Shown here piece by piece: positions 1 to 64,000 of a DNA stretch of 64,000 bases. Position numbers and translations under genes: made by a program. The stretch comes from Echinicola strongylocentroti (GTDB taxonomy: Bacteria > Bacteroidota > Bacteroidia > Cytophagales > Cyclobacteriaceae): assembly GCF_003260975.1 (NCBI RefSeq), contig NZ_CP030041.1, forward strand, positions 3,778,501 through 3,842,500. The letters are read 5' to 3'. Within the stretch, counting starts at the first letter, position 1; every line of letters begins with the position of its first letter. The notes beneath the pieces are model-generated. The model searched no databases, had not been told where the DNA came from, and was given only the letters and a program-made list of their open reading frames with translations.

Positions 1-50
1 ATTTTCAGGATAATAATTTTACGGTTGGGGGACAGCAGAGCAAACGCATT

Positions 51-68
51 TAGTATTTTAAAATACTA
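51..68. repeat. perfect 18-bp AT palindrome
   Basis: TAGTATTTT followed directly by AAAATACTA. It lies in the gene-free left edge of the window. It may be a hairpin end or an operator of a gene outside the window; nothing else nearby supports a specific role. Confidence 0.35.
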
Positions 69-254
69 TCTTCCGACTAAATTTGACATAGACTGAAAAA
101 GTAGGTTTAAACGATAATAGGAAAGATTTTTTCGATTTCCTAAATCTAGCCCGTACGCTGAAGAGGTGATCAAAAAGTCCCCTTTAGGGGATTTAGGGGT
201 GAATTTTAACGAAATTCCTTCGAAAGCAAAGTCTTTGCTCATACGCCACTAATA

Positions 255-800
255 TTGAAAGAAAGCAATTTTCCTGTAGGCATAGCTATCATCCGTGCCG
301 CTGGCATTATACCTCGTTGTCAGTTTATACCTCCCTCCGGTCGGCATAAACTGACACTGGGCGGGCGGCTCCGCCGCATGTCGCCGTTTCTGCGCTCCCT
401 CCGGTCGCTACCAAACGACAACATGCGGCTAAAAGCCATATTGTTTCAAGATACTACGTACCTTTTCACAATACAGCATTTAGCCGCCCGCCCAGTGTGT
501 GCATTAGGAATCGCAGTAGCCTGTCTCACTGAATGTCGAGAATGGCTCATGGACTTCGGTGGAGGTCGAACAAGTCGTCACGCCTTTCTGCGCAAGTATG
601 GCGGTTGGTTTAGGTGAGGTTAATAATTTCATGCGTTAGTAACTGATCATTCTTTCCAATCTGCCATGGGCGGAGGGTCATATAGAAGGTGCAGGTGACC
701 ACCTGCACCAACAATTGTCACATACAAAAGAGTCAGTTCCATAGGGACGCCAGATATAAATGCGAGTAGGAACATTTTTTTTATGCGTTTGCCCTGAGAA
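255..800. repeat. composite intergenic repeat, copy 1 (inverted relative to 48038-48404)
   Basis: Three blocks recur in reverse complement near 48.0-48.4 kb: 262-308 matches 48354-48404, 655-700 matches 48131-48176, and 736-796 matches 48040-48101. Their order is kept once the strand is flipped, so this is one composite element with divergent stretches between blocks. Nested inverted repeats sit inside it (321-353, 355-497, 688-709). No convincing gene occupies 1-830. A 120-codon open frame at 255-617 runs straight through these palindromes and is not counted as a gene. Confidence 0.7.
355..497. repeat. nested inverted repeats with perfect 16-bp arms
   Basis: The arm at 355-370 (CACTGGGCGGGCGGCT) is the exact reverse complement of 482-497. 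Inside are further arms, GCCGCATGT and ACATGCGGC, and the block CTCCCTCCGGTCG appears both here and in the neighbouring hairpin at 321-353 (CAGTTTAT and ATAAACTG arms). The GC-rich stacked hairpins resemble REP or REPIN clusters. No transposase is nearby. Confidence 0.6.
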
Positions 801-830
801 CTGCTAATGAAGCCCTAACTAAGGTGATAT

Positions 831-1589
831 TTACCAAAAACGCACTCCTAAGACCGGGTAATAGGTGTTCAAGTCATCGGTGGCTACCACACCTGCTTGA
901 ATGTACAAGTGGTCGCTTATCCTATGCCTATAGATGACTCTTAGGGTAGTTCCTTTAAACAGCTCGCTAGGATGGCTGTTGAGCAAATATCCGATTTGGA
1001 TGGTCTGTTCGTTGTTAACAATATTACTTCCTTTATTCCATGAAAATTCCCCGTTGATAAACCAATTGCTCATCACATCGATTTTTCCCTCAATCTTTTG
1101 TGGAAAATAAACGGTGTTGGTGATAGCTGCTCCGATGCTGTATCCGGGCAGTCCTAGATGCGCGCGAAAGCCTACTTCTGGCGTAAAGTTTCCCCGCGTA
1201 AAATCCAGTCCTACAGGAATACCCAGTTCGATACTTTCGATATGTCTCCCATATTTGCGGTCAATGTTGTTTTTTACGGCGGTAAGGCTGGTCTTTTGGA
1301 AATTACTGGCAAGTCGGAAAGCTGTTGTCTCAAATTCAGGAAAACGCGTGGAACGCTTGATGAGTGGTGTCAGGATGGCCTTTAAGGAGTCCGCTGAAAA
1401 CTCTGTGTTGTTAAAATAGAACAATATTTTGCTTTCGTTGGGTAAATTGAACTGCAAGGTGTCGGTGATGGCCCACTGTCTGTCCAGCCATTGCTGATGA
1501 TTTTTGGGTAAGGTGTTTTCTACCTCCTGTGCCCAGCTACAGGCTGCTGTCAACATGAATATGATAGTGATTATATTAGCTTTGTTCAT
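831..1589 (-). CDS. exported beta-strand-rich protein, probably outer membrane
   Basis: The product is about 252 residues. The ATG at 1589 is preferred over the upstream one at 1634 because it starts directly with a Sec signal peptide (MNKANII, hydrophobic core, then SWAQ as a likely cleavage site). The second half alternates hydrophobic and polar residues with many Gly and aromatic positions and ends in LGVRFW, the aromatic C-terminus typical of outer membrane barrels. I do not recognise the family. It is the last gene of a minus-strand set starting with an ECF sigma factor at 2874 and may be its target or effector; that link rests on position only. Confidence 0.6.
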   Translation of the reverse strand: MNKANIITIIFMLTAACSWAQEVENTLPKNHQQWLDRQWAITDTLQFNLPNESKILFYFNNTEFSADSLKAILTPLIKRSTRFPEFETTAFRLASNFQKTSLTAVKNNIDRKYGRHIESIELGIPVGLDFTRGNFTPEVGFRAHLGLPGYSIGAAITNTVYFPQKIEGKIDVMSNWFINGEFSWNKGSNIVNNEQTIQIGYLLNSHPSELFKGTTLRVIYRHRISDHLYIQAGVVATDDLNTYYPVLGVRFW

Positions 1590-1645
1590 GATTTTATAGC
1601 TTTTAAGTAAACGCATATGTTTAAGGGAAACCAAATGCGTTGAAT

Positions 1646-2347
1646 CTATTTTTCTTGCGAAAGCCTGAGTACCAATTTCCCGGACGGCTCCGTTACTTTG
1701 TGCAGTTTAGCTTGATGCTGGGGTGTTTTGGTCTCATAATCTGTTTTGAGTTTTATACGGTCGTTGATGCCCCAAGAAATCGTCACTTCATGGAAGGATG
1801 GTGTCGCTTTTACGGTGTCTTGGTCTGTCTTGGTTTCGGCTGAGACAGCAATGGAACCGGATGCGCTATATGGTTCTTCAAGCCAAGGTATTTGCAGGAG
1901 AGGTAAATTATTGTCCTCCAAAATGACAGGCTGTTCAGGAGCTCTTTTTACCGTGGTTTTTGCTATAGACGTGACCGTTTTTGGTAATTGTTTTGATGGG
2001 AGGGGTTTAGGTTTTTCAGGTAGTTTTATGCTTGATGGAGTTTGCCAAGGAGAAACGGTTGTGACCAAGTATTCTCGGTGGAACTCATTTGTGGCATCTA
2101 AAAGGTTTATGGCGAGCAACAACCCTATCCCAGCCATGACAGCAGCTCCTGCCGTCCACCACCAGGGTGCAGGTCGGCGACGATCCAGTTCAGAAGTGAT
2201 GGCAGGCCAAATGTCCTTGCTAGGGCCGATTGACGGAAGGTTTTCCGTTTCTCTTTTGAGCTGCGATTCCATGTCCAACTTTGAGGTCAGGGCTTCCCAG
2301 CTGCCTTGATTTGGATGGTGTTCTGGTAAGTTTAGTCGCTTTTTCAT
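1646..2347 (-). CDS. putative membrane-anchored anti-sigma factor
   Basis: The product is about 233 residues. The ATG at 2347 overlaps the sigma-factor stop codon in an ATGA arrangement, which fixes the start and implies translational coupling. The N-terminal 60 residues carry two similar motifs, GSWEALTSKLD and DIWPAITSELD, of the kind seen in Bacteroidota anti-sigma proteins. A single membrane helix follows at about residues 60-84, then a long polar, Lys/Pro-rich periplasmic part. The coupling to an ECF sigma gene and the topology support an anti-sigma role. No zinc-binding HxxxCxxC motif is seen, so the classic ZAS fold is not supported. Confidence 0.6.
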   Translation of the reverse strand: MKKRLNLPEHHPNQGSWEALTSKLDMESQLKRETENLPSIGPSKDIWPAITSELDRRRPAPWWWTAGAAVMAGIGLLLAINLLDATNEFHREYLVTTVSPWQTPSSIKLPEKPKPLPSKQLPKTVTSIAKTTVKRAPEQPVILEDNNLPLLQIPWLEEPYSASGSIAVSAETKTDQDTVKATPSFHEVTISWGINDRIKLKTDYETKTPQHQAKLHKVTEPSGKLVLRLSQEK

Positions 2348-2874
2348 GCCTTCATGAGTTGGTTTAGTTTGCCACGCAATAGCTTTTTGGCGTAAGAAAG
2401 CTGGGATTTGGAGGTGCTTTCCGAGATGGATAGTAGTTTGGCACATTCGGCGTGTTTAAACCCTTCTACCTCGATCAATAGAAAGACACTCCTACATCCC
2501 ACCGGCAATTCCCTGATCGTTACATCCAACAATTGTCCGTCAATCCAACCGTCAAGGGGAGCGTGATCCGGTAATTCAGCTACTTGGTCCAGTGATGTGA
2601 AGAGCATGCGGCTTTTGGCCATTTTGATGGCTTTCCTGATTGCTATCCGCTTCATCCAGAAGCCCAGTGTAGATTCACTCCGAAATTTTTTGATTCCCTT
2701 GAAAATTTCGATAAATGCCTCTTGAAGGGCATCATGAGCCAAATCCTCTTCATTCAGAATCCTGAAGACAGAAGAATACAGGGCTACCTTGTACCGTTCA
2801 AAAAGCTCAAACTGGGCTTTTCGGTCTTGTTTGGTACATCGTTCGATTAGTTCTTTCTCAAAAATTGATTTCAT
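2344..2874 (-). CDS. RNA polymerase sigma factor, ECF (sigma-70 family)
   Basis: The product is about 176 residues, the usual ECF length. Region 2 spans roughly residues 15-85 (LAHDALQEAFIEIFKGI, then FWMKRIAIRKAI for promoter melting). Region 4 spans about 118-170 (IRELPVGCRSVFLLIEVEGF, then SESTSKSQLSYAKK as the -35 recognition helix). The ATG at 2874 (MKSIFEKEL) is chosen because the 20 extra upstream residues are Pro-rich and unlike the family. It is followed by an overlapping anti-sigma-like gene and an exported protein, a common Bacteroidota arrangement. Its target promoters cannot be told from the sequence. Confidence 0.85.
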   Translation of the reverse strand: MKSIFEKELIERCTKQDRKAQFELFERYKVALYSSVFRILNEEDLAHDALQEAFIEIFKGIKKFRSESTLGFWMKRIAIRKAIKMAKSRMLFTSLDQVAELPDHAPLDGWIDGQLLDVTIRELPVGCRSVFLLIEVEGFKHAECAKLLSISESTSKSQLSYAKKLLRGKLNQLMKA

Positions 2875-3192
2875 TTTATTTGGCTTCCTGTATAAAAGAG
2901 GCGGCAAACGGGGAAAAGGTTGGAAAGCGGCCAAATATTTTAGGCTGAATCCCTACCTGACAAATTGTTTTCATTTCTCGGAAGGAGAAATTATCGTCCA
3001 AGTACTGGAGATTTATCTTTGCGAAAAGTACTTCTCCAAGCCGTTTTCCTATGACAGGGTACCGTCCCCATATTTTTTGCGGAAGAAGTACTCAACTAAA
3101 GAGGGCTAATTTTAACTCCCTTTGGGTAAATGATGGCTGCTCTTGGGAATTGCCTTTATAATTTCCCTATTTTTATGTTAAAATCATAGCCT

Positions 3193-4302
3193 ATGAAATT
3201 CGAAACATTAGCAATACACGGAGGGGAGGAGATCACGGGACCGCATAAGCCGGTGGTGCAGCCGATTACCCTGTCCACTACTTTTGAGCATCATGAAGGT
3301 TCGTTGATCTATTCCCGCGCCAACAACCCCAACCGAATGGCACTCGAAAAATTGTTGGCTGAATTGGAAATGGGAAAAGCAGCAGCCGCTTTTTCATCTG
3401 GAAATGCTGCTGGAATGGCGGTTTTTCAGGCGTTGCCACTAGGGAGTCATATCGTGGCTCCTTCCGATATGTACCATGGACTGAAAAAACAGCTGGTGGA
3501 GCTGTTTAAGGATAGGCTGGAGGTGACATTTACGGACCTGAGTGATCCTGAAAACCTTGAAAAGGCCTTGCAGCCCAATACCGAACTGTTGTGGATCGAA
3601 ACGCCTTCCAACCCGATGCTGAAGATCAGTGACATTAAAGTTCTCAGTAGTATGGCCAAGGATAATGACGTCAGGGTGGTCTGCGACAATACCTTTGCGA
3701 CACCTGTATTCCAGAATCCCTTGAAGCTAGGAGCTGATTTGGTGATGCACAGCGCGACCAAGTATTTTGGTGGTCACAGTGATGTTCTGGGAGGCGCATT
3801 GGTCACCAAGGAGGTGGATGACTTCTGGCAGGAAGTGGTAAATGTCCAGCAGACAGGAGGAGCCGTATTGTCCCCGTTTGACTGTTATATGCTGATTCGC
3901 AGTATCAAAACCCTTGCATATAGGATGAAAGGGCATGCCGAACATGCTGGCCAGATAGCGTCGTTTTTGGATCAACACGAAAAAGTGGAACGTGTTTTTT
4001 ATCCTGGATTGACAGGGCATCCCAATCATGGAGTGGCCAAAAGCCAAATGACTGGATTTGGTGGTATTCTCTCTTTTCTGGTGAAAGGCAATCCTGACGA
4101 TGCCGATAAATTAATATCAAATCTAAAATATTACACCAATGCTACCAGCCTCGGAGGAGTAGAAAGTCTCATAGAAAGACGGGCTGCTGTGGAAGGACCT
4201 GATACTAAAACACCCCAGAATCTGATTCGGGTTTCTGTAGGATTAGAGCATTTGGATGACCTGCTTGAGGACCTTGACCAGGGATTGCAAACCATTAGCT
4301 AA
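3193..4302 (+). CDS. PLP-dependent trans-sulfuration enzyme (cystathionine/methionine gamma-lyase type)
   Basis: This 369-residue protein belongs to the Cys/Met metabolism PLP enzyme family (MetB/MetC/MGL, fold type I). Visible marks are the phosphate-contacting YSRANNPNR near residue 38, SSGNAAGMA near 76, and the PLP lysine K190 in HSATKYFGGHSD. The C-terminal half contains SLGGVESLIERRA, the usual substrate-side segment. Family members act as cystathionine gamma-synthase, beta-lyase, gamma-lyase or methionine gamma-lyase, and sequence alone does not separate them here. It stands alone, with a 10-bp-stem hairpin 18 bp after its stop codon. Confidence 0.85.
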   Translation: MKFETLAIHGGEEITGPHKPVVQPITLSTTFEHHEGSLIYSRANNPNRMALEKLLAELEMGKAAAAFSSGNAAGMAVFQALPLGSHIVAPSDMYHGLKKQLVELFKDRLEVTFTDLSDPENLEKALQPNTELLWIETPSNPMLKISDIKVLSSMAKDNDVRVVCDNTFATPVFQNPLKLGADLVMHSATKYFGGHSDVLGGALVTKEVDDFWQEVVNVQQTGGAVLSPFDCYMLIRSIKTLAYRMKGHAEHAGQIASFLDQHEKVERVFYPGLTGHPNHGVAKSQMTGFGGILSFLVKGNPDDADKLISNLKYYTNATSLGGVESLIERRAAVEGPDTKTPQNLIRVSVGLEHLDDLLEDLDQGLQTIS

Positions 4303-4320
4303 AACGACTTAAATACAAAA

Positions 4321-4343
4321 GACCATTCGCTAGGCGAATGGTC
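4321..4343. terminator. hairpin after trans-sulfuration gene
   Basis: Perfect 10-bp arms, GACCATTCGC and GCGAATGGTC, with a TAG loop. The stem begins 18 bp after the stop codon at 4302. A T-rich stretch follows but no clean T tract, so termination strength is uncertain. Confidence 0.55.
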
Positions 4344-4603
4344 TAATGATTTAACTGACTTTTATTAATCGAAAAAGTGTGTTGAACAAGTTGGATTGTT
4401 TTGTTTAATGCGGGTGATCACAACTTTTGCTAGCAAAGTAACACATAACTTTTTCTATTAGCAAAATTTGACCCTAAAAAAAGTACAATTAATCTCATAA
4501 AAATAATTCAATGTAATTATTTAAATTTTCAATGTGTATACATTTAATTTAGGATTAAATTTTTTATGTTAAAAATTCAATTTTGTCCCTACTAATTTGG
4601 TTT

Positions 4604-6142
4604 TCAGCCTGCCCAGCCTTCTCTATCCAGACTTCGGTATTGTATGGCTTCTGCCAAATGCTCCACTTTGATGTTTTCGGAATCGGACAAGTCGGCGATT
4701 GTTCTGGCTACTTTTAGGATTCTGTCGTAGGCTCTCGCAGAGAGTCCCAGTCTTTCCATGGCAGTTTTCAGGAGTGTTTTTCCTGCTTCATTTATTTCGC
4801 AGACTTCCTTGACCATGTGCGATGGCATCATGGCATTGCAATAGATGTCTTTGTACTCCTTAAAACGTTCCACCTGTCGATCTCTGCCGAGGACGACGCG
4901 TTCACGGATGACATTACTTTTCTCCGCCTTTCTAGTGGAGGTCATCTCGTCAAACTTTACCGGCGTGACTTCCACGTGAAGGTCGATTCGATCGAGCAAG
5001 GGGCCGCTTACCTTGTTAAGGTAACGCTGGACGACACCCGGGCCGCAGACACATTCTTTCTCCGGATGGTTATAATAGCCACATGGGCAGGGGTTCATGC
5101 TGGCAATCAGCATAAAATTGGCGGGGTAGTCCACCGAGATTTTGGCCCTACTAATCGTCACTCTTCGTTCTTCCAGCGGCTGCCGCATGACTTCGAGGAC
5201 GGTGCGTTTAAATTCCGGAAGCTCATCGAGGAACAATACGCCGTTATGTGAAAGGGAAATTTCTCCTGGCTGCGGATTGCCCCCTCCTCCAACCAAGGCC
5301 ACATCGCTTATGGTGTGATGGGGAGATCGAAAGGGCCTCTGGGCGATCAGCGACGCTTCCCCTCCCAGTCTTCCTGCCACTGAGTGGATTTTGGTGGTTT
5401 CGAGTGCTTCCTGCAAGGTAAGTGGAGGAAGGATAGAAGGCAGCCTTTTGGCAAGCATGGTCTTACCGGCTCCGGGAGGGCCTACCATGATGACATTGTG
5501 TCCTCCAGTAGCAGCGATTTCCATGGCTCTTTTGATGTTTTCCTGACCTTGTACATCTGCAAAATCAAACTCATAATCCTCTAAGGAATTGTAAAATATA
5601 TCTCTGGTGTCCGTGACCAGTGGGGTGATTTTTAGTTCGCCTTCTAAAAATGCTATGGCCTGCTCCAGGTTCTCCACTCCGATGACGTCAAGGTTATTGA
5701 CAATAGAAGCTTCGGTGGCATTGGGCTGGGGCAAGATGATGCCTTTGTACCCTTTTTTTCTCGCTTCTATGGCGATGGGCAGGACACCCTTGATGGGACG
5801 AAGTTGGCCGTCAAGGGACAGTTCGCCCATGATAACGTATTCTTCGAGATCAGCAAATACCACCTGTTCGGAGGCCTTGAGTATGCCCATCGCTATGGGG
5901 AGATCATAGGCAGAGCCCTCTTTTCGGATGTCTGCAGGAGCCAAGTTGATGACTACTTTTTGCCGTGGCATCCGGTACCCAAAATATTTTAAGGCTGATT
6001 CTACTCGCTGTTGGCTTTCCTTCACGGCGCTATCGGGTAGGCCTACCATATAAAAACTCGTGCCTTGTCCTACGTTTACTTCTATTGTGATCAGTATAGC
6101 GTCTACACCAGAAACCGTACTGCCATACGTCTTTGCTACCAT
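4604..6142 (-). CDS. YifB/ComM family Mg-chelatase-like AAA+ ATPase
   Basis: The 512-residue length matches YifB/ComM. The N-terminal Lon-protease-like/ChlI domain covers about residues 1-180. The AAA+ module follows with Walker A GPPGAGKT at 221-228, Walker B GVLFLDELPE at 301-310, the Cys-rich insert NPCPCGYYNHP...CVCGPG at about 350-369, and a C-terminal Mg-chelatase helical domain. In Vibrio, ComM promotes branch migration of donor DNA during natural transformation; a similar role here is inferred from family. A minus-strand terminator at 6167-6194 separates it from the genes upstream, so it has its own promoter. Confidence 0.9.
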   Translation of the reverse strand: MVAKTYGSTVSGVDAILITIEVNVGQGTSFYMVGLPDSAVKESQQRVESALKYFGYRMPRQKVVINLAPADIRKEGSAYDLPIAMGILKASEQVVFADLEEYVIMGELSLDGQLRPIKGVLPIAIEARKKGYKGIILPQPNATEASIVNNLDVIGVENLEQAIAFLEGELKITPLVTDTRDIFYNSLEDYEFDFADVQGQENIKRAMEIAATGGHNVIMVGPPGAGKTMLAKRLPSILPPLTLQEALETTKIHSVAGRLGGEASLIAQRPFRSPHHTISDVALVGGGGNPQPGEISLSHNGVLFLDELPEFKRTVLEVMRQPLEERRVTISRAKISVDYPANFMLIASMNPCPCGYYNHPEKECVCGPGVVQRYLNKVSGPLLDRIDLHVEVTPVKFDEMTSTRKAEKSNVIRERVVLGRDRQVERFKEYKDIYCNAMMPSHMVKEVCEINEAGKTLLKTAMERLGLSARAYDRILKVARTIADLSDSENIKVEHLAEAIQYRSLDREGWAG

Positions 6143-6166
6143 TTTTAGTTAAATTCTACTTCCATA

Positions 6167-6194
6167 AAAAAAGGAAATCTCCTAAGAGATTTCC
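6167..6194 (-). terminator. rho-independent terminator (minus strand)
   Basis: Arms GGAAATCTC and GAGATTTCC with a short TAA-type loop, preceded on the plus strand by a seven-A run, which reads as a T tract on the minus strand. It ends the transcript covering the small membrane protein at 6232-6612. Confidence 0.8.
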
Positions 6195-6231
6195 TGCTAA
6201 ACTCATTTTATATCTCCCTTTTTGGGCATCT

Positions 6232-6612
6232 TTACTTGATGTTTTGCCTAGGCTTGATACCAGATCCATCGCCATCGTCCTCTTGACTAGGATCCGTAGA
6301 AGGCGTAATGGTACCTCCTGCAGGCGTTGTTCTTGCCTTCTGCTCATGGTCATAAAGCCTGGCTTTTAATTTGTCATGCTCCGCTTCCAGTTTTCGGATC
6401 TTTTTTCCCAAACTACTGGAATACATGGACTGTAACATCCATGTGATCAGGTAAAGTACAAAACCTACCAAGAGCCATATGACCACTTTTCCTGCGGTGA
6501 GTTCTTGGATTCCAAAGCCGTTTTTGATACTGTCGAATACTAGGAAGAACGCCAGTGCCAGTCCAAAAAAAAGTGCTACCAAAAGCTGAAATACACTTGA
6601 TACCTTTTTCAT
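6232..6612 (-). CDS. small membrane protein with two helices and a coiled coil
   Basis: The product has 126 residues. Two membrane helices are visible at about residues 8-27 and 43-62, followed by a short charged coiled coil (KKIRKLEAEHDKLKARL, about 70-95) and a disordered tail rich in Thr, Pro, Asp and Gly. It starts 32 bp after the exporter gene ends and a terminator follows, so it is probably the last gene of that operon. The family is not recognised, and no function is offered. Confidence 0.65.
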   Translation of the reverse strand: MKKVSSVFQLLVALFFGLALAFFLVFDSIKNGFGIQELTAGKVVIWLLVGFVLYLITWMLQSMYSSSLGKKIRKLEAEHDKLKARLYDHEQKARTTPAGGTITPSTDPSQEDDGDGSGIKPRQNIK

Positions 6613-6644
6613 ATTATTAAAATTAAGATTTGCTGTCCAATATA

Positions 6645-8480
6645 CTAAACTGATTGCATAGAGGAAAGTTTCTTATACAATCCTTCTTGGCGAATAAGCT
6701 CTTCATGTGTGCCTCTCTCAACAATTTTACCATTTTGGACTACCAGGATTTCGTCCGCATGTTGGATGGTGCTCAGCCGGTGGGCAATGACCAAGGTGGT
6801 TCTATTGCTCATCAAGTTGGTCAACGCTTCTTGCACGAGCCGTTCAGATTCGGAATCCAGTGCAGAAGTGGCCTCGTCCAAGATCAGGATCGGTGGATTC
6901 TTCAGTACTGCACGGGCAATGCTCAGCCGCTGGCGTTGTCCGCCGGAAAGTTTGCTGCCTCGCTCGCCAATATTGGTTTGATAGCCTCTTTCCAGTTGCT
7001 CGATAAATTCGTGTGCATTGGCGATTTTGGCGGCTTCGATTACCGCAGCTTCAGAAACTTCCGATAGGCCAAAGGCGATATTGTTAAAGATAGTGTCATT
7101 GAACAAGATGGACTCCTGGGTGACAATGCCAATGAGCTTACGTAAATCGTCTATGGCAAATTCCCGGATATTGGTGCCATCTAATTTTACCTCACCTGCG
7201 GTGGGGTCATAAAATCGGGGCACCAAGTCGGCAATGGTGGATTTGCCACCACCGGAAGGGCCGACCAAGGCGATGGTTTTCCCCTTTGTGAGCGTAAACT
7301 GGATGTTTTTCAATACCAAGTGCTGCTGGTCGTATCCGAAATTTACGGTGTTGAAAGCGATGGATTTGTCAAAATGATGAAGGGTTTTTGGACGTGCGGG
7401 GTCTTTGATGGCGGGCGCCGTGTCCACCACCTTAAATATCCTGTCGGCAGAAGCGAGGCCCCTTTGGACAGCTCCCATTGCCCTTGATATTTCTTTGGCG
7501 GGATTGAGGACTTGGGTAAATATAATGATATAGGCGAGAAATTCACTGGCCGAGAGGTCCGAGGCATTGTTGAGCACCAAGCTGCCACCATACAGCAGAA
7601 TGCCCGCTACCACAAATACCCCCAAAAATTGTGAAATAGGAGAGGCCAGTTCATTTCTCTTGGCCATCGAAACATTGATTTTGGAGTATTCGTCGGTTTC
7701 CTTGTCAAATTTATCATAGACATATCCCGTAGCACTGAAAGCCTTTACCACGCGCATTCCGCCTATGGTCTCGTCCAGGATGTTTACGATACGTCCCAAG
7801 GATTCTTGGCTCTGTATCGCTTTCTTCTTGAGCCGTTTGGTGATGCCTCCGATGATGGCACCTGAAATCGGGATGATCAAAATGGTGAATAGGGTGAGCT
7901 TTACGGACATAAAGAACAGCGCCCCAAAATACAAAATGATCGTCACAGGTTCCCTGAAAACCACCCTTAGCGATTGTACGACACTGTTTTCTACTTCTTG
8001 TACATCATTGGTCATCTTGGACATCAGGTCCCCTTTGCGTTCATTGGTAAAATAGCCAATGTGCATGCGGCTTACCTGGTCAAAGATATGCATGCGCATT
8101 TTTTTGATGACATCTGCTTTTACTTTTGCCAATAGCACGCCCGCCAGATAGGTAAAGAGATTGGATAGGAAAACGGAAACAACGATGATGATACATACAT
8201 AGACCAAAGTGCCAAATTTGCCATAACTGTCGGCTATCTGCATAAAGTAATAGTTGAACAGATGCATGAAGTACTCGATGGTAAATGAGAACTCAGGTTT
8301 GGCGGCGTATTGCTGTAGTTCAGAAGGGTCTACTTGTTCGAAGATCACATCAAAGAGCGGTTTTAGCAGAGTGAAATTCAATAGGCCAAAAATAATGGCA
8401 AGCAGAGCATAGAGCGCATACAGAGGGAAATACCTTCTATAAGGACGCGCATAAGCTAAAATTCTTAAATAGGTCTTCAT
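6645..8480 (-). CDS. ABC exporter, MsbA-like half transporter
   Basis: The 611 residues hold an N-terminal six-helix ABC membrane domain (about 1-330) fused to a nucleotide-binding domain. Walker A GPSGGGKST is near residue 405, the signature LSGGQRQRLSIARA follows, then Walker B ILILDEATSALD with the catalytic Glu intact and the switch His in VIAHRLST. This is a complete, active-looking homodimeric exporter of the MsbA/lipid-drug type in the inner membrane. Lipid A or another lipid is a plausible substrate, but that is not determined. It sits 53 bp downstream of the Wzi/RemB-like gene. Confidence 0.88.
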   Translation of the reverse strand: MKTYLRILAYARPYRRYFPLYALYALLAIIFGLLNFTLLKPLFDVIFEQVDPSELQQYAAKPEFSFTIEYFMHLFNYYFMQIADSYGKFGTLVYVCIIIVVSVFLSNLFTYLAGVLLAKVKADVIKKMRMHIFDQVSRMHIGYFTNERKGDLMSKMTNDVQEVENSVVQSLRVVFREPVTIILYFGALFFMSVKLTLFTILIIPISGAIIGGITKRLKKKAIQSQESLGRIVNILDETIGGMRVVKAFSATGYVYDKFDKETDEYSKINVSMAKRNELASPISQFLGVFVVAGILLYGGSLVLNNASDLSASEFLAYIIIFTQVLNPAKEISRAMGAVQRGLASADRIFKVVDTAPAIKDPARPKTLHHFDKSIAFNTVNFGYDQQHLVLKNIQFTLTKGKTIALVGPSGGGKSTIADLVPRFYDPTAGEVKLDGTNIREFAIDDLRKLIGIVTQESILFNDTIFNNIAFGLSEVSEAAVIEAAKIANAHEFIEQLERGYQTNIGERGSKLSGGQRQRLSIARAVLKNPPILILDEATSALDSESERLVQEALTNLMSNRTTLVIAHRLSTIQHADEILVVQNGKIVERGTHEELIRQEGLYKKLSSMQSV

Positions 8481-8533
8481 TTTTCCGTGTTTTTACTATG
8501 CCGCAAAAGGTGCTATGGACTTGTCCCCTCCTA

Positions 8534-10213
8534 TTAGTAGTTAAACGCTTCCCTAGCAATGTTCAGTCGGAGGGAAAGGTGCGAGTAGTTGCTGACATTT
8601 GGCATATCGAGGTTGTCTGCGGTATGCCTTCGGTAGCTATGGCCAAGGTCGATAAATAAGTTATGCTTCAGCATATAGGAAGCCGTTAAATTCCCCATGA
8701 GCAGTTTGTTCTCTATTCCCTGGCCGATGGTATGTCCATAAAGTCCCAATCCTTCAGTGCCTTCGAGTCGGTTTTTTAACAGGTCTCCCCCCATATTGGT
8801 GGTTTCGTCAGGGTCTGTTCCATATAAATGGTATATCCCTGTAAAATTAAGGGAAAGTTTTGGAAGTGGCTGGTAGCGGATTATTCCAATTGCCTCACGG
8901 AAATTAGCACCTCGTGGATGGGCGATGGGAGTCCGATAATTGGTGTAGGACTGGTATTCGAATTTTTCCTGATAAGTATAAGGCCTGGCCTGATTGAATT
9001 CAAGTTGTAGGTCGAGATTGGAGATGTTGAAGACATTGATGTACTTGTAGCCGAGCTGCAGACCATGTTTGTTGCGTTTGGAGTTTTTGCCGTCTACGCC
9101 AAAAAACTCCCCAAAGACAAACTCATCCAAAGCAAACTGTCCATATAATTGCATGGAATGGGCAAAGTTCCACTTGAAATCTGTGCCGAGCATGACCTTG
9201 TCCGGGGTGCCTAGCTGGTGTTCTACCCATCGATAGAAGATCACGGGGTTGAAATAAGACCAATCTGCTTGGCTGGCCATGACTGATTCAAACAGGCCAA
9301 TGTTCAGCCGTTTGCCGATGTTGATTCCTAGTCGGTGTAGCGAGAACCACTTATGTGGATAGCGGCCGTCCTCAGGCCTGTTTCGACTGTTAAGGAATAC
9401 ATCTGCCGTCATCTCTGACCACATCATCGTGTATTGCAGTTTCCAGATGTTAACGTTCAATTTAAGGAACATGTAGGGATTGGAGAAGTCCGAAAGGATC
9501 ATCGAGCGGTAGCCTTCCCCGACAAAGTTCCTGTCATGGCCCATTTGGGCGTCGATGTGTTTGGAGACCTGAAAGGTGAAGTAGCCCCTTGCGGCAAAGT
9601 AGCTATACCCATGGTCGCCGTATCGCTTCCAGAACCCTTGGCCTGGTACCGCACCGTTATGCTCGATGTACTCTTCTGTCCAAGTAGGGAAGATCACTTC
9701 ATTACTGGTCAGGTAAGTGTAAAATCCCACTTTTCTGTCGATGCTGCCTCTCAGTTCGATGCCTCTTGTGTTCCTGAAATTTGTCGCTTCGGCGGCCGTT
9801 TCATTGCCCCCCCTAAAATAGATGACCGGATTTACATGGACATCAAAATCCTTGTCCCTGTAATAATAAAAGTCCGATGGTTTTTTATATATCTTCTTCC
9901 ATAGTGGCTTCTTGGAAAAGTCCGTTTCCCCTTTCGAAAATTCCCAGTTGTCATTTTTAAGGTAATTAAAATTAAAGGCGTCTACCTTTCCAGGGTGGTC
10001 GTGGGCGATGGTGTCCAAATAAGTGGTGACATTGTCCCTTCTCAGGGGCTTGAACCCTGTATGGTAACTAGGGGCAAAGTCCCCATTGAGGATTTCGTAG
10101 CGATCAAGCAAATGATAATACGCCCTATCATAAGGGATAAATGCACTTTGGGCAGTACAAAATCCGGTCAATAGAAACAAAAATCCCGAGAACAGTAAAA
10201 ATCTTCTCATCAT
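8534..10213 (-). CDS. outer membrane beta-barrel protein, Wzi/RemB-like
   Basis: The product has 559 residues, starting with MMRRF and a signal peptide ending near CTAQ; the second Met is equally possible. It opens with IPYDRAYYHLLDRYEI and continues as a long series of aromatic/polar alternating strands, with motifs such as RDKDFDVHVNPV and GHDRNFVGEGYRSM. This matches my recollection of the Wzi-type capsule assembly barrel family, to which the Bacteroidota gliding protein RemB belongs. Surface polysaccharide attachment or motility is thus possible, but no capsule or gliding genes lie nearby. The following exporter gene may share its transcript. Confidence 0.6.
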   Translation of the reverse strand: MMRRFLLFSGFLFLLTGFCTAQSAFIPYDRAYYHLLDRYEILNGDFAPSYHTGFKPLRRDNVTTYLDTIAHDHPGKVDAFNFNYLKNDNWEFSKGETDFSKKPLWKKIYKKPSDFYYYRDKDFDVHVNPVIYFRGGNETAAEATNFRNTRGIELRGSIDRKVGFYTYLTSNEVIFPTWTEEYIEHNGAVPGQGFWKRYGDHGYSYFAARGYFTFQVSKHIDAQMGHDRNFVGEGYRSMILSDFSNPYMFLKLNVNIWKLQYTMMWSEMTADVFLNSRNRPEDGRYPHKWFSLHRLGINIGKRLNIGLFESVMASQADWSYFNPVIFYRWVEHQLGTPDKVMLGTDFKWNFAHSMQLYGQFALDEFVFGEFFGVDGKNSKRNKHGLQLGYKYINVFNISNLDLQLEFNQARPYTYQEKFEYQSYTNYRTPIAHPRGANFREAIGIIRYQPLPKLSLNFTGIYHLYGTDPDETTNMGGDLLKNRLEGTEGLGLYGHTIGQGIENKLLMGNLTASYMLKHNLFIDLGHSYRRHTADNLDMPNVSNYSHLSLRLNIAREAFNY

Positions 10214-10262
10214 TGGTGGTGTTGATTTACGTCAAGCTTGGTTTTGCCTACAAAACTTAGAA

Positions 10263-10278
10263 CAATAATCCATTATTG
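10263..10278. promoter_or_regulatory. inverted repeat upstream of the Wzi/RemB-like gene
   Basis: CAATAAT-CC-ATTATTG lies 50 bp upstream of the minus-strand start at 10213, inside the divergent spacer with rpmE2. It is placed where an operator could be. No family is recognised. Confidence 0.3.
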
Positions 10279-10490
10279 CCATAATTTTAATTTAAAAGTT
10301 ATGGACATACAGGAAATAAAAGGTGATAAAGAAGAGAAAATACCCTAGTGGAATTAATAAACCAAGGGTGCCTGTCGCTCTTCTGATATGATCTTTTGTG
10401 ATCAAAACTGGCAAAATAGCCGGGATTTTCCCAATTTTGGAGCGAATAGCACGTTGATAACCTATAAGTTAAATAATTCATTAATAAACA

Positions 10491-10522
10491 TTTGGAGACT
10501 TTTATAAAAAAGGATAACTTTG
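10491..10522 (+). promoter_or_regulatory. promoter of rpmE2
   Basis: A -33 TTTG at 10491 and a -7 TAACTTTG at 10515-10522 are separated by 20 bp, matching the Bacteroidota primary sigma consensus. The predicted transcript starts about 40 bp before the L31 start codon. Confidence 0.7.
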
Positions 10523-10567
10523 TGCCTCCATTTGAAAAAGCGACATTTAATATAAATAGGGATTACC

Positions 10568-10813
10568 ATGAAAAAAGACATTCATCCAAACTACAGAGAG
10601 GTGGTTTTCTATGACACTTCCAGTGAATATAAATTTCTTACCAAGTCTACGATCGAAACTGACGAGACCATTACATGGGAAGATGGAAACGAATATCCTC
10701 TTTATAAAGTGGAAGTGAGCTCTAACTCTCACCCTTTCTACACCGGTAAGAAAATGCTTCTTGATACTGCCGGTCGTGTGGAGAAATTCAACAGAAGATA
10801 CAAAAAGAAATAA
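10568..10813 (+). CDS. rpmE2: 50S ribosomal protein L31 type B
   Basis: The 81 residues begin [16 protein letters not shown] and contain HPFYTGKK and a basic [12 protein letters not shown] end, the hallmarks of L31. It is the type B form: the CxxC zinc pairs of type A are absent. It has its own consensus promoter at 10491-10522 and a 14-bp-stem terminator at 10843-10877, so it is probably a single-gene unit. Confidence 0.95.
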
Positions 10814-10842
10814 TTCATTTCTTTATCGTAAAAGTATCTTTA

Positions 10843-10877
10843 AAAAGTCTCTTGGAAATTGTATTCCAAGAGACTTT
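10843..10877 (+). terminator. rho-independent terminator of rpmE2
   Basis: Perfect 14-bp arms (AAAAGTCTCTTGGA and its complement TCCAAGAGACTTTT) with a short loop. The T-rich 3' side runs into TATTTTTG, which itself reads as a -7 promoter element for the next gene. Confidence 0.85.
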
Positions 10878-10888
10878 TCTATTTTTGT
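10863..10888 (+). promoter_or_regulatory. possible promoter embedded in the terminator, for the GlmU-like gene
   Basis: TATTTTTG at about 10880-10888 fits TAnnTTTG, with a TTG about 18 bp upstream inside the terminator loop. Only four bases separate the -7 box from the ATG at 10892, which would give an almost leaderless mRNA. Confidence 0.4.
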
Positions 10889-10891
10889 AGC

Positions 10892-12090
10892 ATGGAGCAA
10901 ATTACACTATTTGACGACCCGGCATATCGGGGATCTCTTTTACCGTTTACTTTTACGCGCCCAGTGGCAGAAATCCGCGTGGGCATCCTGACCATTCGCG
11001 AGAAGTGGGAGAAATACTTGGATGCATCTGCGGGTTTTATGACCTCGGATTATCTTCAGGATAAGTTTCCGTCATCGGCATCCAGCAATTACTTTATCAA
11101 TGGAGGCCTCTGTCCCGATCAGGGGCTGGTAACAGCAATAAAAACCCTAAAAAAGGGCCAAAGTCTCTATCAGGAAAACACCCTGCTGGCTGCCTATTCA
11201 GATGATTCTGCATTCAGTATCGATGGTCTCAAGGAAAGAAGTGAAGTGGTGGCCTATGAGGGGGAGATCACGTTGATTCATCGCAATTGGCATATATTTC
11301 AATTTAACGCCTTGGAGTTAAGAAAGGACTTTGTCCTGCTTACTACCAATCGCACTTCTGCTGGCATCAATGATCCCCATACGATCGCCTACCACCCAGA
11401 GATGATCTTTGTGGAGGAGGGAGCCAAGATCAGGGCTGCCGTACTCAATGCCGAAGATGGCCCCATTTATATTGGCAAAAATGCGCAGGTACAAGAGGGG
11501 GCGTTGATCAAAGGACCTTTTGCGCTGTGCGAAGGGTCGACAGTGAACATGGGGGCAAGATGCGTGGGGACAGCACCATTGGGCCTTTCTCGAAAGTGGG
11601 AGGTGAGGTGTCCAATTCGGTCATCTTTGGCCACAGCAATAAAGGTCATGATGGGTTTATTGGTAATACGGTGATCGGGGAGTGGTGTAACTTTGGCGCC
11701 GATACCAATATATCCAATCTAAAAAACAACTACGCTCCTGTCAAAGTCTGGGACTATACCAAGGGTAGCTTCGCAAATACTGGCCTGCAGTTTTGTGGCC
11801 TAATGATGGGCGATCACTCCAAGACAGGGATAAATACCATGTTCAATACCGGGACGGTCGTGGGAGTGGGAGCGAATGTGTTTGGAGCTGGTTTTCCGCG
11901 GACTTTTGTGCCGTCATTCTCATGGGGAGGAGTCAGTGGCACCAATACATTCCAAATGAGTAAATTCGTGGAAACCGCCACAAAGGTGATGGAGAGGAGG
12001 GGAATCGTATTCGATGACAAGGAAAAAGCCGTGATCAGAAAAGTATTTGATCTGACCAAGGCGTACCGGATTTGGGATAAGGAAGTTTAA
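10892..12090 (+). pseudogene. GlmU-like sugar nucleotidyltransferase/acyltransferase, frameshifted
   Basis: The gene reads in one frame from ATG 10892 (MEQITLFDDPAYRGSLLPFT) to about 11560, then continues one base out of frame to 12090. A homologous protein would be about 399 residues: a shortened nucleotidyltransferase-like N-terminal half with RPVAEIRVGILTIREKW, and a C-terminal left-handed beta helix with hexapeptide-type turns (IGPFSKVGGEVSNSVI, GNTVIGEWCNFGADTNISNL). The join lies around CEGSTVNMGA then KMRGDSTIGPF, and one missing base restores it. This fits the alternative Bacteroidota GlmU-like family, with UDP-GlcNAc synthesis inferred from family. Either the allele is broken or the base is a sequencing error; an otherwise uneroded frame favours error or a very recent mutation. 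Confidence 0.75.
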
Positions 12091-12106
12091 GCAAAATCGC
12101 TCATAG

Positions 12107-13249
12107 ATGTTATTTTCGTCCATACCAGGCTTAGAGGAAACCAAGGAACGGCTGATTCAAGCCATTAATAATAATCACCTGGCACATGCCTTGTTGTTTC
12201 ACGGTCCAGAAGGGGCTGCCAATCTCAAAATGGCCCTTGCCTTGGCGACCTATGTCAACTGTGAAAACCCCGGGGAACATGATGCCTGTGGTGCTTGCAG
12301 TGCGTGCCAAAAGATGGCCAAGCTCGTCCACCCTGACCTGAGTTTTACCTTTCCTGTTCCAAGCAGCTTGGTCAAGGAAGATGATGACAAAAACAGAAAA
12401 GTCGATATTTTGTCTCCGTGGAGGGACTTTGTGCTGACCAAGCCCTATGGGAACTTACAGGATTGGGTTTATCACAATGGCTTCGAGAAAAAACAGCTGA
12501 ATATTTCCAAAGCAGCAGCGAAGCAGATCATCCAGACCGTTTCGCTGAAGTCTTTTGAGGGAGGGTACAAGACGATCTTGGTCTGGATGCCTGAGCTGAT
12601 GCATACCGCGGCAGCCAATGCCTTGCTGAAAGTGCTGGAAGAACCTCCAGAAAAGACGCTTTTTCTGATGGTGGCCCATCAGCCCGAGCAGTTGTTGACG
12701 ACTATTCTCAGCAGGACGCAGAAAGTACTCGTCAGGGCTTTTTCTGATGAGGAGGTAAAAGAACACCTGATCGAAGAAAGTCTTTGCTCTCGTGAGGCCG
12801 CACTCCAAGTGGCTCCGCTCGCCAATGGCAATATGAGAGAAGCCTATCGGCTGGTAGATCAGGTGATTGATGAAAATACGGCAAAGTTTAGGGATTGGAT
12901 GAGAATTTGCTTTACCTTAGATATCAACAATATCATGTCCCTTGCAGAGAGTTTTCAGGGTTTTGACAAGGAAGGCCAAAAGGCACTTTTTCTGACAGGT
13001 CTGAACATCCTCAGGGAAAGTCTGCTAAAGAGAAGCCAATTGGAAGAATTAATGCGGACGGCGCCATCAGACAGGGAGTTTGTGGAGAATTTCAGTCTCA
13101 AAGCGCTGACAGAAGATAAAATTGTAAACATCTACCGGCTGTTAAATACCGCACATTACCACTTGGAGAGAAATGCCAACGCCAAGATATTGTTTGCAGA
13201 CCTCTCTTTTGACATGGCAAAAGTACTTCGAAAAAAGGAAACCACATGA
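12107..13249 (+). CDS. holB: DNA polymerase III subunit delta'
   Basis: The 380-residue clamp-loader subunit opens with the RFC-like SSIPGLEETKERLIQAINNNHLAHALLFHGPEG. The P-loop region (GPEGAANLKMA) is degenerate, as usual for delta'. Four zinc-binding Cys sit at about 52, 61, 64 and 67 (CENPGEHDACGACSAC). Next come LKVLEEPPEKTLFLMVAHQPEQLLTTILSR and the SRT motif in place of SRC. It loads the beta clamp together with delta and DnaX. Its stop codon overlaps the next start (ATGA), beginning a compact operon that includes rimK and hemC. Confidence 0.88.
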   Translation: MLFSSIPGLEETKERLIQAINNNHLAHALLFHGPEGAANLKMALALATYVNCENPGEHDACGACSACQKMAKLVHPDLSFTFPVPSSLVKEDDDKNRKVDILSPWRDFVLTKPYGNLQDWVYHNGFEKKQLNISKAAAKQIIQTVSLKSFEGGYKTILVWMPELMHTAAANALLKVLEEPPEKTLFLMVAHQPEQLLTTILSRTQKVLVRAFSDEEVKEHLIEESLCSREAALQVAPLANGNMREAYRLVDQVIDENTAKFRDWMRICFTLDINNIMSLAESFQGFDKEGQKALFLTGLNILRESLLKRSQLEELMRTAPSDREFVENFSLKALTEDKIVNIYRLLNTAHYHLERNANAKILFADLSFDMAKVLRKKETT

Positions 13250-13689
13250 AAAAGCATGTTATCGGCAGAAGGGAAAAAATCAGTCTCCCGGAGTGGGGGT
13301 TGAGAGTGATTTCTGCTAAGGTAGATACGGGGGCCTATACCAATGCAATCCACTGTAAATGGGTGGAGGAGAAGGAAGTGGAGGGACAGCGTGTGTTGGA
13401 ATTTAAGCTATTGTCCCCAGAGCACAGACTATATTCTGGCAAGGTGGTGCGCACCAAAAGGTACACCCAGAAGAAGGTGAAAAATTCCTTTGGAAATGCC
13501 GAATTAAGGTATAAAGTCACCACCAAGGTGGCGATGTTTGACGAGACCTTTGACGTGGAGTTTACACTTTCGGACCGTTCAAAAATGAGGAATGCGCTAT
13601 TGCTCGGTAGAAAGATGCTTCGTGGCAAATTTTTGGTTGATGTAGACCAGACAAACTTATCCAAAAAATATAAAGTAGCTAAGCAATGA
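13246..13689 (+). CDS. retropepsin-like ATP-dependent zinc protease family protein (RimB-like)
   Basis: The 147 residues form one aspartic-protease-like beta fold, with the catalytic-type motif DTGA at 27-30 ([14 protein letters not shown]) and the second conserved block [17 protein letters not shown] near the end. The family carries a historical zinc-protease name (PF05618). In pseudomonads a member, RimB, trims the poly-glutamate tails that RimK adds to ribosomal protein S6. It overlaps rimK by 4 bp (ATGA), which strongly supports that pairing. Protease activity here is inferred from motif and context. Confidence 0.82.
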
Positions 13690-14594
13690 GAATAGCCGTG
13701 CTTTCCCGAAATCCAAACCTATATTCTACACGTAGATTACGTGAAGCGATCATCGCATCAGGCCATGAAGCGCTTATCATCGATCACTCTCTTTGTGATT
13801 TGGTGATCGAGCAAGAAGGACCTTCCATCTTTTATAGGGGTGAAAAATTATCCAATATCGATGCGATCATTCCGAGAATTGGTGCATCTGTGACGTTTTA
13901 TGGAACGGCAGTGGTCCGCCAGTTTGAGCTGATGGGCGTTATATCTGCGGTGGAGTCACAAGCCATTGTGCGGAGCAGGGATAAGTTGCGCAGTTTACAG
14001 ATTCTTTCCCGAGAAGGACTAGGGATGCCAAAGACGGCTTTTACCAATTTCTCCAAAGGAGGAGAAAAACAGCTCATCGATCAAGTGGGAGGCGCTCCCT
14101 TGATTATTAAGCTACTGGAAGGCACCCAAGGGTTGGGAGTGGTGCTTGCAGAAACCAGAAAGGCCGGTCAATCCGTGATTGAAGCGTTCCACGGGTTGAA
14201 GGCACGGGTCATTGTCCAAGAATTCATTAAGGAAGCCAAAGGTGCCGATATAAGGGCTTTTATAGTCAATGGCAAGGTAGTGGGAGCCATGAAGCGGCAA
14301 GGCGAAGAGGGAGAATTCCGCTCCAACCTGCACCGTGGAGGGAAAGCCACTGTTATTAAATTGTCAGCTTCAGAGCGGAAAGCTGCATTGGGGGCAGCCA
14401 AGGCCCTAGGGCTGGCTGTGGCCGGAGTGGATATGCTTCAGTCCGCGCGAGGACCATTGATCTTGGAGGTGAACAGTTCGCCGGGACTGGAAGGTATAGA
14501 GAAGGCTACAGGAGTGAATATTGCAGGCAAAATCATTCAGTATATTGAAGAGACTGCCAATAAAAAATTATCGAAAAGAAAAATCAAAGAATAA
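13686..14594 (+). CDS. rimK: RimK, ATP-grasp ligase (ribosomal protein S6 glutamate ligase type)
   Basis: The 302 residues are typical of RimK. It begins [21 protein letters not shown], with [20 protein letters not shown] as the pre-ATP-grasp part. The ATP-grasp fold covers about 100-290, with a glycine-rich [12 protein letters not shown], the ATP-site [18 protein letters not shown], and the metal-binding [21 protein letters not shown]. It adds glutamates to the C-terminus of S6 in Escherichia coli. The start overlaps the protease gene, and the stop shares a base with the hemC start (TAATG). Confidence 0.9.
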
Positions 14595-15529
14595 TGCAGC
14601 CTATACGAATAGGAACACGGGGCAGTAAACTTGCCCTTTTTCAGGCACATCATATTGCGGACCTTTTACAGCTCCAAGGCTTTCAGACGGAAATTGTCGT
14701 GATTACCACCAAGGGAGATAAGATCCTGGATGTATCCATTTCAAAAATCGGGAGCAAGGGAGTGTTTACCGAAGAGCTGGAGGAGCAGCTGGCCAGTGGA
14801 GATGTGGACATTGCCGTACACAGCGCCAAGGACATGCCTTCTTCTTTGCCAGATGGATTTGAGCTTATCTCCTATACCAAGAGAGAAAAGGTCAATGATG
14901 TTATTTTGAGCCACCGCGAAGATATTGATTACAAGAATCCACGTAAACCCTTGCTTTTGGGGACATCTTCTACCCGAAGGGTGGCCACACTCAAGCATTA
15001 TTATCCGCATGTCAAAACGGTGGAAGTAAGGGGCAATCTCCAGACTCGGATCAAAAAAATGGAGGAAGGCACCTGCGATGCCTTGTTGTTGGCTTATGCG
15101 GGGGCGCACAGGATGGGCTATGATGAACTGATCCGCCATGAGCTTTCGCTGGATGAATTTACACCGGCAGTGGGGCAAGGGAGTATAGCTGTAGAGGCTT
15201 TTGAAACGCTGGATCCAGCACTCAAAAAGCAAATCGTGGCAGCTACGCACCACACAGAGACGGGGTATCGGCTAAGAGCGGAGAGGAGTTATCTTAAGAT
15301 CCTAGAAGGAGGATGCAGCATTCCGGTTTTTTGTTTGGCGCACTATCGGGCAGGACAGGTGGATATGAGTGGGGGGATCATTAGCCTAGATGGTAAAGAG
15401 CGGATCCAGCATGAGGTGTCAGGCCCGGCAGATGAGGCAGAAATGGTAGGAAAGAGCTTGGCAGAAAAGGTGATCCAGTCAGGAGGGGATCGCATTTTAA
15501 AAGAGATTAGACAGCAACTTAACAATTAA
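14594..15529 (+). CDS. hemC: hydroxymethylbilane synthase (porphobilinogen deaminase)
   Basis: The 311-residue enzyme condenses four porphobilinogens to hydroxymethylbilane in haem synthesis. It starts IRIGTRGSKLALFQAHHIADLL. The active-site segment HSAKDMPSSLPDGF carries the catalytic Asp, and GTSSTRRVATLKHYYP and EVRGNLQTRIKKM bind substrate carboxylates. The dipyrromethane-attachment Cys is C241 in LEGGCSIPVF. No other haem gene is beside it; it is embedded in the holB-rimK run, one base overlapping rimK. Confidence 0.94.
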   Translation: MQPIRIGTRGSKLALFQAHHIADLLQLQGFQTEIVVITTKGDKILDVSISKIGSKGVFTEELEEQLASGDVDIAVHSAKDMPSSLPDGFELISYTKREKVNDVILSHREDIDYKNPRKPLLLGTSSTRRVATLKHYYPHVKTVEVRGNLQTRIKKMEEGTCDALLLAYAGAHRMGYDELIRHELSLDEFTPAVGQGSIAVEAFETLDPALKKQIVAATHHTETGYRLRAERSYLKILEGGCSIPVFCLAHYRAGQVDMSGGIISLDGKERIQHEVSGPADEAEMVGKSLAEKVIQSGGDRILKEIRQQLNN

Positions 15530-15530
15530 C

Positions 15531-16373
15531 ATGAAAATACATTTCCTTGGACTGGCCTTATTACTGTCCTTGCTGATTTCCTGTTCTTCCCAAAAGGATT
15601 CACTTATTAAAATCCACACCAGACACGGCGATATCTTTGCCATTCTCTATGATGAAACACCAAAGCATAAAGAGAACTTTATCAAGCTGGCAGAGGCTGG
15701 GAGATTTGACAGTACGGAGTTTCACCGCATCATCGATAACTTCATGATCCAAGGCGGAGACGTCTTTACCAAAGAGGGCTTGCCCGAGTCGGAATGGTAT
15801 ACTATTCCGGCAGAGCTTGGCCGAGGATATGTCCATGAAAAAGGGGCACTGGCCGCAGCACGACAATCAGATCATGTCAATCCCGAAAAACGATCCAGTG
15901 GATGTCAGTTTTATATCGTGGAGGGAAGGGTCTACAGTGAAGAAGAGCTGACTACTGATATCAAAGGTCTTCAGAAACAGTTTATGAAGTACATTTCACT
16001 GGAAAGCCAGCGTGCACTTGCCGAGCAATACGTGCAGCTCTATGAGGAAGAGAAATACGATGAGATGACCGAGTTGATGCTGTCCAAAAAAGAAGCAATA
16101 GAAGATTTTTTGCATGTCAACCTATCCAAAGAAATGACAGAAGAATCCATTGAAGCATTTACTACCGTCGGGGGGAACCCCCACTTGGATGAGGGAGGGT
16201 ATACTGTCTTTGGAAAGGTGATCAAAGGCATGGATGTCGTGGACAAGATTTCGGAAGAAAAAACAGCGGCGATGGACAGGCCGGTTGATCCGGTCTATAT
16301 TACGGTAGAAGTAGCAAAAGTACCCAAAAAGAAAATCACAAAAGAATACGGCTTTGAATATCCAGAAGAATAA
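15531..16373 (+). CDS. cyclophilin-type peptidyl-prolyl isomerase, lipoprotein, with internal insertion
   Basis: The 280 residues start with a lipoprotein signal, the lipobox LISC ending at about residue 18. The cyclophilin core is split. The first part has FHRIIDNFMIQGGDVF and GALAAARQSDHVNPEKRSSGCQFYIV. After about 75 acidic helical residues (roughly 135-210) the fold resumes with FTTVGGNPHLDEGGYTVFGKVIKGMDVVDKI. The probable site of action is periplasmic, attached to a membrane, assisting folding of exported proteins. It begins 1 bp after hemC and overlaps the next gene by 20 bp. Confidence 0.87.
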   Translation: MKIHFLGLALLLSLLISCSSQKDSLIKIHTRHGDIFAILYDETPKHKENFIKLAEAGRFDSTEFHRIIDNFMIQGGDVFTKEGLPESEWYTIPAELGRGYVHEKGALAAARQSDHVNPEKRSSGCQFYIVEGRVYSEEELTTDIKGLQKQFMKYISLESQRALAEQYVQLYEEEKYDEMTELMLSKKEAIEDFLHVNLSKEMTEESIEAFTTVGGNPHLDEGGYTVFGKVIKGMDVVDKISEEKTAAMDRPVDPVYITVEVAKVPKKKITKEYGFEYPEE

Positions 16374-17286
16374 CAAACCCAGCCTTCTGATCACAGGGGC
16401 AAATGGCCTCCTGGGCCAAAAACTGGTCAAACGGCTGCTCGAAAAGAAAACCTTCAATGTGATCGCAACAGGCAGAGGGGCTTGTAGGCTTCCCCGTGAG
16501 TGGGAAGGGTTTGCCTACGCTTCTATGGACATTACCAACAAGGCAAATGTCCTGGAGGTTTTTCAGCAATATACTCCAGAAGTGGTCATCCATGGTGCAG
16601 CCATGACCAATGTCGATGAATGTGAGACCTCTCAAGAGGCCTGCTACCAGCAAAATGTGGCCGCTGTAGCTAATATTATAATCGCTGCTGAAAAAAGCAA
16701 TAGCTACTTGGTACATGTGTCGACCGATTTTATATTTGATGGGGAGGGAGGTCCCTATTCGGAAGAAGCTGTGCCATTACCGATCAACTACTATGGTGAG
16801 ACGAAGCTGCAAGCCGAAGCGTTGATCCGGCAATCTAAGCTGAATTGGGGGATTGCTCGGACGGTGTTGGTGTATGGGATTTCCCATGACATGAGCAGGT
16901 CAAACATTGTGCTTTGGGTGAAGAAATCCCTTGAGGAAGGCAAGGAGCTACAGTTAGTGGATGATCAGTGGAGGACGCCCACCTTGGCGGAGGATCTGGC
17001 AGAGGGCTGTATCCTTATGGCCGAGAAGCGTGCAAAGGGTGTTTTTAACATCTCTGGAGATGAGTTGTTGACGCCTTATGATATGGCTATCCAGACAGCT
17101 GAATTCTTTGAATTGGACAAAACCAAGATCAATAAAACGGATTCCAGTGCCTTTAAGCAGACCGCTAAAAGACCCATGAAAACAGGCTTTGTCATCCAAA
17201 AAGCTAAAGATCAGTTGAAATTTAAACCAAAAAGTTTCAAGGAAGGAATTGAAATTCTGGCAAAACAGCTTAATTTAGCCCATTGA
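16354..17286 (+). CDS. NAD(P)-dependent sugar epimerase/reductase, RmlD-like
   Basis: The 310-residue extended short-chain dehydrogenase shows the nucleotide-binding ITGANGLLGQKLVKRLLEK near residue 13. HVSTDFIFDGEGGPYSEEA is a typical RmlD segment, and the catalytic pair appears as Y..K in NYYGETKLQAE. RmlD reduces dTDP-4-keto-6-deoxy-L-mannose, and related proteins act on other sugars. No rml genes are next to it, so the substrate is open. Its start lies inside the cyclophilin gene, which puts it last in the holB-hemC operon. Confidence 0.8.
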   Translation: MNIQKNNKPSLLITGANGLLGQKLVKRLLEKKTFNVIATGRGACRLPREWEGFAYASMDITNKANVLEVFQQYTPEVVIHGAAMTNVDECETSQEACYQQNVAAVANIIIAAEKSNSYLVHVSTDFIFDGEGGPYSEEAVPLPINYYGETKLQAEALIRQSKLNWGIARTVLVYGISHDMSRSNIVLWVKKSLEEGKELQLVDDQWRTPTLAEDLAEGCILMAEKRAKGVFNISGDELLTPYDMAIQTAEFFELDKTKINKTDSSAFKQTAKRPMKTGFVIQKAKDQLKFKPKSFKEGIEILAKQLNLAH

Positions 17287-17400
17287 AAAAAAGAACATTC
17301 GTCAGAATAAATCCTATTTTGCCTCTTTACCTTATGGCTTTTATCCCCAATATCAGTTGTTACCTTTTTATTAAAGGCTACATTCCCAACGAGGGAAGGT

Positions 17401-17427
17401 GGAGTTTGGCGTTATAACGCCCACTCC
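17401..17427 (+). promoter_or_regulatory. strong hairpin in the leader of the alanine symporter gene
   Basis: Outer arms GGAGT and ACTCC enclose the perfect palindrome GGCGTTATAACGCC. It lies 114 bp upstream of the symporter start, in the 254-bp spacer after the RmlD-like gene. No T tract follows, so it is not a plain terminator. It may be an operator or a structured leader; it does not look like a glycine riboswitch that I can recognise. Confidence 0.4.
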
Positions 17428-17540
17428 CAATGGAAGGATGAAGGAGTATACAAGTCAGGTAACCAGTAGTGTAAGGGTGAGTAAGGTGAAGGTTCGTGTG
17501 TTAAAAGGCTTAAGTATACCAATCAAATAAAAAACATATC

Positions 17541-19163
17541 ATGTATAGAAAACTTCTATCCTTCTTGATTTTTCTTTTTCCTATATCGCTTCTTGCACAA
17601 GAGGCCGCTCCAACTGAAGAATTGAGTTTTGGACAAAGAATAGACCGATCTTTCCAGCCTATTGCCGATGCTTGGGAGAGTTTAGTGCTTTATCCAATAC
17701 CCATTGGTGGCTATGATATTCCGATTGTGCTGATCCTGCTTGTTTCTGGTGCTACATTTTTTACGATTTACTTTGCAGTACCTGGTATCACCAAAATGGG
17801 CCTTTCGATCAACACGGTTCGAGGAAAATACGATGACTTAGAAAGAAATTATAGAGACCCGGAAAATCCCAATGTGATCCCCGATGAGGCCAAAGGCGGA
17901 GAGGTGAGTCACTTTCAGGCCTTGGCTACGGCAGTTTCCGGAACAGTAGGCTTGGGAAATATTGCGGGTGTGGCGGTAGCCATTGCCTTGGGTGGCCCAG
18001 GAGCTACCTTTTGGATGATTATCTGCGGTTTGCTGGGAATGAGCACGAAATTCGTGGAGTGTACCCTTGGGGTAAAATACCGAGATATAGAAGATGACGG
18101 CACCGTACACGGTGGCCCGATGTATTACCTGTCACGTGGCTTGGGGCATGACCTGAAAAAGGGTCGTCTAGGGCAGTTTTTGGGAGGCCTTTTTGCAGTG
18201 CTCTGCGTAGGAGCCTCTTTTGGAGGAGGAAATGCCTTCCAATCCAACCAAGCAGCTTCTCAGATTGCCAACTTGACAGGGATCAATTTTCAGACGAATG
18301 GTTTTTGGATCGGAGTAGTGCTGGCGGTATTGGTAGCTGTTGTGATCATAGGTGGTATCAAAAGAATTGCGACCATTACAGAAAAAGTAGTGCCCGTAAT
18401 GGCTGCTGTGTATGTATTGGCATCATTGATCATTCTTGGTGCACATTATGATTATGTCGATGATGCCATTGGGCTGATTATCGAAGGGGCATTTACGCCG
18501 ATGGCCGGTTTGGGAGGAATGCTTGGAGTGTTGATCGTTGGATTTCAGCGAGCAGCATTTTCCAATGAAGCCGGTGCTGGTTCTGCAGCGATCGCCCACT
18601 CTGCCGTGAAGACGAAGTTTCCGGCGAGTGAAGGCGTTGTGGCCTTATTGGAGCCGTTGATCGATACGGTGGTCGTATGTACGATGACGGCATTGGTGAT
18701 TATCTTTTTTAATATTGACGGTGGGTTGAATAACGTAGAGAGTATTTTTACCTACGGTGGAGACGGAAGTGGCAATGTGGTGCTGAAAGACTCTGGAGCT
18801 TCTATCGGTGGAGTGGAATTGACCACGATGGCGTATGATTCCGTGATCCCACATTTCTCGTATGTGCTGACTGTCGCCATCATTCTGTTTGCATTCTCCA
18901 CAATGATCTCATGGTCCTATTATGGGTTGCAATCTTGGAAATACCTTTTTGGAAGAAGCAAGGCTGCCGACTTGACGTACAAGTTATTGTTCATCGCATT
19001 CATCATTATTGGAGCTTCTACGACGCTAAATGCCGTCGTGAAATTCTCCGATGCCATGATATTGGCCTTGGTATTCCCTAATATGATTGGGTTATTCTTC
19101 CTGTTTCCAAAAGTGAAGCTTGAGCTGAAAAGATATATGGCTGCAATAAAAACACAAAAATAA
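17541..19163 (+). CDS. sodium:alanine symporter family protein (AGCS)
   Basis: The 540 residues carry about ten to eleven membrane helices. Family marks include SHFQALATAVSGTVGLGNIAGVAVAIALGGPGATFWMI near residue 120-155, the conserved PMYYLSRGLG, and GFQRAAFSNEAGAGSAAIAHSA near 335. It imports alanine or glycine with sodium across the inner membrane. An N-terminal hydrophobic stretch ending LLAQEAAP looks like a cleavable signal ahead of the first transporter helix, which some Bacteroidota members share. A hairpin at 17401-17427 precedes it. Confidence 0.9.
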   Translation: MYRKLLSFLIFLFPISLLAQEAAPTEELSFGQRIDRSFQPIADAWESLVLYPIPIGGYDIPIVLILLVSGATFFTIYFAVPGITKMGLSINTVRGKYDDLERNYRDPENPNVIPDEAKGGEVSHFQALATAVSGTVGLGNIAGVAVAIALGGPGATFWMIICGLLGMSTKFVECTLGVKYRDIEDDGTVHGGPMYYLSRGLGHDLKKGRLGQFLGGLFAVLCVGASFGGGNAFQSNQAASQIANLTGINFQTNGFWIGVVLAVLVAVVIIGGIKRIATITEKVVPVMAAVYVLASLIILGAHYDYVDDAIGLIIEGAFTPMAGLGGMLGVLIVGFQRAAFSNEAGAGSAAIAHSAVKTKFPASEGVVALLEPLIDTVVVCTMTALVIIFFNIDGGLNNVESIFTYGGDGSGNVVLKDSGASIGGVELTTMAYDSVIPHFSYVLTVAIILFAFSTMISWSYYGLQSWKYLFGRSKAADLTYKLLFIAFIIIGASTTLNAVVKFSDAMILALVFPNMIGLFFLFPKVKLELKRYMAAIKTQK

Positions 19164-19263
19164 GCTGTTTGCCAAACAAAAGGAATAGCACTTGTATATT
19201 GGCAGGGTATTTGAAACTGATGAGGCCTGTTAAGCAAGTGTTTATTTAAAATATGTGATCGTA

Positions 19264-19854
19264 ATGAGAAAAATTTGGTTTTTGGTCATTGCCTTTCTAA
19301 GCGTGAGTGCGGCCGGCCGGGCACAGGATTTCAGTATTGGGCCTAAGTTTGGGGTTTCCCAAGGAAATATTCAAGTGGATGGAGATGGGTACGAGAGTGG
19401 TAGCGAAAAATTGGGTTACCATGTAGGTGCCTTTGTGAGAATGGGAGGCAATTCTCTTTATTTGCAGCCGGAGGTACTCTATGTCAATACAGGCGGAGAG
19501 ATCAAAGAGTCACAAGGAGACAATGAGAGAACGTATGAAGCATCGTTCAATCGGTTTGATGTGCCCATTATGTTGGGCTTTAAGCTAGGAGATGTTTTCA
19601 GGATTCAAGGTGGACCAGTAGCCAGCTTCTTGCTTAATTCAAAATTCAAGAACGACATTGTGCCAGACCCTGAGCCAGAATATAAAAATGCTACAGTAGG
19701 ATATCAGGCTGGTATTGGCTTTGATATAGCCAATATGATCATCGATTTAAAATACGAAGGTTCGCTGAGCAAACAATCTGAGAGCATCGCGGGATTTGAT
19801 ACGGACCAGCGGCAAAATCAGCTTATCGTCTCCTTGGGTCTTCGGTTATTTTGA
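19264..19854 (+). CDS. outer membrane beta-barrel protein, PorT-like family
   Basis: The product has about 196 residues. The ATG at 19264 is preferred over a GTG at 19255. A signal peptide ends near GRAQ. The mature part begins DFSIGPKFGVSQG and alternates through strands such as GYHVGAFVRMGG, SLYLQPEVLYVNTGG, IMLGFKLGDVFRIQGGPVASFLL, to LIVSLGLRLF. The GxKxG start and barrel length fit the PorT-like outer membrane barrel family (PF13568). Function is unknown. The stop codon abuts a short member of the AACCCGG/ATGCATTAG repeat family. Confidence 0.75.
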   Translation: MRKIWFLVIAFLSVSAAGRAQDFSIGPKFGVSQGNIQVDGDGYESGSEKLGYHVGAFVRMGGNSLYLQPEVLYVNTGGEIKESQGDNERTYEASFNRFDVPIMLGFKLGDVFRIQGGPVASFLLNSKFKNDIVPDPEPEYKNATVGYQAGIGFDIANMIIDLKYEGSLSKQSESIAGFDTDQRQNQLIVSLGLRLF

Positions 19855-19923
19855 ACCCGGAATATGCATTGGCCTATCTACGCCACGGCGCATAAGTATT
19901 GCGACTTGATAAATCGGGTTGAA
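19851..19923. repeat. short member of the AACCCGG...ATGCATTAG inverted-terminus repeat family
   Basis: It starts at the barrel gene's stop codon with TTGAACCCGGAATATGCATT and ends with AAATCGGGTTGAA, so the ends are imperfect inverted repeats. The middle is short and unlike the long copies at 26337 and 59969. Confidence 0.65.
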
Positions 19924-19941
19924 CCAACACTAAAAAACACT

Positions 19942-19974
19942 AAAAAGGCGGCTCTATCAGGGCGGCCTTTTTTT
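19942..19974. terminator. bidirectional rho-independent terminator
   Basis: Arms AAAAAGGC and GCCTTTTT around a loop that can pair further, with A and T tracts on either side. It separates the plus-strand barrel gene from the converging AraC-type gene. Confidence 0.8.
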
Positions 19975-19993
19975 GCCGTTTTCTAGAGGTAGG

Positions 19994-20560
19994 CTACTTA
20001 AGTTGGTCTAAGCCAGAACGGGGTTTTTCCTGAAGCTTTTTGTAGGCTGATGGCGTCATGCCCGTGGTTTTTTTGAATTGTCCGGATAAATGCTGAACAC
20101 TGCTATAACCTAATTTCCAGGCAATTTCGCTAAGCTGTAATTCTTGGTTGAAGAGCAATTCTTTTGCTTTTTCCAGCTTTAGCCTGATAAAGTATTTTTC
20201 AATGGTGGAACCTTCCTTGCTGCTGAAAAGGTGGCTCATTTTGCTGTAATCCTGACCAATTTCGTCGCCAAGGTATTTGGCTAAGCTTAAGGAGGCGGGG
20301 ATTTCGTCCAGTAGTACCAGTTCGTGCAGTTTGTTTTTGATCCGCTCGATGAGGCGGCTGTCAGGGTCTTGGATAAGTCCAAAGCCAAGTTTTTCCAAGT
20401 GGGTTTTCAACTCGGATAGCTTGGACGGTGCTGGAAGTGTATCCAGTGTTACCTTGCCCAAATCCACTTTTTCAAAAGGTACGTTTTGTTCCTTCAGAAT
20501 ACTTTCCACCGCCATGATACAGCGCGGACAGACCATGTTTTTTACCAATAACTCAGACAT
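19994..20560 (-). CDS. AraC-family regulator with N-terminal heavy-metal-associated-like domain
   Basis: The 188 residues are much shorter than classical AraC proteins. The first 65 residues look like a heavy-metal-associated (HMA) fold: LLVKNMVCPRCIMAVESIL with Cys at 11 and 14, then FEKVDLGKVTL. The rest is the two-HTH AraC domain, with YFIRLKLEKAKELLF and LQLSEIAWKLGYSSVQHLSGQFKKTTGMTPSAYKK. A CxxC metal or redox site on a DNA-binding domain suggests metal sensing, which is inference. It converges on the barrel gene. Such HMA-AraC proteins occur in other Bacteroidota near copper genes, but none is seen here. Confidence 0.82.
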   Translation of the reverse strand: MSELLVKNMVCPRCIMAVESILKEQNVPFEKVDLGKVTLDTLPAPSKLSELKTHLEKLGFGLIQDPDSRLIERIKNKLHELVLLDEIPASLSLAKYLGDEIGQDYSKMSHLFSSKEGSTIEKYFIRLKLEKAKELLFNQELQLSEIAWKLGYSSVQHLSGQFKKTTGMTPSAYKKLQEKPRSGLDQLK

Positions 20561-20736
20561 ACTTCTTTAAACCGAATTTTCATGGTATAAGTTTGCCTTT
20601 TTGGCAGTAAAAGTAGTGAAGTGGAGTGGGAGGTTTGGGAAGTCAAGAATCTTGGTGGCTTTGATGACATATTTTAGTCCATTGTTGAAGAATTGAGTAG
20701 GCTGGAGTAGCTTTGCTGTAACTACACCGTGAGATT

Positions 20737-22722
20737 ATGCCCCAAGATATGGTTTTTGACAGAAAGCGTTTGAGCGATAGTGACCTGCTTCACTTTTATG
20801 AGAAGCTGCTCATGCCGCGGAAGATTGAGGAAAAGATGCTTCTCTTACTACGGCAAGGCAAAATCTCCAAATGGTTTAGTGGCTGGGGGCAGGAAGCCAT
20901 CTCGATAGCCGCTGTAATGGCCATGAAGGAGGAGGAGTTTTTACTGCCCATGCACCGCAATTTGGGTGTTTTTACTGGTAGGGATGTTCCGTTGGATCGG
21001 TTGTTTGCACAGTTTCAAGGAAAGGTATCGGGCTTCACCAAGGGGCGGGACCGTTCCTTCCATTTCGGGTCTCTGGAACATCATATCGTTGGGATGATTT
21101 CCCATTTGGGGCCTCAGCTGGCGGTGGCAGATGGGATTGCCCTGGCCAGCAAACTCTCGGGAGAAAACAAGGCTACATTGGTCTTTACGGGAGATGGTGC
21201 TACTTCAGAAGGGGATTTTCACGAAGCATTGAATGTGGCGTCTGTCTGGCAGCTTCCCGTGATTTTTGTTGTCGAGCATAATGGTTACGGGCTTTCTACC
21301 CCCAGTGAGGAACAGTTTCGTTTCAAGCAATTTGTCGATAAAGGAGCGGGCTATGGTATGGACGCTGTAAAAGTGGATGGAAACAACGTGCTGGAGCTGT
21401 ACCATGAGTTGTCCAAAATCGCCGAAGATATCAGGACACGCCCCAGGCCATTTTTGGTAGAGGCCATGACTTACCGAATGCGAGGGCACGAGGAATCCTC
21501 AGGGACCAAGTACGTGCCAAAGGCTTACTTCGAGGAGGGAAGAAAAAGTGATCCTTTAGAAAGCTATGAGGCCTTTTTGGTAGGAATAGGCCTGCTTGAC
21601 AGTAATGCTAGAAGGGCGGTTGAAAGTAGGGTAGATGCTCAAATAGAAGCAGGGCTTAAAGCGGCTTTTGGGGCGCCTACTCCTGAGGCGAGTGAGAAAG
21701 AAACGGATGATGTGTACTGTCCTTTTACTCTCGAAGTCACGCTGCCGGAGACTAAAGATGTCAGCCAAAAAAGATTGTTGGATGCCATAAGTGACGCATT
21801 ACGATGGAGTATGCGAAAGTTTCCGAACTTGGTGCTGATGGGGCAGGATATTGGGATTTATGGTGGGGCGTTTAAAGTGACAGCGGGTTTTTTGGATGAG
21901 TTTGGGGCAGATCGGGTGCGCAATACGCCGTTATGTGAAAGTGCGATCATCGGTGCAGCACTGGGGCTTTCCATAAAAGGATATAAGACGATGGTGGAAA
22001 TGCAGTTTGCCGATTTTGTGAGTTGCGGTTTTAACCAGATTGTGAATAACCTCGCCAAGATCCATTACCGTTGGGGACAGCATGCAGATGTGGTCATCCG
22101 CATGCCTACTGGAGCTGGTGTCGGTGCGGGGCCATTTCACTCCCAATCGAATGAAGCGTGGTTTTTTCATACCCCAGGACTAAAGGTAATTTACCCATCT
22201 TCCCCTCAGGATGCCAAAGGCCTGCTGTCAGCAGCGATCGAAGATCCCAATCCATGTCTGTTTTTTGAGCATAAGGCGCTCTATCGATCGATTACAGAAC
22301 AGGTGCCGGATGATTATTATACCTTGGAAATAGGTAAGGCCAACTTGGTGAAAGAAGGCAATCAGCTGACGGTGGTGACCTACGGGATGGGAGTGCACTG
22401 GGCAAAGAAAGCAATCGAGGAACATGATGTCAGCGCAGATGTATTGGATTTGCGCACACTACTGCCGTGGGACAAGGAAAGTGTGGCGCTCTCCGTAAAG
22501 AAAACCAATAAGGTGATCATCCTGCACGAAGATAGCCTGACCGGTGGCATTGGGGCGGAGATTGCTGCCTGGATCAGTGAGCACTGCTTTGAGTGGTTGG
22601 ATGCGCCGGTGATGCGTGAGGGGAGTTTGGATACTCCTGTGCCTTTTGCGGCTACCTTGGAGGCGGACTTTCTGCCTGAGAGGCGTTTCAGGGAAAAGCT
22701 ACTTGCGCTACTGGCGTATTGA
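20737..22722 (+). CDS. fused 2-oxoacid dehydrogenase E1 (alpha-beta), branched-chain type
   Basis: The 661 residues join both E1 subunits. Residues about 10-330 are E1-alpha, with the TPP motif GDGATSEGDFHEALNVASVW near 150. Residues about 345-661 are E1-beta, with QDIGIYGGAFKVTAGF, NTPLCESAIIGAALGLSIKG and HEDSLTGGIGAEIAAWI. The enzyme decarboxylates 2-oxoacids and passes the acyl group to E2 lipoate; branched-chain substrates are the usual call for this fusion. No E2 or E3 is adjacent. A second Met at 20749 is an alternative start. Leucine dehydrogenase at 29141 would feed the same pathway. Confidence 0.87.
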   Translation: MPQDMVFDRKRLSDSDLLHFYEKLLMPRKIEEKMLLLLRQGKISKWFSGWGQEAISIAAVMAMKEEEFLLPMHRNLGVFTGRDVPLDRLFAQFQGKVSGFTKGRDRSFHFGSLEHHIVGMISHLGPQLAVADGIALASKLSGENKATLVFTGDGATSEGDFHEALNVASVWQLPVIFVVEHNGYGLSTPSEEQFRFKQFVDKGAGYGMDAVKVDGNNVLELYHELSKIAEDIRTRPRPFLVEAMTYRMRGHEESSGTKYVPKAYFEEGRKSDPLESYEAFLVGIGLLDSNARRAVESRVDAQIEAGLKAAFGAPTPEASEKETDDVYCPFTLEVTLPETKDVSQKRLLDAISDALRWSMRKFPNLVLMGQDIGIYGGAFKVTAGFLDEFGADRVRNTPLCESAIIGAALGLSIKGYKTMVEMQFADFVSCGFNQIVNNLAKIHYRWGQHADVVIRMPTGAGVGAGPFHSQSNEAWFFHTPGLKVIYPSSPQDAKGLLSAAIEDPNPCLFFEHKALYRSITEQVPDDYYTLEIGKANLVKEGNQLTVVTYGMGVHWAKKAIEEHDVSADVLDLRTLLPWDKESVALSVKKTNKVIILHEDSLTGGIGAEIAAWISEHCFEWLDAPVMREGSLDTPVPFAATLEADFLPERRFREKLLALLAY

Positions 22723-22727
22723 TGGGG

Positions 22728-23525
22728 TTATTGGATGATGTTGACTTTATCGCCTATTTTTACCCTTCCCCTTTCGAGCGCAATCATGTTTTGGCCAAAA
22801 AGCACTTTTTTGTCCTTTAGCCGATAGGTGGAAAGCGTTTTTAAAGGCTCTTTGCCCTTTGTTCCCGTTTGTTGGTCCACGGTGGTCATGACGCAGCGAG
22901 CACAGGGTTTGGTGACTTTAAATGTGCACTTCCCGATCTGAAGTTGCTCCCATCCATCTTCTTCAAATGCTTCGCATCCGCTGATGACGATATTAGGGCG
23001 GAAACGCTCCATGGGGACAGCCAGTTCCAAACGCTGGTTGAGGTCGTCAAGCGAAGCCTGACTGATCAGCAGATAAGGCATGGCATCTGCAAAACTGACC
23101 GTTTCGTCGTTTACAGCGTATTTTTCTTTGATCGATCGGGTGGTGTTTTCTGGCATAAATACCAAGTGGCATGGAGTGGCCAGCATCTTCGAGAACCAAT
23201 GGTCCACTTCGGGGTTTACGATTTGCCCTGATACCACATCATCCCAGACGCTTACTTCCATCAACTGATCCGTTTCGGGAGTGAAGGGGATGTTGATCTT
23301 TTGGTGGGGATGGAGCTTATGGAGGACCTCTAAGCCTTGATCGTTAAGATTTACTTGAAGAAGGGCCATAATAGGCAGTGCGCGCTGAGTCATAAAAGTA
23401 CCTGTGTCGTCGACCAACATCCATCGTCGGTCCCACCGAAAGCCTTTGGTAAGTACTTCTGCTTCATCCAAGCGAATTCCGCCAAGGGATTTGATGGGGT
23501 AAATGTAAATGTCCTGTACTTGCAT
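22728..23525 (-). CDS. MOSC domain protein with N-terminal beta barrel
   Basis: The 265 residues begin with the MOSC N-terminal barrel (VQDIYIYPIKSLGGIRLDEAEVLTKGFRWDRRWMLVD) and continue into the MOSC domain with its conserved Cys in KPCARCVMTTVDQQTGTKGKEPLKTL. MOSC proteins bind sulfur or molybdenum cofactor species, as in mARC and YcbX, which reduces N-hydroxylated compounds. This one lacks the C-terminal ferredoxin domain of YcbX. It is 9 bp downstream of a small membrane protein gene and converges with the E1 gene, with only 5 bp between their ends. Confidence 0.88.
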   Translation of the reverse strand: MQVQDIYIYPIKSLGGIRLDEAEVLTKGFRWDRRWMLVDDTGTFMTQRALPIMALLQVNLNDQGLEVLHKLHPHQKINIPFTPETDQLMEVSVWDDVVSGQIVNPEVDHWFSKMLATPCHLVFMPENTTRSIKEKYAVNDETVSFADAMPYLLISQASLDDLNQRLELAVPMERFRPNIVISGCEAFEEDGWEQLQIGKCTFKVTKPCARCVMTTVDQQTGTKGKEPLKTLSTYRLKDKKVLFGQNMIALERGRVKIGDKVNIIQ

Positions 23526-23534
23526 GTCGTGGTT

Positions 23535-23816
23535 TTAGTAACCTAATTTAAGGTTTTGTCGCGAAAAATCATGGAAAAGAGATGGGGAGTTCAGGGCAAA
23601 AGCATTTATCAGTTCTTGAGGCTGCTCCGACGAACTAGGAAAGCACTTGGACAGAATGTGTTCTGTTGGCGTGTTGGACTCTTTGGGTGGGGCGTGAGTA
23701 ATATTGTTTTGGGAAAGGGATTCCTCCTTCCACTCAGAAATAAAAAAGGAAACGATCATCCCGATGAGCAAGACCAAAAGCCATCTTAACCGTTCATTTC
23801 TCTGTGACGCATTCAT
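23535..23816 (-). CDS. small membrane protein, unknown
   Basis: The 93 residues contain one membrane helix at about 11-27 (WLLVLLIGMIVSFFI) behind a basic N-terminus, so the polar Pro/Ser-rich rest probably faces the periplasm. It ends 9 bp before the MOSC gene, suggesting co-transcription. No family is recognised and codon patterns cannot settle whether it is real; it could be a random open frame. Confidence 0.45.
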   Translation of the reverse strand: MNASQRNERLRWLLVLLIGMIVSFFISEWKEESLSQNNITHAPPKESNTPTEHILSKCFPSSSEQPQELINAFALNSPSLFHDFSRQNLKLGY

Positions 23817-24234
23817 GTCAAAATTTTATTTTATAGTTAGCAATTTGTTTCTGGTTCATTCTTCCCTAAAAGTGTTCTTTCCTAGCGCTCTTCAGCAAGT
23901 AGTTGTCTTGCCTTCTAATGGATAGATACACATTGAGATAAAAAGGTTGCATGAATTTCTACAGATTTGGTCTTTTTTTAAAATAAATGTGATCAATAGG
24001 CGACAGCAAGGGATGAATAGGCAGGAAAGGTGAGCGTGGACACAGCCACGTCCAGGGTTATGGAAGGATATGGCATTATAAAACCTGTCTTGTGATTGTA
24101 ATTACTGGAAGGCTATCAAAAAAAGGTGACAAGGATGCATGATTCTCGGGGCGGCTTGACAGAATTACTACCTGAAGGAGATGGGATTTGTCATATTTGC
24201 TGCCATTCTGACACAGAGAATGATGAAAATGGGC
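23817..24234. other. gene-free spacer upstream of dnaK
   Basis: About 420 bp before the dnaK promoter. I see no gene, no repeat-family copy and no CIRCE-like inverted repeat. The divergent small membrane protein gene begins at its left edge. Confidence 0.5.
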
Positions 24235-24262
24235 TTGGCACATGACTTGTTAACTATGTTTG
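24235..24262 (+). promoter_or_regulatory. promoter of dnaK
   Basis: TTG at 24235 and a perfect -7 element TATGTTTG at 24255-24262 with 17 bp between them, 58 bp upstream of the dnaK ATG. This is the housekeeping Bacteroidota consensus. No CIRCE element is seen, so HrcA control is not supported. Confidence 0.7.
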
Positions 24263-24320
24263 CGAGCGATTAAGCAAAAGAAAAGAAATCAAAGAAATAA
24301 ATTAAGAAATACAATTAGTT

Positions 24321-26252
24321 ATGGGAAAAATTATTGGTATAGACTTGGGAACCACTAACTCCTGCGTAGCCGTAATGGAGGGTAACGAGCCGGTGGTTAT
24401 CCAAAACAGTGAGGGAAGAAGAACCACTCCTTCTATTGTGGCATTTTTGGACAATGGAAACGGAGAGAGAAAAGTAGGTGATCCAGCCAAAAGACAAGCT
24501 ATCACCAACCCAGCCAATACCATTTCTTCTGTGAAGCGGTTCATGGGTAAAAAATTCTCAGAAGTATCTGATGAGAAGAAGCATGCTTCTTATAAAGTAG
24601 AGCAAGGTTCCAATGACACAGTAGCTGTCAAAATCGGTGACCGCAGCTATACTCCACAGGAGCTTTCGGCAATGATCCTTCAGAAAATGAAGTCCACAGC
24701 AGAGGACTTCTTGGGTCAAGAAGTAAGCGAGGCAGTTGTTACTGTACCGGCTTACTTTAATGATGCAGAGCGTCAGGCGACCAAAGAAGCTGGGCAGATT
24801 GCTGGTCTTGAAGTGAAAAGAATCATCAACGAGCCTACGGCAGCGGCCTTGGCTTATGGGATGGACAAGAAAGATCAGGATATGAAAATCGCGGTGTATG
24901 ACCTTGGTGGTGGTACATTTGATATTTCTATCCTTGAGCTAGGAGATGGCGTATTTGAGGTGAAGTCTACCAACGGTGATGTCCACTTGGGTGGTGATGA
25001 CTTTGACCAAGTGATCATCAACTGGCTTGCGGATGAGTTTAAGAGTGAAGAGGATATTGATCTGAAACAAGATCCAATGGCTCTTCAGCGTCTGAAAGAA
25101 GCTGCAGAGAAAGCTAAAATCGAACTTTCCAGTTCTTCTTCTACAGAAATCAACTTGCCGTATATCACTGCTACCCAAAGCGGGCCTAAGCACTTGGTAA
25201 GAAACCTTACCCGTGCGAAGTTTGAGCAGCTTTCCGAAGATTTGGTGAGACGTTCGTTGGAGCCATGTAAAAAGGCGATTTCTGATGCTGGACTTTCTGC
25301 CTCAGAGATTGACGAGGTCATCTTGGTAGGTGGTTCTACACGTATCCCAAAAATCCAAGAAGAAGTAGAGAAGTTCTTTGGTAAGAAGCCTTCCAAAGGG
25401 GTCAACCCGGATGAGGTGGTTGCGATTGGTGCAGCGATCCAAGGTGGTGTATTGACCGGAGAGGTGAAAGATGTGTTGCTATTGGATGTGACGCCACTTT
25501 CCTTGGGTATCGAAACCATGGGCGGTGTGTCTACCAAATTGATCGAAGCCAATACTACGATTCCTTCCAAGAAGTCAGAAGTGTTCTCTACAGCGGCTGA
25601 TAACCAGCCGGCCGTGGATATCCACGTACTTCAAGGAGAGCGACCATTGGCCAAGGACAACAGAAGTATCGGTAGGTTCCAGTTGGCTGATATCCCGCCA
25701 GCACAAAGAGGTGTTCCTCAGATCGAGGTGACCTTCGATATTGATGCCAACGGTATCCTTCATGTGTCTGCGAAAGACAAAGGAACAGGTAAAGAGCAAA
25801 AAATCAAGATCGAAGCCTCTTCAGGACTTTCTGACGATGAAATCGAAAGAATGAAAAAAGAAGCCGAGGCCAATGCCGCTACGGATAAGGAAGAAAAAGA
25901 AAAAATCGAAAAGCTAAACCAAGCGGACAGCTTGATCTTCCAAACGGAGAAGCAGCTGAAAGAATTTGGCGATAAGCTTTCTGATGGCAACAAGACCAAT
26001 ATCAACGGTGCATTGGAAAAGCTGAAATCAGCACACCAAGCACAGGATCTGGAAGCCATCACTCCTGCGATCGAAGAGCTGAACAAGGCTTGGGAAGCAG
26101 CATCGACCGAGATGTATAATGCAACCCAAGGTGCCGGTGCAGAAGGTGCTGCTGGAGCAGACGCTGGAGCATCTGCAGAAGCTGGTGCTGAATCAGGTGA
26201 CGGTGTCTCTGATGTAGACTATGAAGAAGTAAACGAAGAAGATAAGAAGTAA
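24321..26252 (+). CDS. dnaK: molecular chaperone DnaK (Hsp70)
   Basis: The 643 residues are standard Hsp70. It starts [21 protein letters not shown] (phosphate 1 loop). [35 protein letters not shown] and [15 protein letters not shown] complete the ATPase. The substrate-binding part has [18 protein letters not shown] and [23 protein letters not shown]. The helical lid leads to an Ala/Gly-rich linker and the EEVNEEDKK end. It acts with DnaJ and GrpE, neither of which is adjacent. A terminator lies at 26279-26312. Confidence 0.97.
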
Positions 26253-26278
26253 GTAATATCCTTCTTCGGGATCCATAA

Positions 26279-26312
26279 TAAAAAAGCATCTCGAGCGATC
26301 GAGGTGCTTTTT
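26279..26312 (+). terminator. rho-independent terminator of dnaK
   Basis: Arms AAAAAGCATCTCGA and TCGAGGTGCTTTTT (one G-U pair) with a GCGA tetraloop and a T tract, starting about 27 bp after the stop codon. Confidence 0.85.
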
Positions 26313-26336
26313 GTGTATCTGGCCAAAGCCTCATGG

Positions 26337-26512
26337 TTCAACCCGGAATATGCATTAGCCTATCTGTTGCGACCTGAAACTGCTTCAAAATCAGCCGTTT
26401 CACTTTAGTTTTCGGCATAACCGTAGCGGTGCTACGCTAATGCCTCCAAACTAACTGATTTTCTTGCAATTTCAGCTCTCACTACGATTCCTAATGCATA
26501 ATCCGGGTTCAA
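26337..26512. repeat. long inverted-terminus intergenic repeat, copy A
   Basis: This 176-bp element opens with TTCAACCCGGAATATGCATT and closes with the near reverse complement, ATGCATAATCCGGGTTCAA. Inner segments also pair (CAAAATCAG with CTGATTTT, CGGCAT with ATGCCT), and the apex is CGTAGC-GGT-GCTACG, so the whole unit can fold into one long imperfect hairpin. It is nearly identical to 59969-60145, with only a few differences seen by eye. Confidence 0.8.
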
Positions 26513-26517
26513 GAGTA

Positions 26518-26617
26518 ATTTGAACCCGAAATATGCATTAGCCATCTAATGCACTTTCAGCTCTTCCCGCTATCGGGACAGGCGATGACTATTCCTAATG
26601 CATAAATCGGGTTGAAA
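26518..26617. repeat. shorter inverted-terminus repeat beside copy A
   Basis: It starts TTTGAACCCGAAATATGCATT and ends CCTAATGCATAAATCGGGTTGA, the same ends as the 176-bp copy 5 bp to its left, but with a different, shorter centre. It ends about 30 bp before the GroES-like start codon. Confidence 0.7.
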
Positions 26618-26648
26618 AGGAGGTTTTATAATTAATAGGACAATAAAA

Positions 26649-27023
26649 ATGCGATTGACAGAAGATAATAAATTGAAAAAACTGGTGGTCGTAGGAGACC
26701 GTGTACTGATCAAGCCCAAAAAGGCCAGTGAAAAAACATCCAGTGGGCTTTATCTCCCGCCAGGAGTGCAGGAGAAAGAAAAAGTACAGCAGGGGTATAT
26801 TATGAAAGCTGGACCGGGCTACCCGATTCCTATGCACGTAGAGGAAGATGAGCCGTGGAAAGAAAAAGATGAAAATGTCCGTTACGTGCCCTTACAGGCA
26901 AAAGAGGGAGATTTGGCTATTTTTCTCCTGACCGGAGCACATGAGGTGATCTATGAAGGCGAGAAATTCTATATCGTTTCCCAAAATGCCATTTTGATGC
27001 TAGAGAGGGAAGAGGAGCTTTGA
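26649..27023 (+). CDS. GroES-like co-chaperone family protein, orphan
   Basis: The 124 residues match the GroES fold with VVVGDRVLIKPKKASEKTSSGLYLPPGVQEKEKVQQGYIMKAGPG, then a longer than usual mid-loop (MHVEEDEPWKEKDENVRYVPLQ), and DLAIFLLTGAHEVIYEGEKFYIVSQNAILM. Canonical GroES is about 95 residues and lies beside groEL; this one is longer, has no groEL neighbour and follows dnaK after two repeats. It is probably the second GroES-like paralogue known from Bacteroidota, with an undefined partner. Confidence 0.82.
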   Translation: MRLTEDNKLKKLVVVGDRVLIKPKKASEKTSSGLYLPPGVQEKEKVQQGYIMKAGPGYPIPMHVEEDEPWKEKDENVRYVPLQAKEGDLAIFLLTGAHEVIYEGEKFYIVSQNAILMLEREEEL

Positions 27024-27135
27024 GGAAACAGCAAGATAGAGGAAAGAATAAAGAAGAAAGAGTAAAGAATGTTTCTCTTTGCAGGGGAGTTTAGTGGGGT
27101 AGACTGGGGAAGGAGCAAATGAGCATTGTCTAGAT

Positions 27136-27182
27136 AAAAAAAGGCTTGAGCCAGATATCGGATCTGGGCCAAGCCTTTTTTT
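27136..27182. terminator. bidirectional rho-independent terminator
   Basis: Arms AAAAAAGGCTTG and CAAGCCTTTTTT plus inner arms CCAGAT and ATCTGG. It serves the plus-strand GroES-like gene and the minus-strand exporter that converge on it. Confidence 0.88.
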
Positions 27183-27202
27183 ATTTGTATTTTACGGGTG
27201 TT

Positions 27203-28993
27203 TTATTTTTCCATGGTCTCACCGGACTGGGTTTGTTTTTCGTAGAGTTCGGCGTAAACGCCTTTTTTGGCCATCAGTGCTTCATGTGAACCTTCTTCTA
27301 CCAATTCCCCATCGTCAAGTACGATGATTTTGTCCGCCAGTTTGGCAGAAGAAACCCTGTGAGAAATAATAATGGAGGTCCTGCCTTCCATGATTCCTTC
27401 GAGTGCGTTGAGGATGGCATTTTCCGTTTTGGTGTCCACGGCAGAGAGGCAATCGTCCAATAGTAAAATAGAAGGGTCTTTTGCAATGGCCCTGGCAATG
27501 GAGACACGTTGTTTTTGTCCGCCACTGAGGGTGATCCCCCGCTCTCCAAGACGTGTTTCAAAACCAGCAGGGAAATCCATGATGTTTTGATATACATCAG
27601 CATCTTTGGCGGCTTGTTCGACCACTTGCTGGGGGATTTTGTCTAGCCCAAATCCAATGTTGTTGGTGATACTATCGCTAAAAAGGAATACGTCCTGAGG
27701 GACATAACCGATGTTTTTGCGCAGGTGGGAGATATCGTAAGCCGCTATCGGGTGGTCGTCCACAATGATGTCGCCTGATCCGGGGTCGTACATTCTCATC
27801 AGGAGATTGGCGATGGTGGATTTACCGGAGCCAGTGGTGCCGATGATAGCCAGTGATTCGCCGGACTGGATGGAGAAAGATACGTTTTTCAATGCTTTTA
27901 TTCCCGAGTCAGGATATTCGAAGGATACGTCCTTGAAGATGACTGTTCCATGAATCTCATCGGTGAGCTGCTCATCGCTGGTAATGGTGTTTTTTTCGTC
28001 GAGAAATTCATTGATCCTTGTTTGGGAAGCAGCCGCTCTCTGCACGATACTGGTAATCCATCCCAGCGAAGTGACCGGCCAAGTCAGCATATTGACATAG
28101 AGGATGAATTCAGCAATGACTCCGTAGCCAATGGTGCCATCGATCACTTGGTTGCCGCCAACATAGACTGTGATAATGGTGCTTATTCCCACCAATCCCA
28201 TAATCAACGGGAAAAAGAGAGACTGGACTTTGGTAAGGCTGATGGACTTCTCTTTGTAGTCTTCACTTGCTGTAGCAAATTTCTGACTGCTGTCTTCCTC
28301 CCTCACAAATGCCTTAAGGACCCGGATACCAGAAAAAGATTCCTGAACGAAGGTGCTTAGCCCACTGAGGCTACGCTGGATCTTTTCAGAACGCTCATTG
28401 ATCATGTTATTGACAATGTAAATACTGATAGAAAGTACCGGTAGTGGGAGCAGGGAGTATATGGTAAGGGGGACATTGACCGTCAGCATATAGCCAATGA
28501 CCAGCGGGAAGAGCACGAGTAAATTGATGCCGTACATCAATGCCGGCCCAAAATACATCCTTACCCTGCTGACGTCTTCGGTGACCCTGGCCATCAGGTC
28601 GCCGGTGCTGTTTTTTCTGTAAAAACTTAACGGCAACTGCTGGTAGTGGGCAAAGATCTCATTTTTTAGGTCATACTCAATCAATCGGGACATCACAATG
28701 ATCGTCTGCCTGATCAGAAAGAGGAAAAAACCTCTCAAAAAAGCCATGGCTAATATCAGCACACCAAAAACAAAGATGAAGTCGAGGAAAGCAGAACGGA
28801 TGCTTTCTGTACTGGCTCCTTGCTCAAACATCTGGTAAAAGCTGAAGCTTTCTACTACATAATCGATCGACACCCTCACGAGTTGGGCGGGGATCATGAC
28901 GAAAATATTGGAAATTATCGTAAAGAGGATACCCAAAAGGAGATATCCTTTATATTTATAGAGGTATTTATTCAGTCTCCAGAGTGAGCTCAC
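27203..28993 (-). CDS. ABC exporter half transporter, MdlA/YheI-like
   Basis: The 596 residues comprise a six-helix membrane domain (about 1-320) and a nucleotide-binding domain with Walker A GTTGSGKST near 375, signature LSGGQKQRVSIARA, and switch His in IISHRVSS. The Walker B end reads ILLLDDCLSAVD, so Asp replaces the catalytic Glu. That DDCLSAVD form is typical of the MdlA/YheI branch, whose members often pair with a second, canonical half transporter; none is adjacent. The substrate is unknown. It diverges from leucine dehydrogenase across a spacer with repeated TTTAGAAT boxes. Confidence 0.87.
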   Translation of the reverse strand: MSSLWRLNKYLYKYKGYLLLGILFTIISNIFVMIPAQLVRVSIDYVVESFSFYQMFEQGASTESIRSAFLDFIFVFGVLILAMAFLRGFFLFLIRQTIIVMSRLIEYDLKNEIFAHYQQLPLSFYRKNSTGDLMARVTEDVSRVRMYFGPALMYGINLLVLFPLVIGYMLTVNVPLTIYSLLPLPVLSISIYIVNNMINERSEKIQRSLSGLSTFVQESFSGIRVLKAFVREEDSSQKFATASEDYKEKSISLTKVQSLFFPLIMGLVGISTIITVYVGGNQVIDGTIGYGVIAEFILYVNMLTWPVTSLGWITSIVQRAAASQTRINEFLDEKNTITSDEQLTDEIHGTVIFKDVSFEYPDSGIKALKNVSFSIQSGESLAIIGTTGSGKSTIANLLMRMYDPGSGDIIVDDHPIAAYDISHLRKNIGYVPQDVFLFSDSITNNIGFGLDKIPQQVVEQAAKDADVYQNIMDFPAGFETRLGERGITLSGGQKQRVSIARAIAKDPSILLLDDCLSAVDTKTENAILNALEGIMEGRTSIIISHRVSSAKLADKIIVLDDGELVEEGSHEALMAKKGVYAELYEKQTQSGETMEK

Positions 28994-29004
28994 GAAATAA
29001 AAAT

Positions 29005-29093
29005 TTTAGAATAGTTAATTTTGCTTTAGAATAGTCTTTTTATTAGCTTTATAAGAGGGTTGTTTAGAATTTAATTCTAAAGTATTACCTTTG
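29005..29093 (+). promoter_or_regulatory. leucine dehydrogenase promoter with palindromic operator and TTTAGAAT array
   Basis: The -7 element TACCTTTG is at 29086-29093. Immediately upstream, 29063-29081 is a perfect palindrome, TTTAGAATT-T-AATTCTAAA, filling the spacer back to a TTG at 29060. The half-site also occurs as TTTAGAATAGT at 29005-29015 and 29025-29035, exactly 20 bp apart and in the same orientation. Such phased boxes over a promoter suggest cooperative binding by a regulator, possibly of the Lrp/AsnC kind; the identity is inference. Confidence 0.65.
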
Positions 29094-29140
29094 CTGAAAG
29101 ACTTACCCAAATATAACACAATCTAAACGTCAAAGTTCAT

Positions 29141-30241
29141 ATGATAGAGGTTAAAACGGAGGAAAAAATCAAAGAAGCATCCATATACGGACAGATCACT
29201 TCTTTAGGACATGAGCAATTGGTCATCTGCTATGATGAGCCTACAGGGTTGAAAGCCATTATTGGTATTCATAATACTGTGCTGGGGCCTGCTTTGGGCG
29301 GAACCAGGATGTGGAATTATACTTCCGAGCAGGAAGCTATTACAGATGTGTTGCGCCTTTCAAGGGGGATGACCTTTAAAGCAGCCATTTCCGGTTTGAA
29401 TATCGGAGGTGGAAAAGCAGTTATTATTGGTGACCCAAAACTAAAGAATGAGGCGTTTTTGCGCAGGTTTGGGAGATTTGTGGAGAGCCTTGGAGGAAGA
29501 TATATTACTGCTGAAGACGTAAACATGAAGACAAGGGACATGGAATACATTGCCATGGAGACCTCGCATGTGACCGGCCTTCCAGAGATCAATGGCGGCG
29601 GCGGAGATCCTTCGCCCGTAACTGCCTATGGTGCGTATTTGGGGATGAAAGCCTCAGCAAAGAAGGCTTTCGGAACGGATGCCCTAAAAGGAAAGAAAGT
29701 GGCAGTTCAAGGAATTGGCCAAGTAGGACGGCATCTGATAGACCATTTGGTGAAAGAAGGAGCAGAGATCTACGTGACCGATATATTTGAAGATCGACTT
29801 AGAGAAGTGGGGCAGGCAACTGGTGCTACCATAGTGGCACCAGATGAAATCTACGATGTGGATATGGATATATATGCCCCATGCGCCTTGGGTGCCACTG
29901 TAAATGACCAAACACTGAAAAGACTGAAGTGTGCTGTCATCGCGGGAGCTGCCAATAATCAGCTCGAAGATGAGCAAAAGCATGGTCAGCAGTTACTGGA
30001 GCGGGACATTGTCTATGCGCCTGACTTCCTGATCAATGCTGGTGGGCTTATCAATGTTTATGCGGAATATTTGGGTGGATATAACAGAGAAGCTGCGTAT
30101 CAGCAAGCAGAAAAAATTTATGACACTTGTTTGGCTATATTGAATAAGTCAGAGAAAGAGAATATACCTGCTCAACAAGCTGCCATAGAGCTTGCTTGGA
30201 ACAGGATTCAGAGCATTAGCAAGGTGAAGTCATCTTACTAA
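29141..30241 (+). CDS. ldh: leucine dehydrogenase (Glu/Leu/Phe/Val dehydrogenase family)
   Basis: The 366 residues fit the short Leu/Phe/Val class rather than GDH. The N-terminal domain has LGPALGGTRMW and the two conserved lysines K80 and K92 in GMTFKAAISGLNIGGGKAVI. The NAD-binding Rossmann motif GIGQVGRHLIDHL is near 190, followed by YVTDI with an acidic residue that favours NAD. It interconverts leucine and 4-methyl-2-oxopentanoate, giving the substrate of the branched-chain E1 enzyme at 20737. It has a marked operator-promoter at 29005-29093 and a terminator at 30268-30314. Confidence 0.88.
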   Translation: MIEVKTEEKIKEASIYGQITSLGHEQLVICYDEPTGLKAIIGIHNTVLGPALGGTRMWNYTSEQEAITDVLRLSRGMTFKAAISGLNIGGGKAVIIGDPKLKNEAFLRRFGRFVESLGGRYITAEDVNMKTRDMEYIAMETSHVTGLPEINGGGGDPSPVTAYGAYLGMKASAKKAFGTDALKGKKVAVQGIGQVGRHLIDHLVKEGAEIYVTDIFEDRLREVGQATGATIVAPDEIYDVDMDIYAPCALGATVNDQTLKRLKCAVIAGAANNQLEDEQKHGQQLLERDIVYAPDFLINAGGLINVYAEYLGGYNREAAYQQAEKIYDTCLAILNKSEKENIPAQQAAIELAWNRIQSISKVKSSY

Positions 30242-30267
30242 AATATTAATTGAATATTATCTCTTCG

Positions 30268-30314
30268 AAAAACCAAATGCAATGGAACATAAATTCCGTG
30301 CATTTGGTTTTTTT
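30268..30314 (+). terminator. rho-independent terminator of leucine dehydrogenase
   Basis: Perfect arms AAAAACCAAATGCA and TGCATTTGGTTTTT with a 17-base loop and a T tract. Confidence 0.88.
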
Positions 30315-30320
30315 ATTTAA

Positions 30321-30328
30321 TAACTTTG
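30321..30328 (+). promoter_or_regulatory. -7 promoter element of the nusB operon
   Basis: TAACTTTG, a full TAnnTTTG match, begins just after the T tract of the preceding terminator and 80 bp before the nusB ATG. The -33 TTTG would lie within the terminator arm at an unusually short spacing, so only the -7 box is secure. Confidence 0.5.
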
Positions 30329-30407
30329 TAAGCAAATATACCCAAGCGGTGGCACCTACTGTAGTAGCTGCCAAACAAAACTTAATTACGTTCTTTATAT
30401 TCAGGTA

Positions 30408-31592
30408 ATGTTAAACAGAAGAATTCTCAGAGTAAAGGCTTTCCAAAGCCTGTATGCATACGAGCAATGCAGGGCTTCCAATCTCAACCTGGCCAAGGAT
30501 TATGTTCGTGAGGCTTTTCAGCCAGATCTGAACAGTATGGAAGTGCAGGACAAAGGTCAACTGCGAAAGGATGCCGAACAAACCATCACCCTTTTTTCCA
30601 CGAACCTGAACAATAAAGCATTGGTCGCTGCAGGGGATTATGCCACCAAGGTAAAGTCAGAAGCGATCAAAGCCATTAATCTCTTCCATCAAAAGAACCA
30701 AAAGGACTTGGACTTTCTCCGGAACAATATGGTGGATGCTGCAGAGGATATTCCCCAGCTCTACCTTTCTGTGGTACATATCCTGATTGGATTCAGCGAT
30801 CATGTCCGCAGGGAATATGCACGTAAAAGAAAGCTCAACAAAGAACAAGTAAGTGCTGTCAGTGGGGAGTTGAACCTGGCCAATAATAAGGTGATTTCGT
30901 TTCTGAAAAACAATGCGGTTTTTACAACGGCAAGTATTCGCCAGCAGGCAGACTTGGAAGATACGGAACTGGAAATCCAGGAATGGTACCGGGAATATGT
31001 AAAACCTTGGGACCGATATCAGGAATATATTCAGCTCAGCGAGCCTACCATGGAGGAGGATTTGGATATTCTGACGGATCTGACCAAGAAAATACTATTT
31101 AAAACAGATGCTATTCTCAGTAGCTTTGCCGAAAGGGACCTTAGCTGGACAGAAAATAAAGCAGTGGTAAGAAGTTTGGCAATTAAGGTGCTGAAAAATG
31201 TGCTGGAATCAGAAAGTGACGAAGACTACAGTCTTCCTGAAATCGCTATAAACTGGGAAGAAGACAAGGAATTTTTCCAAAATATCTTTAACTTGACTAT
31301 CGAAAATGATGAGGCCAATAGGGTGTTAATTGCGGAAAAGACCAAGAATTGGGACATAGAACGGATAGCCTCTACAGATAAGATCATCATATCAATGGCC
31401 GTTACAGAGATGTTATTTTTCCCTAGTATCCCTGTAAAAGTTACCATCAATGAGTATATTGATATTTCTAAAACGTACAGTACACCTAAAAGCAAGCAAT
31501 TTGTCAACGGTCTTCTGGATGTGTTGGCCAAGGAGCTAACCGATCAAGGAAAAATCCGTAAGAGTGGCAGAGGGCTTTTGGATAACAAATAA
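30408..31592 (+). CDS. nusB: transcription antitermination factor NusB, long Bacteroidota form
   Basis: The 394 residues far exceed the roughly 140 of Escherichia coli NusB. The protein starts with the NusB signature MLNRRILRVKAFQSLYAYEQ, carries a long helical middle with charged stretches, and ends with the canonical C-terminal half (WDIERIASTDKIIISMAVTEMLFFPSIPVKVTINEYIDISKTYSTPKSKQFVNGLLDVLA). NusB binds boxA RNA with S10 during rRNA transcription. The insertion is common in Bacteroidota. It leads a co-directed run to coaE with short gaps. Confidence 0.9.
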   Translation: MLNRRILRVKAFQSLYAYEQCRASNLNLAKDYVREAFQPDLNSMEVQDKGQLRKDAEQTITLFSTNLNNKALVAAGDYATKVKSEAIKAINLFHQKNQKDLDFLRNNMVDAAEDIPQLYLSVVHILIGFSDHVRREYARKRKLNKEQVSAVSGELNLANNKVISFLKNNAVFTTASIRQQADLEDTELEIQEWYREYVKPWDRYQEYIQLSEPTMEEDLDILTDLTKKILFKTDAILSSFAERDLSWTENKAVVRSLAIKVLKNVLESESDEDYSLPEIAINWEEDKEFFQNIFNLTIENDEANRVLIAEKTKNWDIERIASTDKIIISMAVTEMLFFPSIPVKVTINEYIDISKTYSTPKSKQFVNGLLDVLAKELTDQGKIRKSGRGLLDNK

Positions 31593-31605
31593 ACATTATT
31601 TTACT

Positions 31606-31908
31606 ATGAGCAAACAGAGTAATTCGATTTTAGCTTTTGTACTCGGTGCCGGTGTAGGTGCTGCATTCGGAGTTTTATTTGCTCCTGATTCCGGGAACAA
31701 TACAAGGGACAGATTGTCCTACCAGTTGTCTAGATACAAGGCTGAGCTGGAAGATATCATCAAAGACCTGATGGAAGGAAAAGACCTTCCGCTAAACGAA
31801 GCCAAATCAGAAGGAAAGAAGGTGATATCAGAAGCAAAGGACAAAGCAGAAAACCTGCTCACTGATGTCAATAAACTTATTGACCAAATCAATAAAGAAA
31901 ATAACTAA
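31606..31908 (+). CDS. YtxH domain protein
   Basis: The product is 100 residues from the ATG at 31606; the 14-codon upstream extension overlaps nusB and spoils the N-terminus. A Gly/Ala-rich membrane helix (SILAFVLGAGVGAAFGVLFAPDSG) ends with the APxSG turn typical of YtxH, followed by a charged amphipathic helix region (KAELEDIIKDLM and on) to the end. Family members are general-stress membrane proteins of unclear mechanism. It sits between nusB and the DUF1573 gene, as in many Bacteroidota. Confidence 0.82.
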   Translation: MSKQSNSILAFVLGAGVGAAFGVLFAPDSGNNTRDRLSYQLSRYKAELEDIIKDLMEGKDLPLNEAKSEGKKVISEAKDKAENLLTDVNKLIDQINKENN

Positions 31909-31921
31909 CCCTATTCCAGTT

Positions 31922-32461
31922 ATGAAATATTTATGTCTACCTGCAATGTTCATTGCAGGTTCTCTTTTTATCTCCAGCTGTGAAAAAAGCAGCAATAATG
32001 ATAAAATAGCTGAGCTGGAGCAGAAGATTGCCCAGCTGGAAGAAAGCCAAGCGTCTCAGCCCAAGCAGCCTTCCAATGTACAAAGTGTGGCCAAGATAGA
32101 TCCTTCTACTTTGGGCAAGTTTAAGTTTGAGGAGATGCAGTATGACTTTGGCGCCATCGATCAAGGTAAAGTGGTAGAGCATACCTTTACTTTTACCAAT
32201 GATGGTAACTCTCCCTTGATCATCTCCAATGTACAGGCATCTTGTGGATGTACTACTCCTGACTGGAGCAAAAAACCAGTTAAGCCGGGAGAAGATGGCC
32301 ACGTGAAAGTTAGGTTTAATTCGGCCCACAAGTCTGGCGCCCAAAGCCCAACAGTCACCATTACCGCCAATACTTCTCCGAGCATCACCAAGCTTAAACT
32401 AAAAGGAACCGTAAATACAAACAATACGGCCAGCAACATCGCTGGGCCAGTGAAAAAGTAA
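31922..32461 (+). CDS. DUF1573 lipoprotein
   Basis: The product is about 179 residues from the ATG at 31922, which gives a clean lipoprotein signal with lipobox ISSC (Cys20). A short coiled coil follows (KIAELEQKIAQLEE, about 28-45). The DUF1573 immunoglobulin-like domain fills the second half: FEEMQYDFGAIDQGKVVEHTFTFTNDG, then VQASCGCTTPDWSKKPVKPGEDG, with the family's Cys-x-Cys. It is predicted to be lipid-anchored in the cell envelope. Function is unknown. The stop is 2 bp before the yajC start. Confidence 0.88.
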   Translation: MKYLCLPAMFIAGSLFISSCEKSSNNDKIAELEQKIAQLEESQASQPKQPSNVQSVAKIDPSTLGKFKFEEMQYDFGAIDQGKVVEHTFTFTNDGNSPLIISNVQASCGCTTPDWSKKPVKPGEDGHVKVRFNSAHKSGAQSPTVTITANTSPSITKLKLKGTVNTNNTASNIAGPVKK

Positions 32462-32463
32462 CC

Positions 32464-32784
32464 ATGACGAATACAATTTTATTACAAGCGTTAGGAGCCG
32501 GAAGCGGCGGCATAATGGGGCAAGTATTCCTTTTTGGAGGGATTATCCTGATCATGTATTTCTTTATGATCAGACCTCAGCAAAAGAAACAAAAAGACGC
32601 CAAGAACTTTATAGAGTCAATCAAAAAAGGAGACCAAGTAGTGACCATCGGTGGCATACATGGTAAAGTGTATGCCTTAGAAGGTGAGACTGTCCTGATT
32701 GAGCTGGACAAGGGCTTGAAAATAAAAGTAGAAAAATCAGCAGTGTCTGCGGAATTTTCCAAGAAGTCCACAGGAACTAAATAG
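32464..32784 (+). CDS. yajC: preprotein translocase accessory subunit YajC
   Basis: The 106 residues have one membrane helix (GQVFLFGGIILIMYFFMIRP, about 20-38) immediately followed by the diagnostic RPQQKKQKD. A small cytoplasmic domain follows, with IKKGDQVVTIGGIHGKVYALEGETVLIEL. YajC associates with SecDF in the Sec translocon. It is tightly packed in the nusB-coaE run. Confidence 0.94.
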   Translation: MTNTILLQALGAGSGGIMGQVFLFGGIILIMYFFMIRPQQKKQKDAKNFIESIKKGDQVVTIGGIHGKVYALEGETVLIELDKGLKIKVEKSAVSAEFSKKSTGTK

Positions 32785-32793
32785 GTCGGGATC

Positions 32794-33759
32794 TTGAAAA
32801 GATTTCAGAAATACTTCGGTAAGTTTAAAAAAAAGAAAACTTCTGACATTAAAGTGGTGGTCCTCTGTGTAATAGCGGCCACCACTTTTTGGGTTTTAAA
32901 TGCCCTGAACAAAGATAATTATGTGACGGTGGTCAATTATCCTATCGTCTTTCAGTACAATGCAGAAGAGTATATGCCCGTAGAGGAGATCCCTTCTGAA
33001 ATCCGTATAGAGATTAATGGTAATGGTTGGGACCTGTTCAGGAAGTATTTTAACTTTAATGTCCCTCCATTTAATATCGAATTGACCAATCCTGATGAGC
33101 GCAATTATTTATTGGCATCAGAGTATCGTCGAAATCTCGCAGAGGTTCTTGAGCCTACCAGTTTGGTGTCAGTCCTGACTGATTCATTGAAATTTAATTT
33201 TGACAAGATTGTCGAACGGCAAGTGGAGGTGGGGCTGGACACAGGAGCGATGTCCTTGGCTCCGCATCACCAATTGGCGGGAGATATTGCTTGGGAGCCC
33301 AAAGATATAGTGCTTAAGGGAGCCGAAAGTAAGATTAAACAACTGGGAGGAGAACTGTTCCTTACCTTGAACGAAGAGCATATAAAGGATGATTTTGACC
33401 AATACATTCCCGTGCCGCTTACTGAAGCGCTATCTCCTTATGTGTCAGTATCTCCAAAAACCATTCATGTGAAATTTAGTGTAGTGGCTTTTTTGGAAGG
33501 AAATAAGCGGGTGATGCTTCGAAAAGTAAATTTTCCGGAAAATGTCCGGCTTGATAACGAAATCAATTCAGTGCTAATGAGCTATCGTGTGGATGAGCGA
33601 AAGGTAGAAGTACTGCGAGAGCTGGATTTAGTAGGGGTGCTGGATTACCGGAATCGAAATATAGAAGACAGTACCGTGACAGTTGAGATCAACGATCTTC
33701 CGGATTATATCAAAAATATCGATACTGAACCTCATACTTTTAATTTAAGCTATGAATAG
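32794..33759 (+). CDS. YbbR-like domain protein
   Basis: The 321 residues begin at a TTG codon (32794); no in-frame ATG occurs before the membrane helix, so TTG is the likely start. A basic N-terminus leads into one membrane helix (VVVLCVIAATTFWVLNAL, about 21-38), then an extracytoplasmic part with YbbR-like beta repeats. In Firmicutes, YbbR (CdaR) regulates a diadenylate cyclase. In Bacteroidota the gene instead sits between yajC and coaE, as here, and its role is not known. It overlaps coaE by 8 bp. Confidence 0.82.
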   Translation: MKRFQKYFGKFKKKKTSDIKVVVLCVIAATTFWVLNALNKDNYVTVVNYPIVFQYNAEEYMPVEEIPSEIRIEINGNGWDLFRKYFNFNVPPFNIELTNPDERNYLLASEYRRNLAEVLEPTSLVSVLTDSLKFNFDKIVERQVEVGLDTGAMSLAPHHQLAGDIAWEPKDIVLKGAESKIKQLGGELFLTLNEEHIKDDFDQYIPVPLTEALSPYVSVSPKTIHVKFSVVAFLEGNKRVMLRKVNFPENVRLDNEINSVLMSYRVDERKVEVLRELDLVGVLDYRNRNIEDSTVTVEINDLPDYIKNIDTEPHTFNLSYE

Positions 33760-34354
33760 CCATAGGCCATTGTTGATAGGGATTACAGGTGGCATTGGAG
33801 CAGGGAAGTCCACAGCTGCAAAGATATTTTCGGTGTTGGGGATTCCTGTGTACTCGGCCGATGACCGTGCAAAATGGTTGATGGTCCACTCCCTGGAGTT
33901 GAAGCAAAAAATTCAGGCTCATTTTGGAGAAGAATCCTATTTTGATGAGGGAGGGCTAAACAGGGCTTTTCTGGCAGAAAAGGTTTTTTCCGATCCAGAG
34001 CAAACCAAAGTCATCAATGGACTAGTTCACCCTGCAGTAAAAAAAGATTTTGAGCAGTGGGCAACAAGTCATCAAACCCCATATGTGCTGAAAGAAGCTG
34101 CGTTGCTTTTTGAGTCCGGATCCTATCAAGACCTTGATAAAGTAATCAATGTTTCGGCTCCAGTGGAATTACGGATGTCACGGATTATGGCCAGGGATGC
34201 CCATCGATCAAAGGAGCAAGTGGTCTCCATCATGGAGAGGCAGATGTCAGATAGTGAAAAAAATAAGTTGGCCGACTTTGTAATAAGTAATGAAGAGAAC
34301 CAGGCCCTTATTCCTCAGGTATTACAGATTCATAAAATCTTGTCCAAAGCCTAA
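33752..34354 (+). CDS. coaE: dephospho-CoA kinase
   Basis: The 200-residue kinase phosphorylates the ribose 3'-OH of dephospho-CoA, the last step of CoA synthesis. The P-loop ITGGIGAGKSTAAKIF covers about 11-26. The substrate part GIPVYSADDRAKWLM follows, then VHPAVKKDFEQW and the lid arginines in RMSRIMARDAHRSKEQVVSIMERQ. It is the last gene of the nusB run. Confidence 0.95.
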   Translation: MNSHRPLLIGITGGIGAGKSTAAKIFSVLGIPVYSADDRAKWLMVHSLELKQKIQAHFGEESYFDEGGLNRAFLAEKVFSDPEQTKVINGLVHPAVKKDFEQWATSHQTPYVLKEAALLFESGSYQDLDKVINVSAPVELRMSRIMARDAHRSKEQVVSIMERQMSDSEKNKLADFVISNEENQALIPQVLQIHKILSKA

Positions 34355-34367
34355 CGGTTTTGTTAAC

Positions 34368-34420
34368 AAGGAACCACTGGCGCTTAGTTAGTGTGTATTT
34401 GGTTTCACTGGTTCTTTTTG
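34368..34420 (+). terminator. weak terminator-like hairpin after coaE
   Basis: GGAACCA and TGGTTC arms separated by a long loop, followed by TTTTTGG. It lies 14 bp after the coaE stop codon. The loop is large, so this is tentative. Confidence 0.35.
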
Positions 34421-34545
34421 GTTTAATTAAGCTGAATTATTCAATAGGGAGTCTCTTTGGCATAATTAACCATAAGCATTCCTAGCAGCGCCGTAATGCT
34501 TGGCTAATCGGCATTGAACCTGCGTTAATGAAGGCTATACCAGTG

Positions 34546-34788
34546 TCATAAGTCCAAGTTGATTTGATCCAAGTAAAATTTCATTCTAGTGTGTTCTTGG
34601 TTCAGGAAATCAATTTTGTCAATTTTGTCCAGCTTGTGATTATAGAAAACTTCCACGTATTCATTATCAAGAAGGTATAAGTTTACCTTATGCGCATAAT
34701 AGCGAATACCTACCACGAAGGTGCCCTCTGTATAGAGCTTATGTATTTTTTTGTGCAAAGGTAATTTCTTAAAATCTTCTCTAATCAT
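34546..34788 (-). CDS. conserved-looking small protein, unknown
   Basis: The product is about 80 residues from the ATG at 34788 (MIREDFKKLPLHKKIHKLY); an upstream in-frame ATG at 34824 adds 12 residues. It is well mixed in composition with several aromatic residues (FVVGIRYYAHKVNLYLLDNEYVEVFYN) and shows no signal or membrane helix, so it looks like a small cytoplasmic alpha/beta protein. No family is recognised. It stands alone between coaE and the divergent NlpC/P60 gene. Confidence 0.6.
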   Translation of the reverse strand: MIREDFKKLPLHKKIHKLYTEGTFVVGIRYYAHKVNLYLLDNEYVEVFYNHKLDKIDKIDFLNQEHTRMKFYLDQINLDL

Positions 34789-34966
34789 CTTATCCTCAGT
34801 GATTTTGGCTGTAGGTGAAAGCAATGAACTATAAATCTATTAACCTGAAGGCTTAAGTTCAAGTTTCATCAAAAGATTATTTATTTGTGATTTTATGAAA
34901 TCGTTCGGCAACGACGGTTGTTTTCTGTCGGATACTTAATTATTATTGAAGAAATTTGTAACCTTC

Positions 34967-35452
34967 ATGCGTTGGTATTCTATTCACAGTTCGAATTGTA
35001 TAGTTATTTTGGGCCTATTAGTGGCGTTGGTTTTCAGTAGCTGCTCCGCTTCCAAAAAGGCGTATAAGAAAAATGTCAATACCGTCGTCCAGACCGCCAA
35101 ATCCTATCGGGGAACACCATATCGTTATGGAGGGACCACCCGCTCAGGAATGGATTGTTCGGCTTTGCTTTACTTGTCCTTCCGGAGTGTGGGCCTCCAG
35201 CTACCTAGAAGCTCATCCGCCCAAAGTAAAGTAGGGAAAAAGGTGCCAAAGGGAAAGTTGGAAAAGGGCGATGTTGTCTTTTTTGCTACTGGGAGGCGTA
35301 AGAACAAAGTCACTCACGCAGGAATAGTCACGGAGTCAGGGAGGCATGGCATTCAGTTTATCCATTCTTCATCATCTTTGGGAGTGACTGAGGATAATCT
35401 TTATTCGACTTATTGGAAGCCCCGGTTTGTAAGGGCAAGACGGTATTTCTAA
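34967..35452 (+). CDS. NlpC/P60 (C40) cell-wall peptidase, lipoprotein
   Basis: The product is about 161 residues from the ATG at 34967; a TTG at 34946 would add 7. The lipobox is FSSC, giving a lipid-anchored envelope enzyme. The NlpC/P60 domain shows the catalytic Cys in SGMDCSALLYLSF, the catalytic His in KVTHAGIV, and a downstream polar residue in IQFIHSSSS. These enzymes cut the gamma-D-Glu-diaminopimelate bond in peptidoglycan, as with the Spr/MepS type. It is a minimal single-domain form without SH3 domains. Confidence 0.88.
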   Translation: MRWYSIHSSNCIVILGLLVALVFSSCSASKKAYKKNVNTVVQTAKSYRGTPYRYGGTTRSGMDCSALLYLSFRSVGLQLPRSSSAQSKVGKKVPKGKLEKGDVVFFATGRRKNKVTHAGIVTESGRHGIQFIHSSSSLGVTEDNLYSTYWKPRFVRARRYF

Positions 35453-35645
35453 TTAAGCAGGTCAAGTTGTTGGAAGGGTATTCAGAGGCTAATCCCGATG
35501 CTCCCATTCCATTCCCAAAAGACAGTTGTTGTTGCAGGAAGTGCGTTTGTTTTGGTATTGTGCCAAGGATCAGATCGGTGAGTTCATTTCTAGTTGGTTA
35601 TGGTAAAGAAAATAGCAATAAAGCGGATTAATTTTTAAAACATCC

Positions 35646-35675
35646 TTTGGTATTAATCTTTATTAGTTAATTTTG
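35646..35675 (+). promoter_or_regulatory. promoter of atpDC
   Basis: TTTG at 35646 and TAATTTTG at 35668-35675 with 18 bp between, 49 bp before the atpD ATG. This matches the Bacteroidota consensus. Confidence 0.65.
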
Positions 35676-35715
35676 CAGTCGAATAATAATAATGCATTAA
35701 TTCCTTTTACATTAA

Positions 35716-37227
<1,512 letters not shown>

Positions 37228-37319
37228 TCATCCCTCTGAGTCTTTGGAGGTACAAATCACAGGGCAAGCCCATTCGTCAGCTTTTCCTGTGATTTTTTAA
37301 CACCAAACTAGTGGTAAAT

Positions 37320-37565
37320 ATGCATTTAGAAATTATAACACCGGACAAAAAGGTATTTCAAGGAGAAGTATCAGAGGCCACATTTCCAGGGGCTTCAGGT
37401 GCTTTTCAGATTTTGAAAAACCACGCTCCTGTGGTGTCTGCGCTAGCAAAAGGAACTGTTTCTTACACCACCAATGATGGGAAGAAGTCTATAGAAGTAG
37501 ATGGTGGTGTAGTAGAGGTAAGAGATAACGAGATCATTCTGCTTGCTGAAAAAGTGACGGATTGA
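37320..37565 (+). CDS. atpC: F1 ATP synthase epsilon subunit
   Basis: The product is about 81 residues from the ATG at 37320 (MHLEIITPDKKVFQGEVSEATFPG); a GTG at 37311 is an alternative. It consists only of the beta-sandwich domain (GAFQILKNHAPVVSALAKGTV, IEVDGGVVEVRDNEIILLAE). The C-terminal helical hairpin that inhibits ATPase in other bacteria is missing, as is common in Bacteroidota. It is co-transcribed with atpD and ends before a terminator. Confidence 0.93.
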   Translation: MHLEIITPDKKVFQGEVSEATFPGASGAFQILKNHAPVVSALAKGTVSYTTNDGKKSIEVDGGVVEVRDNEIILLAEKVTD

Positions 37566-37588
37566 TCCAATAGTAATGATATGAATGA

Positions 37589-37617
37589 AAGCGAACCCGA
37601 AACGGTTCGCTTTTTTT
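37589..37617 (+). terminator. rho-independent terminator of atpDC
   Basis: Arms AAAGCGAACC and GGTTCGCTTT with a CGAAAC loop, then a T tract, about 24 bp after the atpC stop codon. Confidence 0.88.
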
Positions 37618-37649
37618 ATTTAATAGGTTGGGGTAAGTAAATGTCAGGT

Positions 37650-37800
37650 CAAGTGGAAAAGTTGAGGGATTGGGAATGGTTCGGATAGAGCACTGATCGC
37701 GTAGATGATTAAGATCTGCACTGATTTTGTTCATAAACTGGAAAAGCAATTTTAAGAAAGTGGGTCGAAAAGTATTCCCCCAGAAATATTGCTTGATCCT
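37650..37800. repeat. dispersed intergenic repeat (GATGATTAtGATTTGCGCTG family), copy 1
   Basis: It resembles the reverse complement of 54290-54600 and the plus strand of 60222-60330. Shared landmarks are the GCTGAT-CGC-AGATGATTA stretch, the following CTGATTTTT block, and AACTGGAAAAG. A further block at 37757-37800, including CAGAAATATTGCTTGATCC, is shared with 54290-54340 and in part with 49567-49590. Confidence 0.6.
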
Positions 37801-37809
37801 AGATGTCGA

Positions 37810-39015
37810 TCAATTGAAAACTACTTCAATGAGAAAGTTACTTTCTTTTTCCTTGCTTATTTCCTGCTCAAATGGACTTTCTTTCAATAAAAGATATTCC
37901 TCCAATATCCATCCTTGGAGCACGCCTACAAAGGCTTTATTCTTGGCATCAAAAGCTTGAAAAGGTGGTAGGGCGGTTTTGAACCGCTCTGTTTCCACTA
38001 ACGAATGGGCTGAGATAACTGATTTGTTTTTTCTTTTATCGTAGAGTGTTGTGAATGGCTTATGCTTTTCATCGAATGAGGAAAACAAGATTAGGTCTTG
38101 GGACTCGTTCCACGGACCCCTAAATCCGGCATACCCTTCATAAACTTTGATTTTATCTTGGAAAGGAATACTAATGTCAGAGATGAGATTGATGTTTGGT
38201 AGGAAGATTTCTTCTTCGTAGTTATCGGGTAATGGGTTTGGCTGATAATCTAATTTGTATCGCTTGCTAAGCTGCTGGTTGGGCAAGACATTGTAAATGT
38301 AAGGATTATAGTTTTGATAAAACCGGGTGCTGTCCTCTACCGGCCAAAACGGATTCAGCGGACTAGTAATAAGGGCTTTGTTTAATTCATCAGGATAGGA
38401 CAGGGCGGTAGCTTTGAGGTTAAAATCATCATTTAGAAACCCTATCTTATAGTTATTTCCTTCGAAAGGACCGTTATATCCACTGTATCCATTGAAGGCG
38501 ACATATCCACCTTCAGGTATAGGCTCGACATTGCTAAAGAGAATTGAGGGTGGCGTTTTATAGGAACTATCTGGCTCATATTCCTCATTATAAACTACCA
38601 CTTTTTTAAGGGAGTAATCATAAACCTCCAAAGTGCCGTTGTTATTGAACCAGCAGTCGTTTACCTGATTGATTTCCATTGGTCCATTGCCCTGGTGAAC
38701 AAGGCTTTTAATAAAATTCCCTTTTTTGTCGTAAAGGAAAATTTGATCCGTGTCGAGTCTGTCCACTATCACATAGTGCTGCGGCCTGACCAATACTTTA
38801 TGCACATTCCCCAAATGCTGACTTTCATTTTCTTTAAGCTTAATTATGTTAATACTATTTATCCTATCGGAAACATCTGCAGTATCTTTTATACTAGTGG
38901 TATTTATGGTGATATTTTCAACACCGCTCTCTTTAGGCTTTGCTTTTTTCTCAGCACATGCAAGTATTACAATGATGATGATGGGTAAGAATGAGAGTGT
39001 TTGAAAAAAGTTCAT
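37810..39015 (-). CDS. six-bladed beta-propeller lipoprotein
   Basis: The 401 residues begin with a lipoprotein signal whose lipobox ends in ILAC. The body has strand-rich repeats of the propeller type: YVIVDRLDTDQIFLYDKKGNFIKSLVHQGNGPMEI, TLEVYDYSLKKVVVYNEEYE, then IPEGGYVAFNG. The phrase GNFI..L...GxGPxE is the usual mark of the Bacteroidota 6-bladed beta-propeller family (PF17170). It is predicted to be envelope-anchored, of unknown function and often present in many paralogues. It stands alone, converging on atpC. Confidence 0.82.
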   Translation of the reverse strand: MNFFQTLSFLPIIIIVILACAEKKAKPKESGVENITINTTSIKDTADVSDRINSINIIKLKENESQHLGNVHKVLVRPQHYVIVDRLDTDQIFLYDKKGNFIKSLVHQGNGPMEINQVNDCWFNNNGTLEVYDYSLKKVVVYNEEYEPDSSYKTPPSILFSNVEPIPEGGYVAFNGYSGYNGPFEGNNYKIGFLNDDFNLKATALSYPDELNKALITSPLNPFWPVEDSTRFYQNYNPYIYNVLPNQQLSKRYKLDYQPNPLPDNYEEEIFLPNINLISDISIPFQDKIKVYEGYAGFRGPWNESQDLILFSSFDEKHKPFTTLYDKRKNKSVISAHSLVETERFKTALPPFQAFDAKNKAFVGVLQGWILEEYLLLKESPFEQEISKEKESNFLIEVVFN

Positions 39016-39032
39016 ATCAATTTTTTAAATAG

Positions 39033-39767
39033 TTAAGATCCTAAAATTAGAAAAGCGCCTGCTGCAAGGGATGCTCCCAAGAGAGGCCCCACTATCGGTA
39101 CCCAGCTGTAGGGCCAGTCACTACTCCCCTTTCCCTTTATGGGAAGGAACTGGTGGGCCAGTCTGGGGCCGAGGTCCCGAGCAGGGTTGATGGCATAGCC
39201 AGTGGTGCCTCCAAGGGCGAGGCCGATTACCCATACCAATAGTGCGACTGGTAATGCACCTAAAGCACCGAGACCTATAGGGGTGTTGTTGAGGTCCTCG
39301 AGGTTAGCTCCAGTGGTATATAGAATAACAAAAATTAAGACAAAAGTGCCTACTACTTCCGAAAGAAAGTTGGAAGAAAGGTTACGAATGGCTGGCGCAG
39401 TCGCAAACGGTGCGAACTTTAACCCTGGGTCATCGGTGATGTCAAAGTGGTCTTTATACATTAGCCATGTGACAGTAGCCCCGATACCCCCTCCCAACAC
39501 TTGGGCCAAAACATAGCCAGGGACCAAATTCCAATCGAACATTCCTGCGATGGCCAAAGCTACGCTTACGGCGGGATTGAGGTGAGCCCCACTGTGAGGA
39601 CCTGCCACTACCACGCCGATAAATACGCCTAGGGCCCACGCGGTGGTGATGACGATCCAGCCGCCATTGTTTCCTTTGGTTTGTTTTAGGACCACATTGG
39701 CCACGACACCGGAGCCCATAAGCAAGAGTAAGGCGGTGCCTATAAATTCAGCAATATAGCTATTCAT
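39033..39767 (-). CDS. glpF: glycerol uptake facilitator (MIP/aquaporin family)
   Basis: The 244 residues show six membrane helices and two half-helix NPA motifs: HLNPAVSVALA at about 62-72 and GYAINPARDLGPR near 200. The Asp in NPARD and the glycerol-kinase neighbour indicate a glycerol channel rather than a water channel. It is third in the minus-strand set glpD, glpK, glpF, separated from glpK by 109 bp. Confidence 0.93.
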   Translation of the reverse strand: MNSYIAEFIGTALLLLMGSGVVANVVLKQTKGNNGGWIVITTAWALGVFIGVVVAGPHSGAHLNPAVSVALAIAGMFDWNLVPGYVLAQVLGGGIGATVTWLMYKDHFDITDDPGLKFAPFATAPAIRNLSSNFLSEVVGTFVLIFVILYTTGANLEDLNNTPIGLGALGALPVALLVWVIGLALGGTTGYAINPARDLGPRLAHQFLPIKGKGSSDWPYSWVPIVGPLLGASLAAGAFLILGS

Positions 39768-39876
39768 CTAGTCATTGGGTTTCAATGTTAAAAGTTTTGA
39801 GGGTTGAAGGGTTTTAATTGACCTGTCGTTTTAGGGTTCCATTGGCCAAAAAGTCATTGTCCAATATACACAAACC

Positions 39877-41379
39877 TTATTCTTCTACCCAGTCCTTACT
39901 CCTTTCGACAGCTTTATGCCAGAAGTGAAGTTGTTCTTTGATGTCAGATGGTTCTACTTGTGGTGAAAATGACGCTTCTTCCTCCCATAATTGCTGGAGT
40001 TCTTTCTGGTCTTCCCAGTAGCCTACTGCCAGTCCCGCTAAGAAGGCTGCTCCAAGGGCAGTGGTTTCAGTGATTTGTGGACGTTTGACCTCGCTTCTGA
40101 GTAGGTCAGCTTGAAATTGCATCAAGAAATTATTGGCTGAAGCACCTCCATCCACTCGCATTTCTTTGGTTTTGGCCCCAGCGTCTTTTTCCATAGCTGC
40201 TAATACGTCATAGACCTGAAATGCAATAGCCTCCAGTGCCGCCCTCGCAAAATGTGCTTGGGTAGTCCCTCTGGTGATGCCAAAAAAAGCACCACGCGCA
40301 TCTTGGTTCCAATAGGGCGCTCCCAAACCGGTGAGTGCCGGCACAAAATACACCCCTCCATTATCATCTACACTGGTGGCTAAGGATTCACTTTGTTCGG
40401 ATGCTTCGAAGATTGCCAGCCCATCCCTAAGCCATTGAATGGCTGCGCCTCCGATAAATACACTGCCTTCCAATGCGTACTGGACTTTTCCGTTTATTTC
40501 CCAAGCAATAGTGGTCAGCAATTGATTCTTTGACTTCACGGGGTTGCCACCAGTGTTCATGACCATAAAGCAGCCCGTACCATAAGTAGTCTTGGCCATT
40601 CCGGGCTGTGTACAGAGTTGGCCAAATAGTGCTGCCTGCTGATCCCCGGCGATGCCTCCAATGGGTATTTTTGCTGAAAAAACATCTCCAGCAGTGGTGC
40701 AGTATACTTCGCTACTGGATTTTACTTCTGGCAATATGGAAGCTGGAATACCAAAAAACTCCAATAACTCCTCATCCCACTGCTTGTCATGGATATTGAA
40801 GAGCATGGTGCGACTGGCATTGGTGATATCGGTGAGATGTTGCTTGCCATTGGTAAGCTTCCATACCAACCAGCTGTCCACCGTGCCGAAGCAAACTTCC
40901 CCTTTTTCTGCCTTTTCTCGGACACCCTCTACATTATCCAATATCCATTTGATTTTGGTGGCAGAAAAGTAGGCGTCAATGATCAATCCCGTCTTACTGT
41001 TGATCATATCACCGTGGCCTTTGCGTTTCAGGGCATTGCAGTAAGCAGAGGTCCGCCTGTCCTGCCAGACGATGGCACGATATAGAGGTTTTCCTGTTTT
41101 ACGGTCCCAGAGAATGGTCGTCTCCCGCTGGTTGGTAATGCCAATCCCCGCAATTTGGGCAGGTTCGATTTCTGCTTTGGCAATGGCTTCCAAAATTACA
41201 GCCGCTTGGGAAGTCCATATTTCTTTAGCGTCGTGTTCCACCCAACCTGTTTTGGGAAAATATTGTTTAAAGTCTTTCTGAGCGATGGCGACAGATTGCC
41301 CTTTTTGGTCAAAAAGTATGGCTCTTGAACTGGTGGTGCCTTGGTCCAGTGCCATGATGAATTGGTTGTTTTGGGTCAT
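39877..41379 (-). CDS. glpK: glycerol kinase
   Basis: The 500-residue FGGY-family kinase starts [49 protein letters not shown] and [13 protein letters not shown] form the substrate side, and [13 protein letters not shown] plus the FGGY-like [20 protein letters not shown] the nucleotide side. It makes glycerol 3-phosphate, the substrate of GlpD, whose gene ends 4 bp upstream. The phosphotransferase-type regulatory His region cannot be judged by eye. Confidence 0.97.
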
Positions 41380-41383
41380 TGTT

Positions 41384-42949
41384 TCAGGTTTTGATCAAAT
41401 ATTTTTCAGCGATTTTATTGAAAGCAGCGATTTCGCTTTCCTCCCATTTTTTGTCTTTTTTTAATTCTTCCGCCATTAGTTTGGCTACTATAGGAGCCAT
41501 GGCCATTGCGGCCGCAGCATCCAGTAAAAGTATGCGAATCCTTCTGGCCAAAAAGTCTTCTATATGCATGGCCATTTCCTCCCTTACGGCCCAGATGACT
41601 TCTCCGGCCACATAGGGGTAATTGGGATGAAGGTATTTGGCATAGGCAGGGGTGTCTTTAATTAGCTGGAGGACTTTTACTGCATCTGTACCATAAGATT
41701 TCCAGTGGTTGTCATCCAAAGTGGGATCACCATAGCCGTGAAATTTGATCTCCCAAGATCGGCTTTCTTTTATTTCCTCTCCAGTGATACGGGAAAAATG
41801 ATCCACTGTGTCCTCGCCCATTTTGCGGAATGTCGTCCATTTTCCTCCTGTCAAAGTGACTAGGCCTGTTTCTGAGATGATGACTTTGTGATTTCGGGAT
41901 ATCTCTTTGGTCTTTACGCTTCCTCCCTGTGGGGCAGCAAGTGGTCGTAGGCCTGCATATACGGTCAGTACATCTTTTCTGGTAGGTTGTTTTTGGAGGT
42001 AATGGCCAGCTGTGTCCAGTATGAAGTTAATTTCCCTAGAGAGTGCTTCTGGCTCTAGTTTAGCTTTTTCACGGATGGTATCAGTGGTTCCTACCACCAG
42101 TTTGCCCTGCCAGGGAACTGCAAATAGCACCCTGCCATCGGAGGTTTTGGGGATCATCAAGGCGTCCTTACCTCCCAAAAAGTACTGTGGTAAAACCAAA
42201 TGGACTCCTTGACTAGGCTGGATCATTCTCGGAGTGCCTTTTTGATCCATTTGGAGGATTTTATCAGCGAATACTCCGGTGGCGTTGACGACCATTCTGG
42301 CCTTTACATCATAGGTTTTTTTATTGATAGTATCCCTGACTTTTACACCATTGGTTTGGCCATTGTTGTCCTTGCTGAGGGCATTTACTTTCATATAGTT
42401 GAGAATGCAGCCGCCCATGTCATCAGATGTTTGGGCAACACATAGGGCGAGTCTGGCATCATCAAACTCTCCGTCTTGATAGACTACCCCACCCAAAAGC
42501 CCCTCTTTTTTGATCTGAGGTAGCCGTTTTATGGTTTCTTTTTTGGAAATATAGGCAGAGTCTCCCAAGCTCAGCCAGCCAGACATCCAATCGTAGAGTT
42601 TGAGCCCCACGGAATAGTAATATTTTGTAGCATGGCTATATATTGGTATGATAAAGGGTTGTACATGGGCAAGATGAGGGGCATTTCTTAAAATTCTTCC
42701 CCGTTCACGGAGCGCTTCCCATACCAGAAGTATGTCCCCTTGGGCCAAGTAGCGCACACCGCCATGAACCAGTTTGGTGCTTCTGCTGGAAGTGCCTTTT
42801 GCAAAATCAGCTCTTTCAAAAAGAGCGACGCTCAAACCTCGTGATAGGGCATCCAAAGCGACTCCCAACCCCGAGGCTCCCCCACCAATTATAACAATAT
42901 CCCAAAGTTGATTTTTTGTTAAATGGCGAAGGTTACTAGTTCTGTTCAT
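41384..42949 (-). CDS. glpD: aerobic glycerol-3-phosphate dehydrogenase (FAD)
   Basis: The product is about 521 residues from the ATG at 42949 ([10 protein letters not shown]). An upstream ATG at 42982 adds 11 residues but lies within an inverted repeat. The FAD-binding motif [22 protein letters not shown] is near 20-40, and [15 protein letters not shown] is the GlpD signature. The C-terminal domain carries [23 protein letters not shown]. It oxidises glycerol 3-phosphate to dihydroxyacetone phosphate at the inner membrane and feeds electrons to quinone. It is the first gene of the glp operon. Confidence 0.92.
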
Positions 42950-42960
42950 AGGGTGTGATG

Positions 42961-42982
42961 ATGAGTTAAAAATGTAACTCAT
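42961..42982. promoter_or_regulatory. inverted repeat upstream of glpD
   Basis: Arms ATGAGTTA and TAACTCAT with a 6-bp centre, ending 12 bp before the glpD ATG at 42949. The position fits an operator or an mRNA hairpin controlling the glp operon. The regulator is unknown. Confidence 0.4.
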
Positions 42983-43139
42983 ATAATTTATGAAAAATCA
43001 GGACTATAAGCCAATGCAAATAAAGAATTTTGAAACTAAGGAGTTTATAGAGGTAAATATAAGAGACAGGGATGCTTACAGCTGTTCTAGATTCCTTGTA
43101 AGTTGAAGGTGTATTTATCTACCTAGGGGGTAGGAGGGC

Positions 43140-43760
43140 TTACTCCCAGGTACTATAACTTTTCTTCGGTTCATCCTTGATCTTTCCTCCACCAAATTGG
43201 ATTCCTAGCCCTATGCTGAAAAAATCACTGATGTCTTTTCCGGTGATATGGTAGGTGACGTTCATCCGGAATTTTCCTGCGATGATGCCCATTCGCGGAG
43301 CAAAGCCAAAATTCACTTCGTTTCCTATTTGGTTGAATATGGTACCATCGTCTGAATCTACGATTTCGTAATCGCTTCTTCTGTACATTCCTGCCATTAC
43401 CCCTACAAATGGACGAGTGTTTTCCCTGCCAAAAAGGTATTCTCCCGTTAGGGATAAGTTAGAAATCGCTTGCGCACGATAGGTGGCTTCTTGATGGTTG
43501 AAGAGCGATTCCCCTTGTCCTAGAATATTGCTGCCCAGTTGAAGACCAATGTTCAATTGGTCATTTATACCATAACGGGGCTCTACAAAGAACCCTCCAC
43601 CAGTAGTAAGCTCTGATTGGGTAGGAAAAGTCAGGTTGATGCCAACGTCTACCTTGAAGGGCTTATATAAGCGAGTAGCTCCTGATGGATCAGAGGACTG
43701 CGCCTTTGAAACAAAAGGAGAAAGGGTAAATAGAGCTATTATAAGTACAATGTATTTCAT
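43140..43760 (-). CDS. outer membrane beta-barrel protein, unknown
   Basis: The 206 residues begin with a signal peptide ending VSKAQ. Strands follow with alternating pattern: FKVDVGINLTFPT, GGGFFVEPRYGINDQLNIGLQLGSNIL, AISNLSLTGEYLFG, RPFVGVMAGMYRR, VNFGFAPRMGIIAGKFRMNVTYHITG, and IGLGIQFGGG. This looks like an eight-stranded barrel of the OmpX/PorT size class. No specific family is assigned. It stands alone between the glp operon and the nrd terminator. Confidence 0.68.
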   Translation of the reverse strand: MKYIVLIIALFTLSPFVSKAQSSDPSGATRLYKPFKVDVGINLTFPTQSELTTGGGFFVEPRYGINDQLNIGLQLGSNILGQGESLFNHQEATYRAQAISNLSLTGEYLFGRENTRPFVGVMAGMYRRSDYEIVDSDDGTIFNQIGNEVNFGFAPRMGIIAGKFRMNVTYHITGKDISDFFSIGLGIQFGGGKIKDEPKKSYSTWE

Positions 43761-43918
43761 TCAAAGTAGTTTTCACTTGTTCTATAACAGAAAGAATCCT
43801 TTGGTTATTCTTGTTGTCCTGTTTTGGTGGAACGTTGTAAGACCGAAATATAACACTTTTATTTTCAGGGAAGTGAAGCTTTTATTTAAAAAATAATGTG
43901 TTGCTGTAAAAATGATAC

Positions 43919-44014
43919 TTTAACCCAGAATATACATTGGCCTATCTATTACGATCCGAAATTGCTTCAAAATCAGCTTTCATAACGATTCCTAATGCAT
44001 AAACCGGGGTTTAA
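43919..44014. repeat. degenerate inverted-terminus repeat
   Basis: It starts TTTAACCCAGAATATACATTGG and ends CCTAATGCATAAACCGGGG. The CAAAATCAG core of the long copies is retained, and the apex region is deleted. It lies beside the nrdA terminator. Confidence 0.6.
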
Positions 44015-44021
44015 CTAAATG

Positions 44022-44052
44022 AAAAAAGCCTGACGTTTGCCAGGCTTTTTTT
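44022..44052 (-). terminator. rho-independent terminator of nrdBA
   Basis: Arms AAAAAAGCCTG and CAGGCTTTTTT with A and T tracts on either side. On the minus strand it follows the nrdA stop by about 20 bp. Confidence 0.85.
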
Positions 44053-44070
44053 GTAGGGAATCAGTTATGA

Positions 44071-46470
44071 TTAACTTCCGCACATTTCACAATCATCAGG
44101 ATTGTCAAGTGAGCAGGCTATGGCATCTTGATTGTTGCTTTTGTTGGCTTCTTCCGTCTGGGCAGCAGCGTCTTGAGCGTCTTTTAGACCTGCCTTGTCC
44201 ACGGTAAATTGGATGGCACTTGTTGCAGCTTTGGAGCGCAAGTAGTACATGCCTGTTTTTAATCCTTTTTTCCAAGCGTAGAAGTGCATGGAAGTTAACT
44301 TTCCGAAGTTCGGTTCTTGCATAAATATGTTCATGCTTTGTGACTGGCAGATAAAAGCTCCTCTATCGGCGGCCATATTGATCACGACCTTCTGGGAGAT
44401 TTCCCAAACGGTCTTATAAAGATCTTTAATGTTTTGAGGTACTTCCGGCATGTCCTGAACAGAACCATTGGCGGCGATGAGCCTGTTTTTCATGGAATCA
44501 TTCCATAGCCCCAATCGGATCAGGTCTTTCATCAAGTGTTTGTTCACTACGATGAATTCACCCGAAAGTGTTCTTCGGGTATAGATGTTTGAAGTGTATG
44601 GTTCGAAACATTCGTTGTTACCAAGAATCTGAGAGGTAGATGCTGTTGGCATTGGGGCGACCAAAAGAGAGTTTCTTACCCCGTATTTAGCCACTCTTTC
44701 TTTCAGGTCTGCCCAATTCCATCGGCCTGATTTTGGCGTCACCCCCCAAAGGTCAAACTGGAATTGTCCCTGAGAAACTGGTGAGCCTTCATAGGTTTCA
44801 TAAGTTCCTTGGATTTTTGCCATTTCCATGGATGTTTCCATGGATGCATAGTAGATAGTCTCGAAGATGTCTTCATTGAGCCCTGCAGCTTCTTCACTGT
44901 CAAATGGCATTCTGAGTAAGATGAAGGCATCAGCCAATCCTTGCACACCGATCCCGATAGGACGGTGTCTAAAGTTGGATTTTTTGGCTTCTTCCACAGG
45001 GTAATAGTTGATGTCGATTACCTTGTTGAGGTTTTTGGTGACCACTTTGGTGATTTCATACAGTTTTTGGTGATCAAAGGATTTTTTGCCTTGACTGTCG
45101 GTCTTGATGAATTTAGGCAATGCTATGGAGGCGAGATTACACACCGCCACCTCATCTGGAGAGGTGTATTCCATGATCTCGGTACATAAGTTAGAAGACT
45201 TGATAGTACCGAGGTTTTTTTGGTTGGATTTACCGTTAGCAGCATCCTTGTAAAGCATATAAGGCGTGCCGGTCTCTATTTGGGATTCAAGGATTTCAAA
45301 CCAAAGCTCTTGGGCCTTTACCGTTTCGATGGCTCTGCCTTCTTTTTCATATTTCTCATAGAGTTTTTCAAACTCCTCTCCGTGGCAATCTGCTAGTCCC
45401 GGTGCTTCGTTTGGACAGAAGAGTGACCAATCTTCATTGGCTTCTACCCGCTTCATGAATAGGTCAGAAATCCAGAGGGCATAGAAGAGGTCCCGCGCTC
45501 TCAATTCTTCTTTACCGTGATTTTTCTTTAAGTCCATGAAGTCCTTGATGTCTGCGTGCCAAGGCTCAAGGTAGATCGCAAAGCTGCCTTTTCTTTTTCC
45601 TCCTCCTTGGTCCACATAGCGGGCGGTCATGTCAAAGTTTCTCAACATAGGGACAATACCGTTGGAGACGCCGTTAGTTCCTCGGATATAAGAGCCTTTG
45701 GCTCTTACGTTGTGGATAGAAAGACCAATCCCACCAGCGGACTGGGAGATCTTGGCGCATTGTTTCAAGGTGTCATATATACCATCGATGCTGTCGTCCT
45801 TCATGGTAAGGAGGAAGCAAGAGGAAAGCTGTGGCTTAGGTGTACCGGCATTGAACAAGGTCGGTGTAGCATGGGTAAACCACTTTTCGGAAAGCAATGT
45901 GTAGGTCTCAATGGCGGCGTCAATATCCTCTTTGTGGATACCGATGGCTACACGCATGAGCATATGCTGGGGACGCTCCACCACTTTGTCGTCAAGCTTG
46001 ATCAGGTAGCTTCTCTCCAAGGTTTTGAACCCGAAAAAGTCGTAATTGAAATCCCTGCTATAGTCGATAGCTTCGTCCAGGCGAGCGGCGTGTTTTTTAA
46101 CAATACCATAGACATCGGGAGCGATAAGGGCAGCATTGTCACCTGTTTTGGGATTGACATAGGTGTACAGTCTTTTCATGGTGTTTGAAAAGGACTGGCT
46201 GGTAGTTTTGTGCAGGTTGGATATGGCAATGCGGGCAGCAAGGATGGCGTATTCCGGATGCTTCACGGTCATGGATGCGCAGACTTCTGCTGCCAAATTG
46301 TCCAACTCTGAAGTGGTGACACCATCATAAAGTCCGTCAATTACTTTTTTGGCGACTTCGATAGGCTGGATGTACCTAGAGTCTAGGTTGCCACAGAGGT
46401 TTTCTATCCTAGTGGTGATCTTATCGAATCTTACCGATTCTCTTCTGCCGTCTCTTTTGATTACTAACAT
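44071..46470 (-). CDS. nrdA: ribonucleoside-diphosphate reductase alpha subunit (class I)
   Basis: The 799 residues include an N-terminal ATP-cone (about 1-95; [18 protein letters not shown]), so allosteric activity control by dATP is likely. The catalytic site shows [12 protein letters not shown] and [24 protein letters not shown] with the N-x-C-x-E triad, and [27 protein letters not shown]. The C-terminus ends DDCEMCGS, the CxxC pair that passes electrons from thioredoxin. It follows nrdB by 33 bp and ends at a terminator. Confidence 0.96.
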
Positions 46471-46503
46471 GCTAACTTGGAGTTTAAGGTTGGGAAAAGG
46501 GTA

Positions 46504-47487
46504 TTAAAAGTCTTCTTCTACAGAAAACTTCGCTGAATCAGAGGCATCTTTGCCTTTCATGACCCCAGCTTTCTGATAATCGCCCACCCGCTTCTCAAAG
46601 AAGTTGGTCTTGCCCTGCAGAGAGATCATGTCCATAAAGTCAAACGGATTGGTGCTGTTCCATACTTTTTCACAGCCCAATTCTAATAATAGCCTATCGG
46701 CTACAAACTCAATATACTGACACATCAAATCGGCATTCATACCGATCAGCCTTACAGGAAGGGCGTCAGTTACAAATTCCTTTTCGATGGTTACTGCATC
46801 TTGGATGATTTTCGAAACGGTATCCTTAGGGAGAGGATTTTGGATATGCTCCGTGTAGAGGTGGCATGCAAAATCACAGTGGAGTCCTTCATCCCTTGAA
46901 ATCAGCTCGTTGGAGAAGGTTAATCCAGGCATTAGGCCACGCTTTTTCAGCCAAAAGATAGAGCAGAAAGATCCTGAGAAGAAGATCCCCTCCACTGCGG
47001 CGAAAGCTATCAGTCTTTCTTGAAAATCACCCTCGTCAATCCATCGCAATGCCCAGTCAGCTTTTTTCTTCACGCAGTCCAAGTGCTCGATGGCATTGAA
47101 CAGGCGGTCTCTTTCTTTTGGTTCTTTAATATACGTATCAATTAAAAGACTGTAGGTCTCCGAGTGGATGTTTTCCATTGCTATCTGAAAGCCATAGAAG
47201 AACTTGGCCTCGGTGTACTGTACTTCTGCCACAAAGTGCTCTGCTAGGTTCTCATTGACAATGCCATCACTCGCAGCAAAAAACGCCAAAACATGGGATA
47301 TGAAATGACGCTCGTCATCAGTCAGGTTTTTCCAGTCTTTAAGGTCCTGACCTAGGTCTATTTCCTCTGCTGTCCAAAAACTAGCCTCCGCTTTCTTATA
47401 AAATTCCCAGATGTCATCATGCTGAATAGGGAACAATACAAATCTGCTACTATCTCCTTGTTCTAATATGGGTTCCGTTTTTTGCAT
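46504..47487 (-). CDS. nrdB: ribonucleoside-diphosphate reductase beta subunit (class I)
   Basis: The 327 residues hold the diiron-tyrosyl radical site: [30 protein letters not shown], then [18 protein letters not shown] with the Glu and His ligands and the likely radical Tyr, and [15 protein letters not shown] near 190. The C-terminus ends in KFSVEEDF, the tail that docks on NrdA. It is first in the nrdBA operon, with a very long upstream spacer (47488-48864) shared divergently with rplU. Confidence 0.95.
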
Positions 47488-47825
47488 TACGTCAGTCAGT
47501 TTTAATATGTCTTCAATTTATTTATAATCTCACGGCGTTTATTATTATGAAAATACCTTTCGTTGTCGAAAAATGCCTGATGAAGAGCAGTTTTTCCCAG
47601 AGCCGTACAACAAATATCACCAACAATTTCCAGAAAAAAAACCATAGGTTAGGACGAAGAATTAAGTTGTTGACTATTGGTCAATTTAATGATAAAATAT
47701 TATATATCAATGTGTAAAGGGTGTTAATTTAAAGTTAACATTCTATTAAAACGGCATTTATAGGGCATTCAGAAGGGGTGGAAAAAAAGTTAAAAAAATC
47801 TCCAAACCTAAATTCAAGCATTTTT

Positions 47826-47840
47826 TTGACTTTGAGTCAA
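47826..47840. promoter_or_regulatory. palindrome TTGACT-TTG-AGTCAA in the nrdB upstream region
   Basis: Perfect 6-bp arms about 340 bp upstream of nrdB. It is operator-like in form. Its distance from nrdB leaves the target unclear. Confidence 0.3.
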
Positions 47841-48006
47841 TATATTGGTCGGCATATAATTTACTGTAAGTCAGATTATTGTTTTGTTTTTTAATTGTGA
47901 AACAAACAACTGTTTGATTTTCAAATCCTAAACAAAAGCAAGCTATTTATGGATAATTTTCAATTGATAATTTCAATGAGTTTTCGTAGCTCATTATCCT
48001 ATAGTT

Positions 48007-48036
48007 TATAAGATGTTTGCTTTCGCCTATTGATTT
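48007..48036. repeat. 30-bp direct repeat, unit 1
   Basis: Matches 48660-48689 with one visible mismatch; the shared part includes ATAAGATGTTTGCTTTCGCC. The two units bracket the repeat-rich block 48038-48659. Confidence 0.65.
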
Positions 48037-48037
48037 G

Positions 48038-48404
48038 CCCAGGGCAAAGGCATTTAAAAAAATGTTCCTATTTGCATTTATATCTGCCGTTCCTACGGAA
48101 CTTACGCTTTTGTGTGTAATCATTTTTTGTTGTCACCAGCACCTTCTATATGACCCTCCGCCAAAGGCGGATTGGGCAGGATGCTCAGTTGCTAACGTCT
48201 ATTCAGGGTTTAACCTCAACCAAGCCAACCACTATATCTGAGCAGATAGCTGCGACGGCTTGTACGATCCAAATCAACTAATCATTCTTTCAGCCTATCC
48301 CGCCATTCGGCAAGATAGGCTACTGCGGTTTCCAATGTACAAATCGGGGCAAAGTGCCAGCGGCACGGATGATAGCTATGCCTACACGAAAATTGTTTTT
48401 TGCT
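48038..48404. repeat. composite intergenic repeat, copy 2 (inverse of 255-800)
   Basis: Blocks 48040-48101, 48131-48176 and 48354-48404 are reverse complements of 736-796, 655-700 and 262-308. The sequence between blocks differs between copies, which suggests an old element that has diverged or suffered internal changes. Confidence 0.7.
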
Positions 48405-48589
48405 GTTCGGGATTTTTAGCTGTTCGGGATTTGTAATCCCGAACCGAGATAATGGGGATTTGAAATCCCCCTAGACCATTTTTGTGAGGAGCATCGACAT
48501 CAATAGGGATATAGATTTTAAGCAACAACATGCGTTAGCCTGACGGCTATGGCCTTGGTTCCAGACAGGCTCGAAAAGCGTTGTTTCTT

Positions 48590-48653
48590 TCTGGGGTTTC
48601 TGTGCGTTCCGTGAGAAATAAAACCTACTGGCAAGAAAACGTATAATCAAATT
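48590..48653. repeat. 64-bp direct repeat flanking rplU-rpmA, unit 1
   Basis: Nearly identical to 49697-49761. The shared core includes TGTGCGTTCCGTGAGAAATA and CGTATAATCA. The rplU-rpmA pair lies between the two units. Confidence 0.7.
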
Positions 48654-48659
48654 ACTATA

Positions 48660-48689
48660 TATAAGATGTTTGCTTTCGCCGATTGATTT
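48660..48689. repeat. 30-bp direct repeat, unit 2
   Basis: Second copy of the unit at 48007-48036, one visible mismatch. Confidence 0.65.
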
Positions 48690-48827
48690 CCCCATGTTTG
48701 TATAAATCCAATTAAAAGAGATGTATATTTACCTGCGCTAAGAGAGTTACTAAGCATTTCGGAATCAGCTTTTTAAAGTTTTTACGTAAATCTTTTCGGG
48801 AAATTTTCTAGTTATCAAAATCCTCCT

Positions 48828-48835
48828 TATATTTG
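48828..48835 (+). promoter_or_regulatory. -7 promoter element of rplU-rpmA
   Basis: TATATTTG, a full TAnnTTTG match, 29 bp before the rplU ATG. No clear -33 TTTG is visible at the usual spacing. Confidence 0.5.
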
Positions 48836-48864
48836 CACCTCAATTTTGATAAAAAGTTCTTAGT

Positions 48865-49176
48865 ATGTACGCAATAGTTAACATAGCTGGAAAGCAGTTC
48901 AAAGTAACTAAAGATCAATATGTCTATGCACCAAAAATGCAAGGCGATGTTGACGCTTCCGTTGAGTTCGATGAGGTATTGTTGGCAGATGACAACGGTA
49001 CGATATCGGTAGGTGCCCCTTTGTTGGATGGCGCCAAGGTGACAGGAAAAATTCTTGATCATGTAAAAGGTGACAAAGTAATCGTCTTCAAGAAGAAGAG
49101 AAGAAAAGGTTACAAAAAGAAAAACGGTCACAGACAAGAGTTTACAAAATTACTTATTGAAAACATTACACTATAA
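48865..49176 (+). CDS. rplU: 50S ribosomal protein L21
   Basis: The 103 residues begin MYAIVNIAGKQFKVTKDQYVYAP and end with the L21 block VIVFKKKRRKGYKKKNGHRQEFTKLLIENI. L21 binds 23S rRNA in the large subunit. It is followed after 33 bp by rpmA, the conserved bacterial pair, and preceded by a Bacteroidota -7 box. Confidence 0.97.
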   Translation: MYAIVNIAGKQFKVTKDQYVYAPKMQGDVDASVEFDEVLLADDNGTISVGAPLLDGAKVTGKILDHVKGDKVIVFKKKRRKGYKKKNGHRQEFTKLLIENITL

Positions 49177-49209
49177 GTTTAATCTTATAGCCCTAAAACA
49201 TTAAAAATT

Positions 49210-49470
49210 ATGGCTCACAAGAAAGGTGTCGGTAGTTCTAAAAACGGTAGAGAATCCCACAGTAAACGACTTGGTGTGAAAAAGTTTGGTGGTGAATCTG
49301 TAATCGCTGGTAACATTATCGTAAGACAAAGAGGAACCAAGCATCACCCAGGACTGAACGTAAAAGTAGGTAAAGACCATACTTTGTTCGCCGTGTCTGA
49401 TGGAAAAGTAGAATTTAAGAGAAAGCATGATGGTAAGTCTTATGTAAGCGTAGTTCCCGCTGAAGCATAA
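49210..49470 (+). CDS. rpmA: 50S ribosomal protein L27
   Basis: The 86 residues start [29 protein letters not shown] and contain [32 protein letters not shown]. The N-terminal tail reaches the peptidyl-transferase centre. The start MAHKKG without a cleavable extension is the usual Gram-negative form. A terminator follows at 49494-49531. Confidence 0.97.
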
Positions 49471-49493
49471 GATTTTTAATCGACAAAATATTT

Positions 49494-49531
49494 AAAAAAA
49501 GCTGCCTTTACTGAAAGGTGGCTTTTTTTAT
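49494..49531 (+). terminator. rho-independent terminator of rplU-rpmA
   Basis: AAAAAAAGCTGCCTTT and AAAGGTGGCTTTTTTT arms with an ACTG loop and two G-U pairs, followed by T-rich sequence. Confidence 0.85.
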
Positions 49532-49696
49532 TTCATAGAATCCATATAGAGCCAAAAGTTTCTCATCCTCCAGAAATATTGCTTGTCCTTTTTTTCAACG
49601 AGGCTTCCGTATGATGCATCAGTTGATAGGCTAATACATATTCCGTGTTATGATTATCCCCAATGATACCAGTAATCACAGAAAAGCCTTGCTTCA

Positions 49697-49761
49697 TTCT
49701 GGGTGTTCTGTGCGTTCCGTGAGAAATAAAACTTACTGGCAATAAAGCGTATAATCAGATT
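49697..49761. repeat. 64-bp direct repeat flanking rplU-rpmA, unit 2
   Basis: Second copy of 48590-48653. The spacer 49532-49962 also carries a CAGAAATATTGCTTG block at about 49570 shared with 37783 and, inverted, 54296, plus degenerate ATGCATTAG/CTAATACAT ends at about 49612-49645. A TATTTTTG at 49787 could be a -7 box for the next operon. Confidence 0.65.
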
Positions 49762-49962
49762 CCGTGTTCATAAATTTTAATTATTTTATTTTTGTTCAGG
49801 GTGTGATTGTAGTATGTTATTCTGTTTTTTGAATGGTTGAAAATGAGTTTTATGTCTTTTTTTGGTGTATGAAAAGTATTGTGGTGTGTATTACCTGTTT
49901 TTGGTGTTTTTTATTTTTCTTTTTAATGGGTTATATTATTTCCAGTTTAACTCATATTATGA

Positions 49963-51132
49963 ATGAAAACGATTTTTCCAGCCTCTATAGTCAATCAAAC
50001 AACTGAATATTATCAAGGCAAAATATCCGTAAGGTCAAAGGTCATTTATACCAGTGTACTCGTCGCTTTGGCCGTAATGTTGGTGAGTCTTCCTTTCATT
50101 TATGTGGATGTATCGGTGAGTGCTAGGGGTAGTTTTCAGACTTCCTTGGGACGAAATGAAATCCACGCGCCTGTTTCTGGCAGGGTATCTTCGATTAATA
50201 TCGTCGAAAATGAGTCCGTAAAACAAGGGCAGGTACTGGCAGAGATCAAGTCGGACCAAGTGGATTTGGAGATTGACGGTGTGAACAGCCGGAAGGCGTT
50301 GGTACAGAATTTTATTGCTGACCTGCGTAAATTAATGAAGGTTAGTCCCAATCAGATAGATGATTTTTTGGGACGTACACTGACGACGAAGTATTATCAA
50401 GCAGCATTTTTTGAATATGTGTCAGGCGTACAGCAGCTACAAACGGTGCTCGAAAAAGAAAAACGTGACCTCAAACGTGCGAAGGTACTTTTTGATAGTA
50501 AGGCGATTTCGGCAGTCGACTATGATGAGTACAGGTCGAAGTTTGAGCAGTCTCTGGCCAATTTGGACATTTATCATAGTAAAAAAATCTCTTCTTGGGA
50601 ACAGGAGTTACGCGATTACCAGAATGAATTTGATGAGCTGGCCAATAGTAAAAAATTGCTCCGGGACCGGTTGCATCAATATAAGATCGTGGCGGGTGTT
50701 GCTGGGACGATCATTAACTTTGAGAATATTAAAATGGGGGATTTTGTATTTGCCAATCAAAAGATGGCTGAAATATCACCTGATAGCACCTTGAAGGCAG
50801 TGGCTTTTTTGGATCCAGCCGATATTGCTTTTGTCCAACCTGGCCAAAAGGTGAATTTTCAAGTGGACGCCTATGATTATAACCAATGGGGACTGTTGGA
50901 GGGAACGGTCGAAGAGATTGCCAAAGACATCAATATGATCAGTGAAAACGAAGTGGCATTTCGAGTTATTTGTAATTTGAGCAAGGAGGCGCTTTACCTA
51001 AAGAATGGCGTGGAGGGTGATGTGAAGAGGGGGATGACTTTTAATGGCCGGTTCCTAGTAGCCAGGCGTTCATTGTACCAATTGTTGTATGACAAAGTAG
51101 ATGACTGGCTCAACCCAGCTTTGAAAAATTAA
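49963..51132 (+). CDS. HlyD-family periplasmic adaptor of a peptide exporter
   Basis: The 389 residues show a short cytoplasmic N-terminus and one membrane helix (VIYTSVLVALAVMLVSLPFIYV, about 28-50). A first lipoyl/barrel half follows with GRNEIHAPVSGRVSSINIVENESVKQGQVLAEIKSDQ, then a coiled-coil hairpin of about 130 residues, and the second half VAGVAGTIINFENIKMGDFVFANQKMAEI. It would bridge the inner-membrane exporter to an outer membrane channel. The exporter gene starts 13 bp downstream. No TolC-like gene is in the window. Confidence 0.9.
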   Translation: MKTIFPASIVNQTTEYYQGKISVRSKVIYTSVLVALAVMLVSLPFIYVDVSVSARGSFQTSLGRNEIHAPVSGRVSSINIVENESVKQGQVLAEIKSDQVDLEIDGVNSRKALVQNFIADLRKLMKVSPNQIDDFLGRTLTTKYYQAAFFEYVSGVQQLQTVLEKEKRDLKRAKVLFDSKAISAVDYDEYRSKFEQSLANLDIYHSKKISSWEQELRDYQNEFDELANSKKLLRDRLHQYKIVAGVAGTIINFENIKMGDFVFANQKMAEISPDSTLKAVAFLDPADIAFVQPGQKVNFQVDAYDYNQWGLLEGTVEEIAKDINMISENEVAFRVICNLSKEALYLKNGVEGDVKRGMTFNGRFLVARRSLYQLLYDKVDDWLNPALKN

Positions 51133-51145
51133 TGAGAGTAGTTTC

Positions 51146-53299
51146 ATGAGCAGAAGAATTAAGCAACGGGATATTACGGACTGTGGAGCGGCTTGCCTAG
51201 CCTCCATAGCGAGTAGCTATAAGCTGAACATGCCTATTTCTAAAATAAGGCAGCTGGCTTCTACCGATCAAAAAGGTACCAATGTGCTGGGGCTGATAGA
51301 GGCTGCCGAAGCGCTGGGATTTTCAGCCAAGGGGGTGCGGGGGAGTTTTGCAAGTTTGCACCAAATCCCAAAACCTGCCATAGCCCATGTGGTGATCAAT
51401 AAGACCCTTCATCACTACATGGTGATTTATAATGTGTCCAAACGCCATGTCAAGGTGATGGATCCGGCTGAAGGCAGGATGAAGAAATTTCCCCATGATG
51501 AGTTTAAGGAGATTTGGTCAGGTGTACTGGTTTTGTTAATGCCCAATGAAGAATTCAAAGCTATGAATGGTACCGTGTCAGTGGTGGGACGGTTTTGGTA
51601 CCTTATCAGTCCTCATAAAAGTGTGATGCTACAAGCTGTTTTTGGGGCGGGTATTTATACCATCCTTGGGCTGTCCACCTCCATTTACGTCCAGAAAATC
51701 ATAGATAATGTCTTCATCAGTAGAAATACCAACTTGCTAAACCTGATGAGCGTGGGGATGATCCTATTGCTGCTTTTTCAGGTTTTTATTGGAGTGTATA
51801 AGTCTGTTTTCGTCCTTAAGACCGGCCAAAAAATCGATGCTAGGTTGATTTTGGGCTATTATAAGCATTTGTTGACCTTGCCGCAGCGGTTTTTTGATAC
51901 CATGAGAGTGGGAGAGATCATTTCCCGTATCAATGATGCCGTGAAGATCAGGGCATTTATCAATGATGTATCTATCAACCTGGTGGTCAATGTGTTCATT
52001 GTGGTGTTCTCTTTTATGCTCATGTTTACATTTTATTGGAAACTGGCCCTGATCATGTTGATGATCGTCCCACTTTACTCTATTGTGTATATTATCACTA
52101 ATCAGCTGAACAAGAAGGCAGAACGAAAACTGATGGAAAATACTGCTGAGCTCGAATCACAACTGGTGGAATCTATCCATTCGGTGGGAACGATCAAACA
52201 GTTTGGGGCTGAGGGGCACGCTAATATCCAGACGGAAGGCAAATTTGTGAATATGCTTGGGTCTATTTACCGCTCAGGGGTCAACAATGTGTTTTCTGCC
52301 AGTTCTTCTGAGTTTATTTCTCGTTTATTCACCATTATTCTATTATGGCTCGGGGCAGGCTATGTTTTGAAAAATGAAATTACTCCAGGGGAGTTGTTGT
52401 CTTTTTATGCCCTGATCGGTTACTTGACAGGGCCCTTGGTCGGGATTATTGGCATGAACAAAACCATCCAAAATGCCCTGATTGCTGCCGACAGGCTCTT
52501 TGAGATCATGGACCTAGAAGTGGAAGAGCAGAAAGAAAAGTTTACGATCGATAAGGAGGCCATTGGCCATATCACTTTTAATAATGTGAGCTTTAGGTAC
52601 GGCTCCAGGGCGAAGGTCTTTGATGGGCTTAGTCTTGAGATTCCGAAAGGTAAGGTCACGGGCGTGGTAGGAGAGAGTGGTTCTGGAAAATCTACTTTGG
52701 TGGCGTTGTTGCAACACCTGTATCCGCTGGAGGCCGGCCATATAAAGATAGGGATTCATGATATAGCCTATATCGAGCATAGCTGTCTAAGGAAGATAGT
52801 GGGAGTGGTACCTCAGCGGGTGGACTTATTTGCAGGAAACCTCATTGATAATATTGCTTTGGGCGAATACCAGCCAGATATACAGAAAATCGTGGGGATA
52901 TGTCACGAGCTTGGGATGATGGATTTTATTGAAGGTTTGCCCAATGGTTTTGCCACTTTCCTAGGAGAAAACGGTGCCTCCTTGTCAGGGGGGCAAAAGC
53001 AACGGGTGGCCATTGCCAGGGCATTTTATAGGGATCCTGAAATTATCGTGATGGATGAAGCCAATGCTTCCCTTGATCCTAAATCAGAAGAATACGTACA
53101 AAGGGCCATTCGTGCCTTGGTGAAAAATGGAAAAACCGTTGTTTTTATTACACACAGGCTTGCGGCAGTTAGGGATTTTGATTGTATTTTGGTATTGGAA
53201 AAAGGGAAACTGGTGGAAAAAGGGAACCATCATACACTGTTTTCCCAAGAAGGAGCCTATTATCAAATGCTCCAAAAACAGAACTTTGTATTGGATTAA
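51146..53299 (+). CDS. peptidase-containing ABC exporter (C39 bacteriocin-processing type)
   Basis: The 717 residues hold three parts. The N-terminal C39 peptidase (about 1-140) has oxyanion Gln7, catalytic Cys13 in ITDCGAACLASIA, His in HHYMVIYNV and Asp in VMDPAEG. A membrane domain with about six helices follows (160-440). The nucleotide-binding domain has Walker A GESGSGKST, signature LSGGQKQRVAIARA, Walker B EIIVMDEANASLD and switch His in FITHRLAA. Such proteins cut substrates after a double glycine and export the C-terminal peptide. It lies between the adaptor and a GG-motif protein gene. Confidence 0.94.
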   Translation: MSRRIKQRDITDCGAACLASIASSYKLNMPISKIRQLASTDQKGTNVLGLIEAAEALGFSAKGVRGSFASLHQIPKPAIAHVVINKTLHHYMVIYNVSKRHVKVMDPAEGRMKKFPHDEFKEIWSGVLVLLMPNEEFKAMNGTVSVVGRFWYLISPHKSVMLQAVFGAGIYTILGLSTSIYVQKIIDNVFISRNTNLLNLMSVGMILLLLFQVFIGVYKSVFVLKTGQKIDARLILGYYKHLLTLPQRFFDTMRVGEIISRINDAVKIRAFINDVSINLVVNVFIVVFSFMLMFTFYWKLALIMLMIVPLYSIVYIITNQLNKKAERKLMENTAELESQLVESIHSVGTIKQFGAEGHANIQTEGKFVNMLGSIYRSGVNNVFSASSSEFISRLFTIILLWLGAGYVLKNEITPGELLSFYALIGYLTGPLVGIIGMNKTIQNALIAADRLFEIMDLEVEEQKEKFTIDKEAIGHITFNNVSFRYGSRAKVFDGLSLEIPKGKVTGVVGESGSGKSTLVALLQHLYPLEAGHIKIGIHDIAYIEHSCLRKIVGVVPQRVDLFAGNLIDNIALGEYQPDIQKIVGICHELGMMDFIEGLPNGFATFLGENGASLSGGQKQRVAIARAFYRDPEIIVMDEANASLDPKSEEYVQRAIRALVKNGKTVVFITHRLAAVRDFDCILVLEKGKLVEKGNHHTLFSQEGAYYQMLQKQNFVLD

Positions 53300-53312
53300 C
53301 CACGGACAGATT

Positions 53313-53651
53313 ATGAATTTCATTAAACATATAGAAAGACTTCAGCTTATTAATAAACTGGTGAGAGAGGAAAAAACAGGCTCCCCAGAGGAACTTTCGG
53401 CACGTTTGGGAATTAGCAGGAGGCAGCTTTATAACCATTTGGAAAGCCTCAAGGATATGGGGCTTGAGGTGACCTTTTCCAGAAAAATCAATAGCTTCCA
53501 CTATGTAGAGGAAAAGCATCTGGAAATGACCTTTACATTGAAGGTTATTGGGCCTGAAGAAACAGAAAATATTTATGGTGGGACCTATATTCCAATCATT
53601 CCAGAGTGGTGGCCGTTACCAGAGTGGGAGTGGATTAATGAAGCCGTATGA
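53313..53651 (+). CDS. HTH-domain protein with double-glycine motif and Trp/Pro-rich tail, candidate exporter substrate
   Basis: The 112 residues begin at ATG 53313, 13 bp after the exporter stop. Residues about 5-65 form an HTH fold of the HTH_11/DeoR kind (IERLQLINKLVREEKTGSPE, then LSARLGISRRQLYNHLESLK). Residues 77-90 read as a double-glycine leader end: Ile at -12, Glu at -8, Ile at -4, Gly at -2 and -1 (EETENIYGG). The last 22 residues are hydrophobic and acidic, with four Trp (PEWWP, PEWEW) and five Pro-type turns. Adjacent C39 exporter and adaptor genes suggest the tail is cut off and exported. The alternative is a local transcription regulator whose GG is coincidental. Confidence 0.72.
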   Translation: MNFIKHIERLQLINKLVREEKTGSPEELSARLGISRRQLYNHLESLKDMGLEVTFSRKINSFHYVEEKHLEMTFTLKVIGPEETENIYGGTYIPIIPEWWPLPEWEWINEAV

Positions 53652-54160
53652 CCGTTTTATCTCTTCTGCCGTGCATATAGGTTTTTTTGTTAGCAATCCC
53701 ATAAGTAGGGTAGAGGTCTTTTTTTTCAGGACTAATGAAGTTTTTTTAGTATAGTCTACCCATTGTGTGGAAAAAAGTAACCAGCCCTTGCAAAAGCGGC
53801 TTTGTAAAAGCCATTGGCTTGATAGAATACGGAAGAGAATCGCTGACTTTCAAATTATTTTTATTCCGTGCAAGTTTTGTGCACGCGCCCACCGTACCTT
53901 TAACATAACGTTTAGAAGCGCTAATCAGGGTTTGAGGTCCTGTATAGTATTTTAAGCTTTGGACAGCTTTATTTGTTGTTCACGAAGTCAAAAAGAAAAT
54001 AATAGGAAGAAACTACATTATAAAAGAATGTGCGGATTGATAGGGGGGAAGATAATCTGTGGCAAAGCCTAGGATTCGGACTTTCTTCAGGTTCAGTATT
54101 AACGCTCTTGGCACTAATATTGAGGTGTGATTGAGTAAATAGATTAAAGACAATATTTTT
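53652..54160. other. gene-free spacer after the export cassette
   Basis: About 500 bp without a supportable gene. Open frames are short and lack credible starts. A 14-codon frame at about 54028 encodes an internal GG but is too short to call. Confidence 0.45.
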
Positions 54161-54243
54161 TTATTTACTATGTTGGTGATTTTTTAGTTCTCGTGTTGAT
54201 TAACGTCAGAAGGGATACATGTGTGGTGTATCCCTTTCTTTTT
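54161..54243 (+). ncRNA. candidate small RNA element, copy 1
   Basis: The block TTTACTATGTTGGTGATTTT is followed by about 30 bases and a terminator-like hairpin (AGGGATACA and TGTATCCCT arms, 54211-54235) with a T tract. The same order of parts recurs at 54841-54923 with a different hairpin sequence. TATGTTGG is one base from the -7 consensus, which would give an RNA of about 60-65 nt. Confidence 0.4.
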
Positions 54244-54289
54244 GGGCACACTTACGGGCAACGTCATATTGGGAATCAAACCAAAATCA

Positions 54290-54600
54290 GGGATCAAGCA
54301 ATATTTCTGTGGGAGTAAAATTCGACACACTTTCTTGAAATTTATTCCCTATTGATTATTGGAATAAAGCGCTGTTGGTGTGTACTGGGTTTTAGCGTGA
54401 ACTTATAAGCGCTAGGAAGGTAATTTCTGCTAAAACAATGAGATTAATTTTGGTGTTTACCATGGGCTTTTTAATGCTACTTGTCTTTTCCAATTTAAGC
54501 AAAAAAACAGCGCAAATCATAATCATCAGCGACATCAGCTTTCCATCAGTCCCACAGCTTTTCGGCTTGATCCAAAATCAGCGTTCTATCCTAACCATTC
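54290..54600. repeat. dispersed intergenic repeat, copy 2 (minus orientation)
   Basis: Reverse complement of the 60222-60330 and 37650-37800 type. The CAAGCAATATTTCTG block at about 54296 and the AATCATAATCATCAGCG block at about 54515 match those copies, in inverted order with extra sequence between them. A 70-codon open frame at 54438-54650 runs through it and is not counted. Confidence 0.6.
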
Positions 54601-54840
54601 CTTGGGGATGTGGGGTAGCTCCTTATCTCATTTCAAATCACAAACTATAACTAAAATTTTATTCTAATATGATTGTTGTCATAAATTAGATCTTTTGACC
54701 TATATATATTTGTACTCTTGATGAAGTACTGAAGCTCTTATGGTAATGAGGGTAATGATAAAGATTTTTACAGGGCTCATTTAGAAATTATATTTTTTTA
54801 AAAAAATCGGACAGGTGTGTTGAACAAGTGTTGATTTTTT

Positions 54841-54923
54841 TGTTTTACTATGTTGGTGATTTTTTTATCTTCCTGTACTGATTTATTGAGAAAGGTGGGG
54901 TGCTTGCATCCCCCTTTCTTTTT
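54841..54923 (+). ncRNA. candidate small RNA element, copy 2
   Basis: The same TTTACTATGTTGGTGATTTT block, then TGTACTGATTTATTGAG, then a hairpin (AAAGGTGGGGTGC with GCATCCCCCTTT) and T tract. Both copies keep the hairpin position and the TTTCTTTTT end while the stem sequence differs. That pattern suggests selection on structure. Confidence 0.4.
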
Positions 54924-55149
54924 ACTGGTGACAGGAGACAGCGATAGCGGAATTGGTAATGATGATTGGTATAAAGTACTATTTTGTTTGGTTTTGATAA
55001 CTACTACCTAGATATAAATGGCTAATTATTTGCTTGTTTATCAGAGAAAAAATACTTTTAGTTATATTTTTATGGTTTATAAGTAATTGAAAATTGGTGC
55101 TACACTCCATATAGAATTTTAACATCCCACGTAATTTAAATACCCAAGT

Positions 55150-56481
55150 ATGAGAAAAATTTGTTTTTTAATGATTACGGTGACCAGTATATTGGTTTTT
55201 CCGGTCATTGCACAAAATAAGATTGATTTCCAGGAATTTGATCTGGACAATGGGCTGCATGTGATCATGCACAAGGATAATACGACTCCCATTGTGGTTA
55301 CATCGGTTTTGTACCATGTTGGTTCGAAAAACGAAGACCCGGAACGTACGGGGTTTGCGCACTTTTTTGAGCATTTGCTATTTGAGGGGAGTGAAAATAT
55401 CGGCAGGGGCGAATACATGAAAAAAATCCAGTCTGAAGGCGGAACGCTCAATGCGTATACGAGTAATGATATCACCTATTACTACGAGACTCTTCCTTCC
55501 AATAAGCTAGAGCTGGCTCTTTATATGGAAAGTGAACGGATGCTGCATGCCAAGATCGATCAGGTGGGTGTGGACACCCAGCGTGAAGTAGTGAAAGAGG
55601 AAAAGAGACAGCGGTATGACAACCAGCCATATGGGACCATCCTGCCAGAGACGCTCAAAAGAGCCTATTCCAAGCACCCTTATCAGTGGGCGCCAATTGG
55701 CTCACTAGATCATTTGAATGCAGCGACTTTGGATGAATTCATGGGGTTTTATAAGGAATTTTACGTGCCGAACAATGCGACGTTGACCATAGCTGGTGAT
55801 ATAGATTATGAGCAAACGAAAGAATGGGTGGAAATGTACTTTTCTGAAATTCCAAAAGGAGCACAAGAAGTCTATCGGCCAGCTATTAAAGAACCTGCCA
55901 AGACTGAGGAAATCCGGGACATAGTTTACGATAATATCCAGATTCCTGCAGTGATCCAAGCGTATAATTTACCACCAAAGAACGATCCTGACTCCTATGC
56001 TATGGACATGCTTTCCACTTACTTGACAGGAGGCAATTCCTCTTTGATGACCAAAGAGCTGGTGGACAAGCAACAAAAAGCCTTGGCCGTAGCCGCAATA
56101 CCTTTGGACTTGGAAGATGGGGGGATATTTATCATGTATGGTATTACTAATATGGGCGTAAAAGCCGAGGAGCTAGAGACAGAGATAGATGTATTGATCC
56201 AGCAGGTGCAGGAAGAAGGAGTGTCAGAAAGAGACTTTCAGAAGTTACAGAACATCATCGAAAATGATGTGGTGAGCAGTAACTCGACCTTATCCGGGAT
56301 AGCCCAAAGCCTGTCACAGTCGCATGTGTTTTTTGGAGAGACTGGTCATATTAATGATGTGTTGAAAAAATACAGGGAGGTGAGCAGGGAGGATTTGCAG
56401 CGAGTGGCAAAAAAATACCTTACTTTGGACGGTAGGGTGGTGCTGTATTATTTGCCAAAATCAGCACAGCCGCAAGAGTAA
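55150..56481 (+). CDS. M16-family zinc metallopeptidase, catalytic subunit
   Basis: The 443 residues begin with a signal peptide ending PVIAQ. The inverted zinc motif HFFEH is at 71-75 and the third ligand Glu at about 151 (REVVKEEKRQ), spaced as in pitrilysins, so it is catalytically competent. The C-terminal half resembles the substrate-clamping domain (YLTGGNSSLMTKELVDKQQ). Secreted M16 enzymes degrade peptides in the periplasm or outside. The next gene is the inactive partner, beginning 26 bp downstream. Confidence 0.92.
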   Translation: MRKICFLMITVTSILVFPVIAQNKIDFQEFDLDNGLHVIMHKDNTTPIVVTSVLYHVGSKNEDPERTGFAHFFEHLLFEGSENIGRGEYMKKIQSEGGTLNAYTSNDITYYYETLPSNKLELALYMESERMLHAKIDQVGVDTQREVVKEEKRQRYDNQPYGTILPETLKRAYSKHPYQWAPIGSLDHLNAATLDEFMGFYKEFYVPNNATLTIAGDIDYEQTKEWVEMYFSEIPKGAQEVYRPAIKEPAKTEEIRDIVYDNIQIPAVIQAYNLPPKNDPDSYAMDMLSTYLTGGNSSLMTKELVDKQQKALAVAAIPLDLEDGGIFIMYGITNMGVKAEELETEIDVLIQQVQEEGVSERDFQKLQNIIENDVVSSNSTLSGIAQSLSQSHVFFGETGHINDVLKKYREVSREDLQRVAKKYLTLDGRVVLYYLPKSAQPQE

Positions 56482-56507
56482 TTTTTAACTTGAACTTGGA
56501 CAGATTT

Positions 56508-58556
56508 ATGAAAAAGAGCATTATATATTTAATCCTATGCATGGCCGTGACTTCACTGAGTCATGCGCAAGTAGATAGAAGCAAATACCCAGAGCCAGGT
56601 CCTGCTCCTGAAATTGAGCTGGGGGATCCGGAGACGTTTACTTTGGACAATGGCCTTAAAGTGTTTGTGGTGGAAAACCACAAGTTGCCCAGAGTGGCCT
56701 TTTCCCTGGTCATCGACAGGGATCCGATAGTTGAAAAAGAAAAGGCGGGAATGACGGGTTTTGTCGGGGATATCCTCATGGCAGGTACCACATCCCGGTC
56801 AAAGGACCAACTGGATGAAGAGGTGGATTTTATCGGGGCTTCGCTGAGTGCAGGGTCTACCTCCCTGTATGGATCATCATTGAAGGAGCACCAGGAGAAG
56901 ATCCTTACCTTAATGGAGGATGTACTCTTTCACCCCTCTTTTCCACAGGAAGAATTGGATAAGCTGAAGAAGCAGGCGCTGACAGGGCTGGCCGCATCCA
57001 AGGATGAGCCAGATGCCATATCAGGACGACTGGCAGGTAAGCTGGTGTATGGAACGGATCATCCTTATGGAGAGATCAGGACAGAGGAATCCATTTCGGC
57101 TATTGAAATGGAAGATATCCGTGCTTATTATGAAACCTATTTTAAGCCAAATATCGCATATTTGGCCATAGTAGGGGATATAGATAAGAAGGAAGCAGAG
57201 AAGGTTGTGAAGGCCCATTTTGCAAAATGGAAAAAGGGAGATGTGCCAGAAATGAGCTATTCCACACCTTCTGTTCCGGAGCAAAATGAAGTCGCATTAG
57301 TCGATCGCTCAGCATCTGTGCAGTCGGTTGTTGATATCACCTATCCCATGGAGATGAGTTTGGGTAATAATGATTACCTGGATACCCGCGTTTTAAATTA
57401 CATATTGGGAGGGGGAGCGTCATCTCGATTGTTTATGAATCTGCGGGAAGATAAAGGATATACTTATGGTGCCTATTCCAGCATTGGAGCGGATGAGCTG
57501 GTGACCAGCTTTTCTGCTGGAGCTTCCGTAAGAACTGCAGTCACCGACTCTGCAGTTACAGAGCTTATTTATGAGATTAATCGCATAATGGATGAAGGGA
57601 TCACAGAGGAAGAACTGGAAGCAGCCAAGGCCAATCTGAGTGGTAGTTTTGGTAGATCCTTGGAAAGCCCTTCTACTTTGGCGAGATTTGCCATCAATAT
57701 TGAGCGTTATGACCTCCCCGCTGACTTTTACAAAACTTATTTGCAGCGGCTAAGTGCCCTGACTGTGGACGATATCAATGCTGCGGCACGAAAGTATATC
57801 AAGCCAAGCAATATGTACATAACTGTGGTGGGGAATGGTTCGGAAATAAAAGATAACTTAGCCCAGTTTGGCCCAGTAAGCCTATATAACAATTGGGGGG
57901 ACCCGGTCAAGGAAATTGAGATGACCGATATGGATATGACGGCAGAGGATGTCATTGATAATTATATCAAGGCAATAGGTGGTGAAGATGCTGTCAATGC
58001 AGTCGAAACCGCGAAGGTGATGATGAAAGCGGAAGTTCAAGGGCAGGTAATAGGCATGACTATGGTATACGATGATCCTGCTATGCGTTTCAGTCAAAAG
58101 GTATCCATGATGGGGAATACGGTTTCCAATACGTTACTATCAGAAGGGAAAGGCACTGTTTCGGCTATGGGACAATCCAAAGAGCTTACTGATGAACAGT
58201 ATGAGGAAGCTAAGATGAACATGTTTATCTTCCCAGAGGCACATTATGAAGATTTGATGTATACTCTTGAATTGGACGGCATAAAAGACATAGATGGTCA
58301 GAAAGCCTATAAGGTGATCGTTTCCAATCCTACCGGTGCAAAAAGCGTGAACTATTACAGTGTGGAAACAGGTTTGAAGGTGAAGAGTGAAAATGAAAAG
58401 ACAGGGGAAATCACCTATTCAGATTATCAAGAGCATGAAGGGATACAATATGCTATGGAAATGATCGTAAAATCACCAATGATCCCTGCACCGCTAAATA
58501 CTACCGTGGAGTCATTGGAGCTTAATCCGGAACTGACAGAAGAAGATTTTAAATAA
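56508..58556 (+). CDS. M16-family non-catalytic subunit with fused C-terminal secreted domain
   Basis: The product is about 682 residues from the ATG at 56508, with a signal peptide ending SHAQ. The M16 part (about 25-460) lacks HxxEH, reading GMTGFVGDIL at that place, but keeps the partner-subunit arginine-tyrosine segment (NLREDKGYTYGAYSSI). Residues about 470-682 are an added domain resembling the product of the next gene: shared GG near the start, SMGQ or AMGQ, LT(D/E)(E/D)Q, FVFPE or FIFPE, YYSVETGLK or FYSVESGLK, and YSDYQE or YKDYQE. Both halves are probably secreted and pair with the 55150 enzyme. Confidence 0.88.
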   Translation: MKKSIIYLILCMAVTSLSHAQVDRSKYPEPGPAPEIELGDPETFTLDNGLKVFVVENHKLPRVAFSLVIDRDPIVEKEKAGMTGFVGDILMAGTTSRSKDQLDEEVDFIGASLSAGSTSLYGSSLKEHQEKILTLMEDVLFHPSFPQEELDKLKKQALTGLAASKDEPDAISGRLAGKLVYGTDHPYGEIRTEESISAIEMEDIRAYYETYFKPNIAYLAIVGDIDKKEAEKVVKAHFAKWKKGDVPEMSYSTPSVPEQNEVALVDRSASVQSVVDITYPMEMSLGNNDYLDTRVLNYILGGGASSRLFMNLREDKGYTYGAYSSIGADELVTSFSAGASVRTAVTDSAVTELIYEINRIMDEGITEEELEAAKANLSGSFGRSLESPSTLARFAINIERYDLPADFYKTYLQRLSALTVDDINAAARKYIKPSNMYITVVGNGSEIKDNLAQFGPVSLYNNWGDPVKEIEMTDMDMTAEDVIDNYIKAIGGEDAVNAVETAKVMMKAEVQGQVIGMTMVYDDPAMRFSQKVSMMGNTVSNTLLSEGKGTVSAMGQSKELTDEQYEEAKMNMFIFPEAHYEDLMYTLELDGIKDIDGQKAYKVIVSNPTGAKSVNYYSVETGLKVKSENEKTGEITYSDYQEHEGIQYAMEMIVKSPMIPAPLNTTVESLELNPELTEEDFK

Positions 58557-58566
58557 TAATATAACT

Positions 58567-59295
58567 ATGAAAAAGGCAATGATTGCATTGGTGGCATCAC
58601 TGATGATGAGCGGAGTGGATGTCCAGGCCAATGAAGCCGTGAAAAAGGGAAGTTTGGTATCTATCCAAGATGTGACTGTAAAAGAAGTCGTGGATAAATA
58701 TATCAGTGCGGCAGGAGGAATAGAGAAGATCAAGGCGATCAAAAACATGGAAATGAACATGGAAACGGAGATTCAGGGGATGACCCTTGTGATCAAGGCC
58801 GTAACTGACCAAGAGAATCACCGTCTACTGAATCTTACCAAAATGAATGGTAATCAAGTGGCCAAGACGGTCATCAGAGACAATCAAGGGAAAGTGGTCA
58901 GCATGGGGCAAGAGCAAGACCTTACCGAAGATCAGCTTAACTCCATGAAGAGCCAGACCTTTGTTTTTCCGGAGTTGTTCTATGAGGAGCTTGGTTACGA
59001 GGTGACTTATGGTGGTACAGAAGACGTGGAAGGTGAAGCTGCTCATAAACTGCTGCTTAAAGATGCCAGTGGTGTGGAAACTTCAGAATTTTATAGCGTT
59101 GAATCAGGACTGAAATTAAAGACAGCGTCTGAAGCTGCCGGGACCGTTAGTTATAAGGATTACCAAGAAGTCGACGGTATCATGGTTCCTTCCAAGATGG
59201 TGATAGCTAACTCCATGATGCCTACGGCAATGGAAGCAAATATTACCTCAGTGGTCTTTAACCAAGAATTAGATAGCACACTCTTTGAGTGGTAA
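58567..59295 (+). CDS. secreted protein homologous to the M16 partner's C-terminal domain
   Basis: The 242 residues start with a signal peptide ending VQA. The mature region is a single domain (about 40-242) that aligns along its whole length with residues 470-682 of the preceding protein. The strand pattern and position resemble LolA/LolB-like lipoprotein-sorting folds, but that is a guess. It begins 10 bp after the M16 gene, so the three genes form one operon. A strong terminator follows at 59313-59350. Confidence 0.8.
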   Translation: MKKAMIALVASLMMSGVDVQANEAVKKGSLVSIQDVTVKEVVDKYISAAGGIEKIKAIKNMEMNMETEIQGMTLVIKAVTDQENHRLLNLTKMNGNQVAKTVIRDNQGKVVSMGQEQDLTEDQLNSMKSQTFVFPELFYEELGYEVTYGGTEDVEGEAAHKLLLKDASGVETSEFYSVESGLKLKTASEAAGTVSYKDYQEVDGIMVPSKMVIANSMMPTAMEANITSVVFNQELDSTLFEW

Positions 59296-59312
59296 GGCTG
59301 GCCATGGCCAAT

Positions 59313-59350
59313 AAAAAGAGGCTATCCCTGATCAGGGGTAGCCTCTTTTT
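59313..59350. terminator. strong bidirectional terminator
   Basis: 19-bp arms AAAAAGAGGCTATCCCTGA and TCAGGGGTAGCCTCTTTTT with one G-U pair and essentially no loop beyond the dyad. It separates the M16 operon from the converging DoxX gene. Confidence 0.9.
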
Positions 59351-59359
59351 ATTTCATTC

Positions 59360-59416
59360 GGTTTATGCATTAGGAGCCGTTATAGTCCATAATATATAGG
59401 CTAATGCACATTCAGG
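59360..59416. repeat. short degenerate member of the ATGCATTAG repeat family
   Basis: GGTTTATGCATTAGGAG near the left end and GGCTAATGCACATTCAGG near the right end, in inverted relation. It lies between the terminator and the DoxX stop. Confidence 0.45.
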
Positions 59417-59427
59417 GTGTGGTCTTT

Positions 59428-59871
59428 TTACCAATGGGGATGGTTTTTCATCCAGTGATCCAAAGAGAATTTCCCTGATCCATAAATGAGAAAAACAACC
59501 AGCAAAATCAATACACCCAAGGATAGTTCAAATTCCAAGTTATTGGAAACAGAAAGGAAGCCTTGGTTGATATTGACAAAAAAGACAGCGCCGAGCAGGA
59601 TGGGTATTTGAAAAATGATTGCAAAGCGCGTCAATAAACCGGAAGCGATCATAAAACCTCCCACTAGATGGGCAAAAGCTACATAATGGGCCAGTGCTAG
59701 GTTAAAAAACTGGAGGTCGCTATTGCTCATAATTTCCATTAAGGCACTTGTGTTGGCGATAAACATGATGCCTTTGTACATAATGAATAGGCCTAGTGCC
59801 ATCCTAATGAAATCGATCCAATTGGGATGGTGGGTATCTGCCCACGATTCGATTTTAGAAATAGTTTCCAT
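59428..59871 (-). CDS. DoxX family membrane protein
   Basis: The 147 residues show four membrane helices, with DFIRMALGLFIMYKGIMFI, ALAHYVAFAHLVGGFMIASGLLTRFAIIFQIPILLGAVFFV and LGVLILLVVFLIYGSGKFSLD. The HLxGG helix and the GSGKFSLD end are typical of DoxX-like quinol-oxidase-related proteins. The role is unclear; family members have been linked to respiration and redox stress. It has no co-directed neighbour. Confidence 0.85.
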   Translation of the reverse strand: METISKIESWADTHHPNWIDFIRMALGLFIMYKGIMFIANTSALMEIMSNSDLQFFNLALAHYVAFAHLVGGFMIASGLLTRFAIIFQIPILLGAVFFVNINQGFLSVSNNLEFELSLGVLILLVVFLIYGSGKFSLDHWMKNHPHW

Positions 59872-59968
59872 GGTATTTTGGGTTTGGTTTTAGGATAATA
59901 TACAAATAAAATAACTTATTTCACTGGTTTTTAGTGATTTATATAAGTTGATTCATTTGCTAGCCCAA

Positions 59969-60145
59969 GTTTAACCCGGAATATGCATTAGCCTATCTGT
60001 TGCGACCTTAAACTGCTTCAAAATCAGCCGTTTCACATTAGTTTTCGGCATAACCGTAGCGGTGCTACGCTAATGCCTCCAAACTAACTGATTTTCTTGC
60101 AATTTCAGCTCTCACTACGATTCCTAACGCATAATCCGGGTTTAA
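59969..60145. repeat. long inverted-terminus intergenic repeat, copy B
   Basis: Nearly identical to 26337-26512, with only a few substitutions seen by eye. The ends TTTAACCCGGAATATGCATT and CATAATCCGGGTTTA are inverted repeats, and the apex CGTAGC-GGT-GCTACG is conserved. Confidence 0.8.
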
Positions 60146-60221
60146 TTTACAACCCATCACTGCGAGCTGGGTTGGTACCTGAAGGAAAAAGCCAAGTGGA
60201 CTCTATTGAGTTAGAAAAATC

Positions 60222-60330
60222 ATGGACCAAGCGGAAAGGTTGAGGGGCTGATGGAACGCTGATGACGCAGATGATTATGATTTGCGCTGATTTTTTGCTT
60301 ATAATTGGAAAAGACAAGTAGCATAAAAAA
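60222..60330. repeat. dispersed intergenic repeat (GATGATTATGATTTGCGCTG family), copy 3
   Basis: Close match to the reverse complement of 54470-54600 over about 100 bp, sharing the AGATGATTATGATTTGCGCT core and TTGGAAAAGACAAGTAGCAT. The remaining spacer to 60486 holds no clear gene. A 149-codon minus-strand frame at 60147-60596 crosses this repeat and the M61 gene end and is rejected. Confidence 0.65.
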
Positions 60331-60486
60331 ACCCTGAAAGGGCGTAACATCCTTAGCCAAGGGCACAGGTATTTCCACCTGAAGCTACTTTGGGTTGCAC
60401 CCTGATTGCGTTGCAGTTTCACTACTAACAGTTCATGATTTAAAATCGGATACCCTAGCGAGGGTTTACGCCGAATTATTTTGGGC

Positions 60487-62154
60487 TTAACTTGACCACT
60501 TGTCTCGCTTCTCATTGCTTTCGCCAGGAACAAGTAAGTATTCGTGGTAATAACTACGGACTGATGCTGGAAGCTGGCAGTGGACTTTTCTGCCAAAACG
60601 GAAGATGTCTAGCTTTATCACCTCGTTTTCAATAACGTCATCTTGTGCAAATGCCTTTTTATTAATAGTGTTGATTTTATCCCCTTGCATGAGTGATGTA
60701 TATGCAGGGCATTCGGGGTGGATCTTGGTTATGGTTCCATCGGCTAGAGTGATGATGCCCCAGTTGGCCGCTAGGACTTGGGAATGGGGCATGCTTTTGA
60801 CGGTGATGTTGATCGTGGCCATTTCCTTGCATAGTAAAGGAAAAATATCCTCCGTGCCTCCCACATACTTCTTGAAAAAATCAGCAATGATTTCTTTGTT
60901 GCCGTGTAGGTCAGCAATGATCTGTTGATAATCCTGCATGGTGTAGCCCTTGTTTGACTTGCCAAACTTCAGCCACATTTCTTTCATGACTTCATGCAGA
61001 CTGCTTCCCTTTTCCAGGAGCATTAGGTCCAAAATGGTGGATAGAAGAGTGCCTCGATTATATATACTGACTTTTTTTTCTGGAATACCCGCTTTGTAGC
61101 CATCTAGCCATAGGTCCCAGCTAGATGCGCTGATGGATTGGTTTTGCCAGCCGAAGGAGCTGAATTCCCTGTTAAGCTGTTTTTCCATATTGGCAAGGAA
61201 CCCCTCCAAAGTGAAGTAGCCGGATTTTAGCAGGAATAGATCTCCCATATAGGTAGTGACTCCTTCCGCTACCACGCCAGTGTCAAAGTAGGTTTCTTTA
61301 GAAAAATCATAAGGGAGAAGTTCTTTTGGCCTGATGCGGCAAACGTTCCAAAAGTGATAAAGCTCATGGCAACTTACCCCAAAAAATTCATCCATGTTTT
61401 CATTTTGCTCCAATGACTCTGCCGGACCGAAGGTGATTACCGTCGAAAATTGGTGCTCTACTCCATGATAATGTTTATACGGTAGCAGCTGGAATAAGAA
61501 GTGATAATCTTCCGCTGGAAATTCTTCGAATGCCCTAATTTGCTTTAGCGTAAAAGCCTCAAATTTTTTGATCAATTGAGGAATGTCAAAATGGATTTCT
61601 CCTTGAAACCAGAGATGAAAATTACTTGCTTGTACTTGGTAGCTGTAATGCTTCAGGGAAGGAGAGGCGATCACCGGGCTGTCCACTAAGTGCTGGAAAT
61701 TATCAGCCTGAAAAATACAAGTGTCTATTTTTGGCAAAGCGGTGGCTATTTCGAAAGATTCGGGAAGTTGCAGGTGGACAATTACCTGCTCCTTCTCCAG
61801 CCCTTTCACTTCAAAACAACAGTTGATGAAGTTCAAGTAGAGTTGTTCATCGTCAGACCAGCTTCCTCCAGCATCCATTTGCGAGGCATGGAATTCATAA
61901 CTGACGGTATAGGGGCCTGCCTCTTGCGTTTGGAATACCCAGAGGTCTTTTGACTTTTTGTTCCAGTGAGCAGGTCCTTCTAGGGAGGAGATGGCGAAGC
62001 CTTTTATTTTCTGCGCATAGTTGGTGATTTCATACCGACCTGGTCGCCAAGAGGGAAGCTGGAGCTCATACGTGCTATTGGCAGCACACTGAATAGTGAG
62101 TTGGATTTGTACAAATTGATTGTGCGGATTATTTCTATATATCAGGTATTCCAT
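60487..62154 (-). CDS. M61-family (glycyl aminopeptidase-like) metallopeptidase
   Basis: The 555 residues begin directly without a signal peptide (MEYLIYRNNPHNQFVQIQL). An N-terminal beta domain (about 1-170) leads to the thermolysin-like domain with HELYH, H263 to H267, and a downstream Glu in FDTGVVAEGVTTYMGDLFLLKSG. A C-terminal region near 455-530 looks like a PDZ domain (PAYTSLMQGDKINTIN). The M61 family removes Gly or Ala from peptide N-termini. The lack of a signal suggests a cytoplasmic form, unlike many secreted relatives. It diverges from rpmH. Confidence 0.88.
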   Translation of the reverse strand: MEYLIYRNNPHNQFVQIQLTIQCAANSTYELQLPSWRPGRYEITNYAQKIKGFAISSLEGPAHWNKKSKDLWVFQTQEAGPYTVSYEFHASQMDAGGSWSDDEQLYLNFINCCFEVKGLEKEQVIVHLQLPESFEIATALPKIDTCIFQADNFQHLVDSPVIASPSLKHYSYQVQASNFHLWFQGEIHFDIPQLIKKFEAFTLKQIRAFEEFPAEDYHFLFQLLPYKHYHGVEHQFSTVITFGPAESLEQNENMDEFFGVSCHELYHFWNVCRIRPKELLPYDFSKETYFDTGVVAEGVTTYMGDLFLLKSGYFTLEGFLANMEKQLNREFSSFGWQNQSISASSWDLWLDGYKAGIPEKKVSIYNRGTLLSTILDLMLLEKGSSLHEVMKEMWLKFGKSNKGYTMQDYQQIIADLHGNKEIIADFFKKYVGGTEDIFPLLCKEMATINITVKSMPHSQVLAANWGIITLADGTITKIHPECPAYTSLMQGDKINTINKKAFAQDDVIENEVIKLDIFRFGRKVHCQLPASVRSYYHEYLLVPGESNEKRDKWSS

Positions 62155-62194
62155 TTACATTTGTGCTTTACAATAAACAAAAGTAAGTCACTGG

Positions 62195-62225
62195 TTTGTA
62201 AATAAAAAAAACGTGGCTATCTTTG
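62195..62225 (+). promoter_or_regulatory. promoter of the rpmH operon
   Basis: TTTG at 62195 and TATCTTTG at 62218-62225 with exactly 19 bp between, the best consensus promoter in the window. It lies about 140 bp before rpmH, leaving a long leader. Confidence 0.75.
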
Positions 62226-62364
62226 CAGTCCTTTTCAGGGGTTACTGTAAAAGGAGAGACAGAAAAGCAGTAAATATTAAAAACATAAATCGGTAAAAGA
62301 AGTTAGTGGTAGTTTGATACCAAGCCCCATGAGCATTCTGTAGCTGATAGAAAATTAAACGATC

Positions 62365-62523
62365 ATGAAAAGAACATTTCAACCTTCTCGCAGAAAAAGA
62401 AGAAATAAGCACGGATTTAGGGAAAGAATGGCGTCACCTAACGGCAGAAGGGTGATCAAAGCAAGAAGATCAAAAGGTAGACATAAACTATCCGTATCTT
62501 CAGAGAAAACACTTAAGAAGTAA
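62365..62523 (+). CDS. rpmH: 50S ribosomal protein L34
   Basis: The 52-residue protein is read directly from the sequence: it starts [20 protein letters not shown] and continues with [23 protein letters not shown], the L34 signature. A short Lys-rich extension ([10 protein letters not shown]) follows the usual end. It is followed by rnpA, the conserved bacterial pair. No dnaA is seen, so the origin is not placed here. Confidence 0.97.
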
Positions 62524-62551
62524 TTTGTTCGTTCCTTGATGCCTTATGACT

Positions 62552-62950
62552 ATGGACTATAGGCTGCCAAAGAAGGAGAGATTACATTCTAAAAAGTTAA
62601 TAAAGGAACTTTTTGACAAAGGTTCCTCTTTTTTTTTATACCCCTTTAAGATCATTTATTTACCAATAGAAGGGGAAGCTGAAACCAATCAGGTACTTTT
62701 TTCTGTTTCCAAGAGGAAAATAAGGAAGGCTGTTCATCGAAATTACCTAAAGCGAAGGATCAAAGAAGCCTACCGGCTCAATAAATCCTTACTTATAGAT
62801 GGTAAAAATAACAAAAAATTGATAGCTTTCGTTTATGTAGCGCCTGACTTGGAGGATTTTCACAAGATCCAGTCAAAGGTGCAGAAAGTATTAAACCGAC
62901 TTGCAGATAGGCAAGAAGCTAACCGTAATAATGATGAGAAAAAGAAATAG
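62552..62950 (+). CDS. rnpA: ribonuclease P protein component
   Basis: The product is about 132 residues from the ATG at 62552 (MDYRLPKKERLHSKK); an ATG at 62546 adds two residues. The RNR motif appears as KRKIRKAVHRNYLKRRIKEAYRLNK. It binds RNase P RNA for tRNA 5' processing. It begins 28 bp after rpmH and overlaps the next gene by about 17 bp. Confidence 0.95.
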   Translation: MDYRLPKKERLHSKKLIKELFDKGSSFFLYPFKIIYLPIEGEAETNQVLFSVSKRKIRKAVHRNYLKRRIKEAYRLNKSLLIDGKNNKKLIAFVYVAPDLEDFHKIQSKVQKVLNRLADRQEANRNNDEKKK

Positions 62951-64000
62951 CATAATCGCCATTTTTTTAGTGCTGATAATAGGAGGGGGCATGTTGGTTT
63001 CCTTTAAAGGGAAAAACGACAAGCTTTTTTTGATTGCTAAAAACCTCGACATCTTCGCTTCCTTGATTCGGGAACTTGATTCGTTTTACGTGGATGAAAT
63101 CAATCCTGACGAATTGGTGACGGTTGGGATCAATGCCATGCTCGAAGAGTTGGATCCGTATACCACGTATATCCCAGAAGAAGAGTCGGAAGATTTCAGG
63201 ACTATGACGACGGGAGAGTACGGAGGTATCGGGGCGATGATCGGTAATAGGACCGGTAAGAACATGATCCTCATGCCCTATGAAGGCTTTCCGGCCGAAT
63301 CATCAGGTTTGCGCATCGGGGATGAACTGCTAAAGGTAGATACTGTCGATGTGGTGGAGCTGGTGACCTCTGATATTTCGGAGATGCTAAAAGGCCCCGC
63401 CAATACCCCCGTGGAGGTAGTGGTCAAAAGGAACCAGGATACATTGTCTTTTGCGATCACCAGAAAAAAAATCGTGATCAATAACGTTCCTTTTTATGGT
63501 ATGGTCAATGACAATATCGGGTACATTAAATTGACAGATTTCACGACCAATGCGGGAGATGATGTTCGAAAAGCACTGGTGGAGCTGAAAAGCCGTGGAG
63601 CAGAGCGATTGATATTGGATCTGAGGGATAACCCCGGCGGAATCCTGAAGGAAGCAGTGGATATCGTTAGTCTATTTGTCCCTAAAGGCAAAGAGGTAGT
63701 GAGTACCATTGGGAAGTTGGAAAATGTCAACGCAGAATATAAGACAACTCGCTCTCCCGTGGATAAGCGAATGCCTCTGGCGGTATTGATCAATGAGCGT
63801 TCTGCTTCAGCTTCCGAAATTGTATCGGGAGCCTTGCAGGATTATGACAGAGCGGTTTTGGTAGGTAGGAAGACCTTTGGAAAGGGTCTAGTGCAGAGCA
63901 CAATTCCGCTTTCTTATAATTCTCAGGTTAAGGTGACTACAGCTAAATATTACATTCCAAGTGGCAGGTGTATTCAGGAGATTGATTACAGCAAAAGAGA
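62934..64000 (+). CDS. S41-family C-terminal processing peptidase, partial (runs off the window)
   Basis: About 355 residues are visible. Starts at 62931 or 62934 (tandem ATG) overlap rnpA. An N-terminal membrane anchor (IIAIFLVLIIGGGMLVSF) leads to the prodomain (LDSFYVDEINPDELVTVGINAMLEELDPYTTYI), a PDZ domain (EGFPAESSGLRIGDELLKVD), and the S41 core. The catalytic dyad is Ser292 in SASASEIVSGALQDY with Lys317 in FGKGLVQ, plus Gln321. The family processes periplasmic proteins at their C-termini. The C-terminus lies beyond base 64000. Confidence 0.93.
   Translation, partial: MRKRNSIIAIFLVLIIGGGMLVSFKGKNDKLFLIAKNLDIFASLIRELDSFYVDEINPDELVTVGINAMLEELDPYTTYIPEEESEDFRTMTTGEYGGIGAMIGNRTGKNMILMPYEGFPAESSGLRIGDELLKVDTVDVVELVTSDISEMLKGPANTPVEVVVKRNQDTLSFAITRKKIVINNVPFYGMVNDNIGYIKLTDFTTNAGDDVRKALVELKSRGAERLILDLRDNPGGILKEAVDIVSLFVPKGKEVVSTIGKLENVNAEYKTTRSPVDKRMPLAVLINERSASASEIVSGALQDYDRAVLVGRKTFGKGLVQSTIPLSYNSQVKVTTAKYYIPSGRCIQEIDYSKR

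Follow-up and report, generated by a model that had tools for sequence, protein, structure and literature searches.

The export cassette and its HTH protein

The window, i.e., the whole stretch of 64,000 nucleotides from Echinicola strongylocentroti that was analyzed (NZ_CP030041.1, positions 3,778,501 to 3,842,500), contains three genes on the plus strand that are separated by two gaps of 13 bp and encode a periplasmic adaptor, an exporter and a small helix-turn-helix (HTH) protein:

49963..51132, plus strand: HlyD-type periplasmic adaptor, 389 aa (Pfam HlyD_3, 75 bits)
51146..53299, plus strand: C39-peptidase ABC exporter (PCAT type), 717 aa, peptidase domain at residues 5-135 (Pfam, PCAT/ComA structures by sequence, C-H-D motifs)
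53313..53651, plus strand: predicted HTH-GG regulator, 112 aa (reading frame, homologues, Pfam, AlphaFold)
53313..53504, plus strand: winged-HTH domain, residues 1-64, with the recognition helix at 36-48 and R37 at 53421-53423 (AlphaFold, Foldseek, residue-37 covariation)
53541..53582, plus strand: segment resembling a C39-type leader, residues 77-90, KVIGPEETENIYGG (leader profile score within the top 0.7% of controls)
53583..53648, plus strand: 22-aa tail after Gly-Gly (reading frame, pN/pS, pLDDT)

The exporter comprises the Pfam domains Peptidase_C39 (122 bits), ABC_membrane and ABC_tran. Its peptidase domain can be aligned by sequence to the solved PCAT/ComA peptidase domains and carries the motifs DCGAACL, HHYM and DPA, so that the C39, TMD and ATPase domains as well as the Cys-His-Asp motifs of a PCAT are all present; the cut-off of NCBIfam TIGR01193 is narrowly missed (517.9 bits vs. 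523.85). Coordinates and Pfam matches thus confirm the cassette described in a preceding sequence-only reading, namely HlyD, a complete C39-ABC exporter and a 112-aa HTH protein. The absence of a visible immunity or modification gene, also remarked there, was found again in the reading-frame lists beside the cassette.

The 112-aa protein matches HTH_11 (PF08279) over residues 9-56 with 30.5 bits (gathering score 25). AlphaFold predicts a winged HTH at residues 1-64 (block means of 91-96 over residues 11-60), followed by a helix of lower confidence at residues 81-88 (block means of 76 for 71-80 and 63 for 81-90) and a tail with pLDDT below 50 from residue 99 on; in this model, the Gly-Gly pair is placed beyond the folded domain. 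The top Foldseek matches of the winged HTH are BirA, NiaR and DNA-bound CggR (E 0.02-0.06), with none at E 1e-3. Members of a 59-row alignment match 11 NCBIfam families, none of which names an HTH-GG family, and the five NCBIfam matches of the window protein all lie below cut-off.

The leader-like end spans K77 to G90, with I79 at position -12, E83 at -8, I87 at -4 and the glycines at -2 and -1, and the tail behind it contains four Trp. When 2484 control windows are scored with a leader profile trained solely on free peptides from related clusters, this linker ranks within their top 0.7%; the C39-type leader end recognized earlier is therefore more than a chance resemblance. Against the same controls, 47 of 54 nonredundant linkers of the family exceed the 95th percentile and 41 the 99th, while the seven below the 95th percentile include some that owe their rank to register errors of the script. 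In the CFFYAR group the linker is under weaker constraint (pN 0.35). By sequence, free peptides encoded in the same clusters have leaders that match the linker.

It had been predicted that C39 exporters would repeatedly be accompanied by HTH-GG proteins whose leader is conserved and whose tails vary, and this was borne out: among the loci of 63 named relatives, 51 have a C39-ABC gene on the same strand and 55 have GG or AG at the end of the linker. A simple position rule found GG in 113 and AG in 7 of 125 listed homologues, which are the best-scoring matches rather than a random sample.

A candidate operator and a proposed helix-operator code

Downstream of the HTH gene, three further elements were located in the window:

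53865..53887, no strand assigned: candidate operator TCCGTGC-N9-GCACGCG of the HTH protein (palindrome, covariation, genome uniqueness)
53895..53902, plus strand: candidate -7 promoter box TACCTTTA, 9 bp past the palindrome core (spacing; consensus TAnnTTTG, given in passages of PMC9723704)
54210..54243, plus strand: terminator-like hairpin and T run (dyad scan, Echinicola alignment, fold)

The sequence TCCGTGC-N9-GCACG occurs as one exact copy in the 6.25-Mb genome, and further sites with up to two mismatches are not in excess of a reversed-pattern control (90/86 vs. 106/108). In an alignment of eight Echinicola loci the operator core forms an island of conservation, and an Echinicola genome with no HTH match has no operator in 16 kb around the site. 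The hairpin could represent the end of a transcript that starts at the operator promoter. A small RNA expressed from the Echinicola operator was considered and rejected: conservation does extend over a block of about 90 bp (54150-54244), yet this block is also present in the Echinicola genome that gave no HTH match, and its fold contains no covarying pair.

Among 107 loci, 41 have a palindrome at a near-fixed distance before a -7 box according to a strict pattern, which was devised after inspection of these loci and requires symmetry at base 6, so that it misses the T37 loci L025 and L160, whose A/T sites are asymmetric. The other 66 loci have no strict operator, including all those with divergent recognition helices such as SERWLY, for which a dyad scan yielded mostly nothing or probable terminators. 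In all 41 strict-site loci, operator base 6 corresponds to the residue at position 37 in the recognition helix, with R-G in 19, S-C in 17, A-C in 4 and T-A in 1 and zero exceptions (the T37 helix of L175 was entered by hand). On a tree of the exporter proteins, residue and base change eight times each, and independent pairs agree in six of six cases (p 0.031); this tree includes 13 loci in addition to the 41 strict ones, selected exclusively among loci with a GC, CC or CT core, and the base of L167 is doubtful. A test with 16 free cores had a mixed outcome, so that base 6 was tested alone: the GC core appeared in 27/36 R37-Q38 loci, along with AT-rich cores as expected by chance, and the symmetric CC core in only 6/21 S37-Q38 loci. 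Running the operator pattern on the minus strand matched 12 loci, which is no fair control because the palindrome is symmetric.

The spacing to the -7 box is 9 bp in 47/49 sites, and site density is high near the HTH genes (49 in 622 kb vs. 2 in 831 kb of flanks). Moreover, a double-glycine leader follows within 350 nt of 36/49 sites, compared to 7.5% at random places. Given the covariation between helix and operator and the near-fixed spacing, the HTH protein very probably regulates the promoter beside the palindrome, and the earlier suggestion that the HTH part acts as a regulator gains support from sequence covariation.

Tail versus free peptides as cargo

One alternative is that the protein is an oversized leader, i.e., that the HTH domain serves mainly as a carrier and the tail is exported as a pheromone or bacteriocin. 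Echinicola provides the arguments for it: within two subclades, the tails are under purifying selection at the protein level (pN 0.078 and 0.094, pS 0.86 and 0.69), the linker with its Gly-Gly is conserved (pN 0.000 and 0.011) although synonymous distance is saturated (subclade A: pN 0.000, pS 0.87), and in 7/10 loci, including the window, no separate double-glycine peptide is found by pattern behind the HTH gene. Because of this selection and the missing peptides, the tail could still be an export product within Echinicola.

As a general claim, the export of the tail, which the sequence-only reading had envisaged, is not supported. Separate double-glycine peptides are encoded near the exporter in 44/51 loci, and the cargo is probably these free peptides rather than the HTH tail. 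In 26/107 loci the HTH gene and the operator overlap at the 3' end of the former, which explains why tails of other genera appear frozen; in Flavobacterium, for example, even synonymous sites are frozen in the tail (pS 0.14 vs. 0.64 in the HTH). The DNA under the shared tails PCFFYARN and ILLDGT consists of the palindrome and the -7 box, and with the synonymous sites frozen, the idea of a cross-genus, pheromone-like signal was dropped outside Echinicola. No TIGR04149 precursor scores above cut-off in the genome. Tails can also be short or absent: in L026 only 2 aa remain, and the Cyclobacterium proteins of L027-L029 (84 aa) have neither Gly-Gly nor tail and have lost the leader. Finally, KK replaces GG in five members with the leader kept, and KR in a sixth, while the peptidase motifs are intact in all four of these six loci in which the exporter was found; this suggests that cleavage is less important than docking on the exporter. 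Together with the covariation of recognition helix and operator, these observations make the carrier function unlikely.

Is the leader more than a relic?

A second alternative would be an ordinary cluster regulator, which binds the operator but never meets the exporter, its leader-like end being a fusion relic or a dimerization helix. The loss of the leader in Cyclobacterium and the existence of leaderless relatives adjoining C39 exporters, one of them beside a second C39 exporter in the window's own genome, speak for this possibility, since they imply that such a regulator can manage without a leader. However, the leader is retained across strongly divergent HTH domains, the linker fits the profile of neighboring cargo leaders, and its near-invariance in Echinicola at saturated synonymous distance is hard to reconcile with a relic, so that this explanation appears decidedly improbable. 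The Gly-Gly pair is encoded by synonymously varying codons (8 Echinicola sequences use 6 codon pairs, 16 from Flavobacterium use 4), which indicates that the pair is maintained as protein. It is most improbable that the palindrome functions as RNA, in the form of an attenuator or terminator hairpin, or that it serves some regulator other than the HTH protein: its dyad symmetry, its T-rich center and its position within the 3' end of the HTH gene in some species would fit, but neither the 9-bp spacing nor the covariation with residue 37 would, and Rfam returned only tRNAs above gathering scores in seven related loci and, for the window region, a single sub-threshold match away from the palindrome (27 bits vs. 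a gathering score of 90, E 0.35).

Proposed mechanism and significance

The preferred reading, which on balance appears probable, is a small winged-HTH regulator of the adjoining promoter that bears the C39 leader of the cargo at its C-terminus, so that docking would couple the availability of the exporter to transcription. In most relatives, the regulated promoter would be that of double-glycine, bacteriocin-like peptides. As the operator is palindromic, the regulator presumably binds as a dimer, and the position of the operator over the -33 region at near-invariant spacing fits an activator better than a repressor. The leader of the regulator may dock on the peptidase domain of the exporter in competition with cargo precursors, and exporter availability would then set the amount of regulator that is free for the promoter. 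The exporter might also clip off the short tail in GG members, whereas in KK members it could only bind. Export may in this way be coupled to transcription.

The chances are about even that these proteins are one-component transcription factors, forming a family by which secretion is sensed directly: they would wear the leader of the cargo, the exporter would bind them (and clip them in the case of Gly-Gly), and occupancy would set transcription of the exported peptide. If so, a cell may sense its own export directly, and the system is a candidate way to adjust peptide synthesis to the capacity for export, with no sensor kinase involved. The code from residue 37 to base 6 is testable and can be used to predict promoters under such regulators. 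Among open-access papers surveyed by title and opening of the abstract, no description of the regulation of double-glycine peptide clusters in Bacteroidota was found beyond PMC10352776, passages of which name a single HTH gene and a single two-component system for such clusters.

Comparison with known systems

Exporter type (C39-ABC, PCAT) and leader motif are those of class II bacteriocins and bacteroidetocins. The latter are described in the main text of PMC6671954, where the terms "regulator," "HTH" and "helix-turn-helix" are absent, as having a stand-alone leader of 15-16 aa and a mature peptide of 42-48 aa with cysteines. The window protein instead has an N-terminal part of 90 aa and a 22-aa tail without Cys, and its leader, rather than standing alone, forms the C-terminus of a DNA-binding protein. 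Of ten free double-glycine peptides hand-picked from related clusters and this genome, four reach the cut-off of the NCBIfam class IIb family TIGR03949 and none reaches a Pfam cut-off.

BirA, NiaR and CggR resemble the window protein as its best Foldseek matches, and HTH_11 is found in it; it differs from them in having no ligand domain and a C39 leader in its place. FlgM, ExsE and LcrQ are regulatory proteins that control the genes of a secretion machine and are in turn recognized and removed by it; they are anti-factors or co-regulators and depend on flagellar or type III export, whereas here a DNA-binding protein carries the leader of an ABC exporter. Nif11 and NHLP precursors have long leaders with a folded part before Gly-Gly, an arrangement that they share with the window protein. 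No Nif11 or NHLP match of the latter was found in Pfam or NCBIfam at E up to 0.1, and what sets it apart from these precursors is the candidate DNA operator of its folded part.

Family and Exporter Neighbours

As the sequence-only reading described, the cassette at 49963-53651 consists of three genes with 13-bp gaps (an HlyD adaptor, a C39-peptidase ABC exporter and a 112-residue protein), the last of which joins an HTH domain to a leader-like end and a tail with four Trp. Two protein searches for relatives of this HTH-GG protein yielded 26 and 305 proteins (E up to 1e-3). Among the 125 distinct relatives across both, with the second represented by the best 120 of its 305 proteins, the expected Gly-Gly place holds GG in 113, AG in 7 and neither in 5, and the median tail length is 16 residues. 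The corresponding counts in 63 named genome loci are 48, 7 and 8; a same-strand C39 exporter is present in 51 of these loci, and the remaining 12 include contig-end loci, exporter fragments and a few with neither. By a simple pattern, the cysteine motif occurs in 82 of 89 loci with an exporter of more than 600 residues. Matches were found in 28 of 395 sampled genomes of the phylum (E up to 1e-10) and in 132 of 295 genomes of the family (E up to 1e-3), the latter count including short HTH-only relatives. Three Hallella/Prevotella loci (L055, L056, L061) carry in one cluster a free 79-residue HTH protein before HlyD and a 129-residue HTH-GG protein after the exporter.

A Candidate Operator and Its Probable Recognition

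Synonymous sites in the tail codons are frozen both in Flavobacterium (16 sequences; pS 0.14 vs. 0.64 in the HTH) and in the CFFYAR group (8 sequences; 0.24 vs. 0.85). These codons coincide with an inverted repeat in the DNA, TCCGTnn-N9-nnACGGA, and boxes resembling TAnnTTTG come after it. A strict pattern requires the core CGTb...b'ACG and, after a gap of 7-15 nt, TAnnTT. Defined after inspection of the same loci, it matches at 49 sites, which belong to 41 of 107 nonredundant loci; for each base type, shuffled sequences give between 0.2 and 1.05 loci. These 49 sites lie in 622 kb near HTH genes, vs. 2 in 831 kb far away; 26 overlap the frame that encodes the HTH protein, and 36 have a GG leader no more than 350 nt after them, as do 7.5% of random positions. 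In 47 of the 49, operator and box are separated by 9 bp, with a bias to short gaps since the first box in range was taken. With so constant a spacing across the -33 region, the HTH protein would more probably be an activator than a repressor. The candidate features in the window are:

53865-53887, candidate operator, one outer arm decayed
53895-53902, candidate -7 box

The core of this operator is the sole exact match in the genome. If the box spans as in F. psychrophilum, where it was mapped to -12 to -5 (PMC9723704), transcription would begin near 53907 and stop at the hairpin at 54210-54243; no GG peptide is recognisable in this predicted transcript of ~340 nt.

The sixth operator base varies with residue 37 of the recognition helix in all strict-site loci: it is G in the 19 loci with R37, C in the 17 with S37 and the 4 with A37, and A in the single one with T37, the pattern leaving out the asymmetric A/T sites of two more T37 loci (L025, L160). 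Since most of the 17 S37 loci come from Flavobacterium, shared descent has to be allowed for, and an exporter-protein tree covering 50 of the 54 loci with an assigned base was used. On this tree, residue and base each change 8 times, and six of six independent pairs agree (p 0.031); the sister exporters L009/L163 and L019/L023 differ in both.

The Cassette in Echinicola

The nearest named protein relatives of the 112-residue protein are from Echinicola, and 10 of 11 genomes of the genus, including this one (6.25 Mb, single contig), contain a match. In the window, L101 and L106, the cassette is flanked by genes that, to judge from their sequences, encode ribosomal protein L27 and an M16 peptidase; presumed L21 and M16 genes are found at L103, and that of L108 occupies a different genomic place. 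In G169, the genus genome without a match, L27 and M16 are close together with no cassette-like DNA between them, and no operator occurs in the 16 kb taken around this site. A block of ~90 bp (54150-54244) is conserved in the genus, at 93-99% of the part that aligns in each of the 9 further genomes with a match, and is also found in the sole genus genome without the cassette; it ends in a terminator-like hairpin and is not conserved as a coding frame.

Where Echinicola loci match the core, the operator starts 155-272 bp past the HTH gene, so the tail there is free of it. L106 and L107 have the core at 155 bp and a GG peptide at 306 bp, L104 has a one-base variant, and in L108 the operator lies inside the 3' end of the HTH gene. 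Within Echinicola subclades the tail is constrained as protein (pN 0.078 and pS 0.86 in four sequences, HTH pN 0.024; 0.094 and 0.69 in three, HTH pN 0.017), and across eight sequences its rate of change is roughly five times that of the HTH. The earlier proposal that the tail after Gly-Gly is exported, with the HTH part as an oversized leader, therefore stays alive for this genus. The Gly-Gly pair is itself kept as protein: the 8 Echinicola sequences encode it with 6 different codon pairs, the 16 Flavobacterium sequences with 4.

Free GG Peptides and Other Cassettes

Short GG-type peptides are encoded near the exporter on the same strand in 44 of 51 loci (65 peptides, with 3 nearby on the other strand and 17 elsewhere in the loci). 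Of ten hand-picked examples, four reached the NCBIfam cut-off for class IIb bacteriocins and none a Pfam cut-off. The free GG peptides of L017, L023, L026, L034, L048 and L053, which come from different genera, have similar C-terminal sequences (DWDNFKAGLKG, EWDDFKDGF and the like) and are perhaps, judged by eye, one bacteriocin family. In the 3.5 kb that follow the HTH gene, free GG peptides occur in L106, L107 and L108 and are absent from the other 7 of 10 genus loci (window, L100-L105). L108 (genome G255) has two, of 53 and 62 residues, behind the HTH-GG gene, together with two membrane proteins that resemble CPBP-type immunity proteins.

The genome that contains the window also harbours an unfused arrangement, L109 (C1:4341599-4344260), in which a second C39 exporter precedes an HTH relative of ~70 residues that has no leader, and a separate 69-residue GG peptide with small membrane proteins. 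In a third C39 cassette, L110 (C1:5247800-5251500), a glycine-rich 74-residue GG peptide precedes HlyD and the exporter, and the genome search found no HTH relative there.

Leader Resemblance and Proposed Mechanism

A leader profile was trained on 113 nonredundant free-GG-peptide leaders, picked by regular expression near exporters, and applied to the HTH proteins, whose linkers were kept out of training, over the 12 residues that precede Gly-Gly. Against 2484 control [GA]G windows taken from long proteins, 47 of 54 nonredundant linkers score above the 95th percentile and 41 above the 99th (mean scores 1.5 for linkers, -20.4 for controls, -15.2 for shuffled linkers); the window's linker ranks in the top 0.7% against these controls. 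Seven genes in 6 genomes of the family form a KK/KR group that keeps the leader-like end (six sequences seen). Five members score 12.8-20.2 with KK replacing GG, which none of 500 shuffles equalled; in the sixth, KR stands at the equivalent position, and the window that scores best (8.8) does not keep this register. Four of 6 KK/KR loci, those with the exporter inside the stretch taken, retain intact C39 motifs. This group is the strongest hint that selection may keep docking on the exporter rather than cleavage; against this, a leader-like end is altogether lacking in the GG-less L027, L151, L164 and L178. Cysteine-rich peptides with leaders ending FRGG are encoded in L167, L168, L170 and L172, clusters that have the KK or KR regulator.

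At the level of sequence, the leader resemblance, the operator and the residue-base covariation can be regarded as established. The HTH-GG regulator might dock on the exporter and compete with cargo for it, the exporter might cleave off the tail, and exporter engagement would feed back on transcription. The leader stays on the HTH after cleavage, so that cleavage alone would not release the HTH; docking and competition would be a better account of the KK group than processing. Among the papers that full-text searches of an open-access collection brought up, none was recognised, by title and the start of the abstract, as describing an HTH protein that bears a double-glycine leader; PMC10352776 names an HTH gene in one cluster.
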